A program made the position numbers and the translations under genes. Source: Alphaproteobacteria bacterium (lineage in GTDB: Bacteria > Pseudomonadota > Alphaproteobacteria > SMXS01). Taken from it: DNA of 64,000 nucleotides. The stretch spans positions 1-64,000 of the forward strand of contig JANQQJ010000029.1 in NCBI GenBank assembly GCA_028284945.1, written 5' to 3'. Under the pieces are notes generated by a model. The model saw only the letters and a list, made by a program, of their open reading frames with translations, was not told the DNA's origin and ran no database searches. Positions 1 to 64,000 of this stretch are shown one piece after another. The number at the start of each line of letters is the position of its first letter. The stretch's first letter is position 1.

Positions 1-449
1 GCACTGGCTGGACGAATTCGTCTGGCCCGCCAGTGCTCGTGATCGCTGGCGACATTGCGGGCTGATTTGACCTGGCCGCGCTCGTGGGTCAGGCGCGCCT
101 GGACCTCGGGTGGTGGCGTTACCTTTTTCGGCGGCAGGCCATTGATATGCTGCTCGTCATAATCCCGCTGGGTGATTTTGATCGTTTGCTGGTGGGTGCT
201 GCCATCCGGCCGGGTCAATTCAAGCCGGGCGTCGGGCGGGGCATCGTGGGAAAAGCCGATGATGAAGAACCCATCCTCATGCACGCGAACCGCTTCGCCG
301 TTCAGATGAAGTGTGGAACCTGGCTGAACGGTCCCCCGCATCATACCGCCCTGCGTCGCGTCACCGCGAAGGTCAATCGGGGGTTCTTCCAGGGCCAGTG
401 CGGTTCCGGCGCTGAGCGCCAGAACAGCCGCCAAGATTATTGTTTTCAC
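1..449 (-). CDS. Partial M23-type peptidase (N-terminal part)
   Basis: Only the first 149 residues are in the window; the gene runs off the left edge. It begins with GTG, and GTGA overlaps the xseA stop by four bases, so the two genes are probably translated together. Residues 1-20 form a signal peptide ([18 protein letters not shown]). The segment after it resembles the all-beta domain that precedes the catalytic domain in alphaproteobacterial M23 metallopeptidases, including the [19 protein letters not shown] stretch common in that group. The zinc-binding motifs would lie beyond the edge, so the peptidase call rests on this N-terminal similarity and on its place after xseA. It would act on cell-wall peptidoglycan in the periplasm. 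Confidence 0.65.
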
Positions 450-1861
450 AGCAGGGACCCCTGTTCGCTATCTGTTTTACCAGAGGATTTGGGGCGCTTG
501 CTCCCGCCTGCCACCGCTGCCGCGCGGCCATCCTTGAATTCGAGCGATAAGGCCAGGCCGGGTTTTACGTGTTTGGCGGCAGTGAGCACCTTGTCATCGG
601 TGTCGCGTATGACGGCAAAGCCCCGGTCCAAAACACCCTGATAGCTCAGGCTGTCCAGCAGCCGGGCGGTCGCTTCCAGCTTTTGTTGCGCTTGCTCATG
701 CTGCCGGTCGATGGCTGGGCGCAGTCGCTCACCACGGTCCATTAATCTACGGCCCGCTTCCTCAAGCCGGTTTCTGAACAGGGCTGGGCGAAGCCCGGCT
801 GCCGTATCTGCCAGTTTCTGGCGATGCGATTGCGTATTGGATGTCAGCGCGCGGGGCAGCCGTCCGGACACGTCGTCGAACCGCTGTTGCCGCAACCCCA
901 TCAATTCATTGAGCGACGGCAGGGCCCGTTCCAACCCTTGAAGCCGGGCGCTGCGCTCGTCCATCGCGCGGCGCAGGCCTTGGCCCAGCCGGTGATCCAG
1001 GGTCGAAATCTGATAAAGCAAGTCGTCGCGCACCGGTACAGCCATTTCAGCCGCTGCCGTCGGTGTTGGCGCGCGTTGGTCGGATGCAAAGTCGATCAGG
1101 GTGGTGTCGGTCTCGTGGCCGACCGCCGAGATGAGCGGAATTTCGCTCGCCGCAGCGGCGCGCACGACGACTTCTTCATTGAAAGCCCACAGGTCTTCCA
1201 GGCTGCCGCCGCCGCGTCCGACAATCAGTACATCGGGGCGCGGGACCGGGCCGCCGGCGGGCAGCGCGTTAAAACCCTCGATCGCCGCGGCCACCTGTCC
1301 CGCAGCGGCTTCGCCTTGAACTTGAACCGGCCACAACAGCACGTGGCGGGGAAACCGGTCGGCAAGCCGGTGCAGAATGTCACGAATCACCGCGCCGGTA
1401 GGCGATGTCACCACACCGATGACTTTGGGCAGAAACGGGATCGGCTGTTTGCGGGACACATCAAACAGGCCCTCGTCCGCCAGTTTCTTGCGGCGCTCTT
1501 CCAGCAGCGCCATTAACGCGCCGGCTCCGGCGGGTTCCAGGCTGTCGATCACCAATTGGTATTCCGACCGGGGTCCATAATTGGTCAGCTTCCCGGTCGC
1601 AACGACCTCCAGCCCGTCTTCCGGCCGGAAGCGCATGCGGGCCGCGACACCCTTCCAGCAGACGGCGCGGATCTTCGCATTCTCGTCCTTCAGTGACATG
1701 TAAAGGTGGCCCGACCGCGCGGCCATGAATTCGGTCACCTCGCCGCGGATTCGCACGTGGTCGAAACGCTGTTCGAGCGTTTTCTTGATCGCCGAAGTGA
1801 TCTCGGAGACCGAGAATTCCGGCGTGTTTGTCGCGGCATCGGGGGCGGGGCTTGTGCTCAT
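446..1861 (-). CDS. xseA: Exodeoxyribonuclease VII large subunit
   Basis: A 471-residue protein of normal family length. The N-terminal OB-fold region contains [10 protein letters not shown] near residue 40 and carries single-strand DNA binding. The central catalytic region contains [14 protein letters not shown] and [15 protein letters not shown], the most conserved blocks of XseA, and a long helical region follows. The enzyme degrades single-stranded DNA to oligonucleotides together with the small subunit XseB, which is not in this window. It is divergent from purD with only 46 bases between start codons. The C-terminus ends in a basic, Ser-rich tail. The start at MSTSPAPD is the first Met before the conserved FSVSEIT block. 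Confidence 0.97.
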
Positions 1862-1907
1862 GGTGGCCTATGCTACAAGACGCCAGGATGGGAAGGAAGC
1901 GGTCAGC

Positions 1908-3182
1908 ATGAAGGTTCTGGTTATCGGCGGCGGTGGCCGCGAGCACGCATTGTGCTGGGCGATTTCGGCCTCGCCATTGTGCACCCAACTCTACTGCGCG
2001 CCGGGTAATGGCGGCATCGCGGCCGTAGCGGAATGTGTCGATATCGCAGCGGGTGATCTGGACGCCCTGATCGCTTTTTGCGGCGATCAAGATATTGATT
2101 TTGTCGTTGTCGGACCGGAACAGCCACTGGTGATGGGGCTGGTCGACCGGTTGGCCGATGCCGGTATCAAGGCGTTTGGACCCAGTGCAGAGGCAGCCAT
2201 TCTGGAAGGGTCCAAGGGCTTCACCAAGGACTTATGTGCCCGGCATAACATTCCAACGGCGGCCTATGGCCGGTTCTCTGATGCGGCATCCGCACGCGCG
2301 TTCGTTGAAGAGCGTGGTGCGCCCATCGTTGTCAAAGCCGATGGCCTGGCCGCGGGCAAGGGTGTCATCATGGCCGAAACCAATGCTCAGGCGCTCGAAG
2401 CTGTGGATGAGATTTTCGGCGGCATGTTCGGCGACGCCGGCGCTGAAGTGGTGATCGAGGACTGGTTACGCGGCGAGGAAGCCAGCCTGCTGGTCCTCGT
2501 CGACGGTGAAAATGTCGTGCCGATGGTGACGGCACAGGACCACAAGCGCGCCTATGATGGGGATGAAGGCCCCAATACAGGCGGCATGGGGTCTTACTCG
2601 CCCGCCCCGGTCCTGACCGACGCGCTATGTGATCAGGCGATGGACCAGATCATTCGCCCGACCGTTGCGGCCATGAAGGCCGAGGGCCGGACGTTTAAAG
2701 GCGTGCTCTATGCCGGGTTGATGATCACGGACGATGGCCCGCAATTGCTTGAATATAATGTCCGGTTTGGCGACCCGGAATGCCAGGTGCTGATGATGCG
2801 GCTGATGTCGGATCTGTTGCCGGCGATGATCGCGTCCGTCGATGGGCAACTGGCGAATTTCGATCTGCGCTGGCATGACGAGGCCGCCATGACAGTGGTG
2901 ATGGCCGCCAAAGGCTATCCCGGTGCCTATGAAAAAGGGTCGAAAATTGGTGGCCTTGAGGCAGCCAGTGAGCCGGACGGGGTTGAGGTTTTTCATGCCG
3001 GGACGGCACTAAGCGACGGCGCAATCGTCGCGACCGGTGGCCGGGTTCTCAACGTGACCGCGTTGGGCGAAACGATTGCCGAGGCACAAGCCCGCACCTA
3101 TGACGCTGTTGACAAGATCGACTGGCCCGAAGGGTTCTGCCGCCGCGATATCGGTTGGCGGGCGATTGAGCGGCAGGGCTAG
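1908..3182 (+). CDS. purD: Phosphoribosylamine-glycine ligase
   Basis: GARS of 424 residues; catalyses the second step of de novo purine synthesis, joining glycine to 5-phosphoribosylamine with ATP. The start is the ATG giving [15 protein letters not shown], placed behind a GGAAGG ribosome site. The open frame extends upstream to about 1725, but that part lies antisense to xseA and is not coding. Visible motifs are the N-terminal GGGGREHAL loop, VVGPEQPL, the ATP-grasp core [13 protein letters not shown], and [21 protein letters not shown] with [13 protein letters not shown] towards the C-terminus. No other purine genes are nearby. Confidence 0.98.
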
Positions 3183-3248
3183 CCGCTTTACTCATGGCCT
3201 GATTTCGATACAACAGGCGTTCACACTGGGTTCTTTTCGGGGAAAGTC

Positions 3249-4322
3249 ATGGCGGTTGACCGCGCAGCAGAATTTACCGGCACGCAGGACGTGCGCGAAC
3301 AGCACCGCTTCGAAGTGGGACGCCTGGAAGAATACATGCAGGAGCATGTCGAGGGCTTTTCCGGCAGCCTTCAGGTGCAGCAATTCAAGGGCGGTCAGTC
3401 GAACCCGACCTATATGCTTGAAGCCGGTGGCAAGAAGTATGTCATGCGCCGCAAGCCGCCGGGCGAGCTGCTGAAATCGGCCCACGCAGTTGACCGGGAA
3501 TACCGGGTTATCACCGCGCTCGGCCAAACCGATGTGCCGGTCCCGCGCACCTATACGCTTTGCGAAGACGAGTCTGTCATCGGCACCTGGTTCTACATCA
3601 TGGATCTGGTCGAAGGACGTATCTTCTGGACGCCCGATCTGCCCGAAGTCGAGAAGGATGAGCGGCGGGCAATCTATGAAGGCATGGCCGATGCATTCGC
3701 CAAGCTTCACATGGTCGATTATCTGAAAGTGGGGCTCGAAGGCTTCGGCAAGCCCACCGACTACATTGCCCGGCAAATCCATGTCTGGACCCGGCAATAC
3801 CGGAACTCAGAGACCGAGACCATCGAGGCGATGGACAAGTTGATCGAATGGCTGCCGGAAAACCTGCCGCCCGATGAAGGCCCTTCCATCGTGCATGGCG
3901 ATTTCCGCCTCGATAACATGATCTTTCACCCGACGGAGCCGCGCGTCCTGGCGATCCTGGATTGGGAACTGTCGACCATCGGCGACCCGCTGGCGGACTT
4001 CAGTTACAACTGCATGCCCTATCATCTGGTCAAGCAGGCCAACACCACCGGATTGGTCGAGCATGATGTGACCGAACTGGGGATCCCCTCAGAGGCCGAC
4101 TACATCAAGATGTACGGCAGCCGGACCGGGCGCGACCGGATCGACAATTGGGACTACTACCTTGCCTATAACATCTTCCGGCTGGCGGCGATCAGTCAGG
4201 GGATCATGGGCCGGGTCGTGGCGGGGACGGCGGCCAGTGCGCAGGCGATCGAATCCGGTAAGAATGCCCGGCCGCTGGCGGAAAAAGCCTGGGCCCAGGC
4301 GCAAAAGGTCATCAACGGCTAA
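3249..4322 (+). CDS. Phosphotransferase family protein (ACAD10/11-type APH domain)
   Basis: A 357-residue kinase-fold protein of the aminoglycoside phosphotransferase superfamily. The catalytic loop is IVHGDFRLDNMIFH (HGDxxxxN) near residue 217. The metal-binding loop is AILDWELSTIGDP near 235, and an N-terminal GGQSNPTY strand resembles the nucleotide loop. This subfamily is fused or adjacent to acyl-CoA dehydrogenases in many proteobacteria and in eukaryotic ACAD10/11, where it phosphorylates 4-hydroxyacyl-CoA. I infer a similar role in hydroxy fatty acid breakdown rather than drug resistance. It ends convergently with the hydrolase gene, sharing four bases. A GGGGAAAG ribosome site precedes the ATG. 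Confidence 0.88.
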   Translation: MAVDRAAEFTGTQDVREQHRFEVGRLEEYMQEHVEGFSGSLQVQQFKGGQSNPTYMLEAGGKKYVMRRKPPGELLKSAHAVDREYRVITALGQTDVPVPRTYTLCEDESVIGTWFYIMDLVEGRIFWTPDLPEVEKDERRAIYEGMADAFAKLHMVDYLKVGLEGFGKPTDYIARQIHVWTRQYRNSETETIEAMDKLIEWLPENLPPDEGPSIVHGDFRLDNMIFHPTEPRVLAILDWELSTIGDPLADFSYNCMPYHLVKQANTTGLVEHDVTELGIPSEADYIKMYGSRTGRDRIDNWDYYLAYNIFRLAAISQGIMGRVVAGTAASAQAIESGKNARPLAEKAWAQAQKVING

Positions 4323-5893
4323 TCGTCTTTCAGGGACTGATCTGCTCTGCTCGGCTGGGGGGCCGGAACCTCGGTAACGAAAACCGGTGGGGTTTGATCT
4401 GCGTGGCAAGCAGGCGGTTCAAACCGATCCGGGCCATCCAGAAAATCCGCCATCGCTTCCTGCGCGCAGTCGCTTGTGACGCTGACACCATGACTCTGGT
4501 CTCGGATGATCACATGGTGGCTGTTCGGCAAGCTCTGCTGTTGTGCCATCGCATAGGTTGGCGGCGTTCGTGGATCATAGGCGCCGCTGAGCAACAGCAC
4601 AGGCACGTCGCTTGCCACTGGCGCCGGTAGCGGAAGGTCACGGGGACCTTCAGGAAACCACGCAGCGCATTGGGTTCTAAGCGGGCGTTCATGGTCGAAC
4701 GCAGCAAGCCACGGCGCGGCCTGGCGGGCTTGGGCAAACGCAGCTGCTGATGTAGCAGGGACTTCGGTCCCGCATCGAACAGAGAGCGCCAGCGCATTGG
4801 CATCGCTTTTGTAATAGGGTTCATCCACGATGGTGGTTGCAAGGTGAGCGAAAAGCCTAGGCTTTCCAAGGTCGAAATCTCTGATCAGGATGGGAACAAA
4901 GGGCAACCAGTCGGTATAGAAAAGCGCGTATTCAAGCGCTTCCAGGAAAGTCTGATCATCAACATTAAGGTCGAGTGGCCGGCCATCGCTGGGGTGAAGC
5001 GTCAAGGTCAGCGGATTTTTCTGGACCCGGTCAACAATCCGTTTCAGAGCCGGTTTCAGTGCTGGGAAATTGGCATTGCAGGCATCATTCGCGGCGCAAT
5101 CGGCCGTTAGCAAGTCGATCGACCGGGCCAGATTGGGGACAGAATCCGCAAGCACCGGCAGGTGCGGTGTATCCATGCCGTCGAGGATGGCAGCGCGAAC
5201 AGCCGATGGGTCCTGCTTGATGATTTCCAGGCCCAGCCTGGTGCCATAGGAAACGCCATAAAGATCCCAGCGGGCGAAGCCCAAAGCGTTACGCAGCGCG
5301 ACGATGTCTTTGGCCGTCTCTTCGGTGGAATAGGCCGACAGATCAATACCGGCCTTCACGAAGGCGTCCCGGCACATGGCAGTTGTTGTTTCTAGTCTTT
5401 TCCGCCAGGCAGGGGTCCCCTCACCCAGATCGCTCAGCGCCAGGTTCCAGCGAATGTTGCTGAGGATGGCGCACCGCAATTGCGGGCTGGATAGCGGCCC
5501 GACCCCGCGTGGATCGAACATCACGTGGATGCGGTCGGCCGACCAGCGCAGGCTCGCCAGATAATATCCCCATATATCGACGCCGCGGTCGTCTGTAATG
5601 CCGGCGGGCTGACCCGGGCCCCCTGCAAGATGGAGGACGGGTGTCTTTACAGGGGGCCGCCCTCGTGGTTTGAACACCACGACCGGGATCGAAATCCTTC
5701 GATCGTTGGCATGGGTCCGGGCCTCGGGAACGGTGAAGCGGTAACAGCGCACCTCCCATTCATCCGGTTCCACGAACCAGCAGGGATAGGCGGTCAACCG
5801 AGCGTCGCCGTCGTCGCGTGATCCGATGAAGGAGGTCGCCAGATAGCCGGCCAGCAGAACGGCAAAAACAATCAGCGTATTGCGGAGGGTCAC
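4319..5893 (-). CDS. Secreted alpha/beta hydrolase (TAP-like peptidase)
   Basis: A 524-residue serine hydrolase with a membrane or signal segment at residues 5-22. An oxyanion-type LAGGPGQPAG lies near 90, the nucleophile elbow GVSYGTRLG (Ser about 215) follows, and an acid at SGAYDPRTPP and a His at DQSHGVS near the C-terminus complete a catalytic triad. This is the layout of the tripeptidyl/prolyl aminopeptidase group with a TAP-like C-terminal domain. It starts with GTG, and GTGA overlaps the mscS-like stop, so it is the last gene of a tadA-mscS-hydrolase run. The substrate is unknown; peptide or ester cleavage in the periplasm is the likely role. Confidence 0.85.
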   Translation of the reverse strand: MTLRNTLIVFAVLLAGYLATSFIGSRDDGDARLTAYPCWFVEPDEWEVRCYRFTVPEARTHANDRRISIPVVVFKPRGRPPVKTPVLHLAGGPGQPAGITDDRGVDIWGYYLASLRWSADRIHVMFDPRGVGPLSSPQLRCAILSNIRWNLALSDLGEGTPAWRKRLETTTAMCRDAFVKAGIDLSAYSTEETAKDIVALRNALGFARWDLYGVSYGTRLGLEIIKQDPSAVRAAILDGMDTPHLPVLADSVPNLARSIDLLTADCAANDACNANFPALKPALKRIVDRVQKNPLTLTLHPSDGRPLDLNVDDQTFLEALEYALFYTDWLPFVPILIRDFDLGKPRLFAHLATTIVDEPYYKSDANALALSVRCGTEVPATSAAAFAQARQAAPWLAAFDHERPLRTQCAAWFPEGPRDLPLPAPVASDVPVLLLSGAYDPRTPPTYAMAQQQSLPNSHHVIIRDQSHGVSVTSDCAQEAMADFLDGPDRFEPPACHADQTPPVFVTEVPAPQPSRADQSLKDD

Positions 5894-7215
5894 TCGCGGT
5901 CCGTGGCGTCGTCTTTATTGAAAAAGCGCGCCAGACCCGGCGAGTCGACGACATGAATATCGGTTTGCGGGAACGGGAACTTAACCCCGTGTTCGTGGAA
6001 CAGATCCCAGATCAAAAGCCGCACTTCACTGGATACGTTGACCACACCGTTTTGCGGGTCTTCGATCCAGAAGCGCAATTCCAGATCGACCGAGCTGTCG
6101 CCAAAGTCCATCAACCGGCATTGCGGTGCCGGATTTTCCACCGCCCGTTTGACCTGTTTTGCCGCTTGTTCGGCAAGGTCAGAGGCCAATCGGATATCGC
6201 TGTCGTAGGATACGCCAAAGCCGATCTTAAGCCGCACCAGCCGGTTGGAGTGGGACCAGTTGATCACTGGCTGGGTGATCATGTCTTCATTGGGAATCAG
6301 GAATTCTGTTCCGTCACGGGTGATGATCGATGTGTAGCGGGTGGCTAGCTTGTTGATCCAGCCATAGGTGCCTTGCACCTCGATCACGTCGCCCGGTTTG
6401 ATCGACCGGTCGAGTAGCAGAATAAAGCCGCTGAACAGGTTCGAAACCACTTTCTGCAAGCCAAAGCCAACACCCAGACCGATGGCGCCGCCGAAGACGG
6501 CAAAGACGGTCAGGTCGAGTCCGGCGCTGCCCAGCCCGATGACAATGGCCAGGAACACCAGCGAAAAGGTGATGATCTTGGCGATCAGCACCCGTGCTGA
6601 CGGATTAAGGGTGGAGAGCTGGCTAATCCGTTGTTCCAGCAGCCGCGCGATAATCAGCGCGAGCCAGACAAAGATGACCATCGACAAGGCGCCGGTCAGG
6701 ATGCCCAGCAGTGAAATCCGGTTTTCTTCGCCCAACGGAATCGCGGCTTGGTCCAGCGCGTCGATCGTGTCGTCAAGAATGCCGATGATGTTCAACGCGG
6801 CGATCGTCCAGGCAATCACCGCAATAAAGGTCGACAGGCCTTTGTTGCTGAGCGGTGCGGTCGCCAGATTGATCACCAGCCAGGCCGTCAACAGGCTGAC
6901 CGTTACGCTAAGTACGTAGTGTTCAAATTCGGTGGCGGTGGCCAGCAGCAGAAGCAGCAGTTGTAGTGCCCACCAGATCGCAGGCATCAAGAGCCGTGCA
7001 GCAACATCGCGCAAGCGAATGGCGAGCGGCGCGGTGGGTTTTAGTTGTTCGAGCCGCGACCGAATCGGGCGCGCCGTGTACCGAGCGATCACGAAGGCCA
7101 GGCCAACGGCCAGGAGCTGACCCAGCGTTTCATAAGTCAGCAGGTTGACCTGGGCCCAGGCCAGGCCTTCCATCAGAAAGCCTTCAGCCTGATCTATGTT
7201 TTGAGACAAACTCAT
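5890..7215 (-). CDS. MscS-family mechanosensitive ion channel
   Basis: A 441-residue membrane protein. Four or five hydrophobic segments lie between residues 30 and 230. The pore-lining helix TVFAVFGGAIGLGVGFGLQK follows, and next comes the beta-domain start FSGFILLLDRSIKPGDVIEV, both signatures of MscS. The cytoplasmic C-terminal domain runs to the end (ELRFWIEDP, FPFPQTDIHV). Such channels open when membrane tension rises and release solutes after osmotic downshock. The protein is longer than E. coli MscS by additional N-terminal membrane segments, as in the MscM/YbdG-like group. It sits between tadA and the hydrolase gene. Confidence 0.92.
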   Translation of the reverse strand: MSLSQNIDQAEGFLMEGLAWAQVNLLTYETLGQLLAVGLAFVIARYTARPIRSRLEQLKPTAPLAIRLRDVAARLLMPAIWWALQLLLLLLATATEFEHYVLSVTVSLLTAWLVINLATAPLSNKGLSTFIAVIAWTIAALNIIGILDDTIDALDQAAIPLGEENRISLLGILTGALSMVIFVWLALIIARLLEQRISQLSTLNPSARVLIAKIITFSLVFLAIVIGLGSAGLDLTVFAVFGGAIGLGVGFGLQKVVSNLFSGFILLLDRSIKPGDVIEVQGTYGWINKLATRYTSIITRDGTEFLIPNEDMITQPVINWSHSNRLVRLKIGFGVSYDSDIRLASDLAEQAAKQVKRAVENPAPQCRLMDFGDSSVDLELRFWIEDPQNGVVNVSSEVRLLIWDLFHEHGVKFPFPQTDIHVVDSPGLARFFNKDDATDRE

Positions 7216-7225
7216 TTGGGGCAGC

Positions 7226-7672
7226 TTAGCGTCGGCGGGCGAAAAAGTCCTTTAGCAATCTCGACGCTTCTGCCTCGCCGATCCCGCCATAGACGTCAGG
7301 CCTGTGATGGCAGGTCGGTTGATCGAACAAGCGTGGACCGTTTTCGACGGCGCCGCCCTTTTTGTCTTCTGCGCCGAAGTAGAGCCGGCGAAGTCGCGCG
7401 AATGAAATCGCCTGGGCGCACATCGGGCACGGCTCCAGCGTGACATAGAGATCACAGTCGCCCAACCGCTCATTCTTGAGGATGCGGGCGGCAGCGCGAA
7501 TGACCAGCATTTCGGCGTGTCCTGTCGGGTCCTTTGTCTCGACCACCCGGTTGCCCGCCCGGGCGATTACTCTGCCTTCCGCATTGGTGATCACCGCGCC
7601 CACCGGTACTTCCCCCCGGTCAGCGGCGGCCCGCGCTTCAGCCAGGGCGATATCCATAGGTGACTCACTCAT
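7226..7672 (-). CDS. tadA: tRNA-specific adenosine deaminase
   Basis: A 148-residue zinc deaminase that converts wobble adenosine 34 to inosine in tRNA-Arg(ACG). The active-site motif HAE is at residues 52-54 and the zinc cysteines are in PCPMC at 81-85. [14 protein letters not shown] and the [11 protein letters not shown] segment are typical of TadA. The open frame continues upstream to 7729, but that extension would overlap the divergent pseudouridine synthase start and carries no conserved residues. I therefore take the ATG at MSESPMD. It is the first gene of the minus-strand run leading to mscS and the hydrolase. Confidence 0.95.
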
Positions 7673-7727
7673 GCCGCGACGATGCGGGCTTCCCTTGCAG
7701 CCGTCAAGCCGTGGTAGGGTGCGCGCC

Positions 7728-8495
7728 ATGACGGGTCAGGCAACAAAGCAAACAGGCCAGCAAAAGGGTGAGCGGATCGCAAAGGTTCTGGCCCGCGCCG
7801 GCGTCGCCTCTCGCCGTGAGATTGAGCGGATGATTGAGGCGGGCCGTGTTTCGGTCGACGGTAAGCCACTGACTACGCCGGCCTTTCTGGTCACGCCCGG
7901 CCGGAAAATTGCGGTCGACGGCAAGCTGGTCGGTGGTATCGACCCGACCCGGCTGTGGCTCTATCACAAGCCGCCCGGTCTGGTGACAACCCATAGTGAC
8001 CCGCAGGGCCGCCCAACGGTCTTTCAAAAACTGCCGAAGGATATGCCAAGGGTGATTTCGGTCGGCCGTCTCGACATCGCATCAGAAGGGCTGCTGTTGC
8101 TGACCAATGACGGCGGACTTGCAGGCTATCTGGAAAACCCGAAAACCGGGTGGAAACGCCGGTACCGGGTTCGGGTCTATGGCGAGGTGGTCGAAAAGAA
8201 GCTGGACGCCCTGCGCAAAGGCGTAACCGTCGACGGTGTCCGCTATGCCCCGGCGGACATCGAGCAGGAAACCAGTGGCGGTAAGAACAACTGGCTGGCT
8301 GTCAGCATCCGGGAGGGCAAGAATCGTGAAGTGCGTAAGCTGTTGGCGCATGCAGGGCTGCAGGTCAGCCGCCTGATCCGGGTGTCGTTTGGTCCGTTCC
8401 AGTTGGGCGCGTTGCCGCGCGGCGAGGTGAAGTCGGTCCAGCGTAGCGTGCTGAAGACACAATTGGGCACCGGATATACGCTGAGCGATGGGTAG
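7728..8495 (+). CDS. rluB: Ribosomal large-subunit pseudouridine synthase (RluB/RsuA family)
   Basis: A 255-residue protein. An S4 RNA-binding domain covers residues 15-62 ([20 protein letters not shown]), and a pseudouridine synthase domain with catalytic Asp 116 in [18 protein letters not shown] follows. [14 protein letters not shown] near 205 is also characteristic. RluB modifies U2605-equivalent positions of 23S rRNA. The exact family member (RluB, RluE or RluF) cannot be fixed by eye, though the S4 domain and the pairing with rsmD favour RluB. The true start is the ATG giving MTGQATKQ; the longer frame upstream is antisense to tadA. The gene overlaps rsmD by eight bases. Confidence 0.9.
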
Positions 8496-9060
8496 GCTGA
8501 GGATTATCGGTGGGCGCTTCAAGGGCCGCCAGCTGGAAGCACCCACTGGCCGCGGGACGCGACCGACGACAGACCGGGTGCGTGAAGCCCTGTTCAATAT
8601 TCTTGAGCATATGGATCCGTCGGTCTTGCCGGGTGCTGTCGTGCTCGACCTTTTTGCGGGAACGGGGGCGCTGGGGCTTGAGGCCCTGTCGCGGGGTGCT
8701 GACCGGTGTCTTTTTGTCGATGACGACCGCACGGCTATTGCCGCTATCTCAAAAAACGCTCAATCGCTCGATCTGGAAGATGTCGTAGAGATCATCCGAG
8801 GCGACGCGCGCCGGTTGGGTCGCGCCAAGGCTACGGCAACGCTTGTCTTTGCCGATGCGCCCTATTGCAGGGGATTGATTGGACCGGCTTTGACGAACGC
8901 CTTGGACAAAGGCTGGCTGGCTGCCGGTGCTATGGTTGTGCTTGAAGTTGATGGGGATGAAGACATAGACCTAGCTCCTGCCTTCAATGAGATGGAAGCA
9001 CGCACCTATGGCGGAACGAAAATTGTCTTTTTCTCGCTTGCGGCTTGCTCGCCACGCTAG
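8488..9060 (+). CDS. rsmD: 16S rRNA (guanine-N2) methyltransferase
   Basis: A 190-residue SAM methyltransferase that methylates G966 of 16S rRNA. The N-terminal [15 protein letters not shown] and [16 protein letters not shown] blocks are hallmarks of RsmD. The SAM loop is [19 protein letters not shown] near residue 53. The catalytic [DN]PPY motif appears as DAPYCRG, so the first Pro is replaced by Ala. The gene begins inside the end of the pseudouridine synthase gene, which implies coupled translation of two rRNA modification enzymes. About 57 bases downstream it meets the minus-strand unknown gene convergently. Confidence 0.94.
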
Positions 9061-9117
9061 CGCCTGCGCAGCAGGGCGGGGACGGCAAGTCGTTGGAGGT
9101 GATAGCACGGTGCTGAC

Positions 9118-9396
9118 CTAATTGAGTTTCGTGTTGTCTCCTGAAAGCTCGCGCAGAACAGTTTCGGCTGCATCATGCAGCGCTTCGATCTGACCTCGTT
9201 GGTCGCTCCAAGCGTTGCTGTTTATCACCGCTGCTTTCGCATCACTTAGGCCTAGGTCGAAAACCCTCGCAATCACGACTCTGCTTTCGCCCATGCTCGC
9301 GCCCCGCTGGCGCAGTTCGAGGATGACCTCCTCGACACTATGGCCCTTCTTGCGCATCTGTTTTGCTGGTTTGAGATAGGGACGAATGGAGGGCAT
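9118..9396 (-). CDS. Hypothetical protein downstream of mutL
   Basis: A 92-residue protein, not recognised. It starts at MPSIRPYLKPAKQMRKKG, eight bases after the mutL stop, and is helical and charged (HSVEEVILELRQRGAS). The reading frame extends into mutL, but that part is a shadow of the mutL C-terminus. Position and strand make it the last gene of the long ribF-ileS-lspA-pgi-mutL run. No signal peptide, membrane segment or metal motif is visible. Confidence 0.6.
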   Translation of the reverse strand: MPSIRPYLKPAKQMRKKGHSVEEVILELRQRGASMGESRVVIARVFDLGLSDAKAAVINSNAWSDQRGQIEALHDAAETVLRELSGDNTKLN

Positions 9397-9404
9397 TTGA
9401 TCAA

Positions 9405-11210
9405 TCACCGCCGCCCGAATAGGCGTTCGATGTCTTTCAGCTTCAGTTCCACATAGGTCGGGCGGCCATGGTTGCATTGGCCGGAATGGGGGGTCACTTC
9501 CATTTCGCGCATCAGCGCGTTCATTTCTGTCACGTTGAGCCGCCGTCCGGCGCGCACGCTGCCGTGGCAGGCCATGGTGGAACACACATCTTCCAGCCGT
9601 TCTTTCAATGAAAGTGTTTCGTCGAACTCGGCCAGGTCGTCCGCCAGGTCACGGACCAGCGCCTTGATGTCACACTCGCCCAGAAGCGCGGGTGTTTCCT
9701 GCACCACCACGGCTCCGTCACCGAACGGCTCGAGCACAAGGCCCAGTTCCCCGAGCTCCGCCGCGCGCTCGGTCAGCCGCTGGGCATCGATCGGGTCAAG
9801 CTCAACCACCTCGGGCAACAGCAGCATCTGGCGTGACACGCCTTTTTCGCTGAGCGCGTTTTTCATGCGTTCATAGACCAGCCGTTCATGGGCGGCATGC
9901 TGGTCGATAATGACGATGCCATCGCCGGTCTGGGCTATAATGTAGGTCTCATGCAACTGGCCGCGCGCGGCTCCCAGCGGATAGTCTGGTACCGGCTGCG
10001 GTTCCGACTCCTGAACTGGCATTGGCGGTGCGGTTTCGACCTGAGCGGACGGGCCTGCATCATAGGCAAGCGTCGGTTCGGCCATCCCTGGCGCTTGGCC
10101 GGGCGCCTGTCCCAGCGGGCGATGAAATTCAGCAAAGGCGCCCGTTGGCGGGGCCTCCCGCTGGATCGCGCCCAGTGCAGCCTGGCTGGTGGTGGTCGAT
10201 GCCTGATGCCCAGCATCGGCCAGCGCGTGGCGCAGCGCGCCGACGATCAATCCGCGCACCACGCCAGGGTCCTTGAAGCGGACTTCGGCCTTGGCCGGGT
10301 GCACATTGACGTCGACATCGTCGTTTTCGCACTCCAGAAACAGCGCGACAATCGGGTGCCGGTCGCGGGCTAGAAAGTCTGAAAACGCGCCGCGCACCGC
10401 GCCGTGCAGCAGCTTGTCGCGAACCGCCCGGCCGTTGACGAAAAGATATTGCTGCTGGGCATTGCCCCGGTTGTAGGTGGGCACCCCGGCATAACCGGTC
10501 AGGTTAAATCCCCGGCGATGGGCATCGATCTGCATGGTGTTGGCGGCGAAATCCGCACCCAGAATGGCTGAAAGCCGGGCCAGGCGGCGCGCCTCGAACA
10601 GATCACCCGGTGACGGTGGCAGTCGGACCGCGACCCGGTCATCATGGGTGAGCGTGAACCCGATTTCCGGATGCGCCATAGCCAGGCGGCGGATGATTTC
10701 CGTCGCATGGTTTAGTTCTGTCCGGTCCGACTTCATGAATTTCAGCCGCGCCGGCGTAGCATAGAACAGGTCGCGGATTTCAACCTTGGTGCCCCTGTCT
10801 AGTGCGGCAGGTTCCAACGGCAGGCGTTTACCGGCGTCAACCGACACCCGCCATGTCTCTGCGGCGCCTGCTGCCCGGCTGGTGATGGTCAAGCGGCTGA
10901 CAGCCCCAATAGAAGGCAGCGCCTCGCCGCGAAATCCCAGGAATTGAACCGCCAGCAGATCATCGTCGGGAAGTTTCGAGGTGGCGTGCCGTTCGACGCA
11001 AAGCTCCAGGTCTTCGCGCTGCATGCCCTGGCCGTCATCGGTGACGCCGATGTAATCACGGCCCCCCGCGTTCATCACCACATCGATATGCTTGGCGCCC
11101 GCGTCGATCGCGTTTTCGACAAGTTCTTTGACCGCGCTGGCCGGCCGTTCCACCACCTCGCCCGCGGCAATGCGGTTTTGCGTGGTCTCGGGCAACAGGC
11201 GGATGATCAT
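9405..11210 (-). CDS. mutL: DNA mismatch repair protein MutL
   Basis: A 601-residue protein. The N-terminal GHKL ATPase carries [20 protein letters not shown] with the catalytic Glu, DDGQGM near 60, and [14 protein letters not shown]. The C-terminal dimerisation domain has [12 protein letters not shown], which fits the DQHA(x)2E(x)4E endonuclease motif, so this is a nicking MutL as expected in bacteria without MutH. The start is the ATG at [12 protein letters not shown]; a longer frame upstream lies inside pgi. It overlaps pgi by four bases (ATGA). The C-terminal [16 protein letters not shown] segment is also typical. Confidence 0.97.
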
Positions 11211-12484
11211 GTTTTCTGCAGATAATCCCGCGTTAGCGTTTTGCCCAGTTCGACCGCGGGTTGGCCGAAGGGATCGACCTCCAGCATATCGCCCAGAATG
11301 ATGGTTTCCAGCATGAAGTGCATCATCAGGCCGCCCATTGATGCTTCGTCGACCTGGGTGAGCTGGATGTGGCGTACCGGGCGTCCTTGGGCGCAAAGCG
11401 CATCCATGGTGGCCCGGCCTTGTGCGGCCACCAGATCGCCAATGGTCTTGCCCGACAAATAGGTCAGCGCCGGGTCATCGGTCAGGTCGCGGGAGAGCGG
11501 AGGGCCCGCCCCTTCAATATCGGCGGTAATCACCGTGATCAGCTTGTTGGCCGGCCCGTCCAGAAACAGCTGCAGCATGCTGTGCTGATCCACCGGGCCC
11601 AGCGCGGCGACCGGGGTCAGCCCCTTGCCGTCCTTGCCCAGGCTTTCGCCCAGCAATTGCCGGTACCACATGCCCAGCCGTTCCAGCCGATTGGCGTAGG
11701 GCATCATCACCAGATCGGTAACGCCCCGGTCTTCGGCCAGGGCGGCGACCGCCGCAGCACCTTGTGCGGGCCCCGAATCAGGCGTGTTGATCACCTCATC
11801 GAGCACGGCCTTTGCACCGACGCGCACCTTGGCGATATCGAGCCCCAACACGGCTGCAGGCAATAGCCCGACACAGGATAGGGCAGAGTAACGGCCCCCC
11901 AAGGCCGCATCGTGATCCAGAACGGCGATGGAAAACCGCTCTGCAAGCCGCCGAAGCGGATTATCGCCCGGCTGCGAGATGGCGATTACACGGGCGCCGA
12001 TATCATCTTCTAGCCCGCGGGCGCGAAAGGCATCCAGCGTCGCGACCAATTGCGCCAAGGGTTCCGGTGTGCCGCCGGATTTTGAGATCACGATGAACGT
12101 CGAGCGTTTGAAATCGGTCGCGGTGAGCAGGTCGGCAAAAGCCAGAGGGTCAAGATTATCGGTGAAAATGACCTGCGGCTTTGCCCAATCGGGCGCCAGC
12201 GCGGCCAGGGTCTGCCCGCCCAGGCTCGACCCGCCGATGCCCAGGACGATGACCCGGTCGCTCTGATTGCGGATCAGTCCGGCAATGTCACCCAGGCTCA
12301 TAAGGTCGCTGGTTTCGCCCGGCAGCCGCAGCAGCGGCCAGTCGGGGTGGTTGACTGCTTGGCGAATTTTATCGGTGCCGCGTTGGGTCGCGGCCAGCGC
12401 GGTCTTAAATTGGTCCTCGCTGATGCCGCCGGCGCCGGCGCGTGTTGCAAAGCAACCCTCGACGGACTGCTTGAGCGGTATCAC
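11207..12484 (-). CDS. pgi: Glucose-6-phosphate isomerase
   Basis: A 425-residue phosphoglucose isomerase, shorter than the 550-residue E. coli enzyme but like compact bacterial forms. Visible motifs are [17 protein letters not shown] near residue 80, the sugar-phosphate loop [16 protein letters not shown] near 130, and [15 protein letters not shown] near 200. The enzyme interconverts glucose-6-phosphate and fructose-6-phosphate in the cytoplasm. It overlaps mutL downstream and the M16 partner gene upstream by four bases each. No other glycolysis genes are adjacent, so its place reflects operon architecture rather than pathway. Confidence 0.95.
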
Positions 12485-13830
12485 GGCGCAACCGCCTCTG
12501 GTGTCATATCCAGCGCGGTTTCTTCCAGGCCTTCCGGCTGGCCGACAATGACCCAGAAGAGCGCGTCTGTGCTCAGCAGCCTGGCCGCGACCCGGTTGAC
12601 GTCGTCCAGTGTGATCGCCTCGACCAAGCTGTTGCGCGCATCGATGTAGTCGATACCCAGATCATAGCGTTGGATGCCCACCAGCTGACCGGCAATGGCG
12701 TCGCTGGAATCGAAGTTGAGCGCATAAGACCCTGTCAAATAGGTTTTGGCGTCCATCAACTCTTTTTCCGTGACACCCTCTGTGGCCATCTGGTTGACGA
12801 CCATTTCGATGACACTCTTGGATTCGCCCATCCGCGCGTTGACCGTAGCCACGCTCCCCAGGATGATGCCGGCATGCTGCATCGGTAGAAGATAGGTATA
12901 GACCCCATAGGTCAGGCCGCGCTTCCGCCGGACTTCTTCCATCAGCCGCGACGAAAAGCCGCCTTGGCCCAATATCTGATTCATAACCAGCGCGGCGAAC
13001 CAGTCAGGATCGTCTCGCCTGATGCCCGGCAGCCCGAATATTGCGACGCTCTGCGGCACGGCCCGGTCAATCACCTCGACCGGATTGACGTCGCTGATCG
13101 CAGTTTCGGCAATAGCCACTGCGGGCGATGTGTCCGGCAGGCTGCCGAAGGCCACATCCAGCAAGGGTGCAAGCTCTTCGGGTGTTATGTCGCCAACTAC
13201 ACCGACGATCAGCCGGTCGCGGGTCAGGTGCGTTCCGGCATAGGCAACCAGATCGTCGCGGGTAATCGCGGCAACGCTTTCTGCCGTGCCCTTGGTATTA
13301 CGGGCATAGGGGTGCCCCTCAAACGCATGGGCCATCCAGGCGCGGCTGGCCACCGTGCGGGGGCGGTCTGATTCCCGGCGCTGGATTGATAGGACCTGCT
13401 CGCGCACCCGTTCGATCGCGTCCTCGTCAAAACGGGGTTGGCTGAGCGCCAGGCCGAGTAGGCGGAACGCTTCGTCGCGTTCTTCGGACAGGGTCTTTAG
13501 TGAGCCGCTGAACTGGTCCCGGCCAGCATCGAACCCCATGTGGATCGCGCGCTCTTCGAGGCGTTTTTGGAAGGCCAGGGAATCGAGGTCGCCTGCCCCT
13601 TCGTTCAGCAGGCCTGAAACCAGATAGGCCAGACCCTCTTTGCCATCGGGGTCGGTGGCCGCGCCCGCCTCAAACTCATAGCTGAGGGCGATCAGCGGAA
13701 TGGACGGTTCTTCGACCAGCCAGGCCTTCACCCCGCCCGGGCTGACCACCTGTTTGATGTCGACCGCAGATGCGGGCGCGGCAATAGCGGCCAGGCAGAA
13801 GACAAGCAGAAGCGACATCGACCGGATCAT
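12481..13830 (-). CDS. M16 family protein, non-catalytic partner
   Basis: A 449-residue secreted protein of the pitrilysin/insulinase family with a signal peptide (MSLLLVFCLAAIAAPASAVD, residues 5-24). At the position of the zinc motif HxxEH it reads GLAYLVSGLLNEGAGDLD, with no His or Glu ligands. The C-terminal half carries the conserved GFSSRLMEEVRRKRGLTYGVY block that binds substrate. Paired M16 proteins work as heterodimers in which one subunit supplies zinc and the other shapes the chamber. This gene follows the catalytic partner with a GTGA/ATGA-type overlap, as expected for such a pair. Confidence 0.9.
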   Translation of the reverse strand: MIRSMSLLLVFCLAAIAAPASAVDIKQVVSPGGVKAWLVEEPSIPLIALSYEFEAGAATDPDGKEGLAYLVSGLLNEGAGDLDSLAFQKRLEERAIHMGFDAGRDQFSGSLKTLSEERDEAFRLLGLALSQPRFDEDAIERVREQVLSIQRRESDRPRTVASRAWMAHAFEGHPYARNTKGTAESVAAITRDDLVAYAGTHLTRDRLIVGVVGDITPEELAPLLDVAFGSLPDTSPAVAIAETAISDVNPVEVIDRAVPQSVAIFGLPGIRRDDPDWFAALVMNQILGQGGFSSRLMEEVRRKRGLTYGVYTYLLPMQHAGIILGSVATVNARMGESKSVIEMVVNQMATEGVTEKELMDAKTYLTGSYALNFDSSDAIAGQLVGIQRYDLGIDYIDARNSLVEAITLDDVNRVAARLLSTDALFWVIVGQPEGLEETALDMTPEAVAP

Positions 13831-15209
13831 TCCGCCGCCCCTTGCGCAGCCTCGGCGGCCTGTGGCTCCGGCAATAGAATGCCGGTCACGGATTGTTCCG
13901 GATGAAAGACATGGCGGGCCGCCGCGATCACATCCTCGACGGTCACCGCGGCCACTCGTTCCGGCCAGGATTCAATGTCCTCGATGGTTCTGCCGACAAT
14001 GAGTGTCCTGCCGAACAGGTTGGCGAGGCCTTCGCCGCTATCGCGGGCATAGACCGCAGCCGCCGTCAACGATCGCTTGGACCTGTTGAGTTCTTCCTCG
14101 GTAATGCCATTGGCCATGATGTCGGCCAGCACCGCATCGACTGCTTCTGGCAGCGCATCGATCTTCCCCTCAGCGGGTGTGATGCCAACTCCCAGCGACC
14201 CCGGTCCTACGCCGGATGGCCAGTACCAAGAGCCCAGGTCGACGGCGATCCCCAGGTCGACCACCAGCGTCTGATAAAGGCGGCTGGTCGTGCTACCGCC
14301 CAGAATGTCGTTCAGCACCTGCAACGGCATGGCGTGTTCAGATGCGCCCCAAAGATAACTCGGCGCCAGATAGCTGCGCGACCAATTGGGCTGACTGACC
14401 CGGGGGTCATGCATCACCAGTTCACGCGGCGCCTTTTGCGGCGGTTCGGCGGCGATAATGCGTTCGGGAATCTCTTTCGGTTCAAGCTGGCCATAGGTCT
14501 GTTCGGCCAGCGCCAGCACCTGGGCGGCATCCACGTCACCGACCACGACGACCACTGCATTATTGGGTGCATAATAAGTGCGGTAAAAGGCCAGCGCGTC
14601 GTCGCGAGTCAGGCCTTCAATATCGTGCATCCAGCCGATGATCGGCAGGCGGTAGGGGTGGGCCAGATATTGCGCGGCGCGGACCTGCTCTCGAAACAGG
14701 GCTGCAGGGGAGTTCTCCACCCGGGTGCGACGCTCTTCGATCACCACATCGCGTTCGGCGGCGACCTCATCTTCTGCGATCACCAGACCGCCCATCCGGT
14801 CGGCTTCCATGGTCATCACCAGTTCCAGACGGTCCGCGGCAACCAGTTGGTAATAGGCGGTGAAATCCCAGGAGGTAAATGCGTTATCACGGCCACCATT
14901 GCGTGAGATCGTTTTGGAGAATTCGCCAGCAGGGATCGCCTCAGTGCCCTTGAACATCAAATGTTCCAGAAAGTGGGCCAGGCCGGTCTTTCCGGCGAAC
15001 TCGTCGATGGCGCCGACTTTATACCAGGCCATGTGGGTGACGATCGGCGCGCGCCGGTCCTCGACCACGACCAGTTTCAGGCCGTTGTCGAGCGTGAATT
15101 CCTGCGCGTTAAACAGCGATGACGGCACCGCTTGCGCGGCGGCCGCGCTCAACAGCAGGGTAATGAAGCTAAAAAGAAGGGTTCTAGGCCGAAAAGACGC
15201 GAGGGTCAG
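13827..15209 (-). CDS. M16 family zinc protease, catalytic subunit
   Basis: A periplasmic pitrilysin-type peptidase. The inverted zinc motif is HFLEH at residues 79-83 (GLAHFLEHLMFKGTE), and downstream acids in the EERRTRVENSP segment complete the ligand set. The start is unusual. The first ordinary start (TTG at 15152) would cut away the hydrophobic stretch LLFSFITLLLSAAAAQA. The frame stays open back to a CTG at 15209 whose CTGA overlaps the bamF stop by four bases, the same junction used throughout this operon. I therefore propose a CTG start and a 460-residue precursor with a signal peptide; the shorter start remains possible. Confidence 0.88.
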   Translation of the reverse strand: MTLASFRPRTLLFSFITLLLSAAAAQAVPSSLFNAQEFTLDNGLKLVVVEDRRAPIVTHMAWYKVGAIDEFAGKTGLAHFLEHLMFKGTEAIPAGEFSKTISRNGGRDNAFTSWDFTAYYQLVAADRLELVMTMEADRMGGLVIAEDEVAAERDVVIEERRTRVENSPAALFREQVRAAQYLAHPYRLPIIGWMHDIEGLTRDDALAFYRTYYAPNNAVVVVVGDVDAAQVLALAEQTYGQLEPKEIPERIIAAEPPQKAPRELVMHDPRVSQPNWSRSYLAPSYLWGASEHAMPLQVLNDILGGSTTSRLYQTLVVDLGIAVDLGSWYWPSGVGPGSLGVGITPAEGKIDALPEAVDAVLADIMANGITEEELNRSKRSLTAAAVYARDSGEGLANLFGRTLIVGRTIEDIESWPERVAAVTVEDVIAAARHVFHPEQSVTGILLPEPQAAEAAQGAAE

Positions 15210-15700
15210 TTGTCAGTCTCCGTTGCTGACGGGGTCTGTCTTTCGATCAACGTTCCAGAGCCGCCTTCGAGGGAATCGTTATAGAGAATTTCCTCGGTAA
15301 AGGTTCCTTTGCGGACAACCGATGTTTCCGGCGACAGGTCGGACCGCACATTCCGGTCGGCTGACGAGCCACCGGTCGCCTGCAGCAATTGCTGTTCGCT
15401 CTGCGACGGCGCGGCCAGTTGCGTATTGGCTTCTGGGAACAAGGCGGTCATCGCCATCGATGACGGATCGGCTTCTTCAGGCCGTGGGCGGTTGGCGCCC
15501 GGCGGACGCAGATTATAGTCCGGCGGAATGACCAGCGGTGTTTTCGCGACGACGGTGAACTCATCGGGCGGATATTTGTTGATGCCCAGCGCATCGCCCA
15601 CACCGCCACAGCCGCCCAGTAGGCCGGCACTGATCAGCAGCGCCGCAATTCCGGCACCGGTTCGTGTTGTCCCGGGTCGTCTTGTCATTGTCCGTTCCAT
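15206..15700 (-). CDS. bamF: BamF-type lipoprotein (DUF3035)
   Basis: An outer-membrane lipoprotein of about 160 residues. The signal sequence ends in the lipobox LLGGC, and the conserved DUF3035 core follows: NKYPPDEFTVVAKTPLVIPP, then DYNLRPPGANRPRPEE. In Caulobacter this family is BamF, an alphaproteobacterial accessory subunit of the beta-barrel assembly complex. Two Met codons (15700 and 15688) precede the signal sequence, and I chose the first one after the lspA stop. It lies between lspA, which processes lipoproteins, and the M16 proteases. It could be translated from the end of lspA. Confidence 0.85.
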   Translation of the reverse strand: MERTMTRRPGTTRTGAGIAALLISAGLLGGCGGVGDALGINKYPPDEFTVVAKTPLVIPPDYNLRPPGANRPRPEEADPSSMAMTALFPEANTQLAAPSQSEQQLLQATGGSSADRNVRSDLSPETSVVRKGTFTEEILYNDSLEGGSGTLIERQTPSATETDN

Positions 15701-15701
15701 T

Positions 15702-16190
15702 CTATTCGTTCGCCTGCTGCTGACCGGATCTGAATATCGAATCCCACAAAAGCAAAGCCACGCCGATCGAGATTGCACTGTCCGCGATATTGAACGCCCA
15801 AAAGTGCCACCCCATTAGATGAAAATCAAAGAAATCCGCTACTGCTCCGTAAATAAGGCGATCCCACGCATTTCCCAGCGCCCCGCCGATCACCAGGCCA
15901 AGCGTTACGGTTAGAAATAGGTCTTTCGACCGAACCATCCAGACTGCAAGTCCAATGGCGACGATGGTTGAAAAGGCCGCGAACAGCTCTGCCTGCAGGG
16001 CCTGGTCGCTGAACATGCCGAAACTGACGCCCCGGTTCCAGACCATGGTGAGATTAAAGAACGAGGTGATCTCGATCTGACCGCGCGACAGCAAATCAAG
16101 GCCGTGCACTATCCATTCTTTGGTCAGGCGGTCTGCGGCGACAATAAAGGCAATCAGCCCGAACCCGATGGAAAGCCGCCGGGCACTCAT
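15702..16190 (-). CDS. lspA: Lipoprotein signal peptidase
   Basis: A 162-residue inner-membrane aspartyl protease (signal peptidase II) that cleaves prolipoproteins before the lipidated Cys. Four membrane segments are visible. The catalytic aspartates are Asp119 in GAVADFFDF and Asp137 in FNIADSAI, with NRGVSFGMF and GNAWDRL as further signatures. The start at MSARRLSIGF overlaps the ileS stop by four bases; the longer frame upstream is inside ileS. The ileS-lspA order is common in proteobacteria. The next gene encodes a lipoprotein that would be one of its substrates. Confidence 0.96.
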   Translation of the reverse strand: MSARRLSIGFGLIAFIVAADRLTKEWIVHGLDLLSRGQIEITSFFNLTMVWNRGVSFGMFSDQALQAELFAAFSTIVAIGLAVWMVRSKDLFLTVTLGLVIGGALGNAWDRLIYGAVADFFDFHLMGWHFWAFNIADSAISIGVALLLWDSIFRSGQQQANE

Positions 16191-18997
16191 GCGGTCGCTA
16201 TCGCCTCCGCGCAGCGGTGGCACAGGTCCGGGTGAGCCTCGATCTGGCCGACTTCCGGTAGGATCATCCAGCAGCGTTGGCACTTTTCGCCCTCGGCCAT
16301 GACCGGCACAACACCGATGCCGGGGACATCCTCCAGCGTAAACGCTTCTGACGGGACCGGTGCTTGCAGCAGGGTCGCGTCGGATGTGATCGCGAACTCG
16401 GCAAGGTCGATGCCTTCCAGTGCGGCCGCATAGGTATCGTCGGTGATATAGACAATGGGGGCCGCGGCCAGGCTGGAACCAATACGCTTCTCCCGCCGCT
16501 CGACCTCCAGCGCGCCGGTGATCACCCGGCGCAGATTACGCAGCGTGACCCATTTCGACGCTAGCGCATCGTCGCGCCATTCCGTCGGCACATCCGGGAA
16601 GGTTCGCAAGTGAACGCTTTCAGTGTCGCCCGGATTGCGCGCCAGCCAGGCTTCTTCGGCGGTGAAGACCAAAATCGGGGCCAGCCAGGCTGTCAGACAG
16701 TCATAGACTTCGGCCAATACGGTGCGGGCGGCCCGGCGGCGTGTCGCTGAAGGTGCATCACAATAGAGCGCATCTTTACGGACATCGAAGAACAGCGCCG
16801 ACAGGTCAACGATGCAGAAATTGTAAAGCGCCTGATAGATGCGGTGGAATTCATAGTCCTCAATTGCGGTGCGCATCATGCCGTCGATTTCCCACAGCCG
16901 GTGCAGGATAAACCGCTCCAGTTCGGGCATTTCGGCCACGGGCAGCCGCTCCGTGTCGGAGAAATCGTTCAGATTGCCGATGGCGAAGCGCAGTGTGTTG
17001 CGGATTTTCCGGTAGGCGTCGACCTGGCTGGCAATGATGTCGTTGCCGATCCGCACATCGTTGACATAGTCGGTCGATGCGGCCCAAAGGCGCAGAATGT
17101 CAGCGCCATACTGATCGACGATCTTCTGCGGCTCGACTGTATTGCCAAGCGACTTGGACATTTTGCGGCCCTTGGCATCCAGCACAAAACCGTGGGTCAG
17201 CACCGCATCATAGGGCGCCCGCCCTCGTGTGCCGACGGATTCCAGCAGGCTCGACTGGAACCAGCCGCGGTGTTGGTCCGATCCTTCCAGATAAAGCGAC
17301 GCGGGGCTTGAGAGTTCAGGCCGGTCCTCAAGCACAAACGCATGGGTGCACCCGGAATCGAACCACACATCCAGGATGTCGGTGACCTTGTCCCATTCGT
17401 CCGGATCATGGCCGTTGCCCAGGAAGAAGGCATTGCCTTCCTCGAACCAGACGTCGGCGCCCCGTTCTGCAAACGCATCAACGATGCGTTGGTTAACGAC
17501 CGGATCGCGGAGGATTTCTCCGGTGCGCTTGTTGACAAAAACCGTAATGGGGACACCCCAGGCGCGCTGACGCGACACCACCCAGTCCGGTCTTGTGGCG
17601 ACCATGGCATGGATTCGGTTGTGGCCGGATTCAGGAACCCAGCGCACCCGGTCGATCTCTGCAAGCGCCGTCTTGCGCAGATCGTTGGTCTCCATAGAGA
17701 TGAACCATTGCGGCGTGTTGCGGAAAATCAGCGGCGCTTTCGAGCGCCAGGAATGCGGGTAGGAGTGGCGCAGGTCGCCGGCCGACAGCAGCGCGCCGAC
17801 GCTATCGAGCGCATCGCAGACCGGCCCGTCGGCCTTGAACACATGCAGGCCGGCAAACATCGGCACATGGTCATAATATTTGCCGTCACCGGCGACCATA
17901 TCAGGGATGTCGCGGTGACCATGGGCCAGCCAGACTTCATAGTCTTCCTGGCCATGGCTGGGGGCCGTGTGGACGAAACCGGTACCGGCCTCCGTCGTCA
18001 CGTGATCGCCCGCCAGCAATGGGACCTCGAAATCGTAATCTTTGCCGCGCCAGGGATGGGCGCAGACGGTGCCCGCCAGAGCGTCGCCCTTAAAGCGGGC
18101 GACGACGTTGTAACCGCCAATGCCACCGCGGCCGCATGCGTCGGCCAGAAGCGTTTCGGCAAAGACCAGTTTTTCGCCCACTCGGGCATGGCTGTCCGCA
18201 TCCGTCTCGGTGACCTCGATAACGGCGTAGTCCATCTCCGCACCATAGGCGACGGCGCGGTTGCCGGGGATCGTCCAGGGGGTTGTGGTCCAGATGATGA
18301 TACTGGCGCCTTCAAGCGGGTCGAGTTCTGTTTGGATGACCGGGAACCGCACATCGATCTGGCGGGAATCATGGTCGTGATATTCAACTTCGGCTTCAGC
18401 GAGTGCCGTCTGTTCGACGACCGACCACATGACGGGCTTCGCGCCCTTGTATAGGCCGCCATTCATCGCGAATTTCAGCAACTCTTCAGCGATCCGTGCC
18501 TCAGCGTGAAAATCCATGGTGATGTAGGGATTGTCCCAGTCCGTCTCGATGCCCAGGCGCTTGAGTTCCTCGCGCTGGACGTCGATCCAATGGGCGGCGA
18601 ATTCACGGCATTCACGGCGGAATTCAACGACAGGCACCTCGTCCTTGTCCTTGCCGGCCTTGCGGTACTTCTCTTCGATCTTCCACTCGATCGGCAGGCC
18701 ATGGCAGTCCCATCCCGGCACGCAGGGAACGTGTTTGCCCAGCATCCGGTGCGAGCGGGTGACGATGTCCTTCAACGACCGCTCAAAGGCGTGACCCATA
18801 TGCATATTACCATTGGCATAGGGCGGGCCGTCATGGTGGATCCAGACTGGGCGACCCTGGGTACTCTCATTGATCCTGTCATGCATGCCAAGGGTCTGCC
18901 AGCGGGCCAGCATGTCCGGCTCACGCTGCGGCAGTTTGGCCTTCATGGCGAAGTCCGTCTGCGGCAGACGGATCGTTGATTTATAGTCGGTTGTCAT
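16187..18997 (-). CDS. ileS: Isoleucyl-tRNA synthetase
   Basis: A 936-residue class I synthetase that charges tRNA-Ile, with editing of valine. The HIGH signature appears as HMGH at residues 66-69 (ANGNMHMGHAF), and KMSKS is present in DAKGRKMSKSLGNTVEP near 600. The editing domain contains WTTTPWTIPGNRAVAYG. The C-terminal zinc finger (CQRCW and CHRCAEA) is complete. The start is at MTTDYKSTIRLPQT; an upstream Met ten codons earlier lacks support. It is followed by lspA with a four-base overlap and preceded by ribF 100 bases away. Confidence 0.98.
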   Translation of the reverse strand: MTTDYKSTIRLPQTDFAMKAKLPQREPDMLARWQTLGMHDRINESTQGRPVWIHHDGPPYANGNMHMGHAFERSLKDIVTRSHRMLGKHVPCVPGWDCHGLPIEWKIEEKYRKAGKDKDEVPVVEFRRECREFAAHWIDVQREELKRLGIETDWDNPYITMDFHAEARIAEELLKFAMNGGLYKGAKPVMWSVVEQTALAEAEVEYHDHDSRQIDVRFPVIQTELDPLEGASIIIWTTTPWTIPGNRAVAYGAEMDYAVIEVTETDADSHARVGEKLVFAETLLADACGRGGIGGYNVVARFKGDALAGTVCAHPWRGKDYDFEVPLLAGDHVTTEAGTGFVHTAPSHGQEDYEVWLAHGHRDIPDMVAGDGKYYDHVPMFAGLHVFKADGPVCDALDSVGALLSAGDLRHSYPHSWRSKAPLIFRNTPQWFISMETNDLRKTALAEIDRVRWVPESGHNRIHAMVATRPDWVVSRQRAWGVPITVFVNKRTGEILRDPVVNQRIVDAFAERGADVWFEEGNAFFLGNGHDPDEWDKVTDILDVWFDSGCTHAFVLEDRPELSSPASLYLEGSDQHRGWFQSSLLESVGTRGRAPYDAVLTHGFVLDAKGRKMSKSLGNTVEPQKIVDQYGADILRLWAASTDYVNDVRIGNDIIASQVDAYRKIRNTLRFAIGNLNDFSDTERLPVAEMPELERFILHRLWEIDGMMRTAIEDYEFHRIYQALYNFCIVDLSALFFDVRKDALYCDAPSATRRRAARTVLAEVYDCLTAWLAPILVFTAEEAWLARNPGDTESVHLRTFPDVPTEWRDDALASKWVTLRNLRRVITGALEVERREKRIGSSLAAAPIVYITDDTYAAALEGIDLAEFAITSDATLLQAPVPSEAFTLEDVPGIGVVPVMAEGEKCQRCWMILPEVGQIEAHPDLCHRCAEAIATA

Positions 18998-19096
18998 CGC
19001 GGTGACCCGGTTATTGGGCGGTGTCAAAACCTAAGGCGCGCGTGTTTAACAAGGCCCCCGTCCAGTGTCGAGGGGCGGATCGTGGGGAGAAAGCGG

Positions 19097-20038
19097 TCAG
19101 CCGCCTTTTGCGAGAATGTCCTTGGCCGTCTGGCAGTCCTTGGCGATCTGCGCTTTCAGCGCATCGATGCCGTCAAATTTCTGCTCGGCGCGGATGAATT
19201 CGATGATCTCGACCGCAATGTGGTTGCCATAGATGTCGGCATCAAAATCGAAAATGTGGGCCTCGAACTTGATGATTTCCTTATCGAAGGTCGGCCGGCG
19301 GCCAATGTTCGCGACGCCGTCATACGTACCGGCATGATCGCCTTCCTCGATCTCGACACGCACGGCGTAAACACCCAGGGCGGGTTCAAGATAGTCGCCC
19401 CAATCGACATTGGCGGTCGGGAAGCCGATCGTCCGGCCACGCTGGTCGCCCATTTCGACCTTGCCTTCCACCCGCCAATAATGTCCCAGCAGCTTGGCGG
19501 CTTCACGGGGGTGGCCGGCACGAATGTGATCGCGGATCAGCGTCGATGAATGCAAGTCCTCGCCTGTCTTGACCGCATCAACGACGGTCACGCTAAAACC
19601 CTCTGCCGCACCCATATTCTGCAGCAGACCGGTTCCACCGCCCCGGTCCTTGCCGAAGCGCTGGTTGAAGCCGGTCACCACATGCCGCACGTTCATGCTT
19701 TTGACCAGAACCTGCGAGACGAAATCCTCTGCTAGCGTATTGGCGAGTGCCTCATCGAAGGTAAGAACAAACAATGCGTCGACGCCAAAGGCCTCAAGTT
19801 CCCGAGCCTTGGTGCGCAGGGTCATCAGCCGAAAATTGGGCGCGTCGGGGTTAAAATACTGCCGGGGGTGTGGCTCGGTGGTCAGCACGGCAAAGGGTGC
19901 GCCGATATCCCGGGCCATCTGCTTGGCCTGGGCAAGCACCGCCATATGGCCCTGATGCAGACCATCATAATTGCCCCAGGCAACAACGGCGCCGCGGACG
20001 TCCTCGGGCAGGTTTTCCAGATGCCGAAAGAGCTTCAT
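19097..20038 (-). CDS. ribF: Bifunctional riboflavin kinase / FAD synthetase
   Basis: A 313-residue protein that makes FMN and then FAD from riboflavin. The N-terminal nucleotidyltransferase has WGNYDGLHQGHMAVL (HxGH type) near residue 25 and STLIRDHIRAG near 165. The C-terminal flavokinase domain has GRTIGFPTANVDW near 205 and GVYAVRVEIEEG. Length and domain order match bacterial RibF. The ribF-ileS-lspA order is conserved in many proteobacteria. It heads the long minus-strand run, with MaoC hydratase 18 bases upstream on the same strand. Confidence 0.96.
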   Translation of the reverse strand: MKLFRHLENLPEDVRGAVVAWGNYDGLHQGHMAVLAQAKQMARDIGAPFAVLTTEPHPRQYFNPDAPNFRLMTLRTKARELEAFGVDALFVLTFDEALANTLAEDFVSQVLVKSMNVRHVVTGFNQRFGKDRGGGTGLLQNMGAAEGFSVTVVDAVKTGEDLHSSTLIRDHIRAGHPREAAKLLGHYWRVEGKVEMGDQRGRTIGFPTANVDWGDYLEPALGVYAVRVEIEEGDHAGTYDGVANIGRRPTFDKEIIKFEAHIFDFDADIYGNHIAVEIIEFIRAEQKFDGIDALKAQIAKDCQTAKDILAKGG

Positions 20039-20056
20039 GAGCTGGTTAGCGGCTTG

Positions 20057-20488
20057 TTACTCAGGCCATGCTGGTACGAGAAGAAGGGCCTCACCGTCCA
20101 GCACTTCCTTGCCGTCAACGGTACAACTGCAGTCGAAGCGCACAAAGTTTTTCTCCGGCAGCACTTCCGAGACGGTGACGGTGGCCAAGACGCTGTCGCC
20201 GGGGCGAACCGGCGCTTTGAACCGTACCGACTGACTGAGATAGATGCATCCGGGTCCGGGCATTTTGGTGCCGAAGATGGTCGACAGATAACTCGCTGAC
20301 AGCATGCCGTGGGCGATGCGGCCCTTGAACATGGTTTCCTTTGCGAATTCGTCGCTCAGATGCACGGGGTTTGTATCGCCGCTGACGCCGGCAAATAAGA
20401 CGATGTCGGCGTCGGTCACGGTCTTTGCATAGCTGGCGGCCATGCCAACCGACAGGTCTTCGAAATAGTAGCCATTGAGATCTGACAC
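20057..20488 (-). CDS. MaoC-like (R)-specific enoyl-CoA hydratase
   Basis: A 143-residue hot-dog-fold protein. The hydratase motif is seen as DADIVLFAGVSGDTNPVHL near residue 25 and GRIAHGMLSASYLS near 57, which supply the catalytic Asp and His. The size matches PhaJ-type hydratases, which convert trans-2-enoyl-CoA to (R)-3-hydroxyacyl-CoA and feed polyhydroxyalkanoate or lipid synthesis. It lies just upstream of ribF on the same strand. The cluster of acyl-CoA dehydrogenases elsewhere in the window fits a fatty acid role, but the substrate is not evident. Confidence 0.88.
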   Translation of the reverse strand: MSDLNGYYFEDLSVGMAASYAKTVTDADIVLFAGVSGDTNPVHLSDEFAKETMFKGRIAHGMLSASYLSTIFGTKMPGPGCIYLSQSVRFKAPVRPGDSVLATVTVSEVLPEKNFVRFDCSCTVDGKEVLDGEALLLVPAWPE

Positions 20489-20807
20489 TGATGCGGTTCC
20501 TTAAAAACCGAAGGGAGGCGCGAAGCGCGGCGCACTATAGACTCGGGCCTTTTGCACAGCAACCCGGCCAAAATGACGGTCTGACCACTTGCCTGTGCAT
20601 ACAAGCCAACTAGCTATGTCGACGCATCATAAGCGGTCGCGCCCTGTGCGAATTGTCGCAATGCGCATGATCTTGGTCCGCGTGTTGTCTGTCGGACAGC
20701 TGCCGGCTGTTAAAAAAAGCGCTTGCTCCTGCTGCCGGTTTGGCGTTGAACAGGGCGCCATGTAGAATTTGGACCGGCGTTAGAATATGCCGGTTAGAGG
20801 AAGAGAT
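20489..20807. other. Divergent intergenic region
   Basis: This 319-base gap separates the divergent MaoC and DUF2849 genes and must hold promoters for both. No tRNA or convincing small gene is seen; one minus-strand open frame lacks a ribosome site or plausible composition. The only structure noted is a hairpin just before DUF2849, ACCGGC (20773-20778) pairing with GCCGGT (20789-20794). An AGAGGAAGAG ribosome site follows it. Confidence 0.5.
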
Positions 20808-21128
20808 ATGAGCGATACAGACGAAGAGACATTCCAGGTTATTACCGCCAATCGGCTGCATGACGGAATCATCGTCTATTTTAACGAGTCATCCGGTTGG
20901 CAGGAGAGCATCAAGGATGCTACCGTCGCGTCTGGCGATGAGGTTAATGCCCTGTTAACTCAGGCGGAGCAGGATTTTGCCGCGAACCGAATCGTTGATG
21001 CCTATGCTGTTGAAATCACCGGGGCGCATGTGCCTCTTTCCGCGCGCGAACGCGTCCGTGCGGCCGGGCCCAGTATCCGCTATGGCGAAGATGCTGTGCC
21101 GACCAACACCTCCGATTTCGAGATTTAG
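20808..21128 (+). CDS. DUF2849 domain protein
   Basis: A 106-residue small soluble protein matching the DUF2849 pattern: ITANRLHDGIIVYF at the start, an internal ALLTQAEQDFAANRIVDAYAVEI, and a basic end. In alphaproteobacteria this family usually sits directly upstream of a sulfite or nitrite reductase gene and belongs to the cysteine regulon. No such reductase is adjacent here, so it is an orphan copy. It has a strong AGAGGAAGAG ribosome site and a possible leader hairpin. Its biochemical function is unknown. Confidence 0.8.
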   Translation: MSDTDEETFQVITANRLHDGIIVYFNESSGWQESIKDATVASGDEVNALLTQAEQDFAANRIVDAYAVEITGAHVPLSARERVRAAGPSIRYGEDAVPTNTSDFEI

Positions 21129-21141
21129 CGCCATTTCCAAG

Positions 21142-21744
21142 GTGCACCGCGTTGCGGCGTTATGTGCCGCGCTGATCGTGTTCGCCTGGCCGGGCGAAAG
21201 CCATGCCCGGTGCATGTCGACGCAGGAGGCCAATGCCGAACATGTTCGTGGGCTTCAATCGGCGCTGATGGTGGCTGCGTTAAAATGTGTGCACCGGCCA
21301 GAGCTTAAGTCGTTTGAGCGCTATAACAGTATCATCACCCAATTCGACCGCGAGCTGATCGCACATTCCAATGTGCTGCAGGCTTATTTCCGCCGGGTCT
21401 ATGGGTCAAAGCACCGCTATCACATCAACAAATACGTCACCCGCTTGGCGAATGATTTCTCGCTGCGTACTTTTGAGACGCCGAGCTTCTGTGACGAAAT
21501 GTCTGATATAGCCAACACCATCCTGGCAGACGGCGAAGGGTCGATCCTCCATCTGCGTTTCGACCGGTCGTTCCTGCCGCCGAACTCGGCCAATCTTTGT
21601 GCCAGCAAGAAGTCGCGGGACTTTCCCGCACTCAATGGCACCGTGCCTGACCTGGTCAGCATCCACATGCCGGACCTGGACAAACCGGCCAAGTCGAAAC
21701 AGGTGTTGGACCCTTCGGTGGTTCCGCCGATGCCGGCCGAATAG
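21142..21744 (+). CDS. Hypothetical exported protein
   Basis: About 200 residues with a signal peptide (RVAALCAALIVFAWPGESHA). I do not recognise the family. The mature part has several cysteines (ARCMSTQEANA, ALKCVHRPELK, PSFCDEM, ANLCASKKS), which would suit periplasmic disulfides, and a basic helical middle. I placed the start at GTG 21142, directly before the signal peptide; ATGs at 21082 and 21091 inside DUF2849 are alternatives. The close spacing suggests one transcript with DUF2849. Confidence 0.65.
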   Translation: MHRVAALCAALIVFAWPGESHARCMSTQEANAEHVRGLQSALMVAALKCVHRPELKSFERYNSIITQFDRELIAHSNVLQAYFRRVYGSKHRYHINKYVTRLANDFSLRTFETPSFCDEMSDIANTILADGEGSILHLRFDRSFLPPNSANLCASKKSRDFPALNGTVPDLVSIHMPDLDKPAKSKQVLDPSVVPPMPAE

Positions 21745-21836
21745 CACTACTGCGCCGTTCTCACTTGGCAAGCGGTGAATCCCCGCTATAACCAAGCCGC
21801 TTTTTTCGATTCAAAACCCGAGCGGGAGAGACCACC

Positions 21837-23069
21837 GTGGATTTTGCCTTCAGCCCTCGTGTCCAGGACCTACAGCAGCGCCTGACCAAATTCATGGACG
21901 ACCATGTCCTGCCCAATGAAGACCTGTTCTATGAACAGCTCGACACGCAGCCGAACCGATTTTCCACCCCGGCGATCCTTGATGAATTGAAGGAAAAGGC
22001 CCAGGCTGAAGGGCTCTGGAACCTCTATTTGCCGCATCCGTTCGAAGCGCCGAATGGCAAGACCTATGGCGAAGGTCTATCCAACCTGGAATATGCCCCG
22101 CTGGCTGAAATCATGGGCCGGGTCGACTGGGGCGCTGAGGTCTTTAACTGTCAAGCGCCCGACACCGGCAATATGGAAGTCTTCGTCAACTATGCGACGC
22201 CCGAACAGCAGAGTGACTGGCTGATTGACCTGCTGGAAGGCCGGACACGATCCGCGTTTTGCATGACGGAGCCGGCGGTCGCGTCTTCAGATGCCACTAA
22301 CGTCGCCACCCGCATCGAACGCGACGGCGACGAATATGTCATCAATGGCCGCAAGTGGTATTCCACCGGCGCGATGCGCGAGCAGTGCAAGATTTTCATC
22401 GTGATGGGCAAGAATGACCCCAATGCCCCAAGGCATCAGCAGCAGTCGCAGATTCTGGTGCCCAAGGACACGCCGGGCGTCAACATTCTGCGCTCCGTGC
22501 CGGTCTATAATGATGACCACGCGCCCTTCGGCGAGGCGGAGATCGAATTCAAGGACGTCCGCGTTCCCGCCTCCAATATGCTGTTGGGCGAAGGCCGTGG
22601 CTTCGAGATTGCCCAAGGCCGCCTGGGCCCGGGCCGTATCCACCACTGCATGCGGCTGATCGGTGCCACCGACCGGGCCATCGAGCAGATGTGCCGCCGG
22701 GTCACCAGCCGTGAAGCGTTCGGCCAGAAACTGTCGGAATTCGACACCATCCGCAGCGACATCGCCTGGGCGCGCATGCAGGTGGAGCAGATGCGCCTTC
22801 TGGTGCTGAAGACCGCCTATATGATGGACGAAGTGGGCGCCAAGGGTGCACGCAAGGAAATCGCCATGATCAAGGTGGTGGTGCCGCAGACCGCGGCCAG
22901 GATCATCGACCGGGCGATTCAGGCGCATGGTGCTGGCGGCTTTACCGACGATTACTTCCTGTCGACCGCCTGGGCCTATGCCCGCACCTGCCAGATGGCC
23001 GATGGCCCGGACGAAGTGCACACTGAAACCGTCGCCAAGCTGGAGCTGCGCCCCTATACAAACCGGTAA
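21837..23069 (+). CDS. Acyl-CoA dehydrogenase (ACAD11-like)
   Basis: A 410-residue flavoprotein that would oxidise acyl-CoA to 2-enoyl-CoA. The start is GTG after a GGGAGAG ribosome site. Conserved features are the FAD/substrate region [16 protein letters not shown] near 145, [39 protein letters not shown] near 250, REAFGQKL and the C-terminal [15 protein letters not shown]. The long form with the RIHHCMR and ATNVATRI segments resembles ACAD11, which pairs with phosphotransferase domains like the one at 3249-4322, though the genes are 17 kb apart. Confidence 0.92.
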
Positions 23070-23115
23070 ACCCAGCATATCGGGCATGCTGAAGCTCTCG
23101 CGCGGCTGACTTGCG

Positions 23116-23973
23116 ATGAAGTTTGGGGCCCTCACCTACTATCCCCAGTCACAGAATCTTGGGGACTATATCCAGACGATTGCGGCTGAGAATCTGTTGC
23201 CTAGGGTCGATGCCTATTTCGACCGGGACCGTTTGGACGACGCGCATCCTGAAGAGCGGCATGCGGTGCTGATGAATGGGTGGTTCAGTTCGTTTGGAAA
23301 GCGCTGGCCACCGTCAGACTCCATTCTCCCGATATTCGTCGGGTTCCACATGACCAAGAATACCGCGCGCCGTTACCTCAAGCATGTTGCCTACTTCAAA
23401 AAATACCAGCCGATTGGCTGCCGTGATCGCTGGACAGAAAAACTGTTTCGGGAGGCCGGGGTTGAGGCTTACACAATATATTGCCCGACATTGACGTTGA
23501 CGCGATGGATTCCTCGGACCGGTGAGGGCCGTGTTTTTGTGATCGACGCGGACGAAATCTATCTACCCCGCGCGGTAAGGGAACGTGCGGTTTTCCTGAC
23601 CCACACCATTGATGACGACGGCGAAGAACAGGCGAAGATCCAGGCGGCCCGGGACCGGCTCGAACAATATCAACGCGAAGCCGCTTTGATCGTGACAACG
23701 CGGGTTCATGCGGCGCTGCCCGCGCTGGCCATGGGCATTCCGGTGGTGTTTTTCGGCAATCCCTGGGACGGACGGCAGGCCGCCATCCGGGACATGGGCC
23801 TTAAAATCCATAACAAAAAGTTCTGGGTCTCATGGAATCCTTTGGCGCGGTTGCTGTCCGGGTGGATCGACTGGTCCGGCGCCACACCGGACGTCTCCGC
23901 ACCGGCGCAGGCGATCAGGGACGATGTGGCCGAGCGCGTCAACGCTCTGGTGAACGAGAGTGCGCGGGAATAG
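23116..23973 (+). CDS. Polysaccharide pyruvyl transferase family protein
   Basis: A 285-residue protein of the pyruvyltransferase fold. The N-terminus (YYPQSQNLGDYIQTIAAE) and the C-terminal VTTRVHAALPALAMGIPVVF block, with its NGW and GCRDRWTEKLFREAGVEAY segments in between, are typical. Such enzymes add ketal pyruvate to sugars of exopolysaccharide or act in glycan tailoring. No glycosyltransferase or capsule gene is adjacent, so the substrate is unknown. It follows the acyl-CoA dehydrogenase by 46 bases and ends next to the minus-strand acetolactate decarboxylase gene. Confidence 0.82.
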   Translation: MKFGALTYYPQSQNLGDYIQTIAAENLLPRVDAYFDRDRLDDAHPEERHAVLMNGWFSSFGKRWPPSDSILPIFVGFHMTKNTARRYLKHVAYFKKYQPIGCRDRWTEKLFREAGVEAYTIYCPTLTLTRWIPRTGEGRVFVIDADEIYLPRAVRERAVFLTHTIDDDGEEQAKIQAARDRLEQYQREAALIVTTRVHAALPALAMGIPVVFFGNPWDGRQAAIRDMGLKIHNKKFWVSWNPLARLLSGWIDWSGATPDVSAPAQAIRDDVAERVNALVNESARE

Positions 23974-23976
23974 GGC

Positions 23977-24759
23977 CTACTTCTCCACCTTCGCGATATC
24001 GCCGCTGGTGTCTTTTGCCAGTTCGGCATCCATGAAATCACCGGCATGGGGCAGTTCCATGTGAAAGTCGGAGGTGATGTCGATCTCGACACTGGCGTGG
24101 TGGGTGTGGAAATCCATCACATGGCCACCGGCGGTCTTATCGGCGGTGAGGAAATGCAGGTGATAGCCGGGCACATTGATGCCCTGGGCATAGTCGGGGA
24201 AGCGGAACCCCATCAACGTGCCCTCAACATCCTTGTGCTCGAACACTGGCTGGCCTTCGACCACCTCGACCAGGGGCGGATAGGGTTTTTCCTGTTTGGG
24301 CACCGACCGGACCTTCACCTCGCGGAACCGGCCGACCGATTTGATCGCATAGAAAATGTTTTTGGACGGCACGGCCGCATCAAGTGCGGCGGCAAAACTG
24401 GGGAAGTCCATATGCTCGTCGATCTCGACCGTCAGGGTCGGATCGAAATGCATGATCACCGCAAAGGGGGTGCGCATTTCCGGGTCGACCGGATAGGCAA
24501 GGCCGTCTGATTTGATCTGGAAGAATTCGCCATCTACGGCGGTCATCTCCCCATCAAGGCCGTTGAAGGTTCCCAGCCCGAAGTCGCCATGCTGGGCCAG
24601 GTCGGCAAAACTGGTGCCGCCGTCATAGATCCCCTCCAATAGCGCGTTGATGGTCGAGGTTTGAAACACCTCATGCGCATGGGGCGACGACTCATGAAAC
24701 AGGTCGCCTGCCTCCCGGTGGGCGTGAAAGGCGGCTGCAAAGGTATCGTCGAGCGACAT
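23977..24759 (-). CDS. budA: Alpha-acetolactate decarboxylase
   Basis: A 260-residue enzyme that converts 2-acetolactate to acetoin. The zinc-binding set is visible in GYHLHFLTADKTAGGHVMDF (HxH and a later His) near residue 195. Other family blocks are FQTSTINALLEGIYDGG, GDFGLGTFNGLDGEM and the early EGTLMGFRFP. Length matches the family. No acetolactate synthase or butanediol dehydrogenase lies next to it, so here it may drain excess acetolactate rather than drive butanediol fermentation. A small membrane protein gene lies nine bases upstream on the same strand. Confidence 0.93.
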   Translation of the reverse strand: MSLDDTFAAAFHAHREAGDLFHESSPHAHEVFQTSTINALLEGIYDGGTSFADLAQHGDFGLGTFNGLDGEMTAVDGEFFQIKSDGLAYPVDPEMRTPFAVIMHFDPTLTVEIDEHMDFPSFAAALDAAVPSKNIFYAIKSVGRFREVKVRSVPKQEKPYPPLVEVVEGQPVFEHKDVEGTLMGFRFPDYAQGINVPGYHLHFLTADKTAGGHVMDFHTHHASVEIDITSDFHMELPHAGDFMDAELAKDTSGDIAKVEK

Positions 24760-24767
24760 GGAATGTC

Positions 24768-25058
24768 CTAGAGGTAGGGCCGGGCGGCGTCGACGGCGGC
24801 TTTGACCAACCGCCCGCCAATGAACAACGCAGCATAGATCGCCATATTGTCGATGTCCCGCTCACCGCCTGATTCAGCCATTTTGAGCGCCTCGTAAGCG
24901 AGCATGAAAAGTGCGACCAGCGAGATAGCGAACCCCAACTGTGCAACTAGTTTGGGCCAGCGCTTGGGCGGCTTTTCATTCGGATCAGGCTCAATCGGCC
25001 TACCCTGGCGGGCGGCCACCCGTTCTGTCAGGCGCTGTCGTCTTTGATACTTCGGCAT
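24768..25058 (-). CDS. Small membrane protein, unknown
   Basis: A 96-residue protein with a basic N-terminus (MPKYQRRQRLTERVAARQGR). One clear membrane segment, LVAQLGFAISLVALFMLAYEAL, spans residues 37-58, and a weaker one, IYAALFIGGRLVKAAV, is near 73-88. The family is not recognised. It precedes the acetolactate decarboxylase gene by nine bases on the same strand, so co-transcription is likely, but no functional link is evident. Confidence 0.6.
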   Translation of the reverse strand: MPKYQRRQRLTERVAARQGRPIEPDPNEKPPKRWPKLVAQLGFAISLVALFMLAYEALKMAESGGERDIDNMAIYAALFIGGRLVKAAVDAARPYL

Positions 25059-25101
25059 GGCCTATTGTTATGTCGGCGGGCGGACGCTATCAAGCGGCGC
25101 T

Positions 25102-25278
25102 ATGAAATATCATATTACACTGAAAGCCGTGATGAAGCGCGGCACGCTCTATTGGGTCGCTGATGTCAATGCGGACAGCGAAGAAGAAGCCGTGGTCGCG
25201 GCGGAACACCTGTTCGAGGCACAGATGGAATCACCAGAAGAGTGGACGTTCGATGATTTCGATGTGGAGCGGCTTTAG
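25102..25278 (+). CDS. Small hypothetical protein
   Basis: A 58-residue acidic protein (MKYHITLKAVMKRGTLYW, then a Glu/Asp-rich half ending EEWTFDDFDVERL). The beta-strand then helix pattern and acidic end look like a small soluble domain, but no family is recognised. I took the inner ATG because the upstream Met gives an unlikely Cys/Gly-rich start. It ends convergently with the SRPBCC gene, sharing four bases. Confidence 0.5.
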   Translation: MKYHITLKAVMKRGTLYWVADVNADSEEEAVVAAEHLFEAQMESPEEWTFDDFDVERL

Positions 25279-25805
25279 CGCGCCTGCTCAACCACGGCCT
25301 TCAGTCTCACCAAATCCGCCTCCAAAGCAGACTCGGTGCGCATCCTGATAAAGGGTGCGAAATAGGCGGCAAAACTGCCTTCCAGCGATCGCATGGCCAC
25401 CACTTCCAGATCGGTTCCCGGGTTGCCGACTTCAAGAAAATAGGCGGTTGAAACGCTCAGCTCGCCTTGATTGTCGGTGGTTTCGGTGCGGATGAAGTCC
25501 GGGAAGCCAGACCCGACGACTTTCTCGAAGACACTCAGGTTAAAGTCGCCGACTTTGACCCGCAGCATCATGGTTGATTCAGGTTCACCCAGCGTGCCGG
25601 TCATCCGCGCAGCCGAGGTAACGTTTTCCATCCAGCCGGTTCGCTGTTCCGGGTCGGCGATCACTTCCCACACCACCACGGGCGGCGCGTCGATGTGGAT
25701 CGCAACTCGGGTTTCAATCCGGTCGGCGCGCATCAAGACCGCGGCCAATACGATTACAACGATCAGCCCGGTGGCAATAAGGCCAATAATTTTCCAAAGT
25801 GACAT
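25275..25805 (-). CDS. Membrane-anchored SRPBCC family protein
   Basis: A 176-residue protein with one N-terminal membrane segment (IIGLIATGLIVVIVLAAVLM) followed by a polyketide-cyclase/START-like domain. The domain begins VAIHIDAPPVVVWEVIADPEQRTGWMENV cut over residues 33-62, the usual helix-grip signature of small hydrophobic ligand binders. The start at MSLWKIIG was chosen because the longer frame upstream crosses into the cydA promoter region. The ligand is unknown. It is divergent from cydA. Confidence 0.75.
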   Translation of the reverse strand: MSLWKIIGLIATGLIVVIVLAAVLMRADRIETRVAIHIDAPPVVVWEVIADPEQRTGWMENVTSAARMTGTLGEPESTMMLRVKVGDFNLSVFEKVVGSGFPDFIRTETTDNQGELSVSTAYFLEVGNPGTDLEVVAMRSLEGSFAAYFAPFIRMRTESALEADLVRLKAVVEQAR

Positions 25806-25924
25806 TCGTCGTCCTACACCAAGACGCAGCCGCGCAGGGCTGCTATCGTCTTTCAGCATTTGAGCATAAGCGCTGCCGGACCCAGTTTCCATGCAGCAGT
25901 CTGGGCCTCGCGTAAGGGAAGCGC

Positions 25925-27289
25925 ATGGATCTCGATCCAGTCATTCTTAGCCGTCTTCAGTTCGCCTTTACTATTGGCTTTCATATCCTGTTTCCAAGCC
26001 TGACCATTGGCTTGGCCGTCTTCCTGACCTATGTCGAAGCCCGTTGGCTGGCCACCGGCGACACGGTGTGGCGCGATCTCTACCGGTTCTGGGTAAAGAT
26101 ATTCGCGTTGGCCTTCGGCATGGGTGTCGTGACCGGCATACCGATGTCGTTCCAGTTTGGCACCAACTGGTCGGAATTTTCGTTGAACGCCGGCAACGTG
26201 ATCGGCCCCTTGCTCGGGTATGAAGTGCTGACCGCGTTTTTCCTCGAAGCCAGTTTCCTTGGCATCATGCTGTTTGGTTGGAACCGGGTCGGCCCCCGGT
26301 TGCACTTTGTTGCAACTCTGGCGGTGGCCGTCGGCACCACATTGTCAGCTTTCTGGATATTGTCGGCCAATTCCTGGATGCAGACACCGCAGGGATATCT
26401 GATCAATTCTGATGGTGTGCTGGAGGTTGAAAGCTGGTGGGCGGTGATCTTCAACCCGTCTTTCCCGTACCGCCTGGCGCACATGTTGACCGCAACCTGG
26501 TTGACGACGTCATTTGTCATCATTGCGGTATCCGCCTGGCAGGTCTTGAAAGGACGCTATCGCGAGACAGCGCTCAGGGCGTTGCGGACCGGGGTGGCCG
26601 CGGCCGCCATTCTGGCCCCGCTTCAGGCCTTCATCGGCGACCAACACGGACTGAACACGCTGAAGCATCAGCCGATCAAGGTGGCGGCGATGGAGGGCAA
26701 TTGGGAAGCCGGCCCCAGCAAGCCGTTATTGCTATTCGCCTGGCCTGACGAGGCGGCAGAAGAAAATCACTTCGAAATCGGTATCCCGCATGGCGCCAGC
26801 CTGATTCTGACGCATTCTTTTGATGGTGAGATTCCCGGTCTGAAAGACGTTGGGCCGGAAGACCGGCCGCCGGTCGCGCTGGTATTCTTTTCGTTCCGGG
26901 TGATGGTCGGTTTGGGTCTGTTAATGATCGCAGCCGCCTGGATTGCCTTTGCTTATCGAAAGTCGCTGGCGTCACGGCCGACGCTGTTGCGTGGCCTCAC
27001 CTTTATGGGGCCGGCTGGCTTCATCGCAACCATTGCAGGCTGGACGGTCACAGAAGTCGGCCGCCAGCCCTGGATCGTGCATGGCCTCTTGCGTGTCGAC
27101 GAGTCGATCTCACCTGGCGTCGCATCGGAATCGGTCATGATGTCTTTGATGCTGTTTGCGATCGTCTATAGCCTGATTTTTGCCGCCTTCCTTTATTTCG
27201 TCGCCAGGCTGGTCAATGCGGGGCCTGAACCCGATGCAGACCCACCAAAAGCAGATATTCCGGCGATGGACGCGGTACAGAGGGCCTGA
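25925..27289 (+). CDS. cydA: Cytochrome bd-type (CIO) quinol oxidase subunit I
   Basis: A 454-residue membrane protein with about nine membrane helices. Haem ligands are consistent with His in GFHILFPSLTIGL near residue 19 and His in YRLAHMLTATW near 186. The GRQPWIVHGLLR signature near 380 is complete. It is shorter than E. coli CydA (522) because the Q-loop is short, as in cyanide-insensitive oxidases (CioA). The complex reduces O2 to water using quinol, is tolerant of low oxygen, and does not pump protons. It is followed directly by cydB (TGATG overlap). An FNR-type regulator lies 20 kb away, but I see no clear FNR box at this promoter. Confidence 0.97.
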   Translation: MDLDPVILSRLQFAFTIGFHILFPSLTIGLAVFLTYVEARWLATGDTVWRDLYRFWVKIFALAFGMGVVTGIPMSFQFGTNWSEFSLNAGNVIGPLLGYEVLTAFFLEASFLGIMLFGWNRVGPRLHFVATLAVAVGTTLSAFWILSANSWMQTPQGYLINSDGVLEVESWWAVIFNPSFPYRLAHMLTATWLTTSFVIIAVSAWQVLKGRYRETALRALRTGVAAAAILAPLQAFIGDQHGLNTLKHQPIKVAAMEGNWEAGPSKPLLLFAWPDEAAEENHFEIGIPHGASLILTHSFDGEIPGLKDVGPEDRPPVALVFFSFRVMVGLGLLMIAAAWIAFAYRKSLASRPTLLRGLTFMGPAGFIATIAGWTVTEVGRQPWIVHGLLRVDESISPGVASESVMMSLMLFAIVYSLIFAAFLYFVARLVNAGPEPDADPPKADIPAMDAVQRA

Positions 27290-28299
27290 TGGACTGGGTG
27301 ATCTTCGATTATGTATTGATCTGGGCGGTGGTGATTGCCATCGGCATCGCCATGTATGTGATCCTGGACGGGTTTGATCTTGGTATCGGTATCTTGTTTC
27401 CCTTTGCCAAGCAGGAAGCTTGGCGTGACGACATGATGGCCTCAATCGCGCCGGTCTGGGACGGGAATGAGACCTGGCTGGTCTTGGGCGGTGCGTCGTT
27501 GTTCGGTGCCTTTCCGATTGTCTATGCGACGGTGCTGCCGGCGCTTTATCTGCCCTTGATGCTGTTTCTGCTGGCTCTGGTGTTCCGCGGCATTGCCTTC
27601 GAATTCCGCCATCGGTCGCAGACCAGCACCTGGGCGTGGAATGCTTCTTTTGCCGCTGGCTCGACAATTGCTGCTTTTGCCCAAGGCGTCGTGTTGGGCA
27701 ATTTCATTCTGGGTCTGCCGATCGAAGACGGACACTATGTCGGCAGTACCTTTTCCTGGCTGACGCCGTTCAGCGTCTTTACCGGATTTGCCCTGGTCTG
27801 CGGCTATGGATTGCTGGGCGCGACGTGGCTGATCCGAAAAACCGAAGGTGATGTGCAGGCCTGGGCGTTCAGGGTCGCGACGCGCCTTGCGATTGCATTG
27901 TTGGCTGCGATTGTTGCGGTCAGCCTCTGGACACCGTTTGTCGAGCCAGAGATTGCGGAGCGCTGGTTCTCGTTTCCGAAGATTATTTTCCTGGCACCAG
28001 TGCCGTTGGTCACGGCGGCTGTTGGCTTGATGCTTTTGCTGGCCCTCAAACACCGAAACGAGGACCGCCCCTTCACCCTGTCGATCAGTCTTTTCCTGCT
28101 ATCCTATCTCGGGCTGGGCATCAGCCTGTGGCCCTACATCGTGCCCCGGTCGATTACGATCTGGGAGGCCGCGGCGCCGGAAAAAACCCACACTTTTCTG
28201 CTGGTCGGGGTATTGATTTTCCTGCCCCTAGTGATCGGCTACACGCTTTATGCCTATCGTGTGTTCCGCGGCAAGGTGTCCGGTGACGGGTATCACTGA
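27289..28299 (+). CDS. cydB: Cytochrome bd-type quinol oxidase subunit II
   Basis: A 336-residue membrane subunit. The N-terminal YVILDGFDLGIGILFPFA, the WDGNETWLVLGGASLFGAFP segment near 60 and the later FRGIAFEFRHR block are hallmarks of CydB/CioB. It partners CydA in the heterodimer. The ATG overlaps the cydA stop by one base and its own stop overlaps the next small gene by one base, so the three form one translational unit. Confidence 0.97.
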   Translation: MDWVIFDYVLIWAVVIAIGIAMYVILDGFDLGIGILFPFAKQEAWRDDMMASIAPVWDGNETWLVLGGASLFGAFPIVYATVLPALYLPLMLFLLALVFRGIAFEFRHRSQTSTWAWNASFAAGSTIAAFAQGVVLGNFILGLPIEDGHYVGSTFSWLTPFSVFTGFALVCGYGLLGATWLIRKTEGDVQAWAFRVATRLAIALLAAIVAVSLWTPFVEPEIAERWFSFPKIIFLAPVPLVTAAVGLMLLLALKHRNEDRPFTLSISLFLLSYLGLGISLWPYIVPRSITIWEAAAPEKTHTFLLVGVLIFLPLVIGYTLYAYRVFRGKVSGDGYH

Positions 28300-28427
28300 T
28301 GGTGCAGAAACAGACCCGCGAAAGGTTACTCTGGTTTGCCGGGCTCTGGCTGGCTTCGCTGGCGGTGTTTGCCGCGCTCGCCTATGGCGGCAAATGGCTT
28401 TTCGCAGCGCTTGGGGGGCTGCTTTAG
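28299..28427 (+). CDS. DUF2474 small oxidase-associated protein
   Basis: A 42-residue protein, too short for most gene callers: MVQKQTRERLLWFAGLWL then a hydrophobic helix and KWLFAALGGLL. It has one membrane helix after a basic N-terminus, the exact pattern of DUF2474 proteins found at the end of cyd/cio operons. Small subunits of this sort (CydX, CydH) stabilise haem groups in bd oxidases; the same role is inferred here. The ATG overlaps the cydB stop by one base. Confidence 0.85.
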   Translation: MVQKQTRERLLWFAGLWLASLAVFAALAYGGKWLFAALGGLL

Positions 28428-28442
28428 GGGGGGTGAAGTCCC

Positions 28443-29078
28443 TTAGTCTTCCGCCTTGCTGTATCTCGGGGGTTCCCAACCATCCAGCCAGGCTTCCAGT
28501 GTCGTGACATCGGCGGGCACGCCATTGGGGCCAAACCAGGAATCGATCACATAGGCGGCTCCGGTGTCCTTCTCCAAAACGGTCGCTGTGTTATGAAACC
28601 AGCGGTCGAAGATCATACCGCGATGCGCTGCCTTGCCGACCGTGTGCCACTTCAGCAATCCGTCGCGTTCCATGAAGGTCAGGTAGACTTCCGTGTTATG
28701 CGCCTCGTCGATGCAGTCATGCTGCCCTTCCAGGCTGCGGAACGACAGGATTGCCTGATTGATCCCCGGTCTGTCCTTGTCGGTCCCGGTTTTCTTGCCG
28801 ACGATGCGTTCAAGCTCGCCTATGGCCTCGGCTATTTGCTGCCGTTCGCCGGCCGCATCGGGCGCGGCCTCGGCGAAGTACCCACGGACCCGGTCCCATT
28901 CCTCTGTGCTCAGCCCCACGGTCCATTCAACGCTGCAGCCGAAATTGCTGCAGAACATGAATTTGCTGCGGGTGCTGGACTCGATGTGCTTATCGACCAG
29001 CCGGGTAGATGGGGACCCACCCGCACAGGCGGTCAGGCCTGTCAGGGTCAGGACGATGATGAGGGGGCGCAGGGGCAA
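28443..29078 (-). CDS. Hypothetical lipoprotein
   Basis: About 211 residues. The lipoprotein signal is RPLIIVLTLTGLTAC with a lipobox ending in Cys near residue 18. No ATG lies upstream of it in frame at a sensible distance; I used TTG at 29078, which has an AGGAC ribosome site. The mature protein has conserved-looking aromatic and Asp residues (DSWFGPNGVP, TLEAWLDGWEPP) but the family is not recognised. It lies convergent to the cyd operon, 15 bases from the small subunit gene. Confidence 0.65.
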   Translation of the reverse strand: MPLRPLIIVLTLTGLTACAGGSPSTRLVDKHIESSTRSKFMFCSNFGCSVEWTVGLSTEEWDRVRGYFAEAAPDAAGERQQIAEAIGELERIVGKKTGTDKDRPGINQAILSFRSLEGQHDCIDEAHNTEVYLTFMERDGLLKWHTVGKAAHRGMIFDRWFHNTATVLEKDTGAAYVIDSWFGPNGVPADVTTLEAWLDGWEPPRYSKAED

Positions 29079-29199
29079 GGAGTGATGTCCTGTTCTGTTG
29101 GTGGAACGCGGGCAGATTAATGTCCCCGCCCCGCAGCTGTCGAGTGGCCGATATGCTTTCCCAATCGGTCTGAAGCCTATAGGTAATGATCCCAGTTCA

Positions 29200-31065
29200 A
29201 TGACCCGTAACGCGATGCGATATCTGCCGCCCTCAGACCCCTTTGTCCTGCTGGAAAATAGCCGTGACGTGGACGGCACCGGGTATCTGTTCGAGCATCC
29301 GGTGTCCATCGTGCGGTGCGAAGAACCGCAAGAGATTGATGAGGCGCTGGCCGAGATTGAGGCTGGACTGGACCAGGGCCTATTTGCTGCAGGCTGGATT
29401 GGGTATGAGGTTGGTCTCTGGCTGGAGCCCCGGCTCCGCCCGTTAATGCCGGCTGACCGGGCCGAACCCCTGATCTGGATGGGTCTTTTTGAGACAAGGC
29501 AGGTTCTCGACAGGCTGGATCAGGACGCTTTTTGGCAGGACCGGATCATGGGCCGGTCGTTTTCGTTTTCCGACCCGGCCCTGTCCATGGACCGCGCGGC
29601 TTATGTAAAGGCGTTCGATCGGGTTCAGGCCTATCTGAACGCGGGGGACATTTACCAGGCCAATTTGACCATGGAGGCCACAGGCACCGTGACGGGTGAT
29701 CCAATGGCGCTGCATGCGGCCTTGCGGTTGGCGCAACCGGTCGCCTATGGCGCCTTCATCTCGACAGGCGATTGGTGCGTATCCTCTCACTCGCCGGAGC
29801 TATTTGTGGCGCTGAAAAATGGCCAAGCCACCGTCAAGCCGATGAAGGGCACCGCGCCGCGTGGCCGGGACAGCGCTGAAGACGACCACGCCATGCGGGC
29901 GCTGCGGGACGATCTGAAGTCACAGGCGGAAAACCTGATGATTGTCGACCTTGAACGCAATGATCTTTCGCGTCTGGCGCGGCTGGGATCAGTCGAAACA
30001 CAAACGCTGTTCGACGTCGAGGCGCTGCCGACGGCTTTGCAGATGACCTCTACCATTACCGCAGATATCAAGGGTAACGTGCATATGCACAAGGCTTTGA
30101 AGGCGATTTTTCCCTGCGGTTCCGTAACAGGGGCGCCGAAGATACGAGCCATGGAGATCATCGCTGAACTCGAACAGCGGTCCAGAGGGGTCTATACCGG
30201 CGCCATCGGCCAGCTATCACCGTCCAGCGATGCCCGCTTTGGGGATGTCCATTTTAATGTGCCGATCCGGACCCTCGCAATCGATAAGGAGGGCCGCTAT
30301 CGCTATGGCGTTGGCAGTGGTGTCGTCGCGGACTCTGGTGCCGATGAGGAATATGACGAATGTCTGCTCAAAATGGCGTTTCTAACAGCGCCGGCTGACC
30401 GGCCCAGCCTGATTGAGACCCTGCGCTATGACCCGGGCGAGGGATATTGGCTGCTGGACGGCCATCTGAACCGGTTGTCGGCATCGGCGCAGTATCTTGG
30501 ATATGCTTTCGACCTGGATCATGTAGCGGACGCCCTCGATCAGCATGCGTCCTGCCTGACCGGGAGCGAGCCAGCCCGGGTTCGATTGCTGCTGTCGCCG
30601 TCCGGTGCAATTTCCGTATCGTCGACAAAACTGGCTGATGTACCGCCATCGCCGACGGCCGCTTGGGCGGCGGTATCAGTGATCTCTTCTGATCCTTTCT
30701 TGTTTCATAAGACGACCCGCCGTGCACTTTATAACCGGGCGCTGGAAACCGCTGCGCGCGAAGGTCATTGGGATCTTATTTTCGTGAATGAAAAAGGCGA
30801 GGTGACAGAGGGTGCAAGGAGCACGATTTTCATCGAACGGGATGGTGTCCTGCAGACCCCGCCGCTGCGTTGTGGCCTGCTTCCCGGCGTTTTGCGGAAT
30901 CACCTGTTGGAAGACACCAGCCGGGAAATCCAGGTCGCATCAATTACGCCGGAAGAACTGAGACTCGCGCAGTGTGTATACATGGGTAATGCACTGTATG
31001 GACTGATCAAAGTCGAAGTCTGTGACAGCGTCATTGATATTTATTCAAAGAATTCAATATTTTAA
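29200..31065 (+). CDS. pabB: Aminodeoxychorismate synthase component I fused to aminodeoxychorismate lyase
   Basis: A 621-residue fusion. Residues 1-370 form the PabB chorismate-using domain, with GSVTGAPKIRAMEIIAELE near 315, RGVYTGAIGQLSP, and FNVPIRTLAI. Residues 380-621 form a class IV aminotransferase-like domain (PabC) with DLIFVNEKGEVTEGARSTIF near 515 and PPLRCGLLPGVLRNHLLE. The fusion would make 4-aminobenzoate for folate when paired with a PabA glutaminase, which is not in view. The start is ATG 29200; an in-frame upstream extension is not supported. Confidence 0.93.
   Translation: MTRNAMRYLPPSDPFVLLENSRDVDGTGYLFEHPVSIVRCEEPQEIDEALAEIEAGLDQGLFAAGWIGYEVGLWLEPRLRPLMPADRAEPLIWMGLFETRQVLDRLDQDAFWQDRIMGRSFSFSDPALSMDRAAYVKAFDRVQAYLNAGDIYQANLTMEATGTVTGDPMALHAALRLAQPVAYGAFISTGDWCVSSHSPELFVALKNGQATVKPMKGTAPRGRDSAEDDHAMRALRDDLKSQAENLMIVDLERNDLSRLARLGSVETQTLFDVEALPTALQMTSTITADIKGNVHMHKALKAIFPCGSVTGAPKIRAMEIIAELEQRSRGVYTGAIGQLSPSSDARFGDVHFNVPIRTLAIDKEGRYRYGVGSGVVADSGADEEYDECLLKMAFLTAPADRPSLIETLRYDPGEGYWLLDGHLNRLSASAQYLGYAFDLDHVADALDQHASCLTGSEPARVRLLLSPSGAISVSSTKLADVPPSPTAAWAAVSVISSDPFLFHKTTRRALYNRALETAAREGHWDLIFVNEKGEVTEGARSTIFIERDGVLQTPPLRCGLLPGVLRNHLLEDTSREIQVASITPEELRLAQCVYMGNALYGLIKVEVCDSVIDIYSKNSIF
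31034..31063 (+). promoter_or_regulatory. Possible promoter of the TonB operon
   Basis: An AT-rich patch at the end of the pab gene holds TTGATA (31034-31039) and TATTTT (31058-31063) 18 bases apart, a weak sigma-70 pair. It is the best match found in the 200 bases before the DUF3450 gene. A TTGACT at 31168 lacks a good partner. No clear Fur, RirA or Irr box was seen by eye. Confidence 0.25.
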
Positions 31066-31264
31066 CATAGGCTAACAGGCTCCTGCAGACGCGCAAAAAC
31101 GGCCCGACAAAGCACGTAGCCAAAGCCAAGCCGAGTTGTTAGTATGCGCGCCGCTTTGCCAGCAAGGTTGACTCTTAAAGGCAAGGCACTGCAAACAGGA
31201 GCATGGCGGTCGATACTCGACCGTCGAATAAACCAGACCCTGGGAAGGCGCTTGGGAACTCGTA

Positions 31265-32038
31265 ATGAAACGAAACAAACTTCTATTGTTGGCGGGGGCC
31301 GCAGCCCTCAGCCTAACGGCAGGTCATGCCCACGCTGATCAGCTGCAAGACATTCTGAATGCTGAGCAGAGCTCTAACAGAGCGCTGTCACAGGCACAGG
31401 ATCAGATCGACAATCTGAGCAATCAGACGGATGACCTCGTCGCGGACTATCGCGAAGTGATCGCCGAGATCGATACGCTCAGGACCTACAACAGTCAGAT
31501 CCGCGCGCTGGTCAATCAGCAGGAATCAGACATTGCCCTGCTTGATCGTCAGATCGATAACATCACGCTGGTGAAGCGCCAGATCATGCCGCTGATTCAG
31601 GACATGCTGTCGAGCCTGCGTCAGGCTGTTGAGCAGGATTTGCCGTTCCGCCGCGAAGAGCGCTTGGGGCGCATCGCCGCGCTTGAAGCACTTTTGACAG
31701 AGCCTGAGGTTGTTGAATCCGAACGGTATCGCCTGGTGTTGGAGCGGTATGAAACGGAAGCCGACTATGGCTCCACGCTGGAATCCTGGGCAGGTGACGT
31801 TGAAGTCAATGGCGTTGTCCAAACGGTAAACTTCCTTCGGGTCGGCCGGGTTTCGCTGATGTATCAAACCCAGACCGAGGACCAGGATAGCTACTGGTGG
31901 GATCCGGAAGCCGGCGCATGGGTGCCGCTTGACAGCTCCTACAACAGTGCAATTCAGCAGGCGCTTCAAATGTCGCAGCAGGCCGTTCGTGTTGATCTCG
32001 TTCAGCTGCCATTCCCTGCCGCTAAGGAGGCCAACTGA
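31265..32038 (+). CDS. DUF3450 periplasmic coiled-coil protein
   Basis: A 257-residue protein with a signal peptide (LLLLAGAAALSLTAGHAHA) and a long coiled coil over residues 30-110 (repeated Gln/Asp/Ile heptads such as SQAQDQIDNLSNQTDDLVAD). The C-terminal half carries FRREERLGRIAALEALL and a conserved WWDPEAGAWVPLD. It is the first gene of the DUF3450-TtpC-ExbB-ExbD-TonB-TPR order known from TonB2-type systems of gammaproteobacteria. In those systems the family is conserved but its role is not settled; it probably spans the periplasm next to TtpC. Its stop overlaps the next ATG by one base. Confidence 0.9.
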   Translation: MKRNKLLLLAGAAALSLTAGHAHADQLQDILNAEQSSNRALSQAQDQIDNLSNQTDDLVADYREVIAEIDTLRTYNSQIRALVNQQESDIALLDRQIDNITLVKRQIMPLIQDMLSSLRQAVEQDLPFRREERLGRIAALEALLTEPEVVESERYRLVLERYETEADYGSTLESWAGDVEVNGVVQTVNFLRVGRVSLMYQTQTEDQDSYWWDPEAGAWVPLDSSYNSAIQQALQMSQQAVRVDLVQLPFPAAKEAN

Positions 32039-33411
32039 TGAACGCGTTCTATAAAGTCATCGCGGCCGCCGCGATTATTGTCACCCCGCTTCAAATAGCA
32101 CAGGCGCAGGACGCGCCGGCCGCGCCGTCCCTTGAGGAAGTGCTGCGCATTGTTAATGACGGGGCCCGGATCGAACGCGCTGCTGAACAAAGGCGTGTGC
32201 AGGACTTCCAGTCCGCCAAAAACGATCAACAGCGCCTGCTCAACGAGGCCCGCAATCAGCGCTCACAGCTGCAGCGTGAAAGTGAACGTCTGGATCAGGC
32301 GTTCGATGACAACGAAATCCGGATCACCAATCTGGAAACCCAGCTTGATGAACGCCAGGGTAACCTGAAAGAGCTGTTCGGCGTTGTGAAGCAGAACGCG
32401 GAAGACCTTCGGGGCCGGATTACCGGATCGCTAGTGTCGGCCGAAAAGTCGAAAGAGCGCTATGACTTCCTGACGGGTCTTGCTCAGAAGCGTGATGTTG
32501 AACTGCCCACCATTGAAGAACTTCAACGTCTGTGGGCGATCTATCTCGATGAGATTATTGCATCCGGTGATGTATCGAAGTTCCGGTCCACCGTTTCCAC
32601 AACCGATGGCAACGAAGAACGCGACGTCGTTCGCGTGGGTAACTTCAACCTGGTCTCAGACGGCGCTTATCTCACCTATGATTTCGACACCAACCGGATC
32701 AGCGAATATGCGGCGCAGCCGGACGGTGATATGGTCTCGTCGTCAAGCGATCTGGCCGAAGCCACCAGTGGACCGGTTGCCTTTGGCGTCGACCCGTCGC
32801 GTGGTCAGATTCTGGGAACTCTGGTCTTCATTCCGTCACTCGGTGACCGGTTCGAGGCAGGTGGTATCGTCGGTAAGGTGATCGCCGGCCTAGGTATCAT
32901 TGGCCTGCTGCTGGTTATCTGGCGCTGGGTCGTCCTGACACTCGTTGGCGGGAAAGTCAGCTCGCAGATGAAGCGCGACACAGCCAGCACGGATAATCCG
33001 CTCGGCCGCATCATGTCGGTCTATGAGGAAAATCGGGGCGTCGACGTCGAGACCTTGGAACTCAAACTCGACGAGGCCATTCTGAAAGAAGTGCCGAAGA
33101 TCGAAACCGCGCTCGGGATCATCAAGGTGATCTCCGTGGTGGCCCCGCTGCTGGGTCTGTTGGGTACGGTGACGGGTATGATCTTGACCTTCCAGGCCAT
33201 CACGCTGTTCGGTGCGGGTGACCCGCAGATCATGGCAGGCGGTATTTCGCAGGCTCTGGTCACGACGGTTCTGGGTCTGGTTGTCGCCATTCCGCTGACC
33301 CTGCTTTATACGCTGGTCGCCTCGCGCGCCCGCCGTATCATCCATGTATTGGAAGAGCAGGCCGCCGGGATCATCGCTGTCCACGCTGAAAAGCACGGCC
33401 AGCAGGCATAG
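32038..33411 (+). CDS. TtpC-like MotA/TolQ/ExbB proton channel protein
   Basis: A 457-residue protein. A signal peptide (AAAAIIVTPLQIAQA) is followed by a periplasmic coiled coil over residues 35-140 rich in Gln, Arg and Glu. A membrane helix near 275-300 precedes the MotA/TolQ/ExbB domain at 330-450, whose core is APLLGLLGTVTGMILTFQ. This is the architecture of TtpC, the added ExbB-like subunit of Vibrio TonB2 systems, which is required for TonB2 energy transduction. Its coiled coil may pair with that of the upstream DUF3450 protein. The gene is followed by a plain ExbB gene after four bases. Confidence 0.9.
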   Translation: MNAFYKVIAAAAIIVTPLQIAQAQDAPAAPSLEEVLRIVNDGARIERAAEQRRVQDFQSAKNDQQRLLNEARNQRSQLQRESERLDQAFDDNEIRITNLETQLDERQGNLKELFGVVKQNAEDLRGRITGSLVSAEKSKERYDFLTGLAQKRDVELPTIEELQRLWAIYLDEIIASGDVSKFRSTVSTTDGNEERDVVRVGNFNLVSDGAYLTYDFDTNRISEYAAQPDGDMVSSSSDLAEATSGPVAFGVDPSRGQILGTLVFIPSLGDRFEAGGIVGKVIAGLGIIGLLLVIWRWVVLTLVGGKVSSQMKRDTASTDNPLGRIMSVYEENRGVDVETLELKLDEAILKEVPKIETALGIIKVISVVAPLLGLLGTVTGMILTFQAITLFGAGDPQIMAGGISQALVTTVLGLVVAIPLTLLYTLVASRARRIIHVLEEQAAGIIAVHAEKHGQQA

Positions 33412-33415
33412 TCGA

Positions 33416-33931
33416 ATGGGCGGTATTCTAGAGCCAATTCAGGACTTTATGACGCGCGGGGGGGATGTCCTTTGGGCCATCCTCTTCGTGACGTTCCTGA
33501 TGTGGGCGCTGATTATCGAGCGGTTCTGGTACTTCAGAACCGGTCATCGGGCGCTCGTCAAACAGGTCGTCGCGTCGTGGGATACCCGTGAAGATACAAC
33601 CTCGTGGTATGCGCACCGCATTCGCGATGCATTGATTTCACAGGTGGGGGAGAGCTTGAACTCAACCGTACCCGTGATCAAAACGCTGGTCGCGATCTGT
33701 CCGCTGCTGGGCCTGCTGGGCACAGTTACCGGTATGATTTCCGTCTTTGATGTGATGTCACTATCGGGAAGCGGTAATGCGCGCGGCATGGCTGCTGGTG
33801 TGTCGAAGGCGACATTGCCCACCATGGCAGGAATGGTGGCTGCGCTGTCGGGCCTGTTCTTCAGCAATATCATTGAACGCTATACGGAACAGGAATCCCA
33901 ACGTGTGGCCGACTTCCTGGTCAGGCATTAG
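33416..33931 (+). CDS. exbB: Biopolymer transport protein ExbB
   Basis: A compact 171-residue ExbB with three membrane helices and the family core CPLLGLLGTVTGMISVFD near residue 95. The start is MGGILEPIQDFMTRGGDV; upstream frame is inside the ttpC-like gene. ExbB forms the pentameric inner-membrane channel that uses the proton gradient to drive ExbD and TonB. Here two ExbB-type proteins (this and the longer one before it) are encoded for the same complex, as in TonB2 systems. Confidence 0.94.
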   Translation: MGGILEPIQDFMTRGGDVLWAILFVTFLMWALIIERFWYFRTGHRALVKQVVASWDTREDTTSWYAHRIRDALISQVGESLNSTVPVIKTLVAICPLLGLLGTVTGMISVFDVMSLSGSGNARGMAAGVSKATLPTMAGMVAALSGLFFSNIIERYTEQESQRVADFLVRH

Positions 33932-33940
33932 GAGCAGGCG

Positions 33941-34342
33941 ATGGCAGTAGACCATTCAAGGCGCGATGACGAAGAGGATATCAACCTCACACCGATGCTC
34001 GACATCGTGTTCATCATGCTGATCTTCTTTATCGTCACGGCAACCTTCGTGAAGGAAACCGGGCTTGACCCGGACAAGCCGGATGCCAATTCCGGCGCTT
34101 CGGCACCGTTGGCGAGTATTTTGGTCGGCATTGCCGAGGATTGCACCATTCACATCGAACAGGGTGTGGTCGAACTGGGTGCTGTGCGGGGTGTGATTGC
34201 CAAGCTGGCGGCAGAGAACCCCAAAGGGTCGATGTCGATTCAGGCAACCGAAAAAGCGCCCGCACGGTGCGTTGTCGATGTGACGGAAGAGGCTAAAGCG
34301 GCCGGCGTGAACGATATTATCGTTTCGACGGAGCCACTCTAG
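33941..34342 (+). CDS. exbD: Biopolymer transport protein ExbD, first copy
   Basis: A 133-residue protein. The single membrane helix carries the essential Asp in NLTPMLDIVFIMLIFFIV at residues 16-33, and a periplasmic domain follows. It starts nine bases after exbB, with a GGAGCAGGCG ribosome site. A second ExbD gene with a nearly identical helix follows 70 bases later. The periplasmic part differs clearly between copies, which suggests a heteromeric or alternative rotor axis. Confidence 0.94.
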   Translation: MAVDHSRRDDEEDINLTPMLDIVFIMLIFFIVTATFVKETGLDPDKPDANSGASAPLASILVGIAEDCTIHIEQGVVELGAVRGVIAKLAAENPKGSMSIQATEKAPARCVVDVTEEAKAAGVNDIIVSTEPL

Positions 34343-34412
34343 CCGCTAGCAACTTTTGCTCTATCTCCTAAGATGAGGGGGGATAGGGCGGTTCGGGGAG
34401 AACCGGAGACAG

Positions 34413-34835
34413 ATGCGTAAGAAACACGGGAGCGCTATGGCGGAAGAGGAAGTTAACCTCACCCCCATGCTCGACATCGTTTTTATCATGCTGATCTTCT
34501 TCATCGTCACGGCGACGTTTGTGAAGGAAATCGGCATATCCACCTCGCGGCCCAGCGACGCACCTGAGAATGAACCGCCGCCCGAGGCCCGCAAGAATAT
34601 CCAGATGGAAGTCACCCCGGACTGTTGGGTCATTCTAGAACGCCGCCGGATCGATCCGGGTCAGGTGGGCCCCAACGTTCAGCGTCTACTTGCAGAACGG
34701 CCTGGTGCGAATGCGGTGGTTTCGATCCAGGGTGACGCCGATACCCAGTGCGTGGTCGAAGTGATGGATCAGATTCGCGAAGGCGGCGTTGCTGGTGACA
34801 TCTCGCTCAGAAAAGCGCCGGAGGCTCCACAATGA
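34413..34835 (+). CDS. exbD: Biopolymer transport protein ExbD, second copy
   Basis: A 140-residue ExbD. The membrane segment NLTPMLDIVFIMLIFFIV is identical to the first copy, followed by ATFVKEIGIS, then a Pro/Glu-rich linker (DAPENEPPPEARK) and a divergent periplasmic domain with two Cys (PDCWVIL and DTQCVVEV). The first copy has Cys in EDCTIHI and ARCVVDV at matching places, so the disulfide pattern may be shared. The end overlaps tonB by four bases (ATGA). Confidence 0.94.
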   Translation: MRKKHGSAMAEEEVNLTPMLDIVFIMLIFFIVTATFVKEIGISTSRPSDAPENEPPPEARKNIQMEVTPDCWVILERRRIDPGQVGPNVQRLLAERPGANAVVSIQGDADTQCVVEVMDQIREGGVAGDISLRKAPEAPQ

Positions 34836-35467
34836 TAGCGCGTTTAGGTGGCTCTGTTGTTTTTGCCGGTCTGATTACCCTTGGCCTGTTCTTCATCATG
34901 CAGATGCTGATCGCGGGTGAAGATCTGAAGCTCGAGGATAAAGTCGACTTCGGCAAGATCGACATCACGATGGAAGAAGAAGAACAGGACCCGCGGCGTA
35001 AAGAGCGCACCAAACCGGACCGCCAGGAAGTTCCGCCGCCGCCACCACCGAAACTCGCTAATGTACAGTTGAACCAGGCCGATGATCTGGGCGGCGTGCA
35101 GATGGAGTTCGACCGGGCGGTGAATACCGATATCGCCTTTGGTGGCGTCAATGCCGCGGCCCTTGACCGTGGCGCCTATCCAAAATTCCGGGTGACGCCG
35201 CAATTCCCCCGGCGTGCGCAGGAACGTGGCATCTCCGGCTGCGTGATCTTCGGCTTTACGATTACCAAGACCGGTGCCACCAGGGACATTTACGTCATCG
35301 ATTCCTCAAGTTCGATGTTTGAGCGTAACGGCACCCGGGCGATCGAGCAGTTCAAGTATGAACCGCTTATTGTGAATGGGCAGCCCGCAGAGTCGCCCAA
35401 CCAGTCGATCCGGCTGGTCTGGGAGCTTGAAGGCGAGCGCATGCCCGACCACCCAGCCTGTCAGTAG
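34832..35467 (+). CDS. tonB: Energy transducer TonB, copy 1
   Basis: A 211-residue TonB. An N-terminal membrane anchor (SVVFAGLITLGLFFIMQMLIAG, residues 8-29) precedes an acidic/basic linker and a short PPPPPP tract at 68-73. The C-terminal domain at 113-211 has GAYPKFRVTPQFPRRAQERG, Cys137 in SGCVIFGF and Cys210 in the terminal DHPACQ. The anchor has no His where E. coli TonB has its SxxxH motif, as in TonB2-type proteins. The gene overlaps exbD by four bases, so this is the TonB of the core complex. It would open TonB-dependent receptors in the outer membrane. Confidence 0.95.
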   Translation: MIARLGGSVVFAGLITLGLFFIMQMLIAGEDLKLEDKVDFGKIDITMEEEEQDPRRKERTKPDRQEVPPPPPPKLANVQLNQADDLGGVQMEFDRAVNTDIAFGGVNAAALDRGAYPKFRVTPQFPRRAQERGISGCVIFGFTITKTGATRDIYVIDSSSSMFERNGTRAIEQFKYEPLIVNGQPAESPNQSIRLVWELEGERMPDHPACQ

Positions 35468-35478
35468 ATTGTGGAGAC

Positions 35479-36825
35479 ATGACCATGGTCGACATTAAGA
35501 CTTTTTTCAGCAAAGGCCTCCGCGGCCTTTCGGTTCTGACCATTGCCGTTGCACTTGGTCTTACAGCCTTCGCCGGCACTGCCGATGCGCAGCGCAACAA
35601 AGACCAACCTCGCAGCAGCAAGACAATCTCTGTTAAGAATCAGAAACCGATCATCGAAATTCAGGAGATGCTGGAGGCCGAGCGCACCAATGAGGCGCTT
35701 GCGGCACTGGGCCGTATGGGTTCGATTGCCGAGATGCCGAAATATGATCAGGCCGTGATCAACCAGCTCTATGCCCAGGCCTATATTGAGCAGGAAAAAT
35801 ACGAAGAAGGTGTCCGGTACCTGGAGCGGGTCATCAGTGTTGGCCAGAATGAAATGCCGCCGGAACAGCTCAGCCAGATGCGGTTCAACATCGGCCAGCT
35901 CTACATCGCGATCGGCGCCGATAAGGATGGCGCCGCAGCCCAGACATTCTTCAAGAAGGGTATCGATACGCTTGAGGCATGGTTTGCGCAGAACGCCAAT
36001 GCCCGGCCTGACGCATATGCGACGCTGGCGCAGGCCTATCTGGCCGTTCAGCCACCGAACTACAATAAGGCCATTAGCTGGGTCGAACGGGCGATTGCCA
36101 AAGCGCAAGAACTGGGCGAGCAGCCGAAAGAGGGCTGGTACCGGAACCTGTCGGGCCTCTATCTTGAGGTGAACCAGCCGGCCAAAGCGCTGCCGATCAT
36201 GGAGTTGCTGGTCAAAAGCTATCCGAAGCGCGATTACTGGATGCAGCTTGCCTATGTCTATGGCGAGATGAACCGCGAAAAGGATCAGTTCGCGGCGCTT
36301 GAGGCGGCGCACCGCCAAGGATTGCTGATCAAGGGCAACGAACAGGTCTATCTGGCGCAGCTTTATATCCAGAACGAAATCCCGATGCGCGCCGCCGAGA
36401 TTATCGAAAAGGGTATGGAGAGCGGTGTCATCGAGAAGAAGGGTGACAACTATCGCCTTTTGGCCGACGCCTATTATACCGCCAAGGAACTCGACAGCGC
36501 GATCAAGTGGTACAATGTTGCCGGTGAGACGGCAAAAGGGGCACAGCCATTCTTCTTCCTCGGTCAAATCTTCATGCAAAAGGAAGAGTGGGAGCGTGCC
36601 GCTGCCGCCTTTGAAAGTGCAATCAACAAGAACGCACGGGCCGCCCAGAAAGACAAAATCCGGATGATCGGTAATGCCCATTACAATCTGGGTATCGCCT
36701 ATTTCTACCAGTCCCAGTGCAACAAGGCCAAGACCGCCTTTACCCGGGCGACCGAGTTTGAAAGCCAGCGCGCTGGCGCACGTCAGTGGATCCAACGGAT
36801 CAACGCGGGCAGCTGCGGCGTCTAG
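35479..36825 (+). CDS. TPR protein of the TonB operon
   Basis: A 448-residue exported protein with a signal peptide (LRGLSVLTIAVALGLTAFAG then TADAQ). Tandem TPR-like helices run over residues 60-430 (for example AYATLAQAYLAVQPPNYNKA, then YNLGIAYFYQSQCNKAKTAF). It is in the position of the TPR gene that ends TonB2-type operons, whose product assists the TonB complex. The TPR part of the later fusion gene at 39364-40755 is clearly related to this protein over NYNKAISWVERAIAKAQELG-like and YWMQLAYVYGEMNRE-like segments. Two Cys near the end (CNKAK, SCGV) may pair. Confidence 0.9.
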   Translation: MTMVDIKTFFSKGLRGLSVLTIAVALGLTAFAGTADAQRNKDQPRSSKTISVKNQKPIIEIQEMLEAERTNEALAALGRMGSIAEMPKYDQAVINQLYAQAYIEQEKYEEGVRYLERVISVGQNEMPPEQLSQMRFNIGQLYIAIGADKDGAAAQTFFKKGIDTLEAWFAQNANARPDAYATLAQAYLAVQPPNYNKAISWVERAIAKAQELGEQPKEGWYRNLSGLYLEVNQPAKALPIMELLVKSYPKRDYWMQLAYVYGEMNREKDQFAALEAAHRQGLLIKGNEQVYLAQLYIQNEIPMRAAEIIEKGMESGVIEKKGDNYRLLADAYYTAKELDSAIKWYNVAGETAKGAQPFFFLGQIFMQKEEWERAAAAFESAINKNARAAQKDKIRMIGNAHYNLGIAYFYQSQCNKAKTAFTRATEFESQRAGARQWIQRINAGSCGV

Positions 36826-36847
36826 CTTTATCTGAATATGCTTAGTG

Positions 36848-36881
36848 AAACGGCCCGGCACTTTCCGGGCCGTTTTCTTTT
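36848..36881 (+). terminator. Intrinsic terminator after the TPR gene
   Basis: A perfect stem AAACGGCCCGG / CCGGGCCGTTT (11 base pairs) with a six-base loop, followed by TTTTCTTTT. It lies 23 bases after the TPR stop codon. It separates the core TonB operon from the downstream TonB-domain genes, so those probably have their own promoter or depend on read-through. Confidence 0.85.
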
Positions 36882-37048
36882 GAGCAGCATGGATATCGGG
36901 CCCGGCAAAGCCCACATCCAATAAGAGCCTCAAATGGTGCCACAGACGGAGGATGAGGCCGGCTGAGGGGCAGGCGCCGATCAGGCTCAACCCAAAGAAT
37001 AGGGGGTGCAACGCGTAGCGCCGCGGATTGACGCGGCAGGAGGGACGC

Positions 37049-37675
37049 ATGATTGCACGTTTCACCGGCTCTGGCCTGCTGGCCGCCGGCATCACTTTTG
37101 GCCTCTTGGCCTTTATGCAGTTTTTGATTGGTCGTGAGCAGATGACGCTTGAACCTCCAAGGGAGGTTCCAAGGATTGCCCCATTCTGGGAAGGCGATCC
37201 GGAACTGGTTGTTCCTGACGATCCGCCCAAACCGGTTTTGCCGGAGGTTGTGAAAATAGATGACCCAGGTCCGGTTGGCCCTGTTGTCGATACCGATGGC
37301 ATCACCTGGCAACCGGAGCGCCATCCGCCCACAGGCCCCGATAACCGGAACGGTCCTGACATCATCTTCAATGATGCTGTCCCCAGCCCGATCTTTCAGG
37401 TGCAACACCGGTTTCCCCGGCGCGCAATTTCAGCCGGGCTTGCCGGCTGCGCGATCTATGGCTTTACGATCAGCAAGACCGGTGGAACCAAGGATATCTA
37501 TGTCATCGACTCAACGAGCGTGATGTTTGAAGGCAAGGGCGCTGAGGCCATCGCGCAGTATCGCTACAAACCGCAGATGATTGCCGGAAAGCCGGTTGAA
37601 ACGCCGAACCAATCCATCCGCCTGGCCTGGGAAATCGAAGGTGAAAGCCTGCCAGACCATCCGGCGTGTCGTTGA
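37049..37675 (+). CDS. Energy transducer TonB, copy 2
   Basis: A 208-residue anchored TonB paralogue. Its N-terminus (MIARFTGSGLLAAGITFGLL) is plainly related to copy 1, with the same short run of Ala/Gly/Thr and MQFLIG at the helix end. A Pro/Asp-rich linker covers residues 35-105. The C-terminal domain has Cys134 in AGCAIYGFTISKTGG and the closing DHPACR. It has an AGGAGGG ribosome site and begins about 170 bases after the terminator, so it likely starts a separate transcript. It could serve the same ExbB/ExbD motor with different receptors. Confidence 0.92.
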   Translation: MIARFTGSGLLAAGITFGLLAFMQFLIGREQMTLEPPREVPRIAPFWEGDPELVVPDDPPKPVLPEVVKIDDPGPVGPVVDTDGITWQPERHPPTGPDNRNGPDIIFNDAVPSPIFQVQHRFPRRAISAGLAGCAIYGFTISKTGGTKDIYVIDSTSVMFEGKGAEAIAQYRYKPQMIAGKPVETPNQSIRLAWEIEGESLPDHPACR

Positions 37676-38175
37676 CGCCACACGCGGCACGACGGACCTG
37701 CCCCGCCGCCAGCGTCTGGCGGTGGGGCACCTTCGCATTCAGCCTGCTTGTGTCGATGGCAACCGAAGGGATGACGCTATCGATGGCGCCCATACCCAAC
37801 CCTCCCGGACCAATCTATCTTGATCCGGCAGATTGGCCGGAGCCGAGCGCGCCTGTCGACCGACGAGGCCTTGATCGGGGTGCCTATCCAAAGTTCAAAG
37901 TGCCGGCCGTCTACCCCAAGGTCGCGAAGGACAATGAATGGGCAGGGTGCGTTTCCTATCGTTTCACGATCACCGAAGCCGGTAATGTCGATGATATAGC
38001 TGTCATTGATTCATCGAGTTTGGTTTTTGTAGAGGCTGGCCGAAAAGCACTTCACCAATACCGATACGAACCTATGAGCGTTGCTGGTGTCGCAACGGCG
38101 ACACCTAATCAGACCATTCGCTTGATATGGGATGCTGAAGGCGCGGGGTTACCGGATCACCCGGCCTGCCGATAG
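37666..38175 (+). CDS. TonB C-terminal-domain protein, copy 3
   Basis: A 169-residue protein starting with GTG ten bases inside copy 2. The N-terminus is short, with a basic region and a weak hydrophobic stretch (WGTFAFSLLVSMATEGM) that may be a signal or anchor. There is hardly any linker: a 20-residue Pro-rich bridge leads to a full TonB domain (RGAYPKFKVPAVYPKVAKDN, Cys94 in AGCVSYRF, Cys168 in DHPACR). With so short a linker it could not span the periplasm like an ordinary TonB. The start could also be TTG at 37672. Confidence 0.78.
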   Translation: MSLTPHAARRTCPAASVWRWGTFAFSLLVSMATEGMTLSMAPIPNPPGPIYLDPADWPEPSAPVDRRGLDRGAYPKFKVPAVYPKVAKDNEWAGCVSYRFTITEAGNVDDIAVIDSSSLVFVEAGRKALHQYRYEPMSVAGVATATPNQTIRLIWDAEGAGLPDHPACR

Positions 38176-38265
38176 CAATTTTGCCGGCAGCCTTGGCTTG
38201 GATTCCGGGCCTGCGACAGATAGGCTGATGTGATAATTGCTTCACCGAACGCCCGATTTTCACCG

Positions 38266-39282
38266 ATGAAATTTCTTTGGACTCCATGTCGTTTCAACCT
38301 CTTGGTAGCCCTTGTCGCTGGCGCGATACATGTCGGATTGGCTGGCGTGCCTGCAGCTGCACAGGGGCCGGAGGCGAATTCCGAAGTCGATGAAGCCGAC
38401 GGCGAAGTCAGTTCCACCATCCTGGGCCCGATCAACACGCTGGAAGCCATTCAAAAACCGCCCCGGCTTCGGGTTATCCACCGCGAGCGGGCACGCTGGC
38501 CGCGCGTTGCTGCTAAAAAAAGAACATCCGGCTGTGTGATCTATGGCTTCACCGTCGATGGATCAGGTTCGGTTGGCATGATGCACGTTGTCGATGCATC
38601 ATCTGAAGCGTTTATCGAGCCTGGCAAAGAGGCGCTGCGCCGGTCCCAGTTCCACGTTGTCCGAAACGACAATAAGGATACTGAGGATGACAGCGCTGAA
38701 GAAACCGAAGGCAGTGGCGACGCCGGCGAAAACCCGGTGGCCGACAGTCCACCGCACGTCTTTCAAATTCAGCTCGTCTGGAAACTCTACAAGACGCCCC
38801 TTCCTGTCCATGACGCCTGTGAACCAGCCAATGAATTCAGTCCCCGCAGCCCGGCGCCGGAAGCGGTCGCGCTGAATGCAGGGCCAATGTACGGATGGCC
38901 GCAGAATCGGTTGGTTGGTGAGACTGTCACCTGCGAGGAACGGAATTTGACGCCATTACCGCTTCCAAAGGATGCTGACCGGGGGGCTTATCCCCGTTAT
39001 CGAGTGACTCCTCAGTTTCCAAGGGCGGCACAAGAGCAGGGCTTATCGGGTTGCGTCACTTTCGGGTTCACGATCACGGATACCGGATCCACGCGAGACA
39101 TCTACGTTATCGACTCATCGAGCGAGCTTTTTGAACGCAACGGTATCCGGGCTATCGAGCAGTTCTGTTATGCACCGGGTTACGTCGACGGTGAACCAAG
39201 CGCGACCCCCAACCAAACCATCCGCTTGATTTGGGAGCTTGAGGGCGAATACCTGCCCGATCATCCGGCGTGTAACCAATAG
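38266..39282 (+). CDS. Tandem TonB C-terminal-domain protein, copy 4
   Basis: A 338-residue exported protein. The signal peptide (LLVALVAGAIHVGLAGVPAAAQ) ends with a likely AAA-Q cleavage site. Domain A at about 65-188 is degenerate: it has SGCVIYGFTVDGSGS and ends with VHDACE, and an acidic insertion (DTEDDSAEETEGSGDAGE) interrupts it. Domain B at about 238-336 is well preserved (RGAYPRYRVTPQFPRAAQEQ, SGCVTFGF, DHPACNQ). Between them lies another Cys pair region (VTCEERN). No membrane anchor remains after cleavage, so it would be a soluble periplasmic two-domain protein. I chose ATG 38266 over the upstream GTG because it starts the signal peptide. Confidence 0.85.
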   Translation: MKFLWTPCRFNLLVALVAGAIHVGLAGVPAAAQGPEANSEVDEADGEVSSTILGPINTLEAIQKPPRLRVIHRERARWPRVAAKKRTSGCVIYGFTVDGSGSVGMMHVVDASSEAFIEPGKEALRRSQFHVVRNDNKDTEDDSAEETEGSGDAGENPVADSPPHVFQIQLVWKLYKTPLPVHDACEPANEFSPRSPAPEAVALNAGPMYGWPQNRLVGETVTCEERNLTPLPLPKDADRGAYPRYRVTPQFPRAAQEQGLSGCVTFGFTITDTGSTRDIYVIDSSSELFERNGIRAIEQFCYAPGYVDGEPSATPNQTIRLIWELEGEYLPDHPACNQ

Positions 39283-39363
39283 GTTCTGTTTTTGCTGTGA
39301 TAGTGCGGCTTCACGCCGAATTGTGCCTTCACCCACCCTCGCAGCTATGCTTTCATTTGTGTT

Positions 39364-40755
39364 GTGACTATTTCGCTACGTGCACTGATTATTGTTGCTC
39401 TCGCTCTTTTCACCCTACTCGTTCTATTGCTGGGGCAGTGGGAACGAAACCCACAGGGTTGCGCCAATTCTCCTCAGGTAGACCCGCCGCTTTCTGCGGA
39501 GTTTCACAATGTAACCAAAATCGCGGGTCGCCATGTTGAACAAGGGCGATTTCCCAAAGCGATTGAAATGCTGGAAGACTATCGGGCCGATCCTGTGACA
39601 CCCTTGATCGATCGCATCTCCATTGATTTCGGCTTGGCCCAGATTTACGGCATTTGGGGCGATTTCGATCAATCGGTCATCTATGCTCAACGAGCGGTCG
39701 AGGAGACACGATGCCGTGTCACACCCGCCCTTCAAGCAGCCGCCGAGGTCATGTTGGGCGGCCTTTATGTTGAGTTGGCGAGGCGGCACGACGGTGAAGA
39801 AGCGCAGAACTATTATCGCCTGGGGTTGAAGAATCTTGTGCCGGCTTTAGAGAGCGGGCCTTTGGCAACAGCACAGAACTTTGACGCGGTGGCAAATGTT
39901 TACATGGTGCTCGATCCGCCTGAGCAAGAGAAGGCAGCCGAGTGGCTTGAAAAAGGTGTTGCCGCATCATCTGACCTTACCGATCTAGTCACGGAAAACC
40001 GGCATCGCCAATGGGTACAGCTTCTCATGGCGCTGGATAATCTTGACCGGGTGGTCACGCCAGCACGGCAACTGGCGCAGAAATTCGACAATCAGCAAGA
40101 CTGGTATCAGCTGGCGTATATCATCTGGACGCTGGGCCGGGCTGATGACGAAATTGCCCGAATGATCGCAGTTCTTGACGCCGAAGATCCACCCACTGCG
40201 AACCAGTATGCCTATCTGGTGCGGCTTAAAATGTTGACCAACAATGCCGACGCGGCATTGATGACGATGCAGGATGGCGTCGCGCGCAATATCGTGTCAC
40301 AGGTTCAATACGACGAGTTCAAAAAACGGTACGACACCGTTTCCGGCACCGACGGGACGTCAGACGGTAGTAAAGGCGCTTATCCTACCTACCGTGTTCA
40401 TCCTCAGTTTCCCCGTATGGCACAGGAACAGGGCATATCCGGTTGCGTCATTTATGGGTTCACGATTTCAGCCGACGGGCGGACAACAGATATCTTCCCG
40501 CTCGAAAGCTCCAACCCGTTGTTCGAAAGTTATGGGGAGCGGGCAATCGAGCAATTTCGGTATTTTCCAAGCACCGTCAATGGAATTGCTGTTGCGTCGC
40601 CGGAGCAGACTATCAGGTTGGTCTGGGAGCTCGAAGGAGAGTCGCTACCCGATCATGAAGCTTGTCAAGGGGATGAGGATTTCGATCCGGACGATAATCC
40701 TGATGGAAACTCCATGGAACCGCACGGCCCTGTTTTACCTAAAGGCTCCGGCTGA
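39364..40755 (+). CDS. TPR-TonB fusion protein, copy 5
   Basis: A 463-residue fusion. A membrane anchor (ALIIVALALFTLLVLLLGQW, residues 7-26) is followed by a TPR region over residues 45-320 that resembles the operon TPR protein, and then a TonB domain from residue 338 (GAYPTYRVHPQFPRMAQEQ, SGCVIYGFTIS, DHEACQ). The tail is acidic (GDEDFDPDDNPDG). The start is GTG at 39364. TPR repeats replace the usual Pro-rich linker as the periplasm-spanning part. Its 3' end overlaps the convergent acyl-CoA dehydrogenase gene by 17 bases. Confidence 0.87.
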   Translation: MTISLRALIIVALALFTLLVLLLGQWERNPQGCANSPQVDPPLSAEFHNVTKIAGRHVEQGRFPKAIEMLEDYRADPVTPLIDRISIDFGLAQIYGIWGDFDQSVIYAQRAVEETRCRVTPALQAAAEVMLGGLYVELARRHDGEEAQNYYRLGLKNLVPALESGPLATAQNFDAVANVYMVLDPPEQEKAAEWLEKGVAASSDLTDLVTENRHRQWVQLLMALDNLDRVVTPARQLAQKFDNQQDWYQLAYIIWTLGRADDEIARMIAVLDAEDPPTANQYAYLVRLKMLTNNADAALMTMQDGVARNIVSQVQYDEFKKRYDTVSGTDGTSDGSKGAYPTYRVHPQFPRMAQEQGISGCVIYGFTISADGRTTDIFPLESSNPLFESYGERAIEQFRYFPSTVNGIAVASPEQTIRLVWELEGESLPDHEACQGDEDFDPDDNPDGNSMEPHGPVLPKGSG

Positions 40756-41878
40756 TCAGTTCCTTCATGATCTCTGACGTGCCGCCATAGATTCGCTGCA
40801 CGCGGGAGTCGGTGTAAAGCCGCGCGATGGGATATTCGTTCATATAGCCATAGCCGCCATGCAGCTGGACGCCTTCATCGACCACGCGGCCCAGCATTTC
40901 CGTCACCCACAGCTTGGCCATGGAGGCATCGGCGCTGGATAGTTCGCCGCGCAGATGATGCTCGATGCAGCGGTCGCAGAACGCCCATCCCACCTCGACC
41001 TGGGTTTTCAACTCGGCCAGTTTGAACCGCGTGTTTTGGAAGTCGAATACCGGGCTGCCAAAGGCCTTACGCTCCTTCACATACTCAACCGTCAGGTCAT
41101 AGGCATGCTGCGCGGTGGCTTGCGCATTAAGCGCGATGCTGAGCCGTTCCTGTGGCAGTTCGGTCATCAGCTGAACGAAACCCTGGCCTTCTTCCGGGCC
41201 CAGCAGGTTGGACGTCGGGACGCGGACATCGTCAAAGAAAAGCTCTGACGTATCGGCGGCGTGCATGCCCATCTTGTCGAGGTTACGGCCCCGGCGAAAC
41301 CCGTCCCGGTCGGCCTCGACCATGATCAGGCTGATGCCCTTGGCGCCCTGGGTCGGGTCGGTTTTGGCGACCACGATCACCACGTCGGCGTTCTGGCCGT
41401 TGGAGATAAAGGTCTTCGACCCATTGATGACATATTGGTTGCCGTCCATCAGCGCGGTTGTCTTCACCCCTTGCAGGTCGCTGCCGGTATTGGGCTCGGT
41501 CATGGCAACGGCAAAAACCGCCTCGCCAGAGACCATCTTGGGCAGCCATTCGCGCTTCTGGTCTTCGCTGCCATAGCTCAGCAGATAACCGGCACAGATG
41601 TCGCTGTGCACGGTAAAGCCGGGGCCTGAGGCACCGGCCAGGCCCAGCTCCTCATCGACGACGGCCAGATAGCGGTAGTCGCCTCCCGGGCCGCCATACT
41701 CTTCGGGTACCTGTGGGCACAGCAGACCCTGCTCGCCGGCCTTGCGCCAGAAGTCGCGCGGGACGCAGCCATCCTTTTCCCACGCTTCATGGTGGGGGGC
41801 CATTTCACGGGAAAAGAACCCGCGAACCGCGTCGCGGAACATCTCATGTTCCTGGTCGTAGACAGAGCGTTGCAGCAT
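40739..41878 (-). CDS. Acyl-CoA dehydrogenase
   Basis: A 379-residue flavoprotein of normal family length. Motifs include AVAMTEPNTGSDLQGVKTTA near 128 and YVINGSKTFISNGQNADVV near 150, RKAFGSPVFDFQNTRFKLAE near 270 and the C-terminal VQLHGGYGYMNEYPIARLYTD (cut here) with RIYGGTSEIMKELI. The Arg-Ile-Tyr-Gly-Gly-Thr-Ser-Glu end is diagnostic. It is divergent from the MFS gene at 42050, and a 17-base palindrome lies between them. It would oxidise an acyl-CoA formed in the catabolic region to the right. Confidence 0.95.
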   Translation of the reverse strand: MLQRSVYDQEHEMFRDAVRGFFSREMAPHHEAWEKDGCVPRDFWRKAGEQGLLCPQVPEEYGGPGGDYRYLAVVDEELGLAGASGPGFTVHSDICAGYLLSYGSEDQKREWLPKMVSGEAVFAVAMTEPNTGSDLQGVKTTALMDGNQYVINGSKTFISNGQNADVVIVVAKTDPTQGAKGISLIMVEADRDGFRRGRNLDKMGMHAADTSELFFDDVRVPTSNLLGPEEGQGFVQLMTELPQERLSIALNAQATAQHAYDLTVEYVKERKAFGSPVFDFQNTRFKLAELKTQVEVGWAFCDRCIEHHLRGELSSADASMAKLWVTEMLGRVVDEGVQLHGGYGYMNEYPIARLYTDSRVQRIYGGTSEIMKELISRSL

Positions 41879-41970
41879 GGTGAACTCCTGTTGGACAGGC
41901 CGGTAACAAAGAGCAAATCCGCCCCGGTTGCAAGGTTGTTCGGCGGTTATTCAGCGCCAATCTCATAAAG

Positions 41971-41987
41971 TGGACTAATTCTGTCCA
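41971..41987. promoter_or_regulatory. Palindromic operator candidate
   Basis: TGGACTAATTCTGTCCA is a 5-base inverted repeat around a 7-base centre, flanked by A and T runs. It lies in the 171-base gap between the divergent acyl-CoA dehydrogenase and MFS genes, where a TetR-type repressor site would be expected. No TetR gene is in the window, so the regulator is unknown. Confidence 0.4.
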
Positions 41988-42049
41988 TTTTCTCTTTTCT
42001 TAGCGCCGTAACGATCAATATGACCGATAAATTGTTTCGGGAGGACGCC

Positions 42050-43438
42050 ATGCAAAACCCTGCTCAAACGGGTGAAGCGCCCTATGCCAGTCCGGCGCGG
42101 GCCTGGTATCTGATTGGCGTTCTTGTCCTCGCCTACACCTTTTCATTTATTGATCGTCAGATCCTGGGGTTGCTGGTCACGCCAATCAAGCGCGACCTGG
42201 GTATCAGCGACTTTGAGGTCGGGTTGCTGGGCGGGCTGGCCTTTGCCCTGTTCTACACCTTCATGGGGCTGCCGATCGGCCGGCTGGCGGACCGGGCGAA
42301 CCGGCGCAATATCATCGCTGTCGGTATTGTGGTGTGGAGCGTGATGACCGCCGCCTGCGGACTGGCGAAGAACTTCTGGACGCTGTTTTTGGCCCGCATG
42401 GGTGTCGGTGTCGGTGAGGCTGCCCTCTCGCCCCCTGCCTATTCGCTGATCGCCGACACGTTCCCGCCTGATAAGCTCGCCCGCGCGCTTAGCGTTTACA
42501 GCATGGGGATCTTCATCGGCAGTGCACTCGCCTATATTGTCGGCGCAGGCGTGGTGCAGGCGGTCGACAATGCCCCGCCGGTCACCATTCCGGTCTTCGG
42601 TGAGATTCACGCCTGGCAGTTGACGTTCTTCATTGTTGGCCTGCCCGGCATTCTTGTCGCGCTCTTGATGCTGACGGTACGCGAACCCGCCCGGCGCGGC
42701 GTTAAGGCAACCAAACGGGCCGATGGCACCGAAGAGATAGAATCCCTGCCTCTGCGTGAGGTCCTCGCCTTCGTTCGTAAGAACATCAAAACCTATGGCG
42801 CGCATTTCGTCAGCTTTGCCCTGCTGGCGGTTTTTGGCTATGGCACCGCGCTGTGGATCCCCGAATTCATTCGCCGGTCATACGGTTGGGAGATTTATGA
42901 CGCAGGCTACGCCTATGGCATTCTGATTCTGGTTTTTGGCATCGGCGGCGTCTTCTTCGGCGGCTGGTTCTGTGACTGGATGCGCAATCGCGGCCGGACG
43001 GATGCGAATATGCGCGGCACCATGATGGCGGCTGTCGCGCTGGCGCCTTGCGCGATTCTGTTCCCGCTGGCGGGGTCGGTCGAAATCGCGTTGGTGGTGC
43101 TGGCCGGCGCTGTGTTCTTTGGCGCCATGCCGACGGGCGCGGCAGCCGCCGCGCTGCAGGCAGTGACACCGAACCAGATGCGCGCGCAGGTGTCCGCTCT
43201 TTACCTGTTTACTGTCAATTTGATCGGTATGGGGGTTGGGCCTGGGCTGGTCGGGTTCTTTACCGACTTCGTTTTCCTGGATACCGAAAAGCTCTATCTG
43301 TCCCTGGTCGCCACCGCGGCGATCACGATCCCGCCGGCGGCGATCCTGCTGGCCTGGGGATTGAAGCATTACCGCAAAAGCCTGGAAGAAAATGAGGCGC
43401 GGATCGCCGCCGCGGCAGGGGCTGCCGTACCGGCTTAA
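42050..43438 (+). CDS. Spinster-type MFS transporter, copy 1
   Basis: A 462-residue transporter with about twelve membrane helices. The N-terminal YTFSFIDRQILGLLVTPIKR, the loop GRLADRANRRNI, and ARMGVGVGEAALSPPAYSLI are shared with the next gene and define the spinster-like MFS subgroup. The start is ATG 42050 behind GGGAGGACGCC; an upstream ATG at 42020 lacks a ribosome site. The nearby Rieske oxygenase and acyl-CoA dehydrogenases suggest uptake of a carboxylic or aromatic substrate, but this is inference. Confidence 0.93.
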   Translation: MQNPAQTGEAPYASPARAWYLIGVLVLAYTFSFIDRQILGLLVTPIKRDLGISDFEVGLLGGLAFALFYTFMGLPIGRLADRANRRNIIAVGIVVWSVMTAACGLAKNFWTLFLARMGVGVGEAALSPPAYSLIADTFPPDKLARALSVYSMGIFIGSALAYIVGAGVVQAVDNAPPVTIPVFGEIHAWQLTFFIVGLPGILVALLMLTVREPARRGVKATKRADGTEEIESLPLREVLAFVRKNIKTYGAHFVSFALLAVFGYGTALWIPEFIRRSYGWEIYDAGYAYGILILVFGIGGVFFGGWFCDWMRNRGRTDANMRGTMMAAVALAPCAILFPLAGSVEIALVVLAGAVFFGAMPTGAAAAALQAVTPNQMRAQVSALYLFTVNLIGMGVGPGLVGFFTDFVFLDTEKLYLSLVATAAITIPPAAILLAWGLKHYRKSLEENEARIAAAAGAAVPA

Positions 43439-43530
43439 CATCTGAAATATCTGGCTTTCCTGCGGCCGCCTTCTATGCTGGTCGCGACCGTTCAGGTCCG
43501 TTTTGGGGAAAACGGGGAAGTCCAGCATTC

Positions 43531-44877
43531 ATGTCGACGTCACCGCACGCCGAGCCACCTTATCCGCGTCCAGCCTATGCCTGGTACGTCGTCGGCGTGC
43601 TCATGGTCGCTTACACCTTTTCCTTCATCGACCGGCAGATTCTCTCGCTTTTGAGCACCGAGGTCATTCGCGACCTGCAGCTGACGGACTCTGAATTCGG
43701 CTTGCTGGCCGGGTTGGCCTTTGCACTGTTCTACACGTTGCTGGGCGTGCCGATCGGTATCGCGGCCGACCGCTATTCCAGGCGCGGGATCATCATGACC
43801 GGGATTGCCGTCTGGAGCCTGATGACGGCGGCCTGTGGTTTTACACGAAACTTCTTCGAGCTGTTCCTCACGCGGATGGGCGTCGGTGTCGGCGAAGCGG
43901 CGCTATCGCCGCCAGCCTATTCGATGATCACGGACTACTTCCCGCCCAAGACGCTCGGTGTCGCGCTCGGCACCTATGGCATGGGGATCTATATCGGCAG
44001 TGGCCTTGCCTTCATTGTGGGGGGCGCGGTGGTCGGCGCGGTCAGCGGACAGATGGTGCCGATGCCGCTGGTCGGCGAGATGAAAGGCTGGCAGGCAACC
44101 TTTATCATCGTCGGCCTGCCCGGTTTGCTGGTTGCGCTGATGATGTTGACGGTGCGCGAACCCTATCGCCGTGGCGTCCAGCGGTCGGGGGCCGATGGTG
44201 CCGTCGTCAGCGTACCGTTCTCAGAGGTGCTGGTTTTTGTGCGCAAGCGGTGGCGGACCTATGGCGCGCATTTTCTGGGCTTTGCTCCGCTGTCATTGAT
44301 CGGCTATGGCTCTGCCGTCTGGACCCCGGCATTCTTCTACAGGACTTTTGATCAGTCTCCGGCTGATGTCGGCCTGATCTTCGGGCTGGCGGTGCTGATC
44401 ATGGGGCCGCTTGGAATTGTTGCCGGTGGCGCGCTGGCCGATCGCTGGCGCCGCAACGGCATCACCGATTGTTACCTGCGCGCCGGGGCACTGGCGGCGC
44501 TGATCCTGATCCCGGTCAATGTCGCTACGCCGCTGATGCCGGCCCCTGAATATGCCTATATCCTGTTGTTCCCCGGTGCATTCCTGGGGGCAATGCCGTT
44601 CGGGGTGGCGCCGGCGGCGATCCAGGCGATCACGCCCAACCAGATGCGGGCGCAGGTGTCGGCGATCTATCTGTTCACCGTCAACATGATCGGGCTTGGT
44701 CTGGGCCCCTGGCTGATCGGCTGGATGACGGACAGCGTCTTTGGTGATCCGCAGGACCTGAAATATTCGCTGGCCATTGCCGGTGGGTTCACCGGCATAT
44801 GGGCCGTGTTGGTGCTGCGGTCAGGGTTTGCGCCCTTCCGGCGCTGCGTCAAAGAGGCTGAAGCCTGGGCCGGTTAG
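43531..44877 (+). CDS. Spinster-type MFS transporter, copy 2
   Basis: A 448-residue paralogue of the gene 93 bases upstream, with YTFSFIDRQILSLLSTEVIR, GIAADRYSRRGI and TRMGVGVGEAALSPPAYSMI at the same places and ITPNQMRAQVSAIYLFTVN near the C-terminus in both. The two are probably a tandem duplication that has since diverged in the central loops. Substrate unknown. It ends 11 bases from the convergent FNR-type regulator gene. Confidence 0.93.
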   Translation: MSTSPHAEPPYPRPAYAWYVVGVLMVAYTFSFIDRQILSLLSTEVIRDLQLTDSEFGLLAGLAFALFYTLLGVPIGIAADRYSRRGIIMTGIAVWSLMTAACGFTRNFFELFLTRMGVGVGEAALSPPAYSMITDYFPPKTLGVALGTYGMGIYIGSGLAFIVGGAVVGAVSGQMVPMPLVGEMKGWQATFIIVGLPGLLVALMMLTVREPYRRGVQRSGADGAVVSVPFSEVLVFVRKRWRTYGAHFLGFAPLSLIGYGSAVWTPAFFYRTFDQSPADVGLIFGLAVLIMGPLGIVAGGALADRWRRNGITDCYLRAGALAALILIPVNVATPLMPAPEYAYILLFPGAFLGAMPFGVAPAAIQAITPNQMRAQVSAIYLFTVNMIGLGLGPWLIGWMTDSVFGDPQDLKYSLAIAGGFTGIWAVLVLRSGFAPFRRCVKEAEAWAG

Positions 44878-44888
44878 ACGGTCTTGTC

Positions 44889-45638
44889 TTAATCGCCCAT
44901 CGCGTCGGCAAGATCTTCCAACGCGTCTTCGTCAGTGATGATCACGTGATGCGCGCCTTCCAGGGCGATCACATTCTCGTTGCGGAGTTTGGTAAATGTC
45001 CGGCTGACCGTCTCAATGGTCAGGCCCAGATAATCGGCAATGTCGCCGCGGCCCATGGCCAGGTCCAGCCGGTCGCCATTCTCGTTACATTGATCGTGTT
45101 CACCGCGCAGCCGAAGCAGAAAGGACGCAACCTTCTCCATCGGCGACTTACGGCCTAGCAGCAGCATCTGGTCCTGCGCCTGCTTCAACTCGTCGGCTGC
45201 CATATCCAGCAGCCGGCCTTGCAGATGCGGAAACTCATCAAGCAGAACGATCAGTTTCTCGCGCGGGAACCGGCATACGGTCACCGACCCTATGGCCTCT
45301 GCCGAACAGGTATAGGTGCCGTGGGTGGCCAGGCCCAGCATATCGCCCGGAAACACGAAGCCGACGATCTGCCGCCGCCCGTTGGGCAGCAGTTTGAACA
45401 GGCGGATCATCCCCGACGTCACATTGAACATGTGGCGCGGGTCGTCGCCTTCATCGAAGACCGTCTGACCGGCTTCGTATTCCTTGTGGGTTGCGATGGC
45501 TTCAAGCCGCGACAGATCGTGATCGTCCAGGACAGCGCATGCCGCCGTGCCGCGGACTTCGCATTGGTCGCAAAGTCCGCCACGCGGGACAATCCGCATC
45601 ACCGGTCGAACGTCCATCTGAGCTGCGGCCGAAGCCAT
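44889..45638 (-). CDS. Crp/Fnr family regulator with FNR-like cysteines
   Basis: A 249-residue regulator. The N-terminal cysteines Cys23, Cys26 and Cys34 (GLCDQCEVRGTAACAV) and Cys111 (TYTCSAEA) match the spacing that holds the oxygen-sensitive 4Fe-4S cluster in FNR. A cyclic-nucleotide-fold domain follows, and the helix-turn-helix GRGDIADYLGLTIETVSRTF carries the Glu-x-x-Ser-Arg pattern that reads TTGAT half-sites. It would be an anaerobic or microaerobic regulator. The cyd operon is a plausible target, though no clear box is seen there. Confidence 0.9.
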   Translation of the reverse strand: MASAAAQMDVRPVMRIVPRGGLCDQCEVRGTAACAVLDDHDLSRLEAIATHKEYEAGQTVFDEGDDPRHMFNVTSGMIRLFKLLPNGRRQIVGFVFPGDMLGLATHGTYTCSAEAIGSVTVCRFPREKLIVLLDEFPHLQGRLLDMAADELKQAQDQMLLLGRKSPMEKVASFLLRLRGEHDQCNENGDRLDLAMGRGDIADYLGLTIETVSRTFTKLRNENVIALEGAHHVIITDEDALEDLADAMGD

Positions 45639-45649
45639 GGGCTAGCCTC

Positions 45650-45961
45650 CTAAGCTTGGGACTCCATATAGTTGCCCAGCGCCATGGCACCACCTAAATC
45701 GCCATCGATTTTCAGCTTTCCGCTCATAAATGCCATTTGGCCATTGAGTTCGCCGGACAGCAGCTTGCCATAGTCTTCCAGCGAGATGATCATCGCTGTA
45801 TCGGCGTCGGCGTTGTCGTTGGTAACCGTATTCGGGTTCTGAGTCGCATCGATGAAAATGCAACCGTCGTCGCCAAAATCGATCTTGAATTTCTTGCCCA
45901 ATCCGCTGTCCTTGCCTTCGAATGCGCCGGCAATCTGCTTCGTGATGTCTTCCAAGCTCAT
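45650..45961 (-). CDS. SCP2 sterol-binding domain protein
   Basis: A 103-residue protein that is a single SCP2 lipid-binding domain: FKIDFGDDGCIFIDATQNP, then ISLEDYGKLLSGELNGQMAFM and GKLKIDGDLGGAMALGNYM, the usual C-terminal block. Such proteins bind fatty acyl or sterol-like ligands in the cytoplasm and often sit beside acyl-CoA dehydrogenases and hydratases. It lies 11 bases upstream of the FNR-type gene on the same strand and may share its transcript. Confidence 0.92.
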   Translation of the reverse strand: MSLEDITKQIAGAFEGKDSGLGKKFKIDFGDDGCIFIDATQNPNTVTNDNADADTAMIISLEDYGKLLSGELNGQMAFMSGKLKIDGDLGGAMALGNYMESQA

Positions 45962-46054
45962 AGGTATTCCTCTTCTTCCCTAGTCTTTGTGATTGCAAGA
46001 GTATGCGAGCGGGCGGGGTCGATAATCAACCGGATTCAGTGCTTCAAAACCGTC

Positions 46055-46082
46055 TTGTTTGAGTCGCTTAGCGCCCTAGATT
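46055..46082 (+). promoter_or_regulatory. Possible promoter of the Rieske oxygenase gene
   Basis: TTGTTT (46055-46060) and TAGATT (46077-46082) are 16 bases apart, a moderate sigma-70 pair, about 50 bases before the ATG of the oxygenase gene. The divergent SCP2 gene leaves 168 bases for both promoters. No other stronger pair was seen. Confidence 0.25.
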
Positions 46083-46129
46083 GTTCTAAAAAGTCACCCA
46101 CGCTGATTATGCACCATGTGAGGTAGGAC

Positions 46130-47533
46130 ATGAACGTCGAAAACCCCAAGCAAATGAAGCCCGGCGAGGCGCGGTCCGAGGGCCCCTCTGTCCAGGACTA
46201 TCTGAATACGGAAAAAGTACCCGTTCCCGACGTGCTGCGCCGTGACGTGAATGTTCACATGGGCAGCGAGGATTTGAACACCCGCCGCTGGACCAGCCGC
46301 GACTTTGCGGAGGCCGAAATGGAAAAGGTTTGGGCCAAGGTCTGGCAGTTCGCCTGCCGTGAAGAGCACATTCCCGAAGTCGGCGATCACATTGTTTATG
46401 ATATCGGCGACTGGAGCTTCATTGTCATGCGGGTCGCTGAAGACGAGATCCGGGCCTATTACAACGCCTGCCTGCACCGGGGCACGCAGCTTCGCGCGTC
46501 AGGTTCCATGGGTAATGTGCCGCAGCTTCGTTGCCCGTTTCATGGGTTCACCTGGAATCTTGATGGCACGCTTCAGGAAATCCCCTGCGACTGGGATTTT
46601 CCGCATATCGACAAAGACAATTTCGATCTGCCGCAGGCGCGGGTTGAAACCTGGGGCGGCTTTGTTTTCCTCACCATGGATGACGATGCAGAACCGCTGC
46701 TCGACTTCCTGGGCGACATTACCGAAGAGTTCTCGTCCTGGGATTTCGAGAACAAGTTCATCCTCAACCACATCGGCAAGCGGGTCGATATGAACTGGAA
46801 AGTGGGCGTTGAGGCGTTCATCGAAAGCTATCATGTGATCGCGACCCACCCGCAGATCATGCCCTCAACGGGCGATGCGAATACTCAATATGATGTCGAT
46901 CCGGACCAGAACTATAACCGGATGATTACCGCCATGGCGGTGCCCAGCCCGCATCTGGGCGACGATGTGCCGGAACAGAAGATTGTCGATGCCATGACTG
47001 GCCGGTCCTATCGGCTCAATATCGAGGATAGTGAATTCGCCGTGCCTGAAGGCAAGACCGCGCGCGAGTTCATGAGCGACCTGCGCCGGGCCACCATCGC
47101 CGACCAGTTCAAGAAGGACTATTCCCATTCGACCGATTCGGAAATGCTTGATGCCATTCAGTATTGGGTGTTCCCCAACTTCTTCCCCTGGGGCGGCTAT
47201 GGCACCAACATCGTCTACCGTTTCCGGCCCGACGGGCTGAACCCGGATTCAGCGCTGATGGAAGTGTTCATTCTGTGCGATTACGACACATCCGGCCCCC
47301 GGCCTGAACCGGCGCCGTTCCGCCTGTTGGGAGAGGATGAAGAGTGGATTGAAGCCTCCGACCAGATCGGCGGGCTCGCCGCCGTGTTCCAGCAGGACAT
47401 GGCCAATATGCCCCGCGTGCAGAAGGGGATGAAGACCCTGGCGCGCAACAAGGGTGTGACGCTTGCCAACTATCAGGAAAGCCGTGTCCGCCATCTGCAC
47501 AAGAAGCTCGACGAGTATATGAACACGGAATAA
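46130..47533 (+). CDS. Rieske aromatic ring-hydroxylating oxygenase, alpha subunit
   Basis: A 467-residue oxygenase. The Rieske 2Fe-2S ligands are Cys114-x-His116 (NACLHRGTQL) and Cys135-x2-His138 (RCPFHGFTW). The mononuclear iron site has the His-x4-His pair in FIESYHVIATHPQ near 237, with a carboxylate expected further on. Such enzymes hydroxylate or demethylate aromatic, steroid or quaternary-amine substrates using electrons from a ferredoxin, and the next gene encodes one. No reductase or beta subunit gene is adjacent. The substrate cannot be told from sequence; the flanking SCP2, acyl-CoA dehydrogenases and MFS genes suggest a lipid-like or aromatic acid. Confidence 0.94.
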   Translation: MNVENPKQMKPGEARSEGPSVQDYLNTEKVPVPDVLRRDVNVHMGSEDLNTRRWTSRDFAEAEMEKVWAKVWQFACREEHIPEVGDHIVYDIGDWSFIVMRVAEDEIRAYYNACLHRGTQLRASGSMGNVPQLRCPFHGFTWNLDGTLQEIPCDWDFPHIDKDNFDLPQARVETWGGFVFLTMDDDAEPLLDFLGDITEEFSSWDFENKFILNHIGKRVDMNWKVGVEAFIESYHVIATHPQIMPSTGDANTQYDVDPDQNYNRMITAMAVPSPHLGDDVPEQKIVDAMTGRSYRLNIEDSEFAVPEGKTAREFMSDLRRATIADQFKKDYSHSTDSEMLDAIQYWVFPNFFPWGGYGTNIVYRFRPDGLNPDSALMEVFILCDYDTSGPRPEPAPFRLLGEDEEWIEASDQIGGLAAVFQQDMANMPRVQKGMKTLARNKGVTLANYQESRVRHLHKKLDEYMNTE

Positions 47534-47543
47534 GCGCGGCTCA

Positions 47544-47864
47544 TTGGCCACCGTCACAATCCTACCATCCGGCCTGACCGTTCAGGTCGGTGAGTGGGAT
47601 CATCTGCTCCGGGCCGCGCACGACCAGGGGCTTCGATGGCCGAATATGTGTGGCGGGGGCGGCACCTGCCGCAAATGCGTGCTTTCTGTCCTGGAAGGCG
47701 CAGACCACGCCTCACAGCCGACATCATTCGAGTTGCAGGGTCTTGCCAGTATCGCCCACAAGCTTGAAGGCGAACCCAAACCGGTACGCCTCGCCTGCAT
47801 GCTGCGGACTAAAGGCGATATGGTGGTGAAAAAGGATGGCGTTGCACTGGCGCCTGAGGATTAA
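47544..47864 (+). CDS. 2Fe-2S ferredoxin
   Basis: A 106-residue plant-type ferredoxin. The cluster cysteines are in NMCGGGGTCRKCVLSV near 36-46 and LACML near 87. It starts at TTG ten bases after the oxygenase stop, so the two are one operon. It would pass electrons to the Rieske oxygenase. The reductase is probably encoded elsewhere, since none is nearby. Confidence 0.93.
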   Translation: MATVTILPSGLTVQVGEWDHLLRAAHDQGLRWPNMCGGGGTCRKCVLSVLEGADHASQPTSFELQGLASIAHKLEGEPKPVRLACMLRTKGDMVVKKDGVALAPED

Positions 47865-47876
47865 ATCAGCCACTGT

Positions 47877-47894
47877 GTTACCGTTAGGTAACGG
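47877..47894 (+). promoter_or_regulatory. Palindrome before MFS copy 3
   Basis: GTTACC (47877-47882) and GGTAAC (47887-47892) form a perfect six-base stem with a GTTA loop, and CCGTTA/TAACGG overlap it as a second palindrome. It lies just before the ribosome site of the third MFS gene. It may be an operator or a weak attenuator; a run of six T follows further on. Confidence 0.3.
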
Positions 47895-47905
47895 AGAGCG
47901 CTTTT

Positions 47906-49201
47906 TTGTCCACATCGACCCCGGTTCGTGACGATGCAACCGATAACCGGTGGTATGTCGCCAGTATTCTCCTGCTCGTTCACATTTTCGCCCATGTCGA
48001 CCGAATGGTGTTCAATGTCCTTATTGAACCCATCAAGACAGAGTTCGGCCTTTCCGACACGGTGATGGGGCTGATGACGGGTCTCGCTTTTGCAGCCTTT
48101 TATGCCCTGGTCGGCATTCCCTTGGCCTATGTGGCGGATCGGTTTAATCGCCGCAATCTGATCGCCGCCTCCATCGCGGTCTGGAGCGTGATGACCGTAC
48201 TGTGTGGCATGGCCGCGTCTGCCATACAGCTCGTGTTGGCCCGCATAGGCGTGGCCATCGGCGAGGCGGGGTCGAATCCGGCGTCGCATTCGATCATCGC
48301 CGACCTGTTCGAACCGGCGAAACGTGCCATGCCTATGGGGCTGCTCGCGACGGGTCCAAATCTTGGCATCATGTTGGGATTCATGATCGGTGGGTTGATA
48401 AGCGCGACCTATGGCTGGCGCTGGGCTTTTGTCGTCGCGGGCCTTCCCGGGTTGCTGATCGCCGTGTTGGTCTTGATGACCATCCGTGAACCGAGACGCG
48501 GCCACGCGGATGGCCACGCCATGGCGGCAGGGCCTGGTGGCGGCGGCGTTCGTGATGTTCTCGCCACCATGCGAGAGCGGCGGTCGCTGATCTGGATTGT
48601 CGCCGGGTTTTCCTTTGCAGGCATGTACGGCTTTGGGGCGATTTCCTGGATCACACCGATGTTCAACCGCAGCTACGGGATGAGCGAAGGCGAGATCGCC
48701 ATCTGGATCGGCCTTGTCGCCGGGGTGGCCGGCACGATCGGAACCTTTTCCGGCGGGTATCTTGCCGATCGGTTTGGCAAGCGAGACGTGCGCTGGCGGC
48801 TCTGGATCATCTGTGTTGTCGCGGTGGGTGCTGCGCCTTTTGGCTTGGCTGCTTTCCTCGTGCAGAACCCATGGGCGACCCTCGCGCTTTTTGTTGTGCC
48901 GGGTACGATCGCTGTCTTCCATGCCGGTCCAAGCTTTGCGCTGGTGCAGGGGCTGGTCGACGTCCGTATTCGCGCGGTCACATCGGCGTTCCTGCTCTTC
49001 ATCCTGAACGTGGTGGGCGGGGGGTTGGGTCCCCTGATGGTCGGCGTTCTCAGCGACCTGCTTCTGCCAAGCTACGGGTCGGAATCCGTGCGCTACGCCA
49101 TGATGACCCTGACGATCCCCGCGCTCCTAAGCGCATTCTGCTATTTCATGGCAACGCGGACCCTGAGGCAGGACCTGGAAGCCGCCGGTTCGGCGCACTA
49201 G
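47906..49201 (+). CDS. Spinster-type MFS transporter, copy 3
   Basis: A 431-residue transporter of the same subgroup as the pair at 42050-44877, seen from FAHVDRMVFNVLIEPIKTEF, LAYVADRFNRRNLI, and ARIGVAIGEAGSNPASHSII. It is more diverged than those two. It starts with TTG; the CGGAGAG just upstream is a suitable ribosome site. It follows the oxygenase/ferredoxin pair and ends overlapping the LysR gene by four bases, converging. Confidence 0.9.
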   Translation: MSTSTPVRDDATDNRWYVASILLLVHIFAHVDRMVFNVLIEPIKTEFGLSDTVMGLMTGLAFAAFYALVGIPLAYVADRFNRRNLIAASIAVWSVMTVLCGMAASAIQLVLARIGVAIGEAGSNPASHSIIADLFEPAKRAMPMGLLATGPNLGIMLGFMIGGLISATYGWRWAFVVAGLPGLLIAVLVLMTIREPRRGHADGHAMAAGPGGGGVRDVLATMRERRSLIWIVAGFSFAGMYGFGAISWITPMFNRSYGMSEGEIAIWIGLVAGVAGTIGTFSGGYLADRFGKRDVRWRLWIICVVAVGAAPFGLAAFLVQNPWATLALFVVPGTIAVFHAGPSFALVQGLVDVRIRAVTSAFLLFILNVVGGGLGPLMVGVLSDLLLPSYGSESVRYAMMTLTIPALLSAFCYFMATRTLRQDLEAAGSAH

Positions 49202-50049
49202 CCGGCCCGGCCTTCGATCAGGTCACGCCGTTTGGTGAAAACGTCAGCCAGGAAATCAAGCACCTTCCGGACCCGCGCGGTTTTGCGGAGGTCTTGATGG
49301 GTCAACAGCCAGATGTCCCAGCCCGGATAGAGTTCGGGTTCGGTCAGCCGCTCGAGTTCGGGCTGTAGGTCGGCATACATGCAGGGCAGCTGACTGATCC
49401 CCAGGCCCCGGCGCACGGCGTCGAATTTGGTGATGGAGCTATCGACGCGAAACCCGAGCGGCAGGTCGGGATAGTGCCGCTTGATCCACAGCGGCTCCTC
49501 TTCTTCATCGGTCCATCCAATCCAGCCCGTATGCTCTACCTCTTTGCGGCCATAGACCGCATAGGCCAGCGTTGCCAGCTTCCGACCGACCAGGGTCTCG
49601 TCGGGTGCGCCGGTCACCCGCACGGCTACATCGGCCTCGCGTTGTGACAGGCTGTGCACCCTGTCTGAGGCGAGCAGCCGGACTTCGATTTCGGGATGGT
49701 CGGCGGCAAAGCCGGCCAGCTCCTCCAGCAGAAAGGAGATAATGATGCTCTCGGATGCTGTTACGCGAACCGGGCCAGTTGCCCGTGTATCGCGCCCGGC
49801 GATTTCCCGGTCGAGGGCAAAAGCCGCCGCTTCCATCTGCTCGGCATAGGCGCGGATTTCCTCGCCTGCTGCGGTCAGCGAATAGCCGGACCGCAACCTA
49901 TCAAACAGCCGGCTCTCCAGCTTTTCCTCAAGCGCTGCAATGCGCCGAGAGACGGTTGAATGGTTGACGCCTAGTGCTTCCGATGCGGCTGAAACAGACC
50001 CCTCCCGCGCCAGCGCCAAAAACACCCGAATGTCGTCCCAGTCTTTCAT
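49198..50049 (-). CDS. LysR family transcriptional regulator
   Basis: A 283-residue regulator. The N-terminal winged helix is WDDIRVFLALAREGSVSAAS with the recognition helix NHSTVSRRIAALEEKL. An effector-binding domain occupies residues 90-283. It resembles the subgroup with the RVTASESI start of the effector domain. It is convergent with the MFS gene rather than divergent, so its targets cannot be read from position. It may respond to the compound used by the neighbouring oxygenase. Confidence 0.9.
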   Translation of the reverse strand: MKDWDDIRVFLALAREGSVSAASEALGVNHSTVSRRIAALEEKLESRLFDRLRSGYSLTAAGEEIRAYAEQMEAAAFALDREIAGRDTRATGPVRVTASESIIISFLLEELAGFAADHPEIEVRLLASDRVHSLSQREADVAVRVTGAPDETLVGRKLATLAYAVYGRKEVEHTGWIGWTDEEEEPLWIKRHYPDLPLGFRVDSSITKFDAVRRGLGISQLPCMYADLQPELERLTEPELYPGWDIWLLTHQDLRKTARVRKVLDFLADVFTKRRDLIEGRAG

Positions 50050-50052
50050 GAG

Positions 50053-50487
50053 CTAAAACTCCGGATGAGACGGATCCAGTTCGTAGGCCGAGACGAGATG
50101 AGAGGCGGATTGGCCATTTTCCCCCAATGCACGGTAGGCAGCGGCCAGTGCCATATGTGCTGTTGCACCAATATCGTGTTTCCACTGCCATGAGTTGAAG
50201 TGAATCAGATATCGGCGCCAAGGCTGTGATCTGATGTTGGCGACAAACCGTTCACCGGGATCAATTGCAGCAGCTGCATCGCCGCGGCCTAGGGCCTGCA
50301 TGCAGGAACGGAAATCGCGTTTGTAGTATGACGCGAGCCGGCCCATGGCCAGCAGTGGGACAAGCATCACAAATAGTATCCACAGCCCTCTTGTTGAGGC
50401 CATGACTGCGACTGCACCGTAAGCAATTGCATTGAGCCATAGAATGAGGGTGATCCTACGGGTTTTGTTTATCTGATAAGATTCCAT
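50053..50487 (-). CDS. Hypothetical membrane protein with TPR-like end
   Basis: A 144-residue protein with two membrane helices near residues 14-50 (LILWLNAIAYGAVAVMAS and GLWILFVMLVPLLAMG). A soluble C-terminal part ends AAAYRALGENGQSASHLVSA, which looks like one tetratricopeptide hairpin. The family is not recognised. It follows the acyl-CoA dehydrogenase by 25 bases on the same strand and precedes the LysR gene by three bases. Confidence 0.6.
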   Translation of the reverse strand: MESYQINKTRRITLILWLNAIAYGAVAVMASTRGLWILFVMLVPLLAMGRLASYYKRDFRSCMQALGRGDAAAAIDPGERFVANIRSQPWRRYLIHFNSWQWKHDIGATAHMALAAAYRALGENGQSASHLVSAYELDPSHPEF

Positions 50488-50512
50488 TTTCAGGTGCCGT
50501 TACTATAATTCA

Positions 50513-51694
50513 TCAAATCCCCATTTGCCGCGCGGCGAGGTCGAGCATGATTTCTTCGGATCCGCCGCCGATGGCATTGACGCGCACCTCGCGGTAAATC
50601 CGTTCGACGCGGTTGCCGCGAATGAAGCTGGCGCCGCCCAGAATTTGCGCGGCCTCGCGCGCACAGAATTCCATAGTCCGCGTCGCCTGCACCTTCAACA
50701 GGGCCAGGTCTGCCGCGACGTTCTCATTTTGCGAGACCCGCCAGGTCGATATTTCCAGAAACGACTGCGTGGCTTTGATCTTGCGCACCATCTCTGAAAT
50801 CTTGTGCCGGATGACCTGATGGTCGGCCAGGCGCTTGCCAAAGGTCTCGCGCTGCTGCGCCCACTCGACAGCTTCTTCCAGGCAGGCTTTGGCAGAGCCG
50901 ACGCACCCAGCAGCCATGCCCAGCCGCTCGCCGTTAAAGTTGGCCATCACGGCGGCAAAACCGTTGTTTTCCGCCCCGACCAGGTTTTCGACGGGGACTT
51001 CGACGTCTTCGAAATAAAGCGTTGCGGTGTCCGATGCCCACCAGCCCATCTTGTCGAGCTTCGTGCGCGAGAAGCCTTTGGCATCGGTGGGGATCACCAG
51101 CACGGAAATACCGCCGGCGCCCTTGTCGCCCGTGCGGACAGCCGTGGTCACGTAGTCGGCCCGCATACCCGAGGTGATATAAGTCTTCGAGCCATTGACG
51201 ACATAGTGATCGCCTTTGCGGACGGCGCGGGTTTTAATCGCGGCCACGTCGGACCCCCCTGAGGGTTCGGTGATGCCCAGCGAGATGATTTTCTCCCCCG
51301 CCAGCACCGGGGGTGCGATGCGCTGTTTCAGCTCTTCCGACCCGCCCGCCAGTACCGGTGGTAGACCAATCCCGTGGGTCATGAGGCCCGCACCGATGCC
51401 ACCTGCGCCCAGCCGGCTCATCTCGTCCGATGTGACGAGCCGGTGGAAGTGGTCGATGCCTTCTGAAATACCGCCATATTCTTCCGGATAACCCATACGC
51501 AGCAGGCCAAAGTCTGATGCGGTCTTGTGGATGGAGCGCGGCATTTCACCCGCCTCCTCCCATTCCTCTATGTGAGGCTTGATCTCGACTTCCAGAAAGC
51601 GGCGCAGCTGTGCCCGCCATTCGGCGTGGGTCTCATCATAGAAGGGGCTGACCGCGTCCAAGGCATCAACGTCGAAAGGCCGGTTTTTCAGCAT
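50513..51694 (-). CDS. Acyl-CoA dehydrogenase
   Basis: A 393-residue flavoprotein. Motifs: ISLGITEPSGGSDVAAIKTR near 142, YVVNGSKTYITSGMRADYV near 168, QRETFGKRLADHQVIRHKI near 280 and the end RIYREVRVNAIGGGSEEIML. It lacks the usual RIYGGT and instead reads VNAIGGGSEEI, as in long-branch ACADs of this group. The start is ATG 51694 behind AGGAAAG; a short upstream extension from TTG is not supported. It lies divergent from the glutathione transferase-like gene. Confidence 0.93.
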   Translation of the reverse strand: MLKNRPFDVDALDAVSPFYDETHAEWRAQLRRFLEVEIKPHIEEWEEAGEMPRSIHKTASDFGLLRMGYPEEYGGISEGIDHFHRLVTSDEMSRLGAGGIGAGLMTHGIGLPPVLAGGSEELKQRIAPPVLAGEKIISLGITEPSGGSDVAAIKTRAVRKGDHYVVNGSKTYITSGMRADYVTTAVRTGDKGAGGISVLVIPTDAKGFSRTKLDKMGWWASDTATLYFEDVEVPVENLVGAENNGFAAVMANFNGERLGMAAGCVGSAKACLEEAVEWAQQRETFGKRLADHQVIRHKISEMVRKIKATQSFLEISTWRVSQNENVAADLALLKVQATRTMEFCAREAAQILGGASFIRGNRVERIYREVRVNAIGGGSEEIMLDLAARQMGI

Positions 51695-51814
51695 CGTTTC
51701 TTTCCTGACAGAATCTGGCAAGACCTTCGCTTATTCTATGGACACGGTCCAGCCGGGGGCCAGAACGTCATTATCCAGGATGGCCGGCACGAACCCGGCA
51801 GGGAGCTTAGAGGT

Positions 51815-52441
51815 ATGACCACAGACGCTGAGATCATTTTCTATCACCGTGTTCCGTCGCGAGCACAGGCGGTACGTTGGATGCTGGAGGAACTGGGCGA
51901 ACCCTATGATTTACGGGTCCTCGATTTCGAAAAAGACGAACACAAGTCGCCTGAGTATCTCGCACTCAACCCGATGGGTAAGGTCCCGACGATCGTCCAT
52001 CAGGGGGTGCCGGTATCGGAAGTGGCGGCAATCTGCGCCTATCTGGCGGACACTTACCCGAAGGCCGGTCTAGGTGTTCCCATCGGCAGTCCAGGCCGGG
52101 GGCCTTATCTGAAGTGGCTGTTCTTCGGACCAAGCTGCTTCGAGCCAGCGGTTCTGGAAAAAATGGTCCCGCGCGAGGGCGCGGACCCCTCCTCTGTCGG
52201 GTGGGGCTCGTTTGAGGCGGTGATCGATACGGTTGCAGCCGGTCTTGAGCCGGGTCCTTGGTTCATGGGCGGCCAATTTACAGCAGCGGATATCGTAATT
52301 GGCACAGATCTGCGCTGGGGACAGGGGATGAATCTACTTCCTGAAAATCCGATTCTTGAGGCCTATATCGATCGGCTGAACGAACGGCCGGCGCTAAACC
52401 GGGCAACGAAATTGGATAACGAAATAGCGGCTCTTTCCTAA
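51815..52441 (+). CDS. Glutathione S-transferase-like protein
   Basis: A 208-residue protein with an N-terminal thioredoxin-fold domain. The start IIFYHRVPSRAQAVRWMLEE and the PxxEVAAICAYLADTYP-type segment (PVSEVAAICAYLADTY) near 68 match the GSH-binding site, with PMGKVPTIV just before. The helical C-terminal domain has GGQFTAADIVIGTDL. It may detoxify or isomerise an intermediate of the catabolic region. The start is ATG 51815; the longer frame is antisense to the acyl-CoA dehydrogenase. Confidence 0.88.
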   Translation: MTTDAEIIFYHRVPSRAQAVRWMLEELGEPYDLRVLDFEKDEHKSPEYLALNPMGKVPTIVHQGVPVSEVAAICAYLADTYPKAGLGVPIGSPGRGPYLKWLFFGPSCFEPAVLEKMVPREGADPSSVGWGSFEAVIDTVAAGLEPGPWFMGGQFTAADIVIGTDLRWGQGMNLLPENPILEAYIDRLNERPALNRATKLDNEIAALS

Positions 52442-52544
52442 AAGAAGGTGTTGCAGGTCACTGTCGGGGGGCTGATCGGTGACCATAGTGGCGCAACCGT
52501 TCCCTGTGATACAGTATTGTGGGGAAAGTTGAGGGAGAGCATCT

Positions 52545-54344
52545 ATGGTGCGTCGTGTCCTGGCCGCCGGTACCGGATTGGCCGCATGTTTGTTGATCGC
52601 AGGTGTCTTTATTCGGCCTGCGCCGGTTGATCCGCTATCTGCGTCTTCATCTAACGTTGCCGAACTGTTTGACCCAACACCGTTAGCCAGAGGCCTATGC
52701 GGCGGGGATGGCGCGCCCAGTCAGTCATTGCGCCAGCTGATCCAGCTGTTTGCAGCACCCGCTGCGCTGGCGGCAGTTGATGCGACTGACATGCCGATTC
52801 TCTACGACAACCTGGGTGATTTTCACGCCCCGATCTCGACCGAAAACGAAGAAGCGCAGGCCTATTTCGACCAGGGTCTGAAACTGGTATTCGGCTTTAA
52901 CCATGCCGAGGCGATCCGTGCCTTCAAGGCGGCTCAAAAGCTGGATCCGAATTGCGCCATGTGTTTCTGGGGTGAGGCGCTGGCATTGGGCCCCAATATC
53001 AACGCACCCATGGCGCCAGAGGCCAATGCACCGGCCCGCGCTGCCAGTCAGGTGGCCATGGCGCTTCGCGCGGATAAACCCGATTACGAGCAGGCGCTGA
53101 TCGAGGCACTGGACACCCGTTATTCAAACGATGCCGAGCCCGACCGGGTGGCGCTCGATGCGGCCTATGCCGACGCGATGGAGGCCGTCCATAAACAGTT
53201 TCCCAACAATCTGACAATTGCGGTGCTTTATGCCGAAGCGGTGATGGATACCCAGCCCTGGGACTATTGGGAGGCGGATTTCGCCACGCCCAAGGGGAAG
53301 ATGGGCCTTGCGCTTGAGGCGATTGAGGGGGTTTTGCAGCGGCACCCGGATCACCCGGGGGCGATCCACCTTTATATCCATGTCACCGAGGCGTCGGTCG
53401 ACCCGTGGCGCGCTGAACCCTATGCCGACCGGCTTTTGACCCTGATGCCCGGGCAGGGGCACTTGGTCCACATGCCGTCGCATACCTATTACCGGATCGG
53501 GCGATTCAAGGATTCACTGGATGCCAATGTCTTGGCGGCGGCAGCTGATGAAGAATATCTGCAGACCGCAGGCGACGGCCCTGTCTATCGCTACGGCTAT
53601 TATCCCCACAACGTCCACTTCCTGATGACATCGGCACAGATGGCGGGCGACTCTGACAACGCGCTATCGTCAGCAGAAAAGCTTGCGGCGATCCTGAATG
53701 ATGACATTGTCGCCGCCGTGGCATGGGTCCAGCCGGTCAAGGCCGCGCCCTATCTCACCCATGCCCAGTTCAGCGACCCGGCAACGATTCTGGCCCAGCC
53801 TGCGCCGCCGTCTCAGTTTCCGTTTGTGACAGCGCTTTGGGAGTATACCCGGGGCGTCGCCTATGCCGCCCAGGGTAATGCAATTCTGGCCCGGCAGGCG
53901 ATCCAGCGAATCACCAGAATTCGCGAAACCGCCGATCTGCAGGTGCTGATCGATGGGGCTGTCCCCGCACCGGAGATTCTCATGGTTGCTGAGCAGGTGC
54001 TGACCGGCCGTATCGCCATGGCGGAACAGAAATATGATCAGGCGGCAGAGGCTTTTGCGGCAGCAGCGGAGCTACAGGATTCACTTGCCTATACCGAGCC
54101 ACCCTACTGGTACTTCCCTGTTCGACAGTCGCTGGGTGCGGCCTTATTGATGGCAGAAAAGACCGATGAAGCGATCCAGGTGCTGCGGGAATCGTTGGTC
54201 CGGGTGCCGAATAATGGCTGGGCGCTCTACGGATTGATGAAGGCCTATGAGGCCAAGGGCGACCTTTTTGCCGCGTCCCATACAAGGGAACTGTTTGAGA
54301 AGGCCTGGGCGGGTGAGGCTCCACCTGATCTCAAGAACATCTAG
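52545..54344 (+). CDS. Exported TPR protein (HMPSH family)
   Basis: A 599-residue protein with an N-terminal signal or anchor (VLAAGTGLAACLLIAGVFI). TPR-like helices are spread over it: YFDQGLKLVFGFNHAEAIRA near 108, and pairs near 430-560. Conserved blocks are DPNCAMCFWGEALALGPNIN, GAIHLYIHVTEAS and GHLVHMPSHTYYRIGRFKDS, which recur in a widespread family of unknown function. The Cys-x2-Cys pair and several His could bind a metal or haem. It is monocistronic by position, and converges on the DUF4760-like gene with a four-base overlap. Confidence 0.8.
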   Translation: MVRRVLAAGTGLAACLLIAGVFIRPAPVDPLSASSSNVAELFDPTPLARGLCGGDGAPSQSLRQLIQLFAAPAALAAVDATDMPILYDNLGDFHAPISTENEEAQAYFDQGLKLVFGFNHAEAIRAFKAAQKLDPNCAMCFWGEALALGPNINAPMAPEANAPARAASQVAMALRADKPDYEQALIEALDTRYSNDAEPDRVALDAAYADAMEAVHKQFPNNLTIAVLYAEAVMDTQPWDYWEADFATPKGKMGLALEAIEGVLQRHPDHPGAIHLYIHVTEASVDPWRAEPYADRLLTLMPGQGHLVHMPSHTYYRIGRFKDSLDANVLAAAADEEYLQTAGDGPVYRYGYYPHNVHFLMTSAQMAGDSDNALSSAEKLAAILNDDIVAAVAWVQPVKAAPYLTHAQFSDPATILAQPAPPSQFPFVTALWEYTRGVAYAAQGNAILARQAIQRITRIRETADLQVLIDGAVPAPEILMVAEQVLTGRIAMAEQKYDQAAEAFAAAAELQDSLAYTEPPYWYFPVRQSLGAALLMAEKTDEAIQVLRESLVRVPNNGWALYGLMKAYEAKGDLFAASHTRELFEKAWAGEAPPDLKNI

Positions 54345-54865
54345 CGGGCCTCGGGCTTCCAGTCCTTGTTTTGCAGAAACGCTGGTTTGCGGTCCTTGCC
54401 GGTCTCGCGGGCGTGACGCTCGGTCAGCCTGTCGGTCAGCCATTCGAACCACTCAAAGGCCGCGGGATTGTTCTCAACACGCCGGTTTGAGTCTACATGC
54501 GGTTTGAGCTTCTGCCAGCACAGGATCAACACATCCCCGTAAATATCGTCGACAATATCCAACGGAACGTGGCGCCGATGCACGAGCACACCGATCGTCT
54601 CGACGGTTTGACCGAAAAGGTGAATCTGGCCCGTCAGTTCGGCGTTCGCCAGCACGTCGCGCGGCCGCAAATCTGCGTCCATCCGATAGACGGTGGCCAT
54701 GGCGTGGATGAATTCAGGCGTTTGAAATGATCGAACCAACTCGCTAATCGCTTCATGGTGACGGGTCATCCTGAACTGGCGCAGTTGGACCGCAGCGAAC
54801 AGCACACCAAAGACAATGGCGACTGTTTCGATCAATGGCAGGACGAGGTCCGCAAGTATTTCCAT
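54341..54865 (-). CDS. Membrane-anchored hypothetical protein (DUF4760-like)
   Basis: A 174-residue protein with one N-terminal membrane segment (LVLPLIETVAIVFGVLFAAV) followed by QLRQFRMTRHHEAISELVRS and a soluble helical part (ETIGVLVHRRHVPLDIVDD, WQKLKPHV, then FEWFEWLTDRL). The layout resembles DUF4760 proteins, which carry a membrane helix and a conserved helical domain of unknown role. It is divergent from the lipoprotein gene at 54967. Confidence 0.6.
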   Translation of the reverse strand: MEILADLVLPLIETVAIVFGVLFAAVQLRQFRMTRHHEAISELVRSFQTPEFIHAMATVYRMDADLRPRDVLANAELTGQIHLFGQTVETIGVLVHRRHVPLDIVDDIYGDVLILCWQKLKPHVDSNRRVENNPAAFEWFEWLTDRLTERHARETGKDRKPAFLQNKDWKPEAR

Positions 54866-54966
54866 GACACCCCCGATAAAGGCAAAGCGATAAGAGCACG
54901 GTAAAGCAGATTTCCTGCTTGGAAAATCAGCGATGGACAGATAGTGCTGTTTAGGGGAGCAAAATC

Positions 54967-55572
54967 ATGATCAGCCCAATGCGATGTGTGGTTGCGATTC
55001 TGTTGTCGGTTGGCATAGCGGCGTGTGGCGAGGAACCTGATACATCGCCCGATGCGGTGCCTGCGGCTGTAAACCCGATCAAGGAAACTAGCATTGCCGA
55101 GTGCGGGGACCGGAACGGTTTTGCACGGCGCTTGACGCGCAATGCCGATGGGGCCCGCTGGGAAAGTGGCTGGATGGGGTATTTCGAGCGTGACTATACC
55201 GTGTGCCTGACCGACTCCAACCGGCTGGAGATTCGGTTTGAGCAATGCATTGTGTGGGGTCCGCGTGTTTCGGGCATGAACAGCAAGCAGATGATGGCGG
55301 AATGCGAAATTCCGCCGTTCAGATGGCAGCGCGGCCGGCAGTCTCTAGGGTTGAACGAGATCGTGCTGGCCGGCATTCGGATCGAGGAAGCCGATGCCCG
55401 GCTGCAAGGGTCAGGCTTGCGCGTTGTCTTCAACTGCAATGACGGATTGCTGGGCTGCGAACGCGTTCATGAGGGCTTCAACAGAAAGGCGCTCTTCGGC
55501 GTGCTCTGCAAAGACCGCGAAGCCTGTGAAGAAAGTGCCGAGATCATCCGCAAGCTGGTGATGGGCGCTTGA
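54967..55572 (+). CDS. Hypothetical lipoprotein
   Basis: A 201-residue lipoprotein: the signal VVAILLSVGIAACG has a clear lipobox with Cys near residue 20. The mature part contains eight or more Cys (AECGDRNG, TVCLTDSN, EQCIVWG, AECEIPP, NCNDGLLGCERV, LCKDREACEE), implying several disulfides in the periplasm. The family is not recognised. Its stop overlaps the next ATG by one base, so it is coupled to the spermidine-synthase-like gene. Confidence 0.65.
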   Translation: MISPMRCVVAILLSVGIAACGEEPDTSPDAVPAAVNPIKETSIAECGDRNGFARRLTRNADGARWESGWMGYFERDYTVCLTDSNRLEIRFEQCIVWGPRVSGMNSKQMMAECEIPPFRWQRGRQSLGLNEIVLAGIRIEEADARLQGSGLRVVFNCNDGLLGCERVHEGFNRKALFGVLCKDREACEESAEIIRKLVMGA

Positions 55573-56498
55573 TGGTTGCGTTGAGAAGCCTTGTGGTTGG
55601 GGTGTTGGCGTGGATGTCACTGTCACCGGCATCGGCGGAAGATCGGCTGATCGAAGCGCGGGAGTCGATTTACAACTCGATCTACATTTCTGACCGGGAT
55701 GGCCTGCGGGTGATGTCGTTCGGGCGTAACAAGCGCTACTGGACAGAGTCGATCTATGACCCGAATGACGAACTGGCGCTGGTGCTTGCCTATGGCCGCT
55801 ATATGACCGCGGCACTCGCCTACCCGCCCAAGCTGGATGCAATTGCGGAGATCGGATTTGGTGGTGGCCGGACGGCTTGGTACTTGCACAAGCACTTGCC
55901 GGATGTGCCAATCGTTTCGGTCGAACTGGACCCGGAAGTTGTGGCGCTTGCAAAGCAATATTTCGGTGTCGCGGACGGCCCGAATTTCGAGATCGTGGAG
56001 AAGGATGGCAGGTTATTTCTGGTCCGAAATAAGACTTCCTATGACGTGATCCTGGTCGATGCCTATCGCGGACCGTTTGTGCCGTTCCACCTGATGACTC
56101 GGGATTTCTATCAAGTTGCCAAACGCAACCTGACCCCCGGCGGCGTGCTGGCACAGAACATCCACACCACGACCATGCTGTTCGACTCAGCGATTGCGAC
56201 GCTCAAAAGCGTGTTCGATCATGTCGACCTCTATCAGCCGCGCGGCACCAATAATGTGGTCGCGATTGCCTATGACGGCGCCAAACGCAAACGCCGCGAT
56301 CTGATGCAATCGGCAGAGGCACTGCAAGCCAGGATCGGCTTCCGGTATGCCCTGCCAGGCCTGATTGCCGACCGCCGGGTGGTGAAGCGCGTGCCGGATG
56401 TTGACCCGCTGACCGATGACTTTGCACCGGTCGAAATGCTCAAGGCGATCGAACGGCACAATCAAGGCATTGATGATCTGGTAGAGGTGCCGGAGTGA
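55572..56498 (+). CDS. Exported spermidine-synthase-like protein
   Basis: A 308-residue SAM-fold protein. The SAM region is IAEIGFGGGRTAWYLHK near 95, VSVELDPEVVALAKQYFG near 118, and the catalytic-like YDVILVDAYRGP near 157. It resembles spermidine synthase and the C-terminal half of fused SpeE-like proteins. An apparent signal peptide (SLVVGVLAWMSLSPASAED) precedes it, which is odd for an enzyme that would need cytoplasmic SAM. It may instead be a single anchor holding the domain at the membrane. The next gene encodes the membrane half usually fused to this domain. Confidence 0.8.
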   Translation: MVALRSLVVGVLAWMSLSPASAEDRLIEARESIYNSIYISDRDGLRVMSFGRNKRYWTESIYDPNDELALVLAYGRYMTAALAYPPKLDAIAEIGFGGGRTAWYLHKHLPDVPIVSVELDPEVVALAKQYFGVADGPNFEIVEKDGRLFLVRNKTSYDVILVDAYRGPFVPFHLMTRDFYQVAKRNLTPGGVLAQNIHTTTMLFDSAIATLKSVFDHVDLYQPRGTNNVVAIAYDGAKRKRRDLMQSAEALQARIGFRYALPGLIADRRVVKRVPDVDPLTDDFAPVEMLKAIERHNQGIDDLVEVPE

Positions 56499-57118
56499 TG
56501 GGCGTGAAACAGCGGATTTTTGAGAACGGCATCTACCTCAACGGGCTGGTGCTCGGTTTTGTCCTTATGGGGTTCGAGATGCTGGGCAGCCGATATCTCA
56601 ACCCTTATTTCGGAAGCGGTATTGTCACCTGGGCGGCGCTGATCTCGACCGTGCTGGGCGCGCTGATGGTCGGCTATTACTTGGGTGGCTGGCTGGTTGA
56701 TCGCAATCCGCGGGCGTCGGTGCTGGCGAGCCTGTTGTTGGTCGCGGCGGTTTATCTGTTTCTGATCCCCGCTGGTGCCACCGGCGGCATTGAACTTGTC
56801 CTCGACTATGTTGGCGACGGCAATTTCGGTGTCATCGTTGCGGCCATGGCGCTGCTATTCATCCCGCTGGTTCTGCTGGGAACATTTTCACCCTTCGGCG
56901 TGCGTCTCCTGCTCGACAAGACAGAACGCGGGGGCCGCGTGACAGGCCGGGTTTATGGCATTTCCACGGTCGGCAACGTGATCGGCACGTTGGTCACGAC
57001 CCTGGTGCTGATCCCGGCTATCGGAACGCGGACCATTACACTGATTTTCGCCAGTATTGTCGTGTTGTGCGCGATAAGCCTCTTCGCGCTGGATCGCCAG
57101 AGGCCCGTTGTAAACTAG
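56498..57118 (+). CDS. Membrane half of a SpeE-like fused transporter
   Basis: A 206-residue protein with about six membrane helices (for example YLNGLVLGFVLMGFEMLGSR and FIPLVLLGTFSPFGVRLLL). It matches the N-terminal membrane part of fused MFS/spermidine-synthase proteins, including GRVYGISTVGNVIGTLVTT. In the usual fusion this part comes first and the SAM domain second; here they are separate genes in the reverse order, overlapping by one base (TGATG). A GTG three bases earlier is an alternative start. It may export or modify a polyamine-like product. Confidence 0.8.
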   Translation: MGVKQRIFENGIYLNGLVLGFVLMGFEMLGSRYLNPYFGSGIVTWAALISTVLGALMVGYYLGGWLVDRNPRASVLASLLLVAAVYLFLIPAGATGGIELVLDYVGDGNFGVIVAAMALLFIPLVLLGTFSPFGVRLLLDKTERGGRVTGRVYGISTVGNVIGTLVTTLVLIPAIGTRTITLIFASIVVLCAISLFALDRQRPVVN

Positions 57119-57139
57119 AACCCGTCTTTGGGGAAAGGT

Positions 57140-57197
57140 GGTGCCCCGCGCTCATGTAATTGGGAAGTAGGGGAGACAGTTAGAGCGCCGGGGCACC
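57140..57197. repeat. Inverted repeat at the left edge of the mobile region
   Basis: GGTGCCCCGCGCTC (57140-57153) and GAGCGCCGGGGCACC (57183-57197) pair except for one bulged base, with a 29-base loop. There is no T run, so it is not a clear terminator. It lies 22 bases after the last ordinary chromosomal gene and may mark the edge of the acquired segment. Confidence 0.45.
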
Positions 57198-57334
57198 GAG
57201 CGGACTGACCTTTGGGAGGGAAGGCCAGTAACGAGAAGAATGCCAAACCTCTAAGGTCCTGACGAATCTATTATTTTCGAGAAAAGCAGACGCAAATTTA
57301 CATCGTATTTGATGGGAAATGTTCCGGTCGAGGA

Positions 57335-57668
57335 AGGTGATGCCCGCAGAGGGAGGACGTTTGACCTTCTAGCGGTCATCCTGCGCCAGGGCTTCGCAGG
57401 ACACTTCTTGGTCTAGCGATCTCCGGGTGGCTCGCCATCCGCCCGGCCTTCGCAGCCGAAGCGGCTGCTTCGGCGGAGTAGGCAAGCCCGAAGAGCGAAG
57501 GGTAGTGCGCCTAGAGGGAGAAAGTTTGAACTCAAACAGCCCATGCTCTGCTGCTGAAGCAGCTACGCAGGGCACGCCTGTTCGCAGCGACGCTTCTTGG
57601 GCGGTATCTCGCCCTGCGAAGCCTCGGCGAAGCAGGATGGTGCCCGGGGAGAGAGAAAGTTTGAACTC
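57335..57668. repeat. Degenerate tandem repeats upstream of mobC
   Basis: Three imperfect copies of a motif like GGTnnTGCnC, then GAGGGAGnAAGTTTGAACTC, end at 57369, 57533 and 57668, about 165 and 135 bases apart. A second shared segment, TTCGCAGnGACnCTTCTTGG, lies between the copies. The intervening DNA is rich in short hairpins (for example GAAGCGGCTGCTTC and GCTGCTGAAGCAGC). Nothing else in the window matches. Part of the sequence resembles the end of a tRNA read backwards, but no tRNA folds. The rest of 57119-57740 holds no other recognisable gene. Confidence 0.55.
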
Positions 57669-57744
57669 TCTCTTTGAAGTTTTAGAGGATTGGGAGCACC
57701 AGTTACAAGCGCAGAACATTGACTTTGACGGGCTGGATCTATGA
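57661..57744 (+). CDS. Small coupled ORF before mobC
   Basis: A 27-residue reading frame starting at TTG behind GGGAGAGAGAAAG and ending LEDWEHQLQAQNIDFDGLDL. Its TGA overlaps the mobC ATG as ATGA, the same junction as mobC to relaxase, which suggests it is translated. The frame stays open upstream through the repeats to 57427, so a longer protein of up to 105 residues is also possible. No family is recognised; an accessory relaxosome peptide or a translation-coupling leader are options. Confidence 0.35.
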   Translation: MNSLFEVLEDWEHQLQAQNIDFDGLDL

Positions 57745-58178
57745 GCAGCCCCGTGTTGGCCAAGGACTTCTCAAAGGCAGCAGTGAAGCCCCCTAAGCGT
57801 AAACGGAAGGCTCCGCCGCCTTTCTCCATTCGGTTCACAGACGAAGAACGGGCGCGTCTTGACCGGGATGCTGGGGCGTTGTCCCTCGCCGCTTATATGC
57901 GCCTCAAGCTGTTCGCGGGAGACGAACCGCCGCCAACCAAGCGGAAGCCAACGCGGAAAAAACACATCCCTTCCGCTGAACTCGCTGTCATTGGTCAAAT
58001 GCTCGGCGGATTGGGACAATCCCGGCTTGCTTCCAACATGAACCAGATTGCCAAGGCCGCGAATATCGGGACGCTGCCTGTCAGCCCTGAGCTAGAGGCA
58101 GAGCTTTCGGAAGCCTGCGCCGCCATTCAGGATATGCGCCGAAATCTCATTCAGGCTTTGGGAGTCAAAGCCCGATGA
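57741..58178 (+). CDS. mobC: MobC-like relaxosome accessory protein
   Basis: A 145-residue basic protein. A Lys/Arg/Pro-rich start (KPPKRKRKAPPPFSIRF) precedes the ribbon-helix-helix-like TDEERARLDRDAGALSLAAY. The C-terminal block LGQSRLASNMNQIAKAANIG is the hallmark of plasmid mobilisation protein MobC. It would bind oriT and help the relaxase nick DNA. The ATG/TGA overlaps on both sides tie it to the upstream small frame and to the relaxase. Confidence 0.88.
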   Translation: MSSPVLAKDFSKAAVKPPKRKRKAPPPFSIRFTDEERARLDRDAGALSLAAYMRLKLFAGDEPPPTKRKPTRKKHIPSAELAVIGQMLGGLGQSRLASNMNQIAKAANIGTLPVSPELEAELSEACAAIQDMRRNLIQALGVKAR

Positions 58179-59491
58179 TCCTTAAAGGCAATGCGCGGGG
58201 CGGCGCGAAAGACTTGGCGCTGCACCTTGAGAAAGAAGAAAACGACCATGTAGAGGTTTATGAGCTTCGCGGCTTTGCCTCGGATAATCTCATGGGAGCG
58301 CTGAACGAGATTTATGCGCTCTCACGCGGCACGAAATGCCGCCAGTTTATGTATTCGCTGTCGCTGAACCCGCCTGAAACTGAGAGGGTGTCCACGGCGG
58401 ATTTTGTTGATGCGATTGAGCGCTGTGAAAAAAAGCTGGGTCTGGATAGCCAAGCCCGCGCCATTGTCTTTCATGAAAAGGAAGGACGCCGCCATGCGCA
58501 TGCGGTTTGGTCACGCATCGACATTTCCGAGATGAAAGCCGTTCAACTTTCCTATGACCGCAAGAAACTGAAAGCTGTATCCTGTGAATTGTTTCTTGAA
58601 CATGGCTGGCAAATGCCGCCGGGGCTGGTGAAGGATTCCGAGCGCGACCCGCTCAATTTCAACTTGGAAGAATGGCAACAGGCCAAGCGCACAGGGCAAA
58701 GCGCCAAGGACATTAAGGCCGCTATTCAGAATGCCTGGGCGATTTCGGACAACCGGGCGTCGTTCACGCACGCGCTTGAAGAACGCGGCTTCAAACTGGC
58801 GCGGGGAGACAAAGCACCGTTTTTGGCTGTCGATCACCACGGCGAGGTTTATTCGATCCCGCGCATGGTCCCGAATGTGAAAACGCGGGATGTGCGTGAA
58901 CGCCTAGGCGATGAAAACGCGCTGCCCTCTGTGGGTGAAGTCACGGCGCAATATGCGGGGGAGATGGCGGCAGCGATGCAGCGCCACAAAGCCGAACTGC
59001 AACGGGCTGGGCATGTCGAACTGGCGGAACTGAAAGAGGATAAAGAACGCCTTGTGATGCGCCAGCGGACGGAGCGCGAAGCGTTCTTGAAAGCACAGCG
59101 CGAACGGCAAGAACAGGAAGCCGTTGAGCGCCAAGCCCGCTTCAAAAAGGGTCTTGGCGGCTTATGGGACCGCCTGCGCGGTGAACATAAGCGCATCCGC
59201 GAGCATAATGAGCGTGAAGCCGAAGTCGCCGCGCTGCGTGATTCCGATGAAAAAGATAACCTCATATTCGCTCAACTGGCGCAGCGCCGGATGCTGAAAC
59301 AGCGCGTCCTTGCCTTTAAGGACCACTACACGGAACAGCGCCGCGAGCTTGATACGGACCGGGCGCGGTTTGAAACGATGCGTAGAACCGCTCTTGAGCA
59401 CAAGCGGGATGAATTCAGGAAAGCCAGAGCGAACAGCCCGCAGCGCAAGACCCGTCGCAGCTGTAATCGCGGCCCTGAACCTGAATTGTAA
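58175..59491 (+). CDS. Relaxase / mobilisation nuclease (MobA/VirD2-like)
   Basis: A 438-residue relaxase. The N-terminal nuclease domain (1-180) has ILKGNARGGAKDLALHL, SRGTKCRQFMYSLSLNPPE, and the metal-binding GRRHAHAVWSRIDI near 105. A possible nucleophile Tyr is in HVEVYELRGF. The C-terminal half is a long charged coiled coil (KERLVMRQRTEREAFLKAQR and similar) with no helicase domain. It would nick the transfer origin of a mobilisable element and rely on a type IV secretion system from elsewhere; no tra or vir genes are in view. It ends before a nested inverted repeat. Confidence 0.88.
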   Translation: MILKGNARGGAKDLALHLEKEENDHVEVYELRGFASDNLMGALNEIYALSRGTKCRQFMYSLSLNPPETERVSTADFVDAIERCEKKLGLDSQARAIVFHEKEGRRHAHAVWSRIDISEMKAVQLSYDRKKLKAVSCELFLEHGWQMPPGLVKDSERDPLNFNLEEWQQAKRTGQSAKDIKAAIQNAWAISDNRASFTHALEERGFKLARGDKAPFLAVDHHGEVYSIPRMVPNVKTRDVRERLGDENALPSVGEVTAQYAGEMAAAMQRHKAELQRAGHVELAELKEDKERLVMRQRTEREAFLKAQRERQEQEAVERQARFKKGLGGLWDRLRGEHKRIREHNEREAEVAALRDSDEKDNLIFAQLAQRRMLKQRVLAFKDHYTEQRRELDTDRARFETMRRTALEHKRDEFRKARANSPQRKTRRSCNRGPEPEL

Positions 59492-59509
59492 CCACGCCTT
59501 CCTGCGTTA

Positions 59510-59588
59510 GGTTTGTTGCTTCGGAATGGGATGAAAAACGGCCTTCACCCAGCCCTGAGGCTGTTTTTCAGCCCCGGAGCAACAAACC
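59510..59588. repeat. Nested inverted repeat after the relaxase gene
   Basis: Outer arms GGTTTGTTGCTTCGG (59510-59524) and CCGGAGCAACAAACC (59574-59588) pair with one mismatch. Inner arms GAAAAACGGCC (59533-59543) and GGCTGTTTTTC (59559-59569) also pair with one mismatch. It may be a transcription end for the mob operon or a recombination or transfer site. It begins 18 bases after the relaxase stop. Confidence 0.6.
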
Positions 59589-59665
59589 GGGCCGGATAGG
59601 CACCGCCCCATCCGCCTATTCCCTAAATCCTATTGTTGCTTTGGAAGGGTTTGAAACAGCCTTCC
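59513..59665. repeat. Imperfect direct repeat pair
   Basis: The segment starting TTGTTGCTTCGGAATGGG at 59513 recurs as TTGTTGCTTTGGAAGGG at 59633, about 120 bases later, with matching bases continuing to GCCTTC in each. The second copy contains its own stem, TTGGAAGG (59641-59648) with CCTTCCAA (59660-59667). The remaining bases of 59492-59849 hold no recognised gene; a short in-frame fragment (59633-59839) has no family features. Confidence 0.5.
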
Positions 59666-59849
59666 AATGAAGCTGAAGCTCCTCTTCTACTGAAACTTAC
59701 AAGGGATCGAGATCACATGGCCGAAAGAGTTTCCTCCCTCGGTTTACGAGAGTCCCGGTTCAGGGTGGCCGAGCGCTTCAGCCAAATACAACTGGATCCA
59801 AATTTTTATTCGATATACAATCTTGATCGAAAACGGTAGGATGACCTCG

Positions 59850-60791
59850 ATGACTGAAGTAATAAAAAAAAGAAAAAATGTACCAAAAAGCATTCAAGAA
59901 CTCGGTTCAAGCATCTGGAATTGTAATGTTTCAAGTTTACTAGATAGATTTCCCGAAGAAGAAGTTTTTGACCTTATAGTCACATCGCCACCGTACAATA
60001 TTGGAAAAATATATGAAAAAAGGGAGGATATAGAAGACTATATAGAATTTCATACGAAAATTATCAAACAAATGGTCCAGCGCTTGAAGAAGACAGGGAG
60101 CTTTTGCTTCCAAGTTGGGAACCATGTGAAAGATGGTGAAATACTACCTTTAGATTACCTCTTTTACCCAATAATCCATGACCAAGGTATGAAGCTGCGA
60201 AACCGCATAGTTTGGCACTATGGGCATGGGCTGCACCAAAAGCGCCGATTCAGCGGTCGCTACGAAGTGGTTTTGTGGTTCACCAAGACTGACACATACG
60301 AATTCGACTTAGACGCCGTGCGTGTTCCGCCAAAGTACCCGGGCAAACGAGCATATCGGGGACCTCGGACGGGACAGCTATCCTCTAACCCGCTCGGCAA
60401 GAACCCGGAAGATGTTTGGGAGGTCAAAGATTCTCCACATGATCTGTGGCAGATCCCAAATGTCAAAGCTGGTCACGTAGAGAAAACTGAGCACCCCTGC
60501 CAATTTCCCGTGGGCCTGATTGAAAGACTGCTTCTAGCGCTGACCAAAGAGAACGATGTTGTTTTCGACCCGTTTGCCGGAACCGGGTCCGCAGGCGTCG
60601 CAGCTTTGCTCCATGGCAGACAGTTTTGGGGATGCGAGATAGACCCAGAATACGCCGAACTAGCCGTGCAGCGAATGCGAAAGACATGTAAAGGTGAAGA
60701 GCGGTTTCGCTCACACGCCAAACCGATTTATGACCACCGGAAGTCGAAATTGTCGGTAGACCCAAACAAACTTGGCATCGCGGCAGAATAG
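59850..60791 (+). CDS. DNA methyltransferase (SPPY type, beta order)
   Basis: A 313-residue site-specific DNA methyltransferase. Catalytic motif IV, DLIVTSPPYNIGK, comes first near residue 45. The SAM motif, VVFDPFAGTGSAGVAALLHG, comes near the C-terminus, with FWGCEIDPEYAELAVQRM after it. This order is that of the beta class; Ser-Pro-Pro-Tyr often goes with N4-cytosine but also occurs in N6-adenine enzymes. The 5' half is AT-rich with many Lys and Ile codons, unlike the left part of the window. Starts at 59841 or 59850 are both possible; the latter has GGTAGG at better spacing. It is the first gene of the candidate defence module. Confidence 0.9.
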   Translation: MTEVIKKRKNVPKSIQELGSSIWNCNVSSLLDRFPEEEVFDLIVTSPPYNIGKIYEKREDIEDYIEFHTKIIKQMVQRLKKTGSFCFQVGNHVKDGEILPLDYLFYPIIHDQGMKLRNRIVWHYGHGLHQKRRFSGRYEVVLWFTKTDTYEFDLDAVRVPPKYPGKRAYRGPRTGQLSSNPLGKNPEDVWEVKDSPHDLWQIPNVKAGHVEKTEHPCQFPVGLIERLLLALTKENDVVFDPFAGTGSAGVAALLHGRQFWGCEIDPEYAELAVQRMRKTCKGEERFRSHAKPIYDHRKSKLSVDPNKLGIAAE

Positions 60792-60836
60792 AATTCAAGG
60801 GAATCACATGTCGCCATAAAGATTGAGGTTTTTTTG

Positions 60837-62060
60837 ATGGAATTAGGATGGCCGTTACCAAAGCGAAAACAGCACCTTGCAGATCTCGTCAAACAGGACA
60901 GCAAGAAAACTGACCGCGTACGATTTCAAGGGAAAGCTCAATTTATGCCGGTGTATTCCGTGCCGCTGGACCTACCACGTTATCGGTTGGAGAACGGTCG
61001 CACGACGGGCTTTCAAGCAGAGTACTTAGCAGCCCACCCTGACGTAGAAGAGGATTTTTTTCGAGTCGATGGAGAATCCGAGGCAGCGCAGTCCGTCCAG
61101 CACGGTATTCTCAAGAAACTCGCACGGGGTTCTAAAGACCTGTTCCGGGAGTTTGAAACGGCAGAACAGGAAGAGCCGATCATACTTTCGGCAACCGGAT
61201 ATGTGATTAACGGAAATCGGCGCCTGTGTACCTGGCGAACGCTCTACGAAGAAGACCCCGCCAGATACAGCCGATTTGCAAACATCGACGCGATCATTCT
61301 TCCGCCATGCGACGAAAGAGACCTGGATCGACTCGAGGCAGAACTACAGCTCAAAGAGGACCTGAAAGCGGAGTATAGCTGGACCTCGAAAGCGCTAATG
61401 ATGCGAGAGAAGATGACAAGATTTTCTTATAATGAAGAGGAAATTTCGTCCATTTATGGTTTTAAAAAAGGAGAGCTTCAGGAGTTATTGGATTGCCTTG
61501 ATTACGCTGACGAGTACCTAAAAAGCCGTGATCTGACACGCCAATATTCACAGGTTGATGGGAAAGAGTTTGCGTTCCGCCAGATTTGCCGCAGTAGAAA
61601 AAAGGTAAAATCTCCACGCTCCCGTGAGGTCTTTGAGAAATCTGCATTTTGTTTAACCGATGATGCTGCAGAAGGTACGAGAACCTATGCAGAAATCCAA
61701 AAAGCAGCCGACAATCTGAGCGAAGTCACATCCGGTCTAGCTGCAGAGTTTGAGGTCGATACCGAAGGAAAGTCGGAAACCGAGGTCGCGACCGCCCTTA
61801 CTGCGATTCTCGAGGATAGCGCTAACTTCGACCGAGCACGGGAGTCCATTCAAGAAACAATTGCGTCTGCTACGGCGCGGGCACGCGACAGGAAAAAAGA
61901 GCTGCATGTTTCAAGTCGCGTCGCGCAGGCCAAGCAGAACCTTATAGATGCGAAACAGGCAATTGACGAAAACGCTTCGCGCAAAGGCGTTGTAGCTCAC
62001 TTGGATCAAATCGCTGAGATTGTTGCCGAACTTCGCCGGTGGGCGGAGGACGATGAGTAG
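60837..62060 (+). CDS. ParB-fold nuclease-like protein
   Basis: A 407-residue protein. An N-terminal ParB/Srx-like domain spans residues 35-150: VYSVPLDLPRYRLENGRTTG, and the signature SATGYVINGNRRLCTWR in place of the ParB GxxR box. A helical region with YNEEEISSIYGFKKGELQEL near 200, resembling the ParB helix-turn-helix, follows. The C-terminal part is a coiled coil (SRVAQAKQNLIDAKQAIDEN). ParB-fold proteins of this type occur in methylation-linked anti-phage loci, where they may cut or bind DNA; the exact role here is inferred. It starts at ATG 60837 and ends overlapping the helicase gene by eight bases. Confidence 0.75.
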   Translation: MELGWPLPKRKQHLADLVKQDSKKTDRVRFQGKAQFMPVYSVPLDLPRYRLENGRTTGFQAEYLAAHPDVEEDFFRVDGESEAAQSVQHGILKKLARGSKDLFREFETAEQEEPIILSATGYVINGNRRLCTWRTLYEEDPARYSRFANIDAIILPPCDERDLDRLEAELQLKEDLKAEYSWTSKALMMREKMTRFSYNEEEISSIYGFKKGELQELLDCLDYADEYLKSRDLTRQYSQVDGKEFAFRQICRSRKKVKSPRSREVFEKSAFCLTDDAAEGTRTYAEIQKAADNLSEVTSGLAAEFEVDTEGKSETEVATALTAILEDSANFDRARESIQETIASATARARDRKKELHVSSRVAQAKQNLIDAKQAIDENASRKGVVAHLDQIAEIVAELRRWAEDDE

Positions 62061-63840
62061 AGCGGTTCGAATATCCTATGATGAGACGTCGCGGTCCGCG
62101 CTTGTAGAAGTCGAGGGATCCGAAGATACATGGCGGTCTATCCGCCGTGTGTGCCAGGACTCTTTTGGGGAAACCGACGTCACCGGTCAGACCTCACTCG
62201 AAATGCCCTGGTGGGCATTTTTGGGCTGCCTGGATGAAATCGAATACTACGCTAACCGTTATCAGGTCCCTCTCGAACATTCCCAAGATGCTGCTAAGCG
62301 CCTTCAACAATCCAAAGCTGCTGTCGCACAGTATGAGGAAGCGAAGACGGGAGTCGGCCCGTCCGAAGCCGAGATCTTTACCGAGCTCGCATCCAAGAGA
62401 TTTCTGCGAGAACTTACCGAAGAGCAAGCGCGGAACGTGAGCAGAATGATGGCTCTGCCATCAGCCGCCACATTCTCCGTGCCAGGTGCCGGGAAGACCA
62501 CCGAGGCGTTGTCCTTTTATGCGTTGAAGCGTACTCCCGAAACCCGCCTTCTCGTTGTATGCCCGAAAAACGCATTCGCGGCATGGGAAGAGCAGCTCGC
62601 ACTTTGCATGGAGCATGAGGACCAGTTTATCCGATTGCGCGGCGGAAGAATTGCAATTGAAGCGGCCCTAAAAGAGGCGCCCCTTAAAGCCCTTATCACT
62701 TACCAACAATTACCCAATGTTTTGGATCTGATCGGGGCATACCTCGAATACTGGGATAGTTTCGTTTTTTTGGATGAGTCTCACCGAATAAAACGAGGGT
62801 TTCAGGGTGTCATAGGAAACGCAATTTTGTCTATCGCCCAAATTCCAAAATCGAAACTCATTCTATCGGGCACTCCGATGCCGAATGATGTGAGCGACCT
62901 GGTACCGCAGTTTCGGTTCCTGTACCCAGAGATCTTGGCAGATGAGGAAACGGTCGAAGAGTACATTCGACCGGTATATGTCCGAACGACAAAAAGTGAA
63001 CTTGGGTTACGTCCACCCGAAAAAACGATCAAACGACTTCCGCTTAAGCCGGCGCAATTCGAGTTGTACCAATTGCTACGCTCAGAAACCGCTCGTCAAG
63101 CGAAAGCGAATCTGAGCCGCATTGATCTGAGTGCTTTGAGACGGGCGGGTCGCAGTGCCCTTCGCCTTCTTCAAGTCGCTACAAACCCGTCTCTGCTTGC
63201 GCGATTAGAGGAGTTCGAACACGAAACGCTTTTGTCCGAAGTGCTTAGCGAGGGCGATAGTCCGAAGTTAGAATATGCCTGCTATAGAGCCAGGGAATTG
63301 GCGTTCGAGGGTTATAAGTCGATTATCTGGTCGAGTTTTGTCCAGAATGTCGAGTTGGTGTCGAACCGCCTACTCGACATTGGGGCGGAATATATACACG
63401 GCGGTGTTGATGCGGGAAGTGAGAACGAGGAAGGCACCCGTGAACAAAAGATAAAGCGCTTTCATGATGATGATAACTGCTGGGTCATGGTGGCTAATCC
63501 TGCGGCTTGTGGAGAAGGGATAAGCCTGCATACCGTTTGTCATCACGCGATTTACCTCGATCGAAATTACAACGCTGCGCAGTACTTACAGTCTGAAGAC
63601 AGAATCCATCGCCTTGGACTTCCCCCGGAGCAACAAACGTTTGTTGAAATTTTGCAGTCACCCGGAACGGTCGATGAGTCCGTTGATCGGCGCCTCGGAA
63701 TCAAAATTGAAAACATGGCAAGGGTCCTAAACGACGCGTCATTGAACGAGGAACCTGAGATTATTGATTTGGATGCGGATGGCTTCGATGTCGATGACTT
63801 CAACGATTTCAGAGCCCACCTTGCCGAGAAGGTTGCATGA
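62053..63840 (+). CDS. SNF2-type DEAD/DEAH helicase
   Basis: A 595-residue superfamily 2 ATPase. Walker A is SVPGAGKTTEAL near residue 157, followed by LLVVCPKNAFAAWEEQL (motif Ia). Walker B is FVFLDESHRIKRG near 245, motif III LILSGTPMPND near 280. The C-terminal domain has IIWSSFVQNVELVSNRLLD and motif VI LQSEDRIHRLG near 520. The layout is that of SNF2-like remodelling translocases, including the first residues with an added 140-residue N-terminal domain. It starts at ATG 62053 inside the ParB-like gene. It would move along DNA or strip proteins as part of a defence complex. Confidence 0.9.
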   Translation: MSRAVRISYDETSRSALVEVEGSEDTWRSIRRVCQDSFGETDVTGQTSLEMPWWAFLGCLDEIEYYANRYQVPLEHSQDAAKRLQQSKAAVAQYEEAKTGVGPSEAEIFTELASKRFLRELTEEQARNVSRMMALPSAATFSVPGAGKTTEALSFYALKRTPETRLLVVCPKNAFAAWEEQLALCMEHEDQFIRLRGGRIAIEAALKEAPLKALITYQQLPNVLDLIGAYLEYWDSFVFLDESHRIKRGFQGVIGNAILSIAQIPKSKLILSGTPMPNDVSDLVPQFRFLYPEILADEETVEEYIRPVYVRTTKSELGLRPPEKTIKRLPLKPAQFELYQLLRSETARQAKANLSRIDLSALRRAGRSALRLLQVATNPSLLARLEEFEHETLLSEVLSEGDSPKLEYACYRARELAFEGYKSIIWSSFVQNVELVSNRLLDIGAEYIHGGVDAGSENEEGTREQKIKRFHDDDNCWVMVANPAACGEGISLHTVCHHAIYLDRNYNAAQYLQSEDRIHRLGLPPEQQTFVEILQSPGTVDESVDRRLGIKIENMARVLNDASLNEEPEIIDLDADGFDVDDFNDFRAHLAEKVA

Positions 63841-63843
63841 GAG

Positions 63844-64000
63844 ATGTTTTCGGTAGGCGTTTTGTATTCGTGCCAAACCTTTCTACAGGTTATTCGTGAA
63901 GATCGTCTCGACATCGAGAATTTTGAAAAGAACTTCACCCGCATTGAGGTCGCAGATGGCAAAGCGGTTTTGTCACTATCTCAACAGTGTCGATGGATAA
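63844..64000 (+). CDS. Partial ORF at the right edge
   Basis: Starts four bases after the helicase stop, with GAGAG before the ATG, and runs open to the end of the window (52 codons): MFSVGVLYSCQTFLQVIRED at first, then DIENFEKNFTRIEVADGKAV. The family is not recognised. Its close spacing makes it the next gene of the same operon; in comparable loci such a gene is often a nuclease, but nothing in these residues shows that. A competing ATG at 63837 gives only 20 codons. Confidence 0.55.
   Translation, partial: MFSVGVLYSCQTFLQVIREDRLDIENFEKNFTRIEVADGKAVLSLSQQCRWI

Follow-up and report, generated by a model that had tools for sequence, protein, structure and literature searches.

A ParB-fold protein, an SNF2 motor and a predicted nuclease recur as the core of a candidate modification-linked restriction cassette

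What is the function of four tightly spaced genes, all on one strand, that begin with a DNA methyltransferase and run off the right end of the 64,000-nucleotide stretch analysed here (the window)? The initial annotation had proposed a defence module linked to DNA modification, with its fourth gene out of view. The window covers positions 1-64000 of a contig (C24) of 86,809 bases, and since the contig runs on past the window, the fourth gene could be read. The coordinates of all four genes were reread (Table 1), and the tight same-strand arrangement proved real. The 45 bases between the methyltransferase and the ParB-like gene and the 8-base overlap between the ParB-like and SNF2 genes were as first described, whereas the gap before gene 4 was 3 bases rather than 4. 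The operon stops after gene 4, and the cassette is about 5 kb in size. Its GC content is indeed lower, at 0.46-0.50 over the methyltransferase/ParB part versus 0.56-0.57 for the mobilisation genes that directly precede it; among these, a TraI/MobP-like relaxase adjoins the block as claimed.

Table 1. Genes of the cassette and the neighbouring relaxase (window positions, identical to those of contig C24)
Feature	Coordinates	Strand	Remarks
Relaxase of the mobilizable element (context, outside the system)	58175-59491	+	NCBIfam TraI_MobP_relax, E 5e-8, below the family cut-off
Gene 1, methyltransferase	59850-60791	+	ATG at 59850, stop ends at 60791; longer TTG-start ORF from 59823
Gene 2, ParB-like	60837-62060	+	ATG at 60837, stop ends at 62060; TTG-start ORF from 60834
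Gene 3, SNF2	62053-63840	+	ATG at 62053, stop ends at 63840; TTG-start ORF from 62020
Gene 4, wHTH + NOV_C (predicted nuclease)	63844-64692 (63844-64000 inside the window)	+	282 aa

Gene 1 encodes a beta-class amino DNA methyltransferase (Pfam N6_N4_Mtase, PF01555, E 1.2e-56) that also matched the PADLOC family MTase_II (E 6e-72). Its PDB matches were RsrI, MboIIA and N4-cytosine methyltransferases, with N6A and N4C enzymes both among the nearest; RsrI, the nearest of all, is an N6-adenine enzyme. Motif IV of gene 1 is TSPPY, and TSPPY or SSPPY was present in 51 of 52 homologues. Because TSPPY in motif IV is usual in N4-cytosine enzymes, this motif, the only one from which the reading is taken, suggests N4-cytosine methylation.

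Gene 2 was barely detectable by sequence searches, with almost no match. Its AlphaFold2 model (pLDDT 95) confirmed the ParB-fold component of the initial annotation, predicting a ParB/Srx N-domain followed by an HTH domain. The best PDB matches were KorB, ParB-CTP and Noc (Z 9-10), with Spo0J also found; they covered residues 38-305 and spanned both domains, with C-terminal helices beyond. Aligned by hhalign with the host chromosomal ParB, the protein matched it at the GERR box and the HTH (E 1.3e-4). R56, Q112, G122, G127, N128, R130 and E168 were invariant in 80 homologues, and the nucleotide-binding motifs were partly matched, with NGNRR for GERR and without a clear alignment for ENLQR. By analogy with true ParB, gene 2 could possibly act as a nucleotide-gated clamp.

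Gene 3 is, as judged from its motifs, an SNF2-type helicase/translocase (Pfam SNF2-rel_dom, E 2e-15; Helicase_C, E 2e-7). Its Walker A (PGAGKTT), DESH box and motif VI (QSEDRIHRLGL) were intact, and the motif residues were kept in 12 homologues. Extending the sequence to the right identified gene 4 as a NOV_C (DUF3883) protein (Pfam E 1.7e-11). The model of its homologue at locus L026 (pLDDT 96) combined an N-terminal winged helix, matching wHTH regulators at Z about 8, with a C-terminal PD-(D/E)XK fold closest to I-Ssp6803I (Z 11.8), NhoI (11.2) and Hjc (11.1). D185, E201, K203 and E157 (numbering of the L026 homologue) were invariant in 78 of 78 sequences, and gene 4 is therefore a predicted PD-(D/E)XK nuclease with an intact D..ExK site. 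The set thus contains the nuclease-like factor that had been expected, and the role falls to the fourth gene, not to the ParB-like protein.

Homologous neighbourhoods were collected with an SNF2 helicase alignment alone as bait, itself built from helicases already beside ParB. The scan found at least 482 genome loci; the 80 best were retained, and 25 loci from viral contigs were added. ParB lay directly upstream of SNF2 in 103 of these 105 loci, and the two exceptions both begin at contig edges; given how the bait was built, this figure describes the close family and not SNF2 helicases at large. The pair was spread over many phyla, chromosomes included. NOV_C was the next gene after SNF2 in 93 of 115 neighbourhoods. 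Among plasmid relatives of the ParB-like protein, the order ParB-SNF2-DUF3883 occurred in Kozakia, Mesorhizobium, Azospirillum and Rhizobium; Lactiplantibacillus had ParB-SNF2-MutH/Sau3AI next to dcm and Vsr. The ParB-SNF2 pair, with its nuclease, appears to be the constant effector core of the family. The neighbourhood search proposed at the outset was productive with the helicase as bait. The ParB-like protein, the bait originally suggested, found no relatives when used alone on viral contigs, and an alignment of 13 ParB sequences contained no segment of sufficient conservation to serve as bait for a wider scan. Homologous loci combine a methyltransferase, a ParB-fold protein, SNF2 and a nuclease; they are found on plasmids and mobile elements, with Vsr, dcm and HNH genes as neighbours, in agreement with the modification-linked defence module first proposed.

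Variants of this arrangement were also recorded. At three actinobacterial loci (L101, L103 and L105), NaeI follows SNF2 in place of NOV_C, and an HNH-like gene precedes ParB. On four viral contigs (L125, L126, L128 and L130), a Type III Mod-Res pair sits directly upstream of ParB-SNF2, and NOV_C is missing. At L015, the SNF2 protein bears an N-terminal PLD-like stretch and is followed by a MutH/Sau3AI-like protein (L015:9737-10480) that reads KLK, by eye, where the catalytic E-x-K is expected; this is possibly another inactivated restriction enzyme. In another genome, a ParB homologue adjoining a possible regulator (L018:6460-8028) has neither SNF2 nor nuclease beside it. Lacking SNF2, this locus was rejected as a copy of the module, and it is perhaps a relic.

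Does the set belong to a known system? When the four genes and the ORFs around them were scanned with PADLOC, no system combination was matched, that of a known R-M type included, in keeping with the remark in the initial annotation that this exact set was not recognised. In the literature, searched in open-access papers, the parts were found and no paper described the whole set; we thus found no description, in those papers or in PADLOC, of the ParB-SNF2 core as a system, recurrent as it is in many phyla. The DISARM-like logic noted at first held for the methyltransferase and the SNF2-like helicase, which weakly matches DrmD. The core of DISARM consists of DrmA (helicase), DrmB (DUF1998) and DrmC (PLD), and its defining DrmB and DrmC were absent from the PADLOC scans (for the methyltransferase, among the best 25 of 62 families), so DISARM was rejected. 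The match of SNF2 to DrmA was at chance level (E 6e-4), and neither ParB nor NOV_C proteins are known as components of DISARM. In Type I R-M systems, specificity comes from the HsdS subunit, which accompanies HsdM and HsdR; they were rejected, as Pfam scans gave no HsdS or HsdR domain and the operon ends where it does. Type III systems, likewise rejected, consist of Mod with a target recognition domain and Res with a fused DEAD helicase-nuclease, whereas the cassette has an SNF2-class helicase and its nuclease in a separate gene, and a Mod-Res pair occurs only in the four relatives above. BREX, built on PglZ and BrxC with a PglX-type methyltransferase, was rejected since genes 2-4 matched neither PglZ nor any other BREX family in PADLOC. 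Zorya has the ZorA-ZorB membrane motor, and of the four genes read only SNF2 matched it, weakly, through ZorD, so Zorya was rejected too.

What varied among the relatives was the gene content outside the core. A BglII-like restriction enzyme homologue of about 153 residues (Pfam BglII) was found in 66 of 115 loci, and in most relatives it is encoded between the methyltransferase and ParB. Its PDB search returned BstYI (E 1.7e-8), OkrAI and BamHI. The column of the BstYI catalytic Glu (E128, taken from the alignment) held C, Q, H or G in 48 of 48 proteins, and the column of the first catalytic Asp held T, F, S, A or N in all 48; the second position was Q, and the T-G-N and R/D/K positions were retained. 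Our reading is that this protein is a restriction enzyme predicted to bind DNA still but to be unable to cut it. Compared with Type II systems of the BglII/BamHI/BstYI kind, the cassette family shares the enzyme family of most relatives' recognition subunit and methyltransferases with an SPPY motif, but the catalytic acids are lost, cutting is assigned to another protein, and the enzyme is absent from the window. Other recognition genes were BanI/DpnII-like (8), HNH-like (7), Type III Mod+Res (4) and others, and NaeI and MutH-like genes too replace or accompany the BglII-like gene at some loci. The methyltransferases of the family are beta-class or m5C. Recognition classes followed clades on the SNF2 tree, with label clustering that exceeded all shuffles. 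Since ParB-SNF2-nuclease stays constant while the specificity genes vary, the effector appears to be plugged into swappable recognition modules.

A Type II R-M system consists of a methyltransferase and a stand-alone site-specific enzyme that cuts without ATP. The loci could be ordinary islands of this type, the nuclease cutting alone and ParB and SNF2 being accessories that clear or remodel DNA. The methyltransferases do resemble Type II enzymes, and the loci do contain homologues of BglII, BanI, NaeI and MutH, the actinobacterial NaeI retaining, by inspection, its E..D..DCK residues. However, the commonest of these homologues lacks its catalytic acids in every protein aligned, and it is ParB-SNF2 that is constant and the Type II proteins that vary. 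We consider such an island unlikely.

The window belongs to a clade of three genomes (L002, the window; L016, genome G056; L026, a Paracoccaceae MAG), supported on the SNF2 tree and nested among BglII-bearing loci. The methyltransferase of this clade falls inside the BglII-type methyltransferases, and it is uninterrupted and adjoins ParB in all three loci. Six-frame reading upstream of ParB in the window revealed no restriction enzyme-like gene, and profile scans of the three genomes found no BglII-like gene, with 5 of 5 control genomes positive. From the nesting, the BglII-type methyltransferase and the missing gene together, it is most likely that the restriction enzyme-like subunit was lost in this clade and the methyltransferase kept. 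The absence of the subunit from the window genome and its two relatives would also fit a Type IV-like, modification-sensing system, in which the core senses the state or the ends of DNA and the methyltransferase is residual or epigenetic. Yet an uninterrupted methyltransferase adjoining ParB was kept in all three, and Type IV systems have no methyltransferase; for this clade we regard such sensing as quite improbable.

We favour, as the probable explanation, an ATP-dependent multi-subunit R-M system in which a constant ParB/SNF2/wHTH-nuclease effector is joined to an exchangeable recognition module. In the order of events that we infer, the methyltransferase would mark host sites, probably with N4-methylcytosine, and unmarked sites on incoming DNA would be recognised, in most relatives by the non-cutting BglII/BamHI-family protein. 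The ParB-fold protein would then be loaded at the site, possibly as a nucleotide-gated clamp, and engage the SNF2 motor, which would travel along the DNA, with the NOV_C nuclease making the cut. The BglII-like reader has no part in this in the window, from which the protein is absent; with the subunit lost there, recognition would have to fall to one of three parts: the methyltransferase, the HTH of the ParB-like protein or the winged helix of the nuclease. Whether the family as a whole is a widespread, unnamed class of restriction can be answered more tentatively: it may be one in which a catalytically dead Type II enzyme (in the window clade, the methyltransferase) reads the site and loads a nucleotide-gated clamp of the ParB type, this clamp passes the DNA on to SNF2 and a separate nuclease, and the reader is swapped from lineage to lineage while the ParB-SNF2 core stays constant.

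ParB clamps have an established place in the partition of chromosomes and plasmids; paired tightly with SNF2 in apparent immunity, they would carry the clamp idea into restriction. The BglII-like proteins would be a case of restriction enzymes turned pure readers, with cutting passed to another protein, and the plug-in design could account for the gain of new specificities. With at least 482 genome loci in a single scan and compact cassettes, the family is common and small enough to be testable in laboratory strains.

The closest working analogue is the CglI/NgoAVII type, in which methyltransferase, nuclease and helicase-like ATPase are separate, as in the cassette, and ATP-driven one-dimensional communication precedes cutting (PMC5737866, PMC4267653). 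Those systems use an R-protein and a DEAD-family ATPase, whereas the cassette has a wHTH-PD-(D/E)XK (NOV_C) nuclease and an SNF2 motor, for which reason membership was rejected; moreover, the cassette has a ParB-fold protein and none is among the CglI parts listed (PMC4267653). Iyer and Aravind (2008) described MORC/paraMORC operons in mobile R-M neighbourhoods, where SWI2/SNF2 helicases occur together with Vsr, dcm and nucleases (PMC2292703). Some cassette relatives likewise adjoin an ATP-binding protein, Vsr and dcm. However, those operons are defined by GHKL ATPases and ParB is unmentioned in that paper, and the four cassette proteins have no GHKL domain in Pfam, so membership was rejected here as well. 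These MORC operons and SNF2-DUF3883 fusions are the nearest accounts found in print. The fusions, with DUF3883 named a novel restriction enzyme domain, were reported in the Ava_2192 neighbourhood of HEPN-associated R-M loci (PMC3710099); there the two are one protein, accompanied by HEPN-AAA proteins and with no ParB named, whereas the cassette genes are separate.

Once triggered, a nuclease that is encoded separately and has no known sequence specificity could also turn on host DNA, which would make the cassette an abortive infection system, and ParB/Srx proteins of other defence loci have been proposed as nucleases or NTPases (PMC12839542). The linked methyltransferase points instead to self-protection by marking, and we hold host killing to be very improbable.

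The cassette is located on a mobilizable element of about 20 kb beside tRNA-Leu. Genes downstream of the module encode a tyrosine recombinase and an HTH protein, a coupling protein of the TraG type, proteins of the ThiF and JAB kinds, and a large serine recombinase; the last gene (C24 75003-76634, L002:18004-19635) runs into tRNA-Leu(CAA). The same tRNA-Leu adjoins dsbB/coq7 in three family relatives. In one of these three, the region matching 54.1-54.3 kb of the contig is only about 1.8 kb from the tRNA, so about 20 kb was inserted in the window genome. Direct repeats were sought at the element ends and were not found. Such a setting raises the question of whether the cassette is a maintenance or partition unit, its ParB-like protein partitioning the element and the other genes aiding transfer. 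It adjoins mobilisation genes, it has a ParB fold with an HTH, and relatives of the ParB-like protein are annotated as partition proteins in plasmid records. Against this, no ParA is present in the operon or adjoins it, and the host ParA-ParB pair is chromosomal and on another contig (C34), so ParABS partition was rejected; gene 4, which the initial annotation allowed might prove a partition or housekeeping gene, is a predicted nuclease; and the link of ParB to SNF2 and nuclease genes holds across phyla and in chromosomes too. A partition role is hardly probable at all, and restriction remains our preferred reading.

Two further gene groups were seen near the cassette. Two adjacent ORFs in the window (55569-57118), each in a different frame, resemble an enzyme domain of the spermidine synthase type and a membrane part; no close homologues of the pair were present in the relatives searched. 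On the same element, C24 71564-74143 (L002:14565-17144) encodes three proteins, of which one is ThiF-type and E1-like (Pfam ThiF, E 7e-21), one is small and of unknown kind and one has a JAB domain; as a group they resemble parts of ubiquitin-like modification operons.
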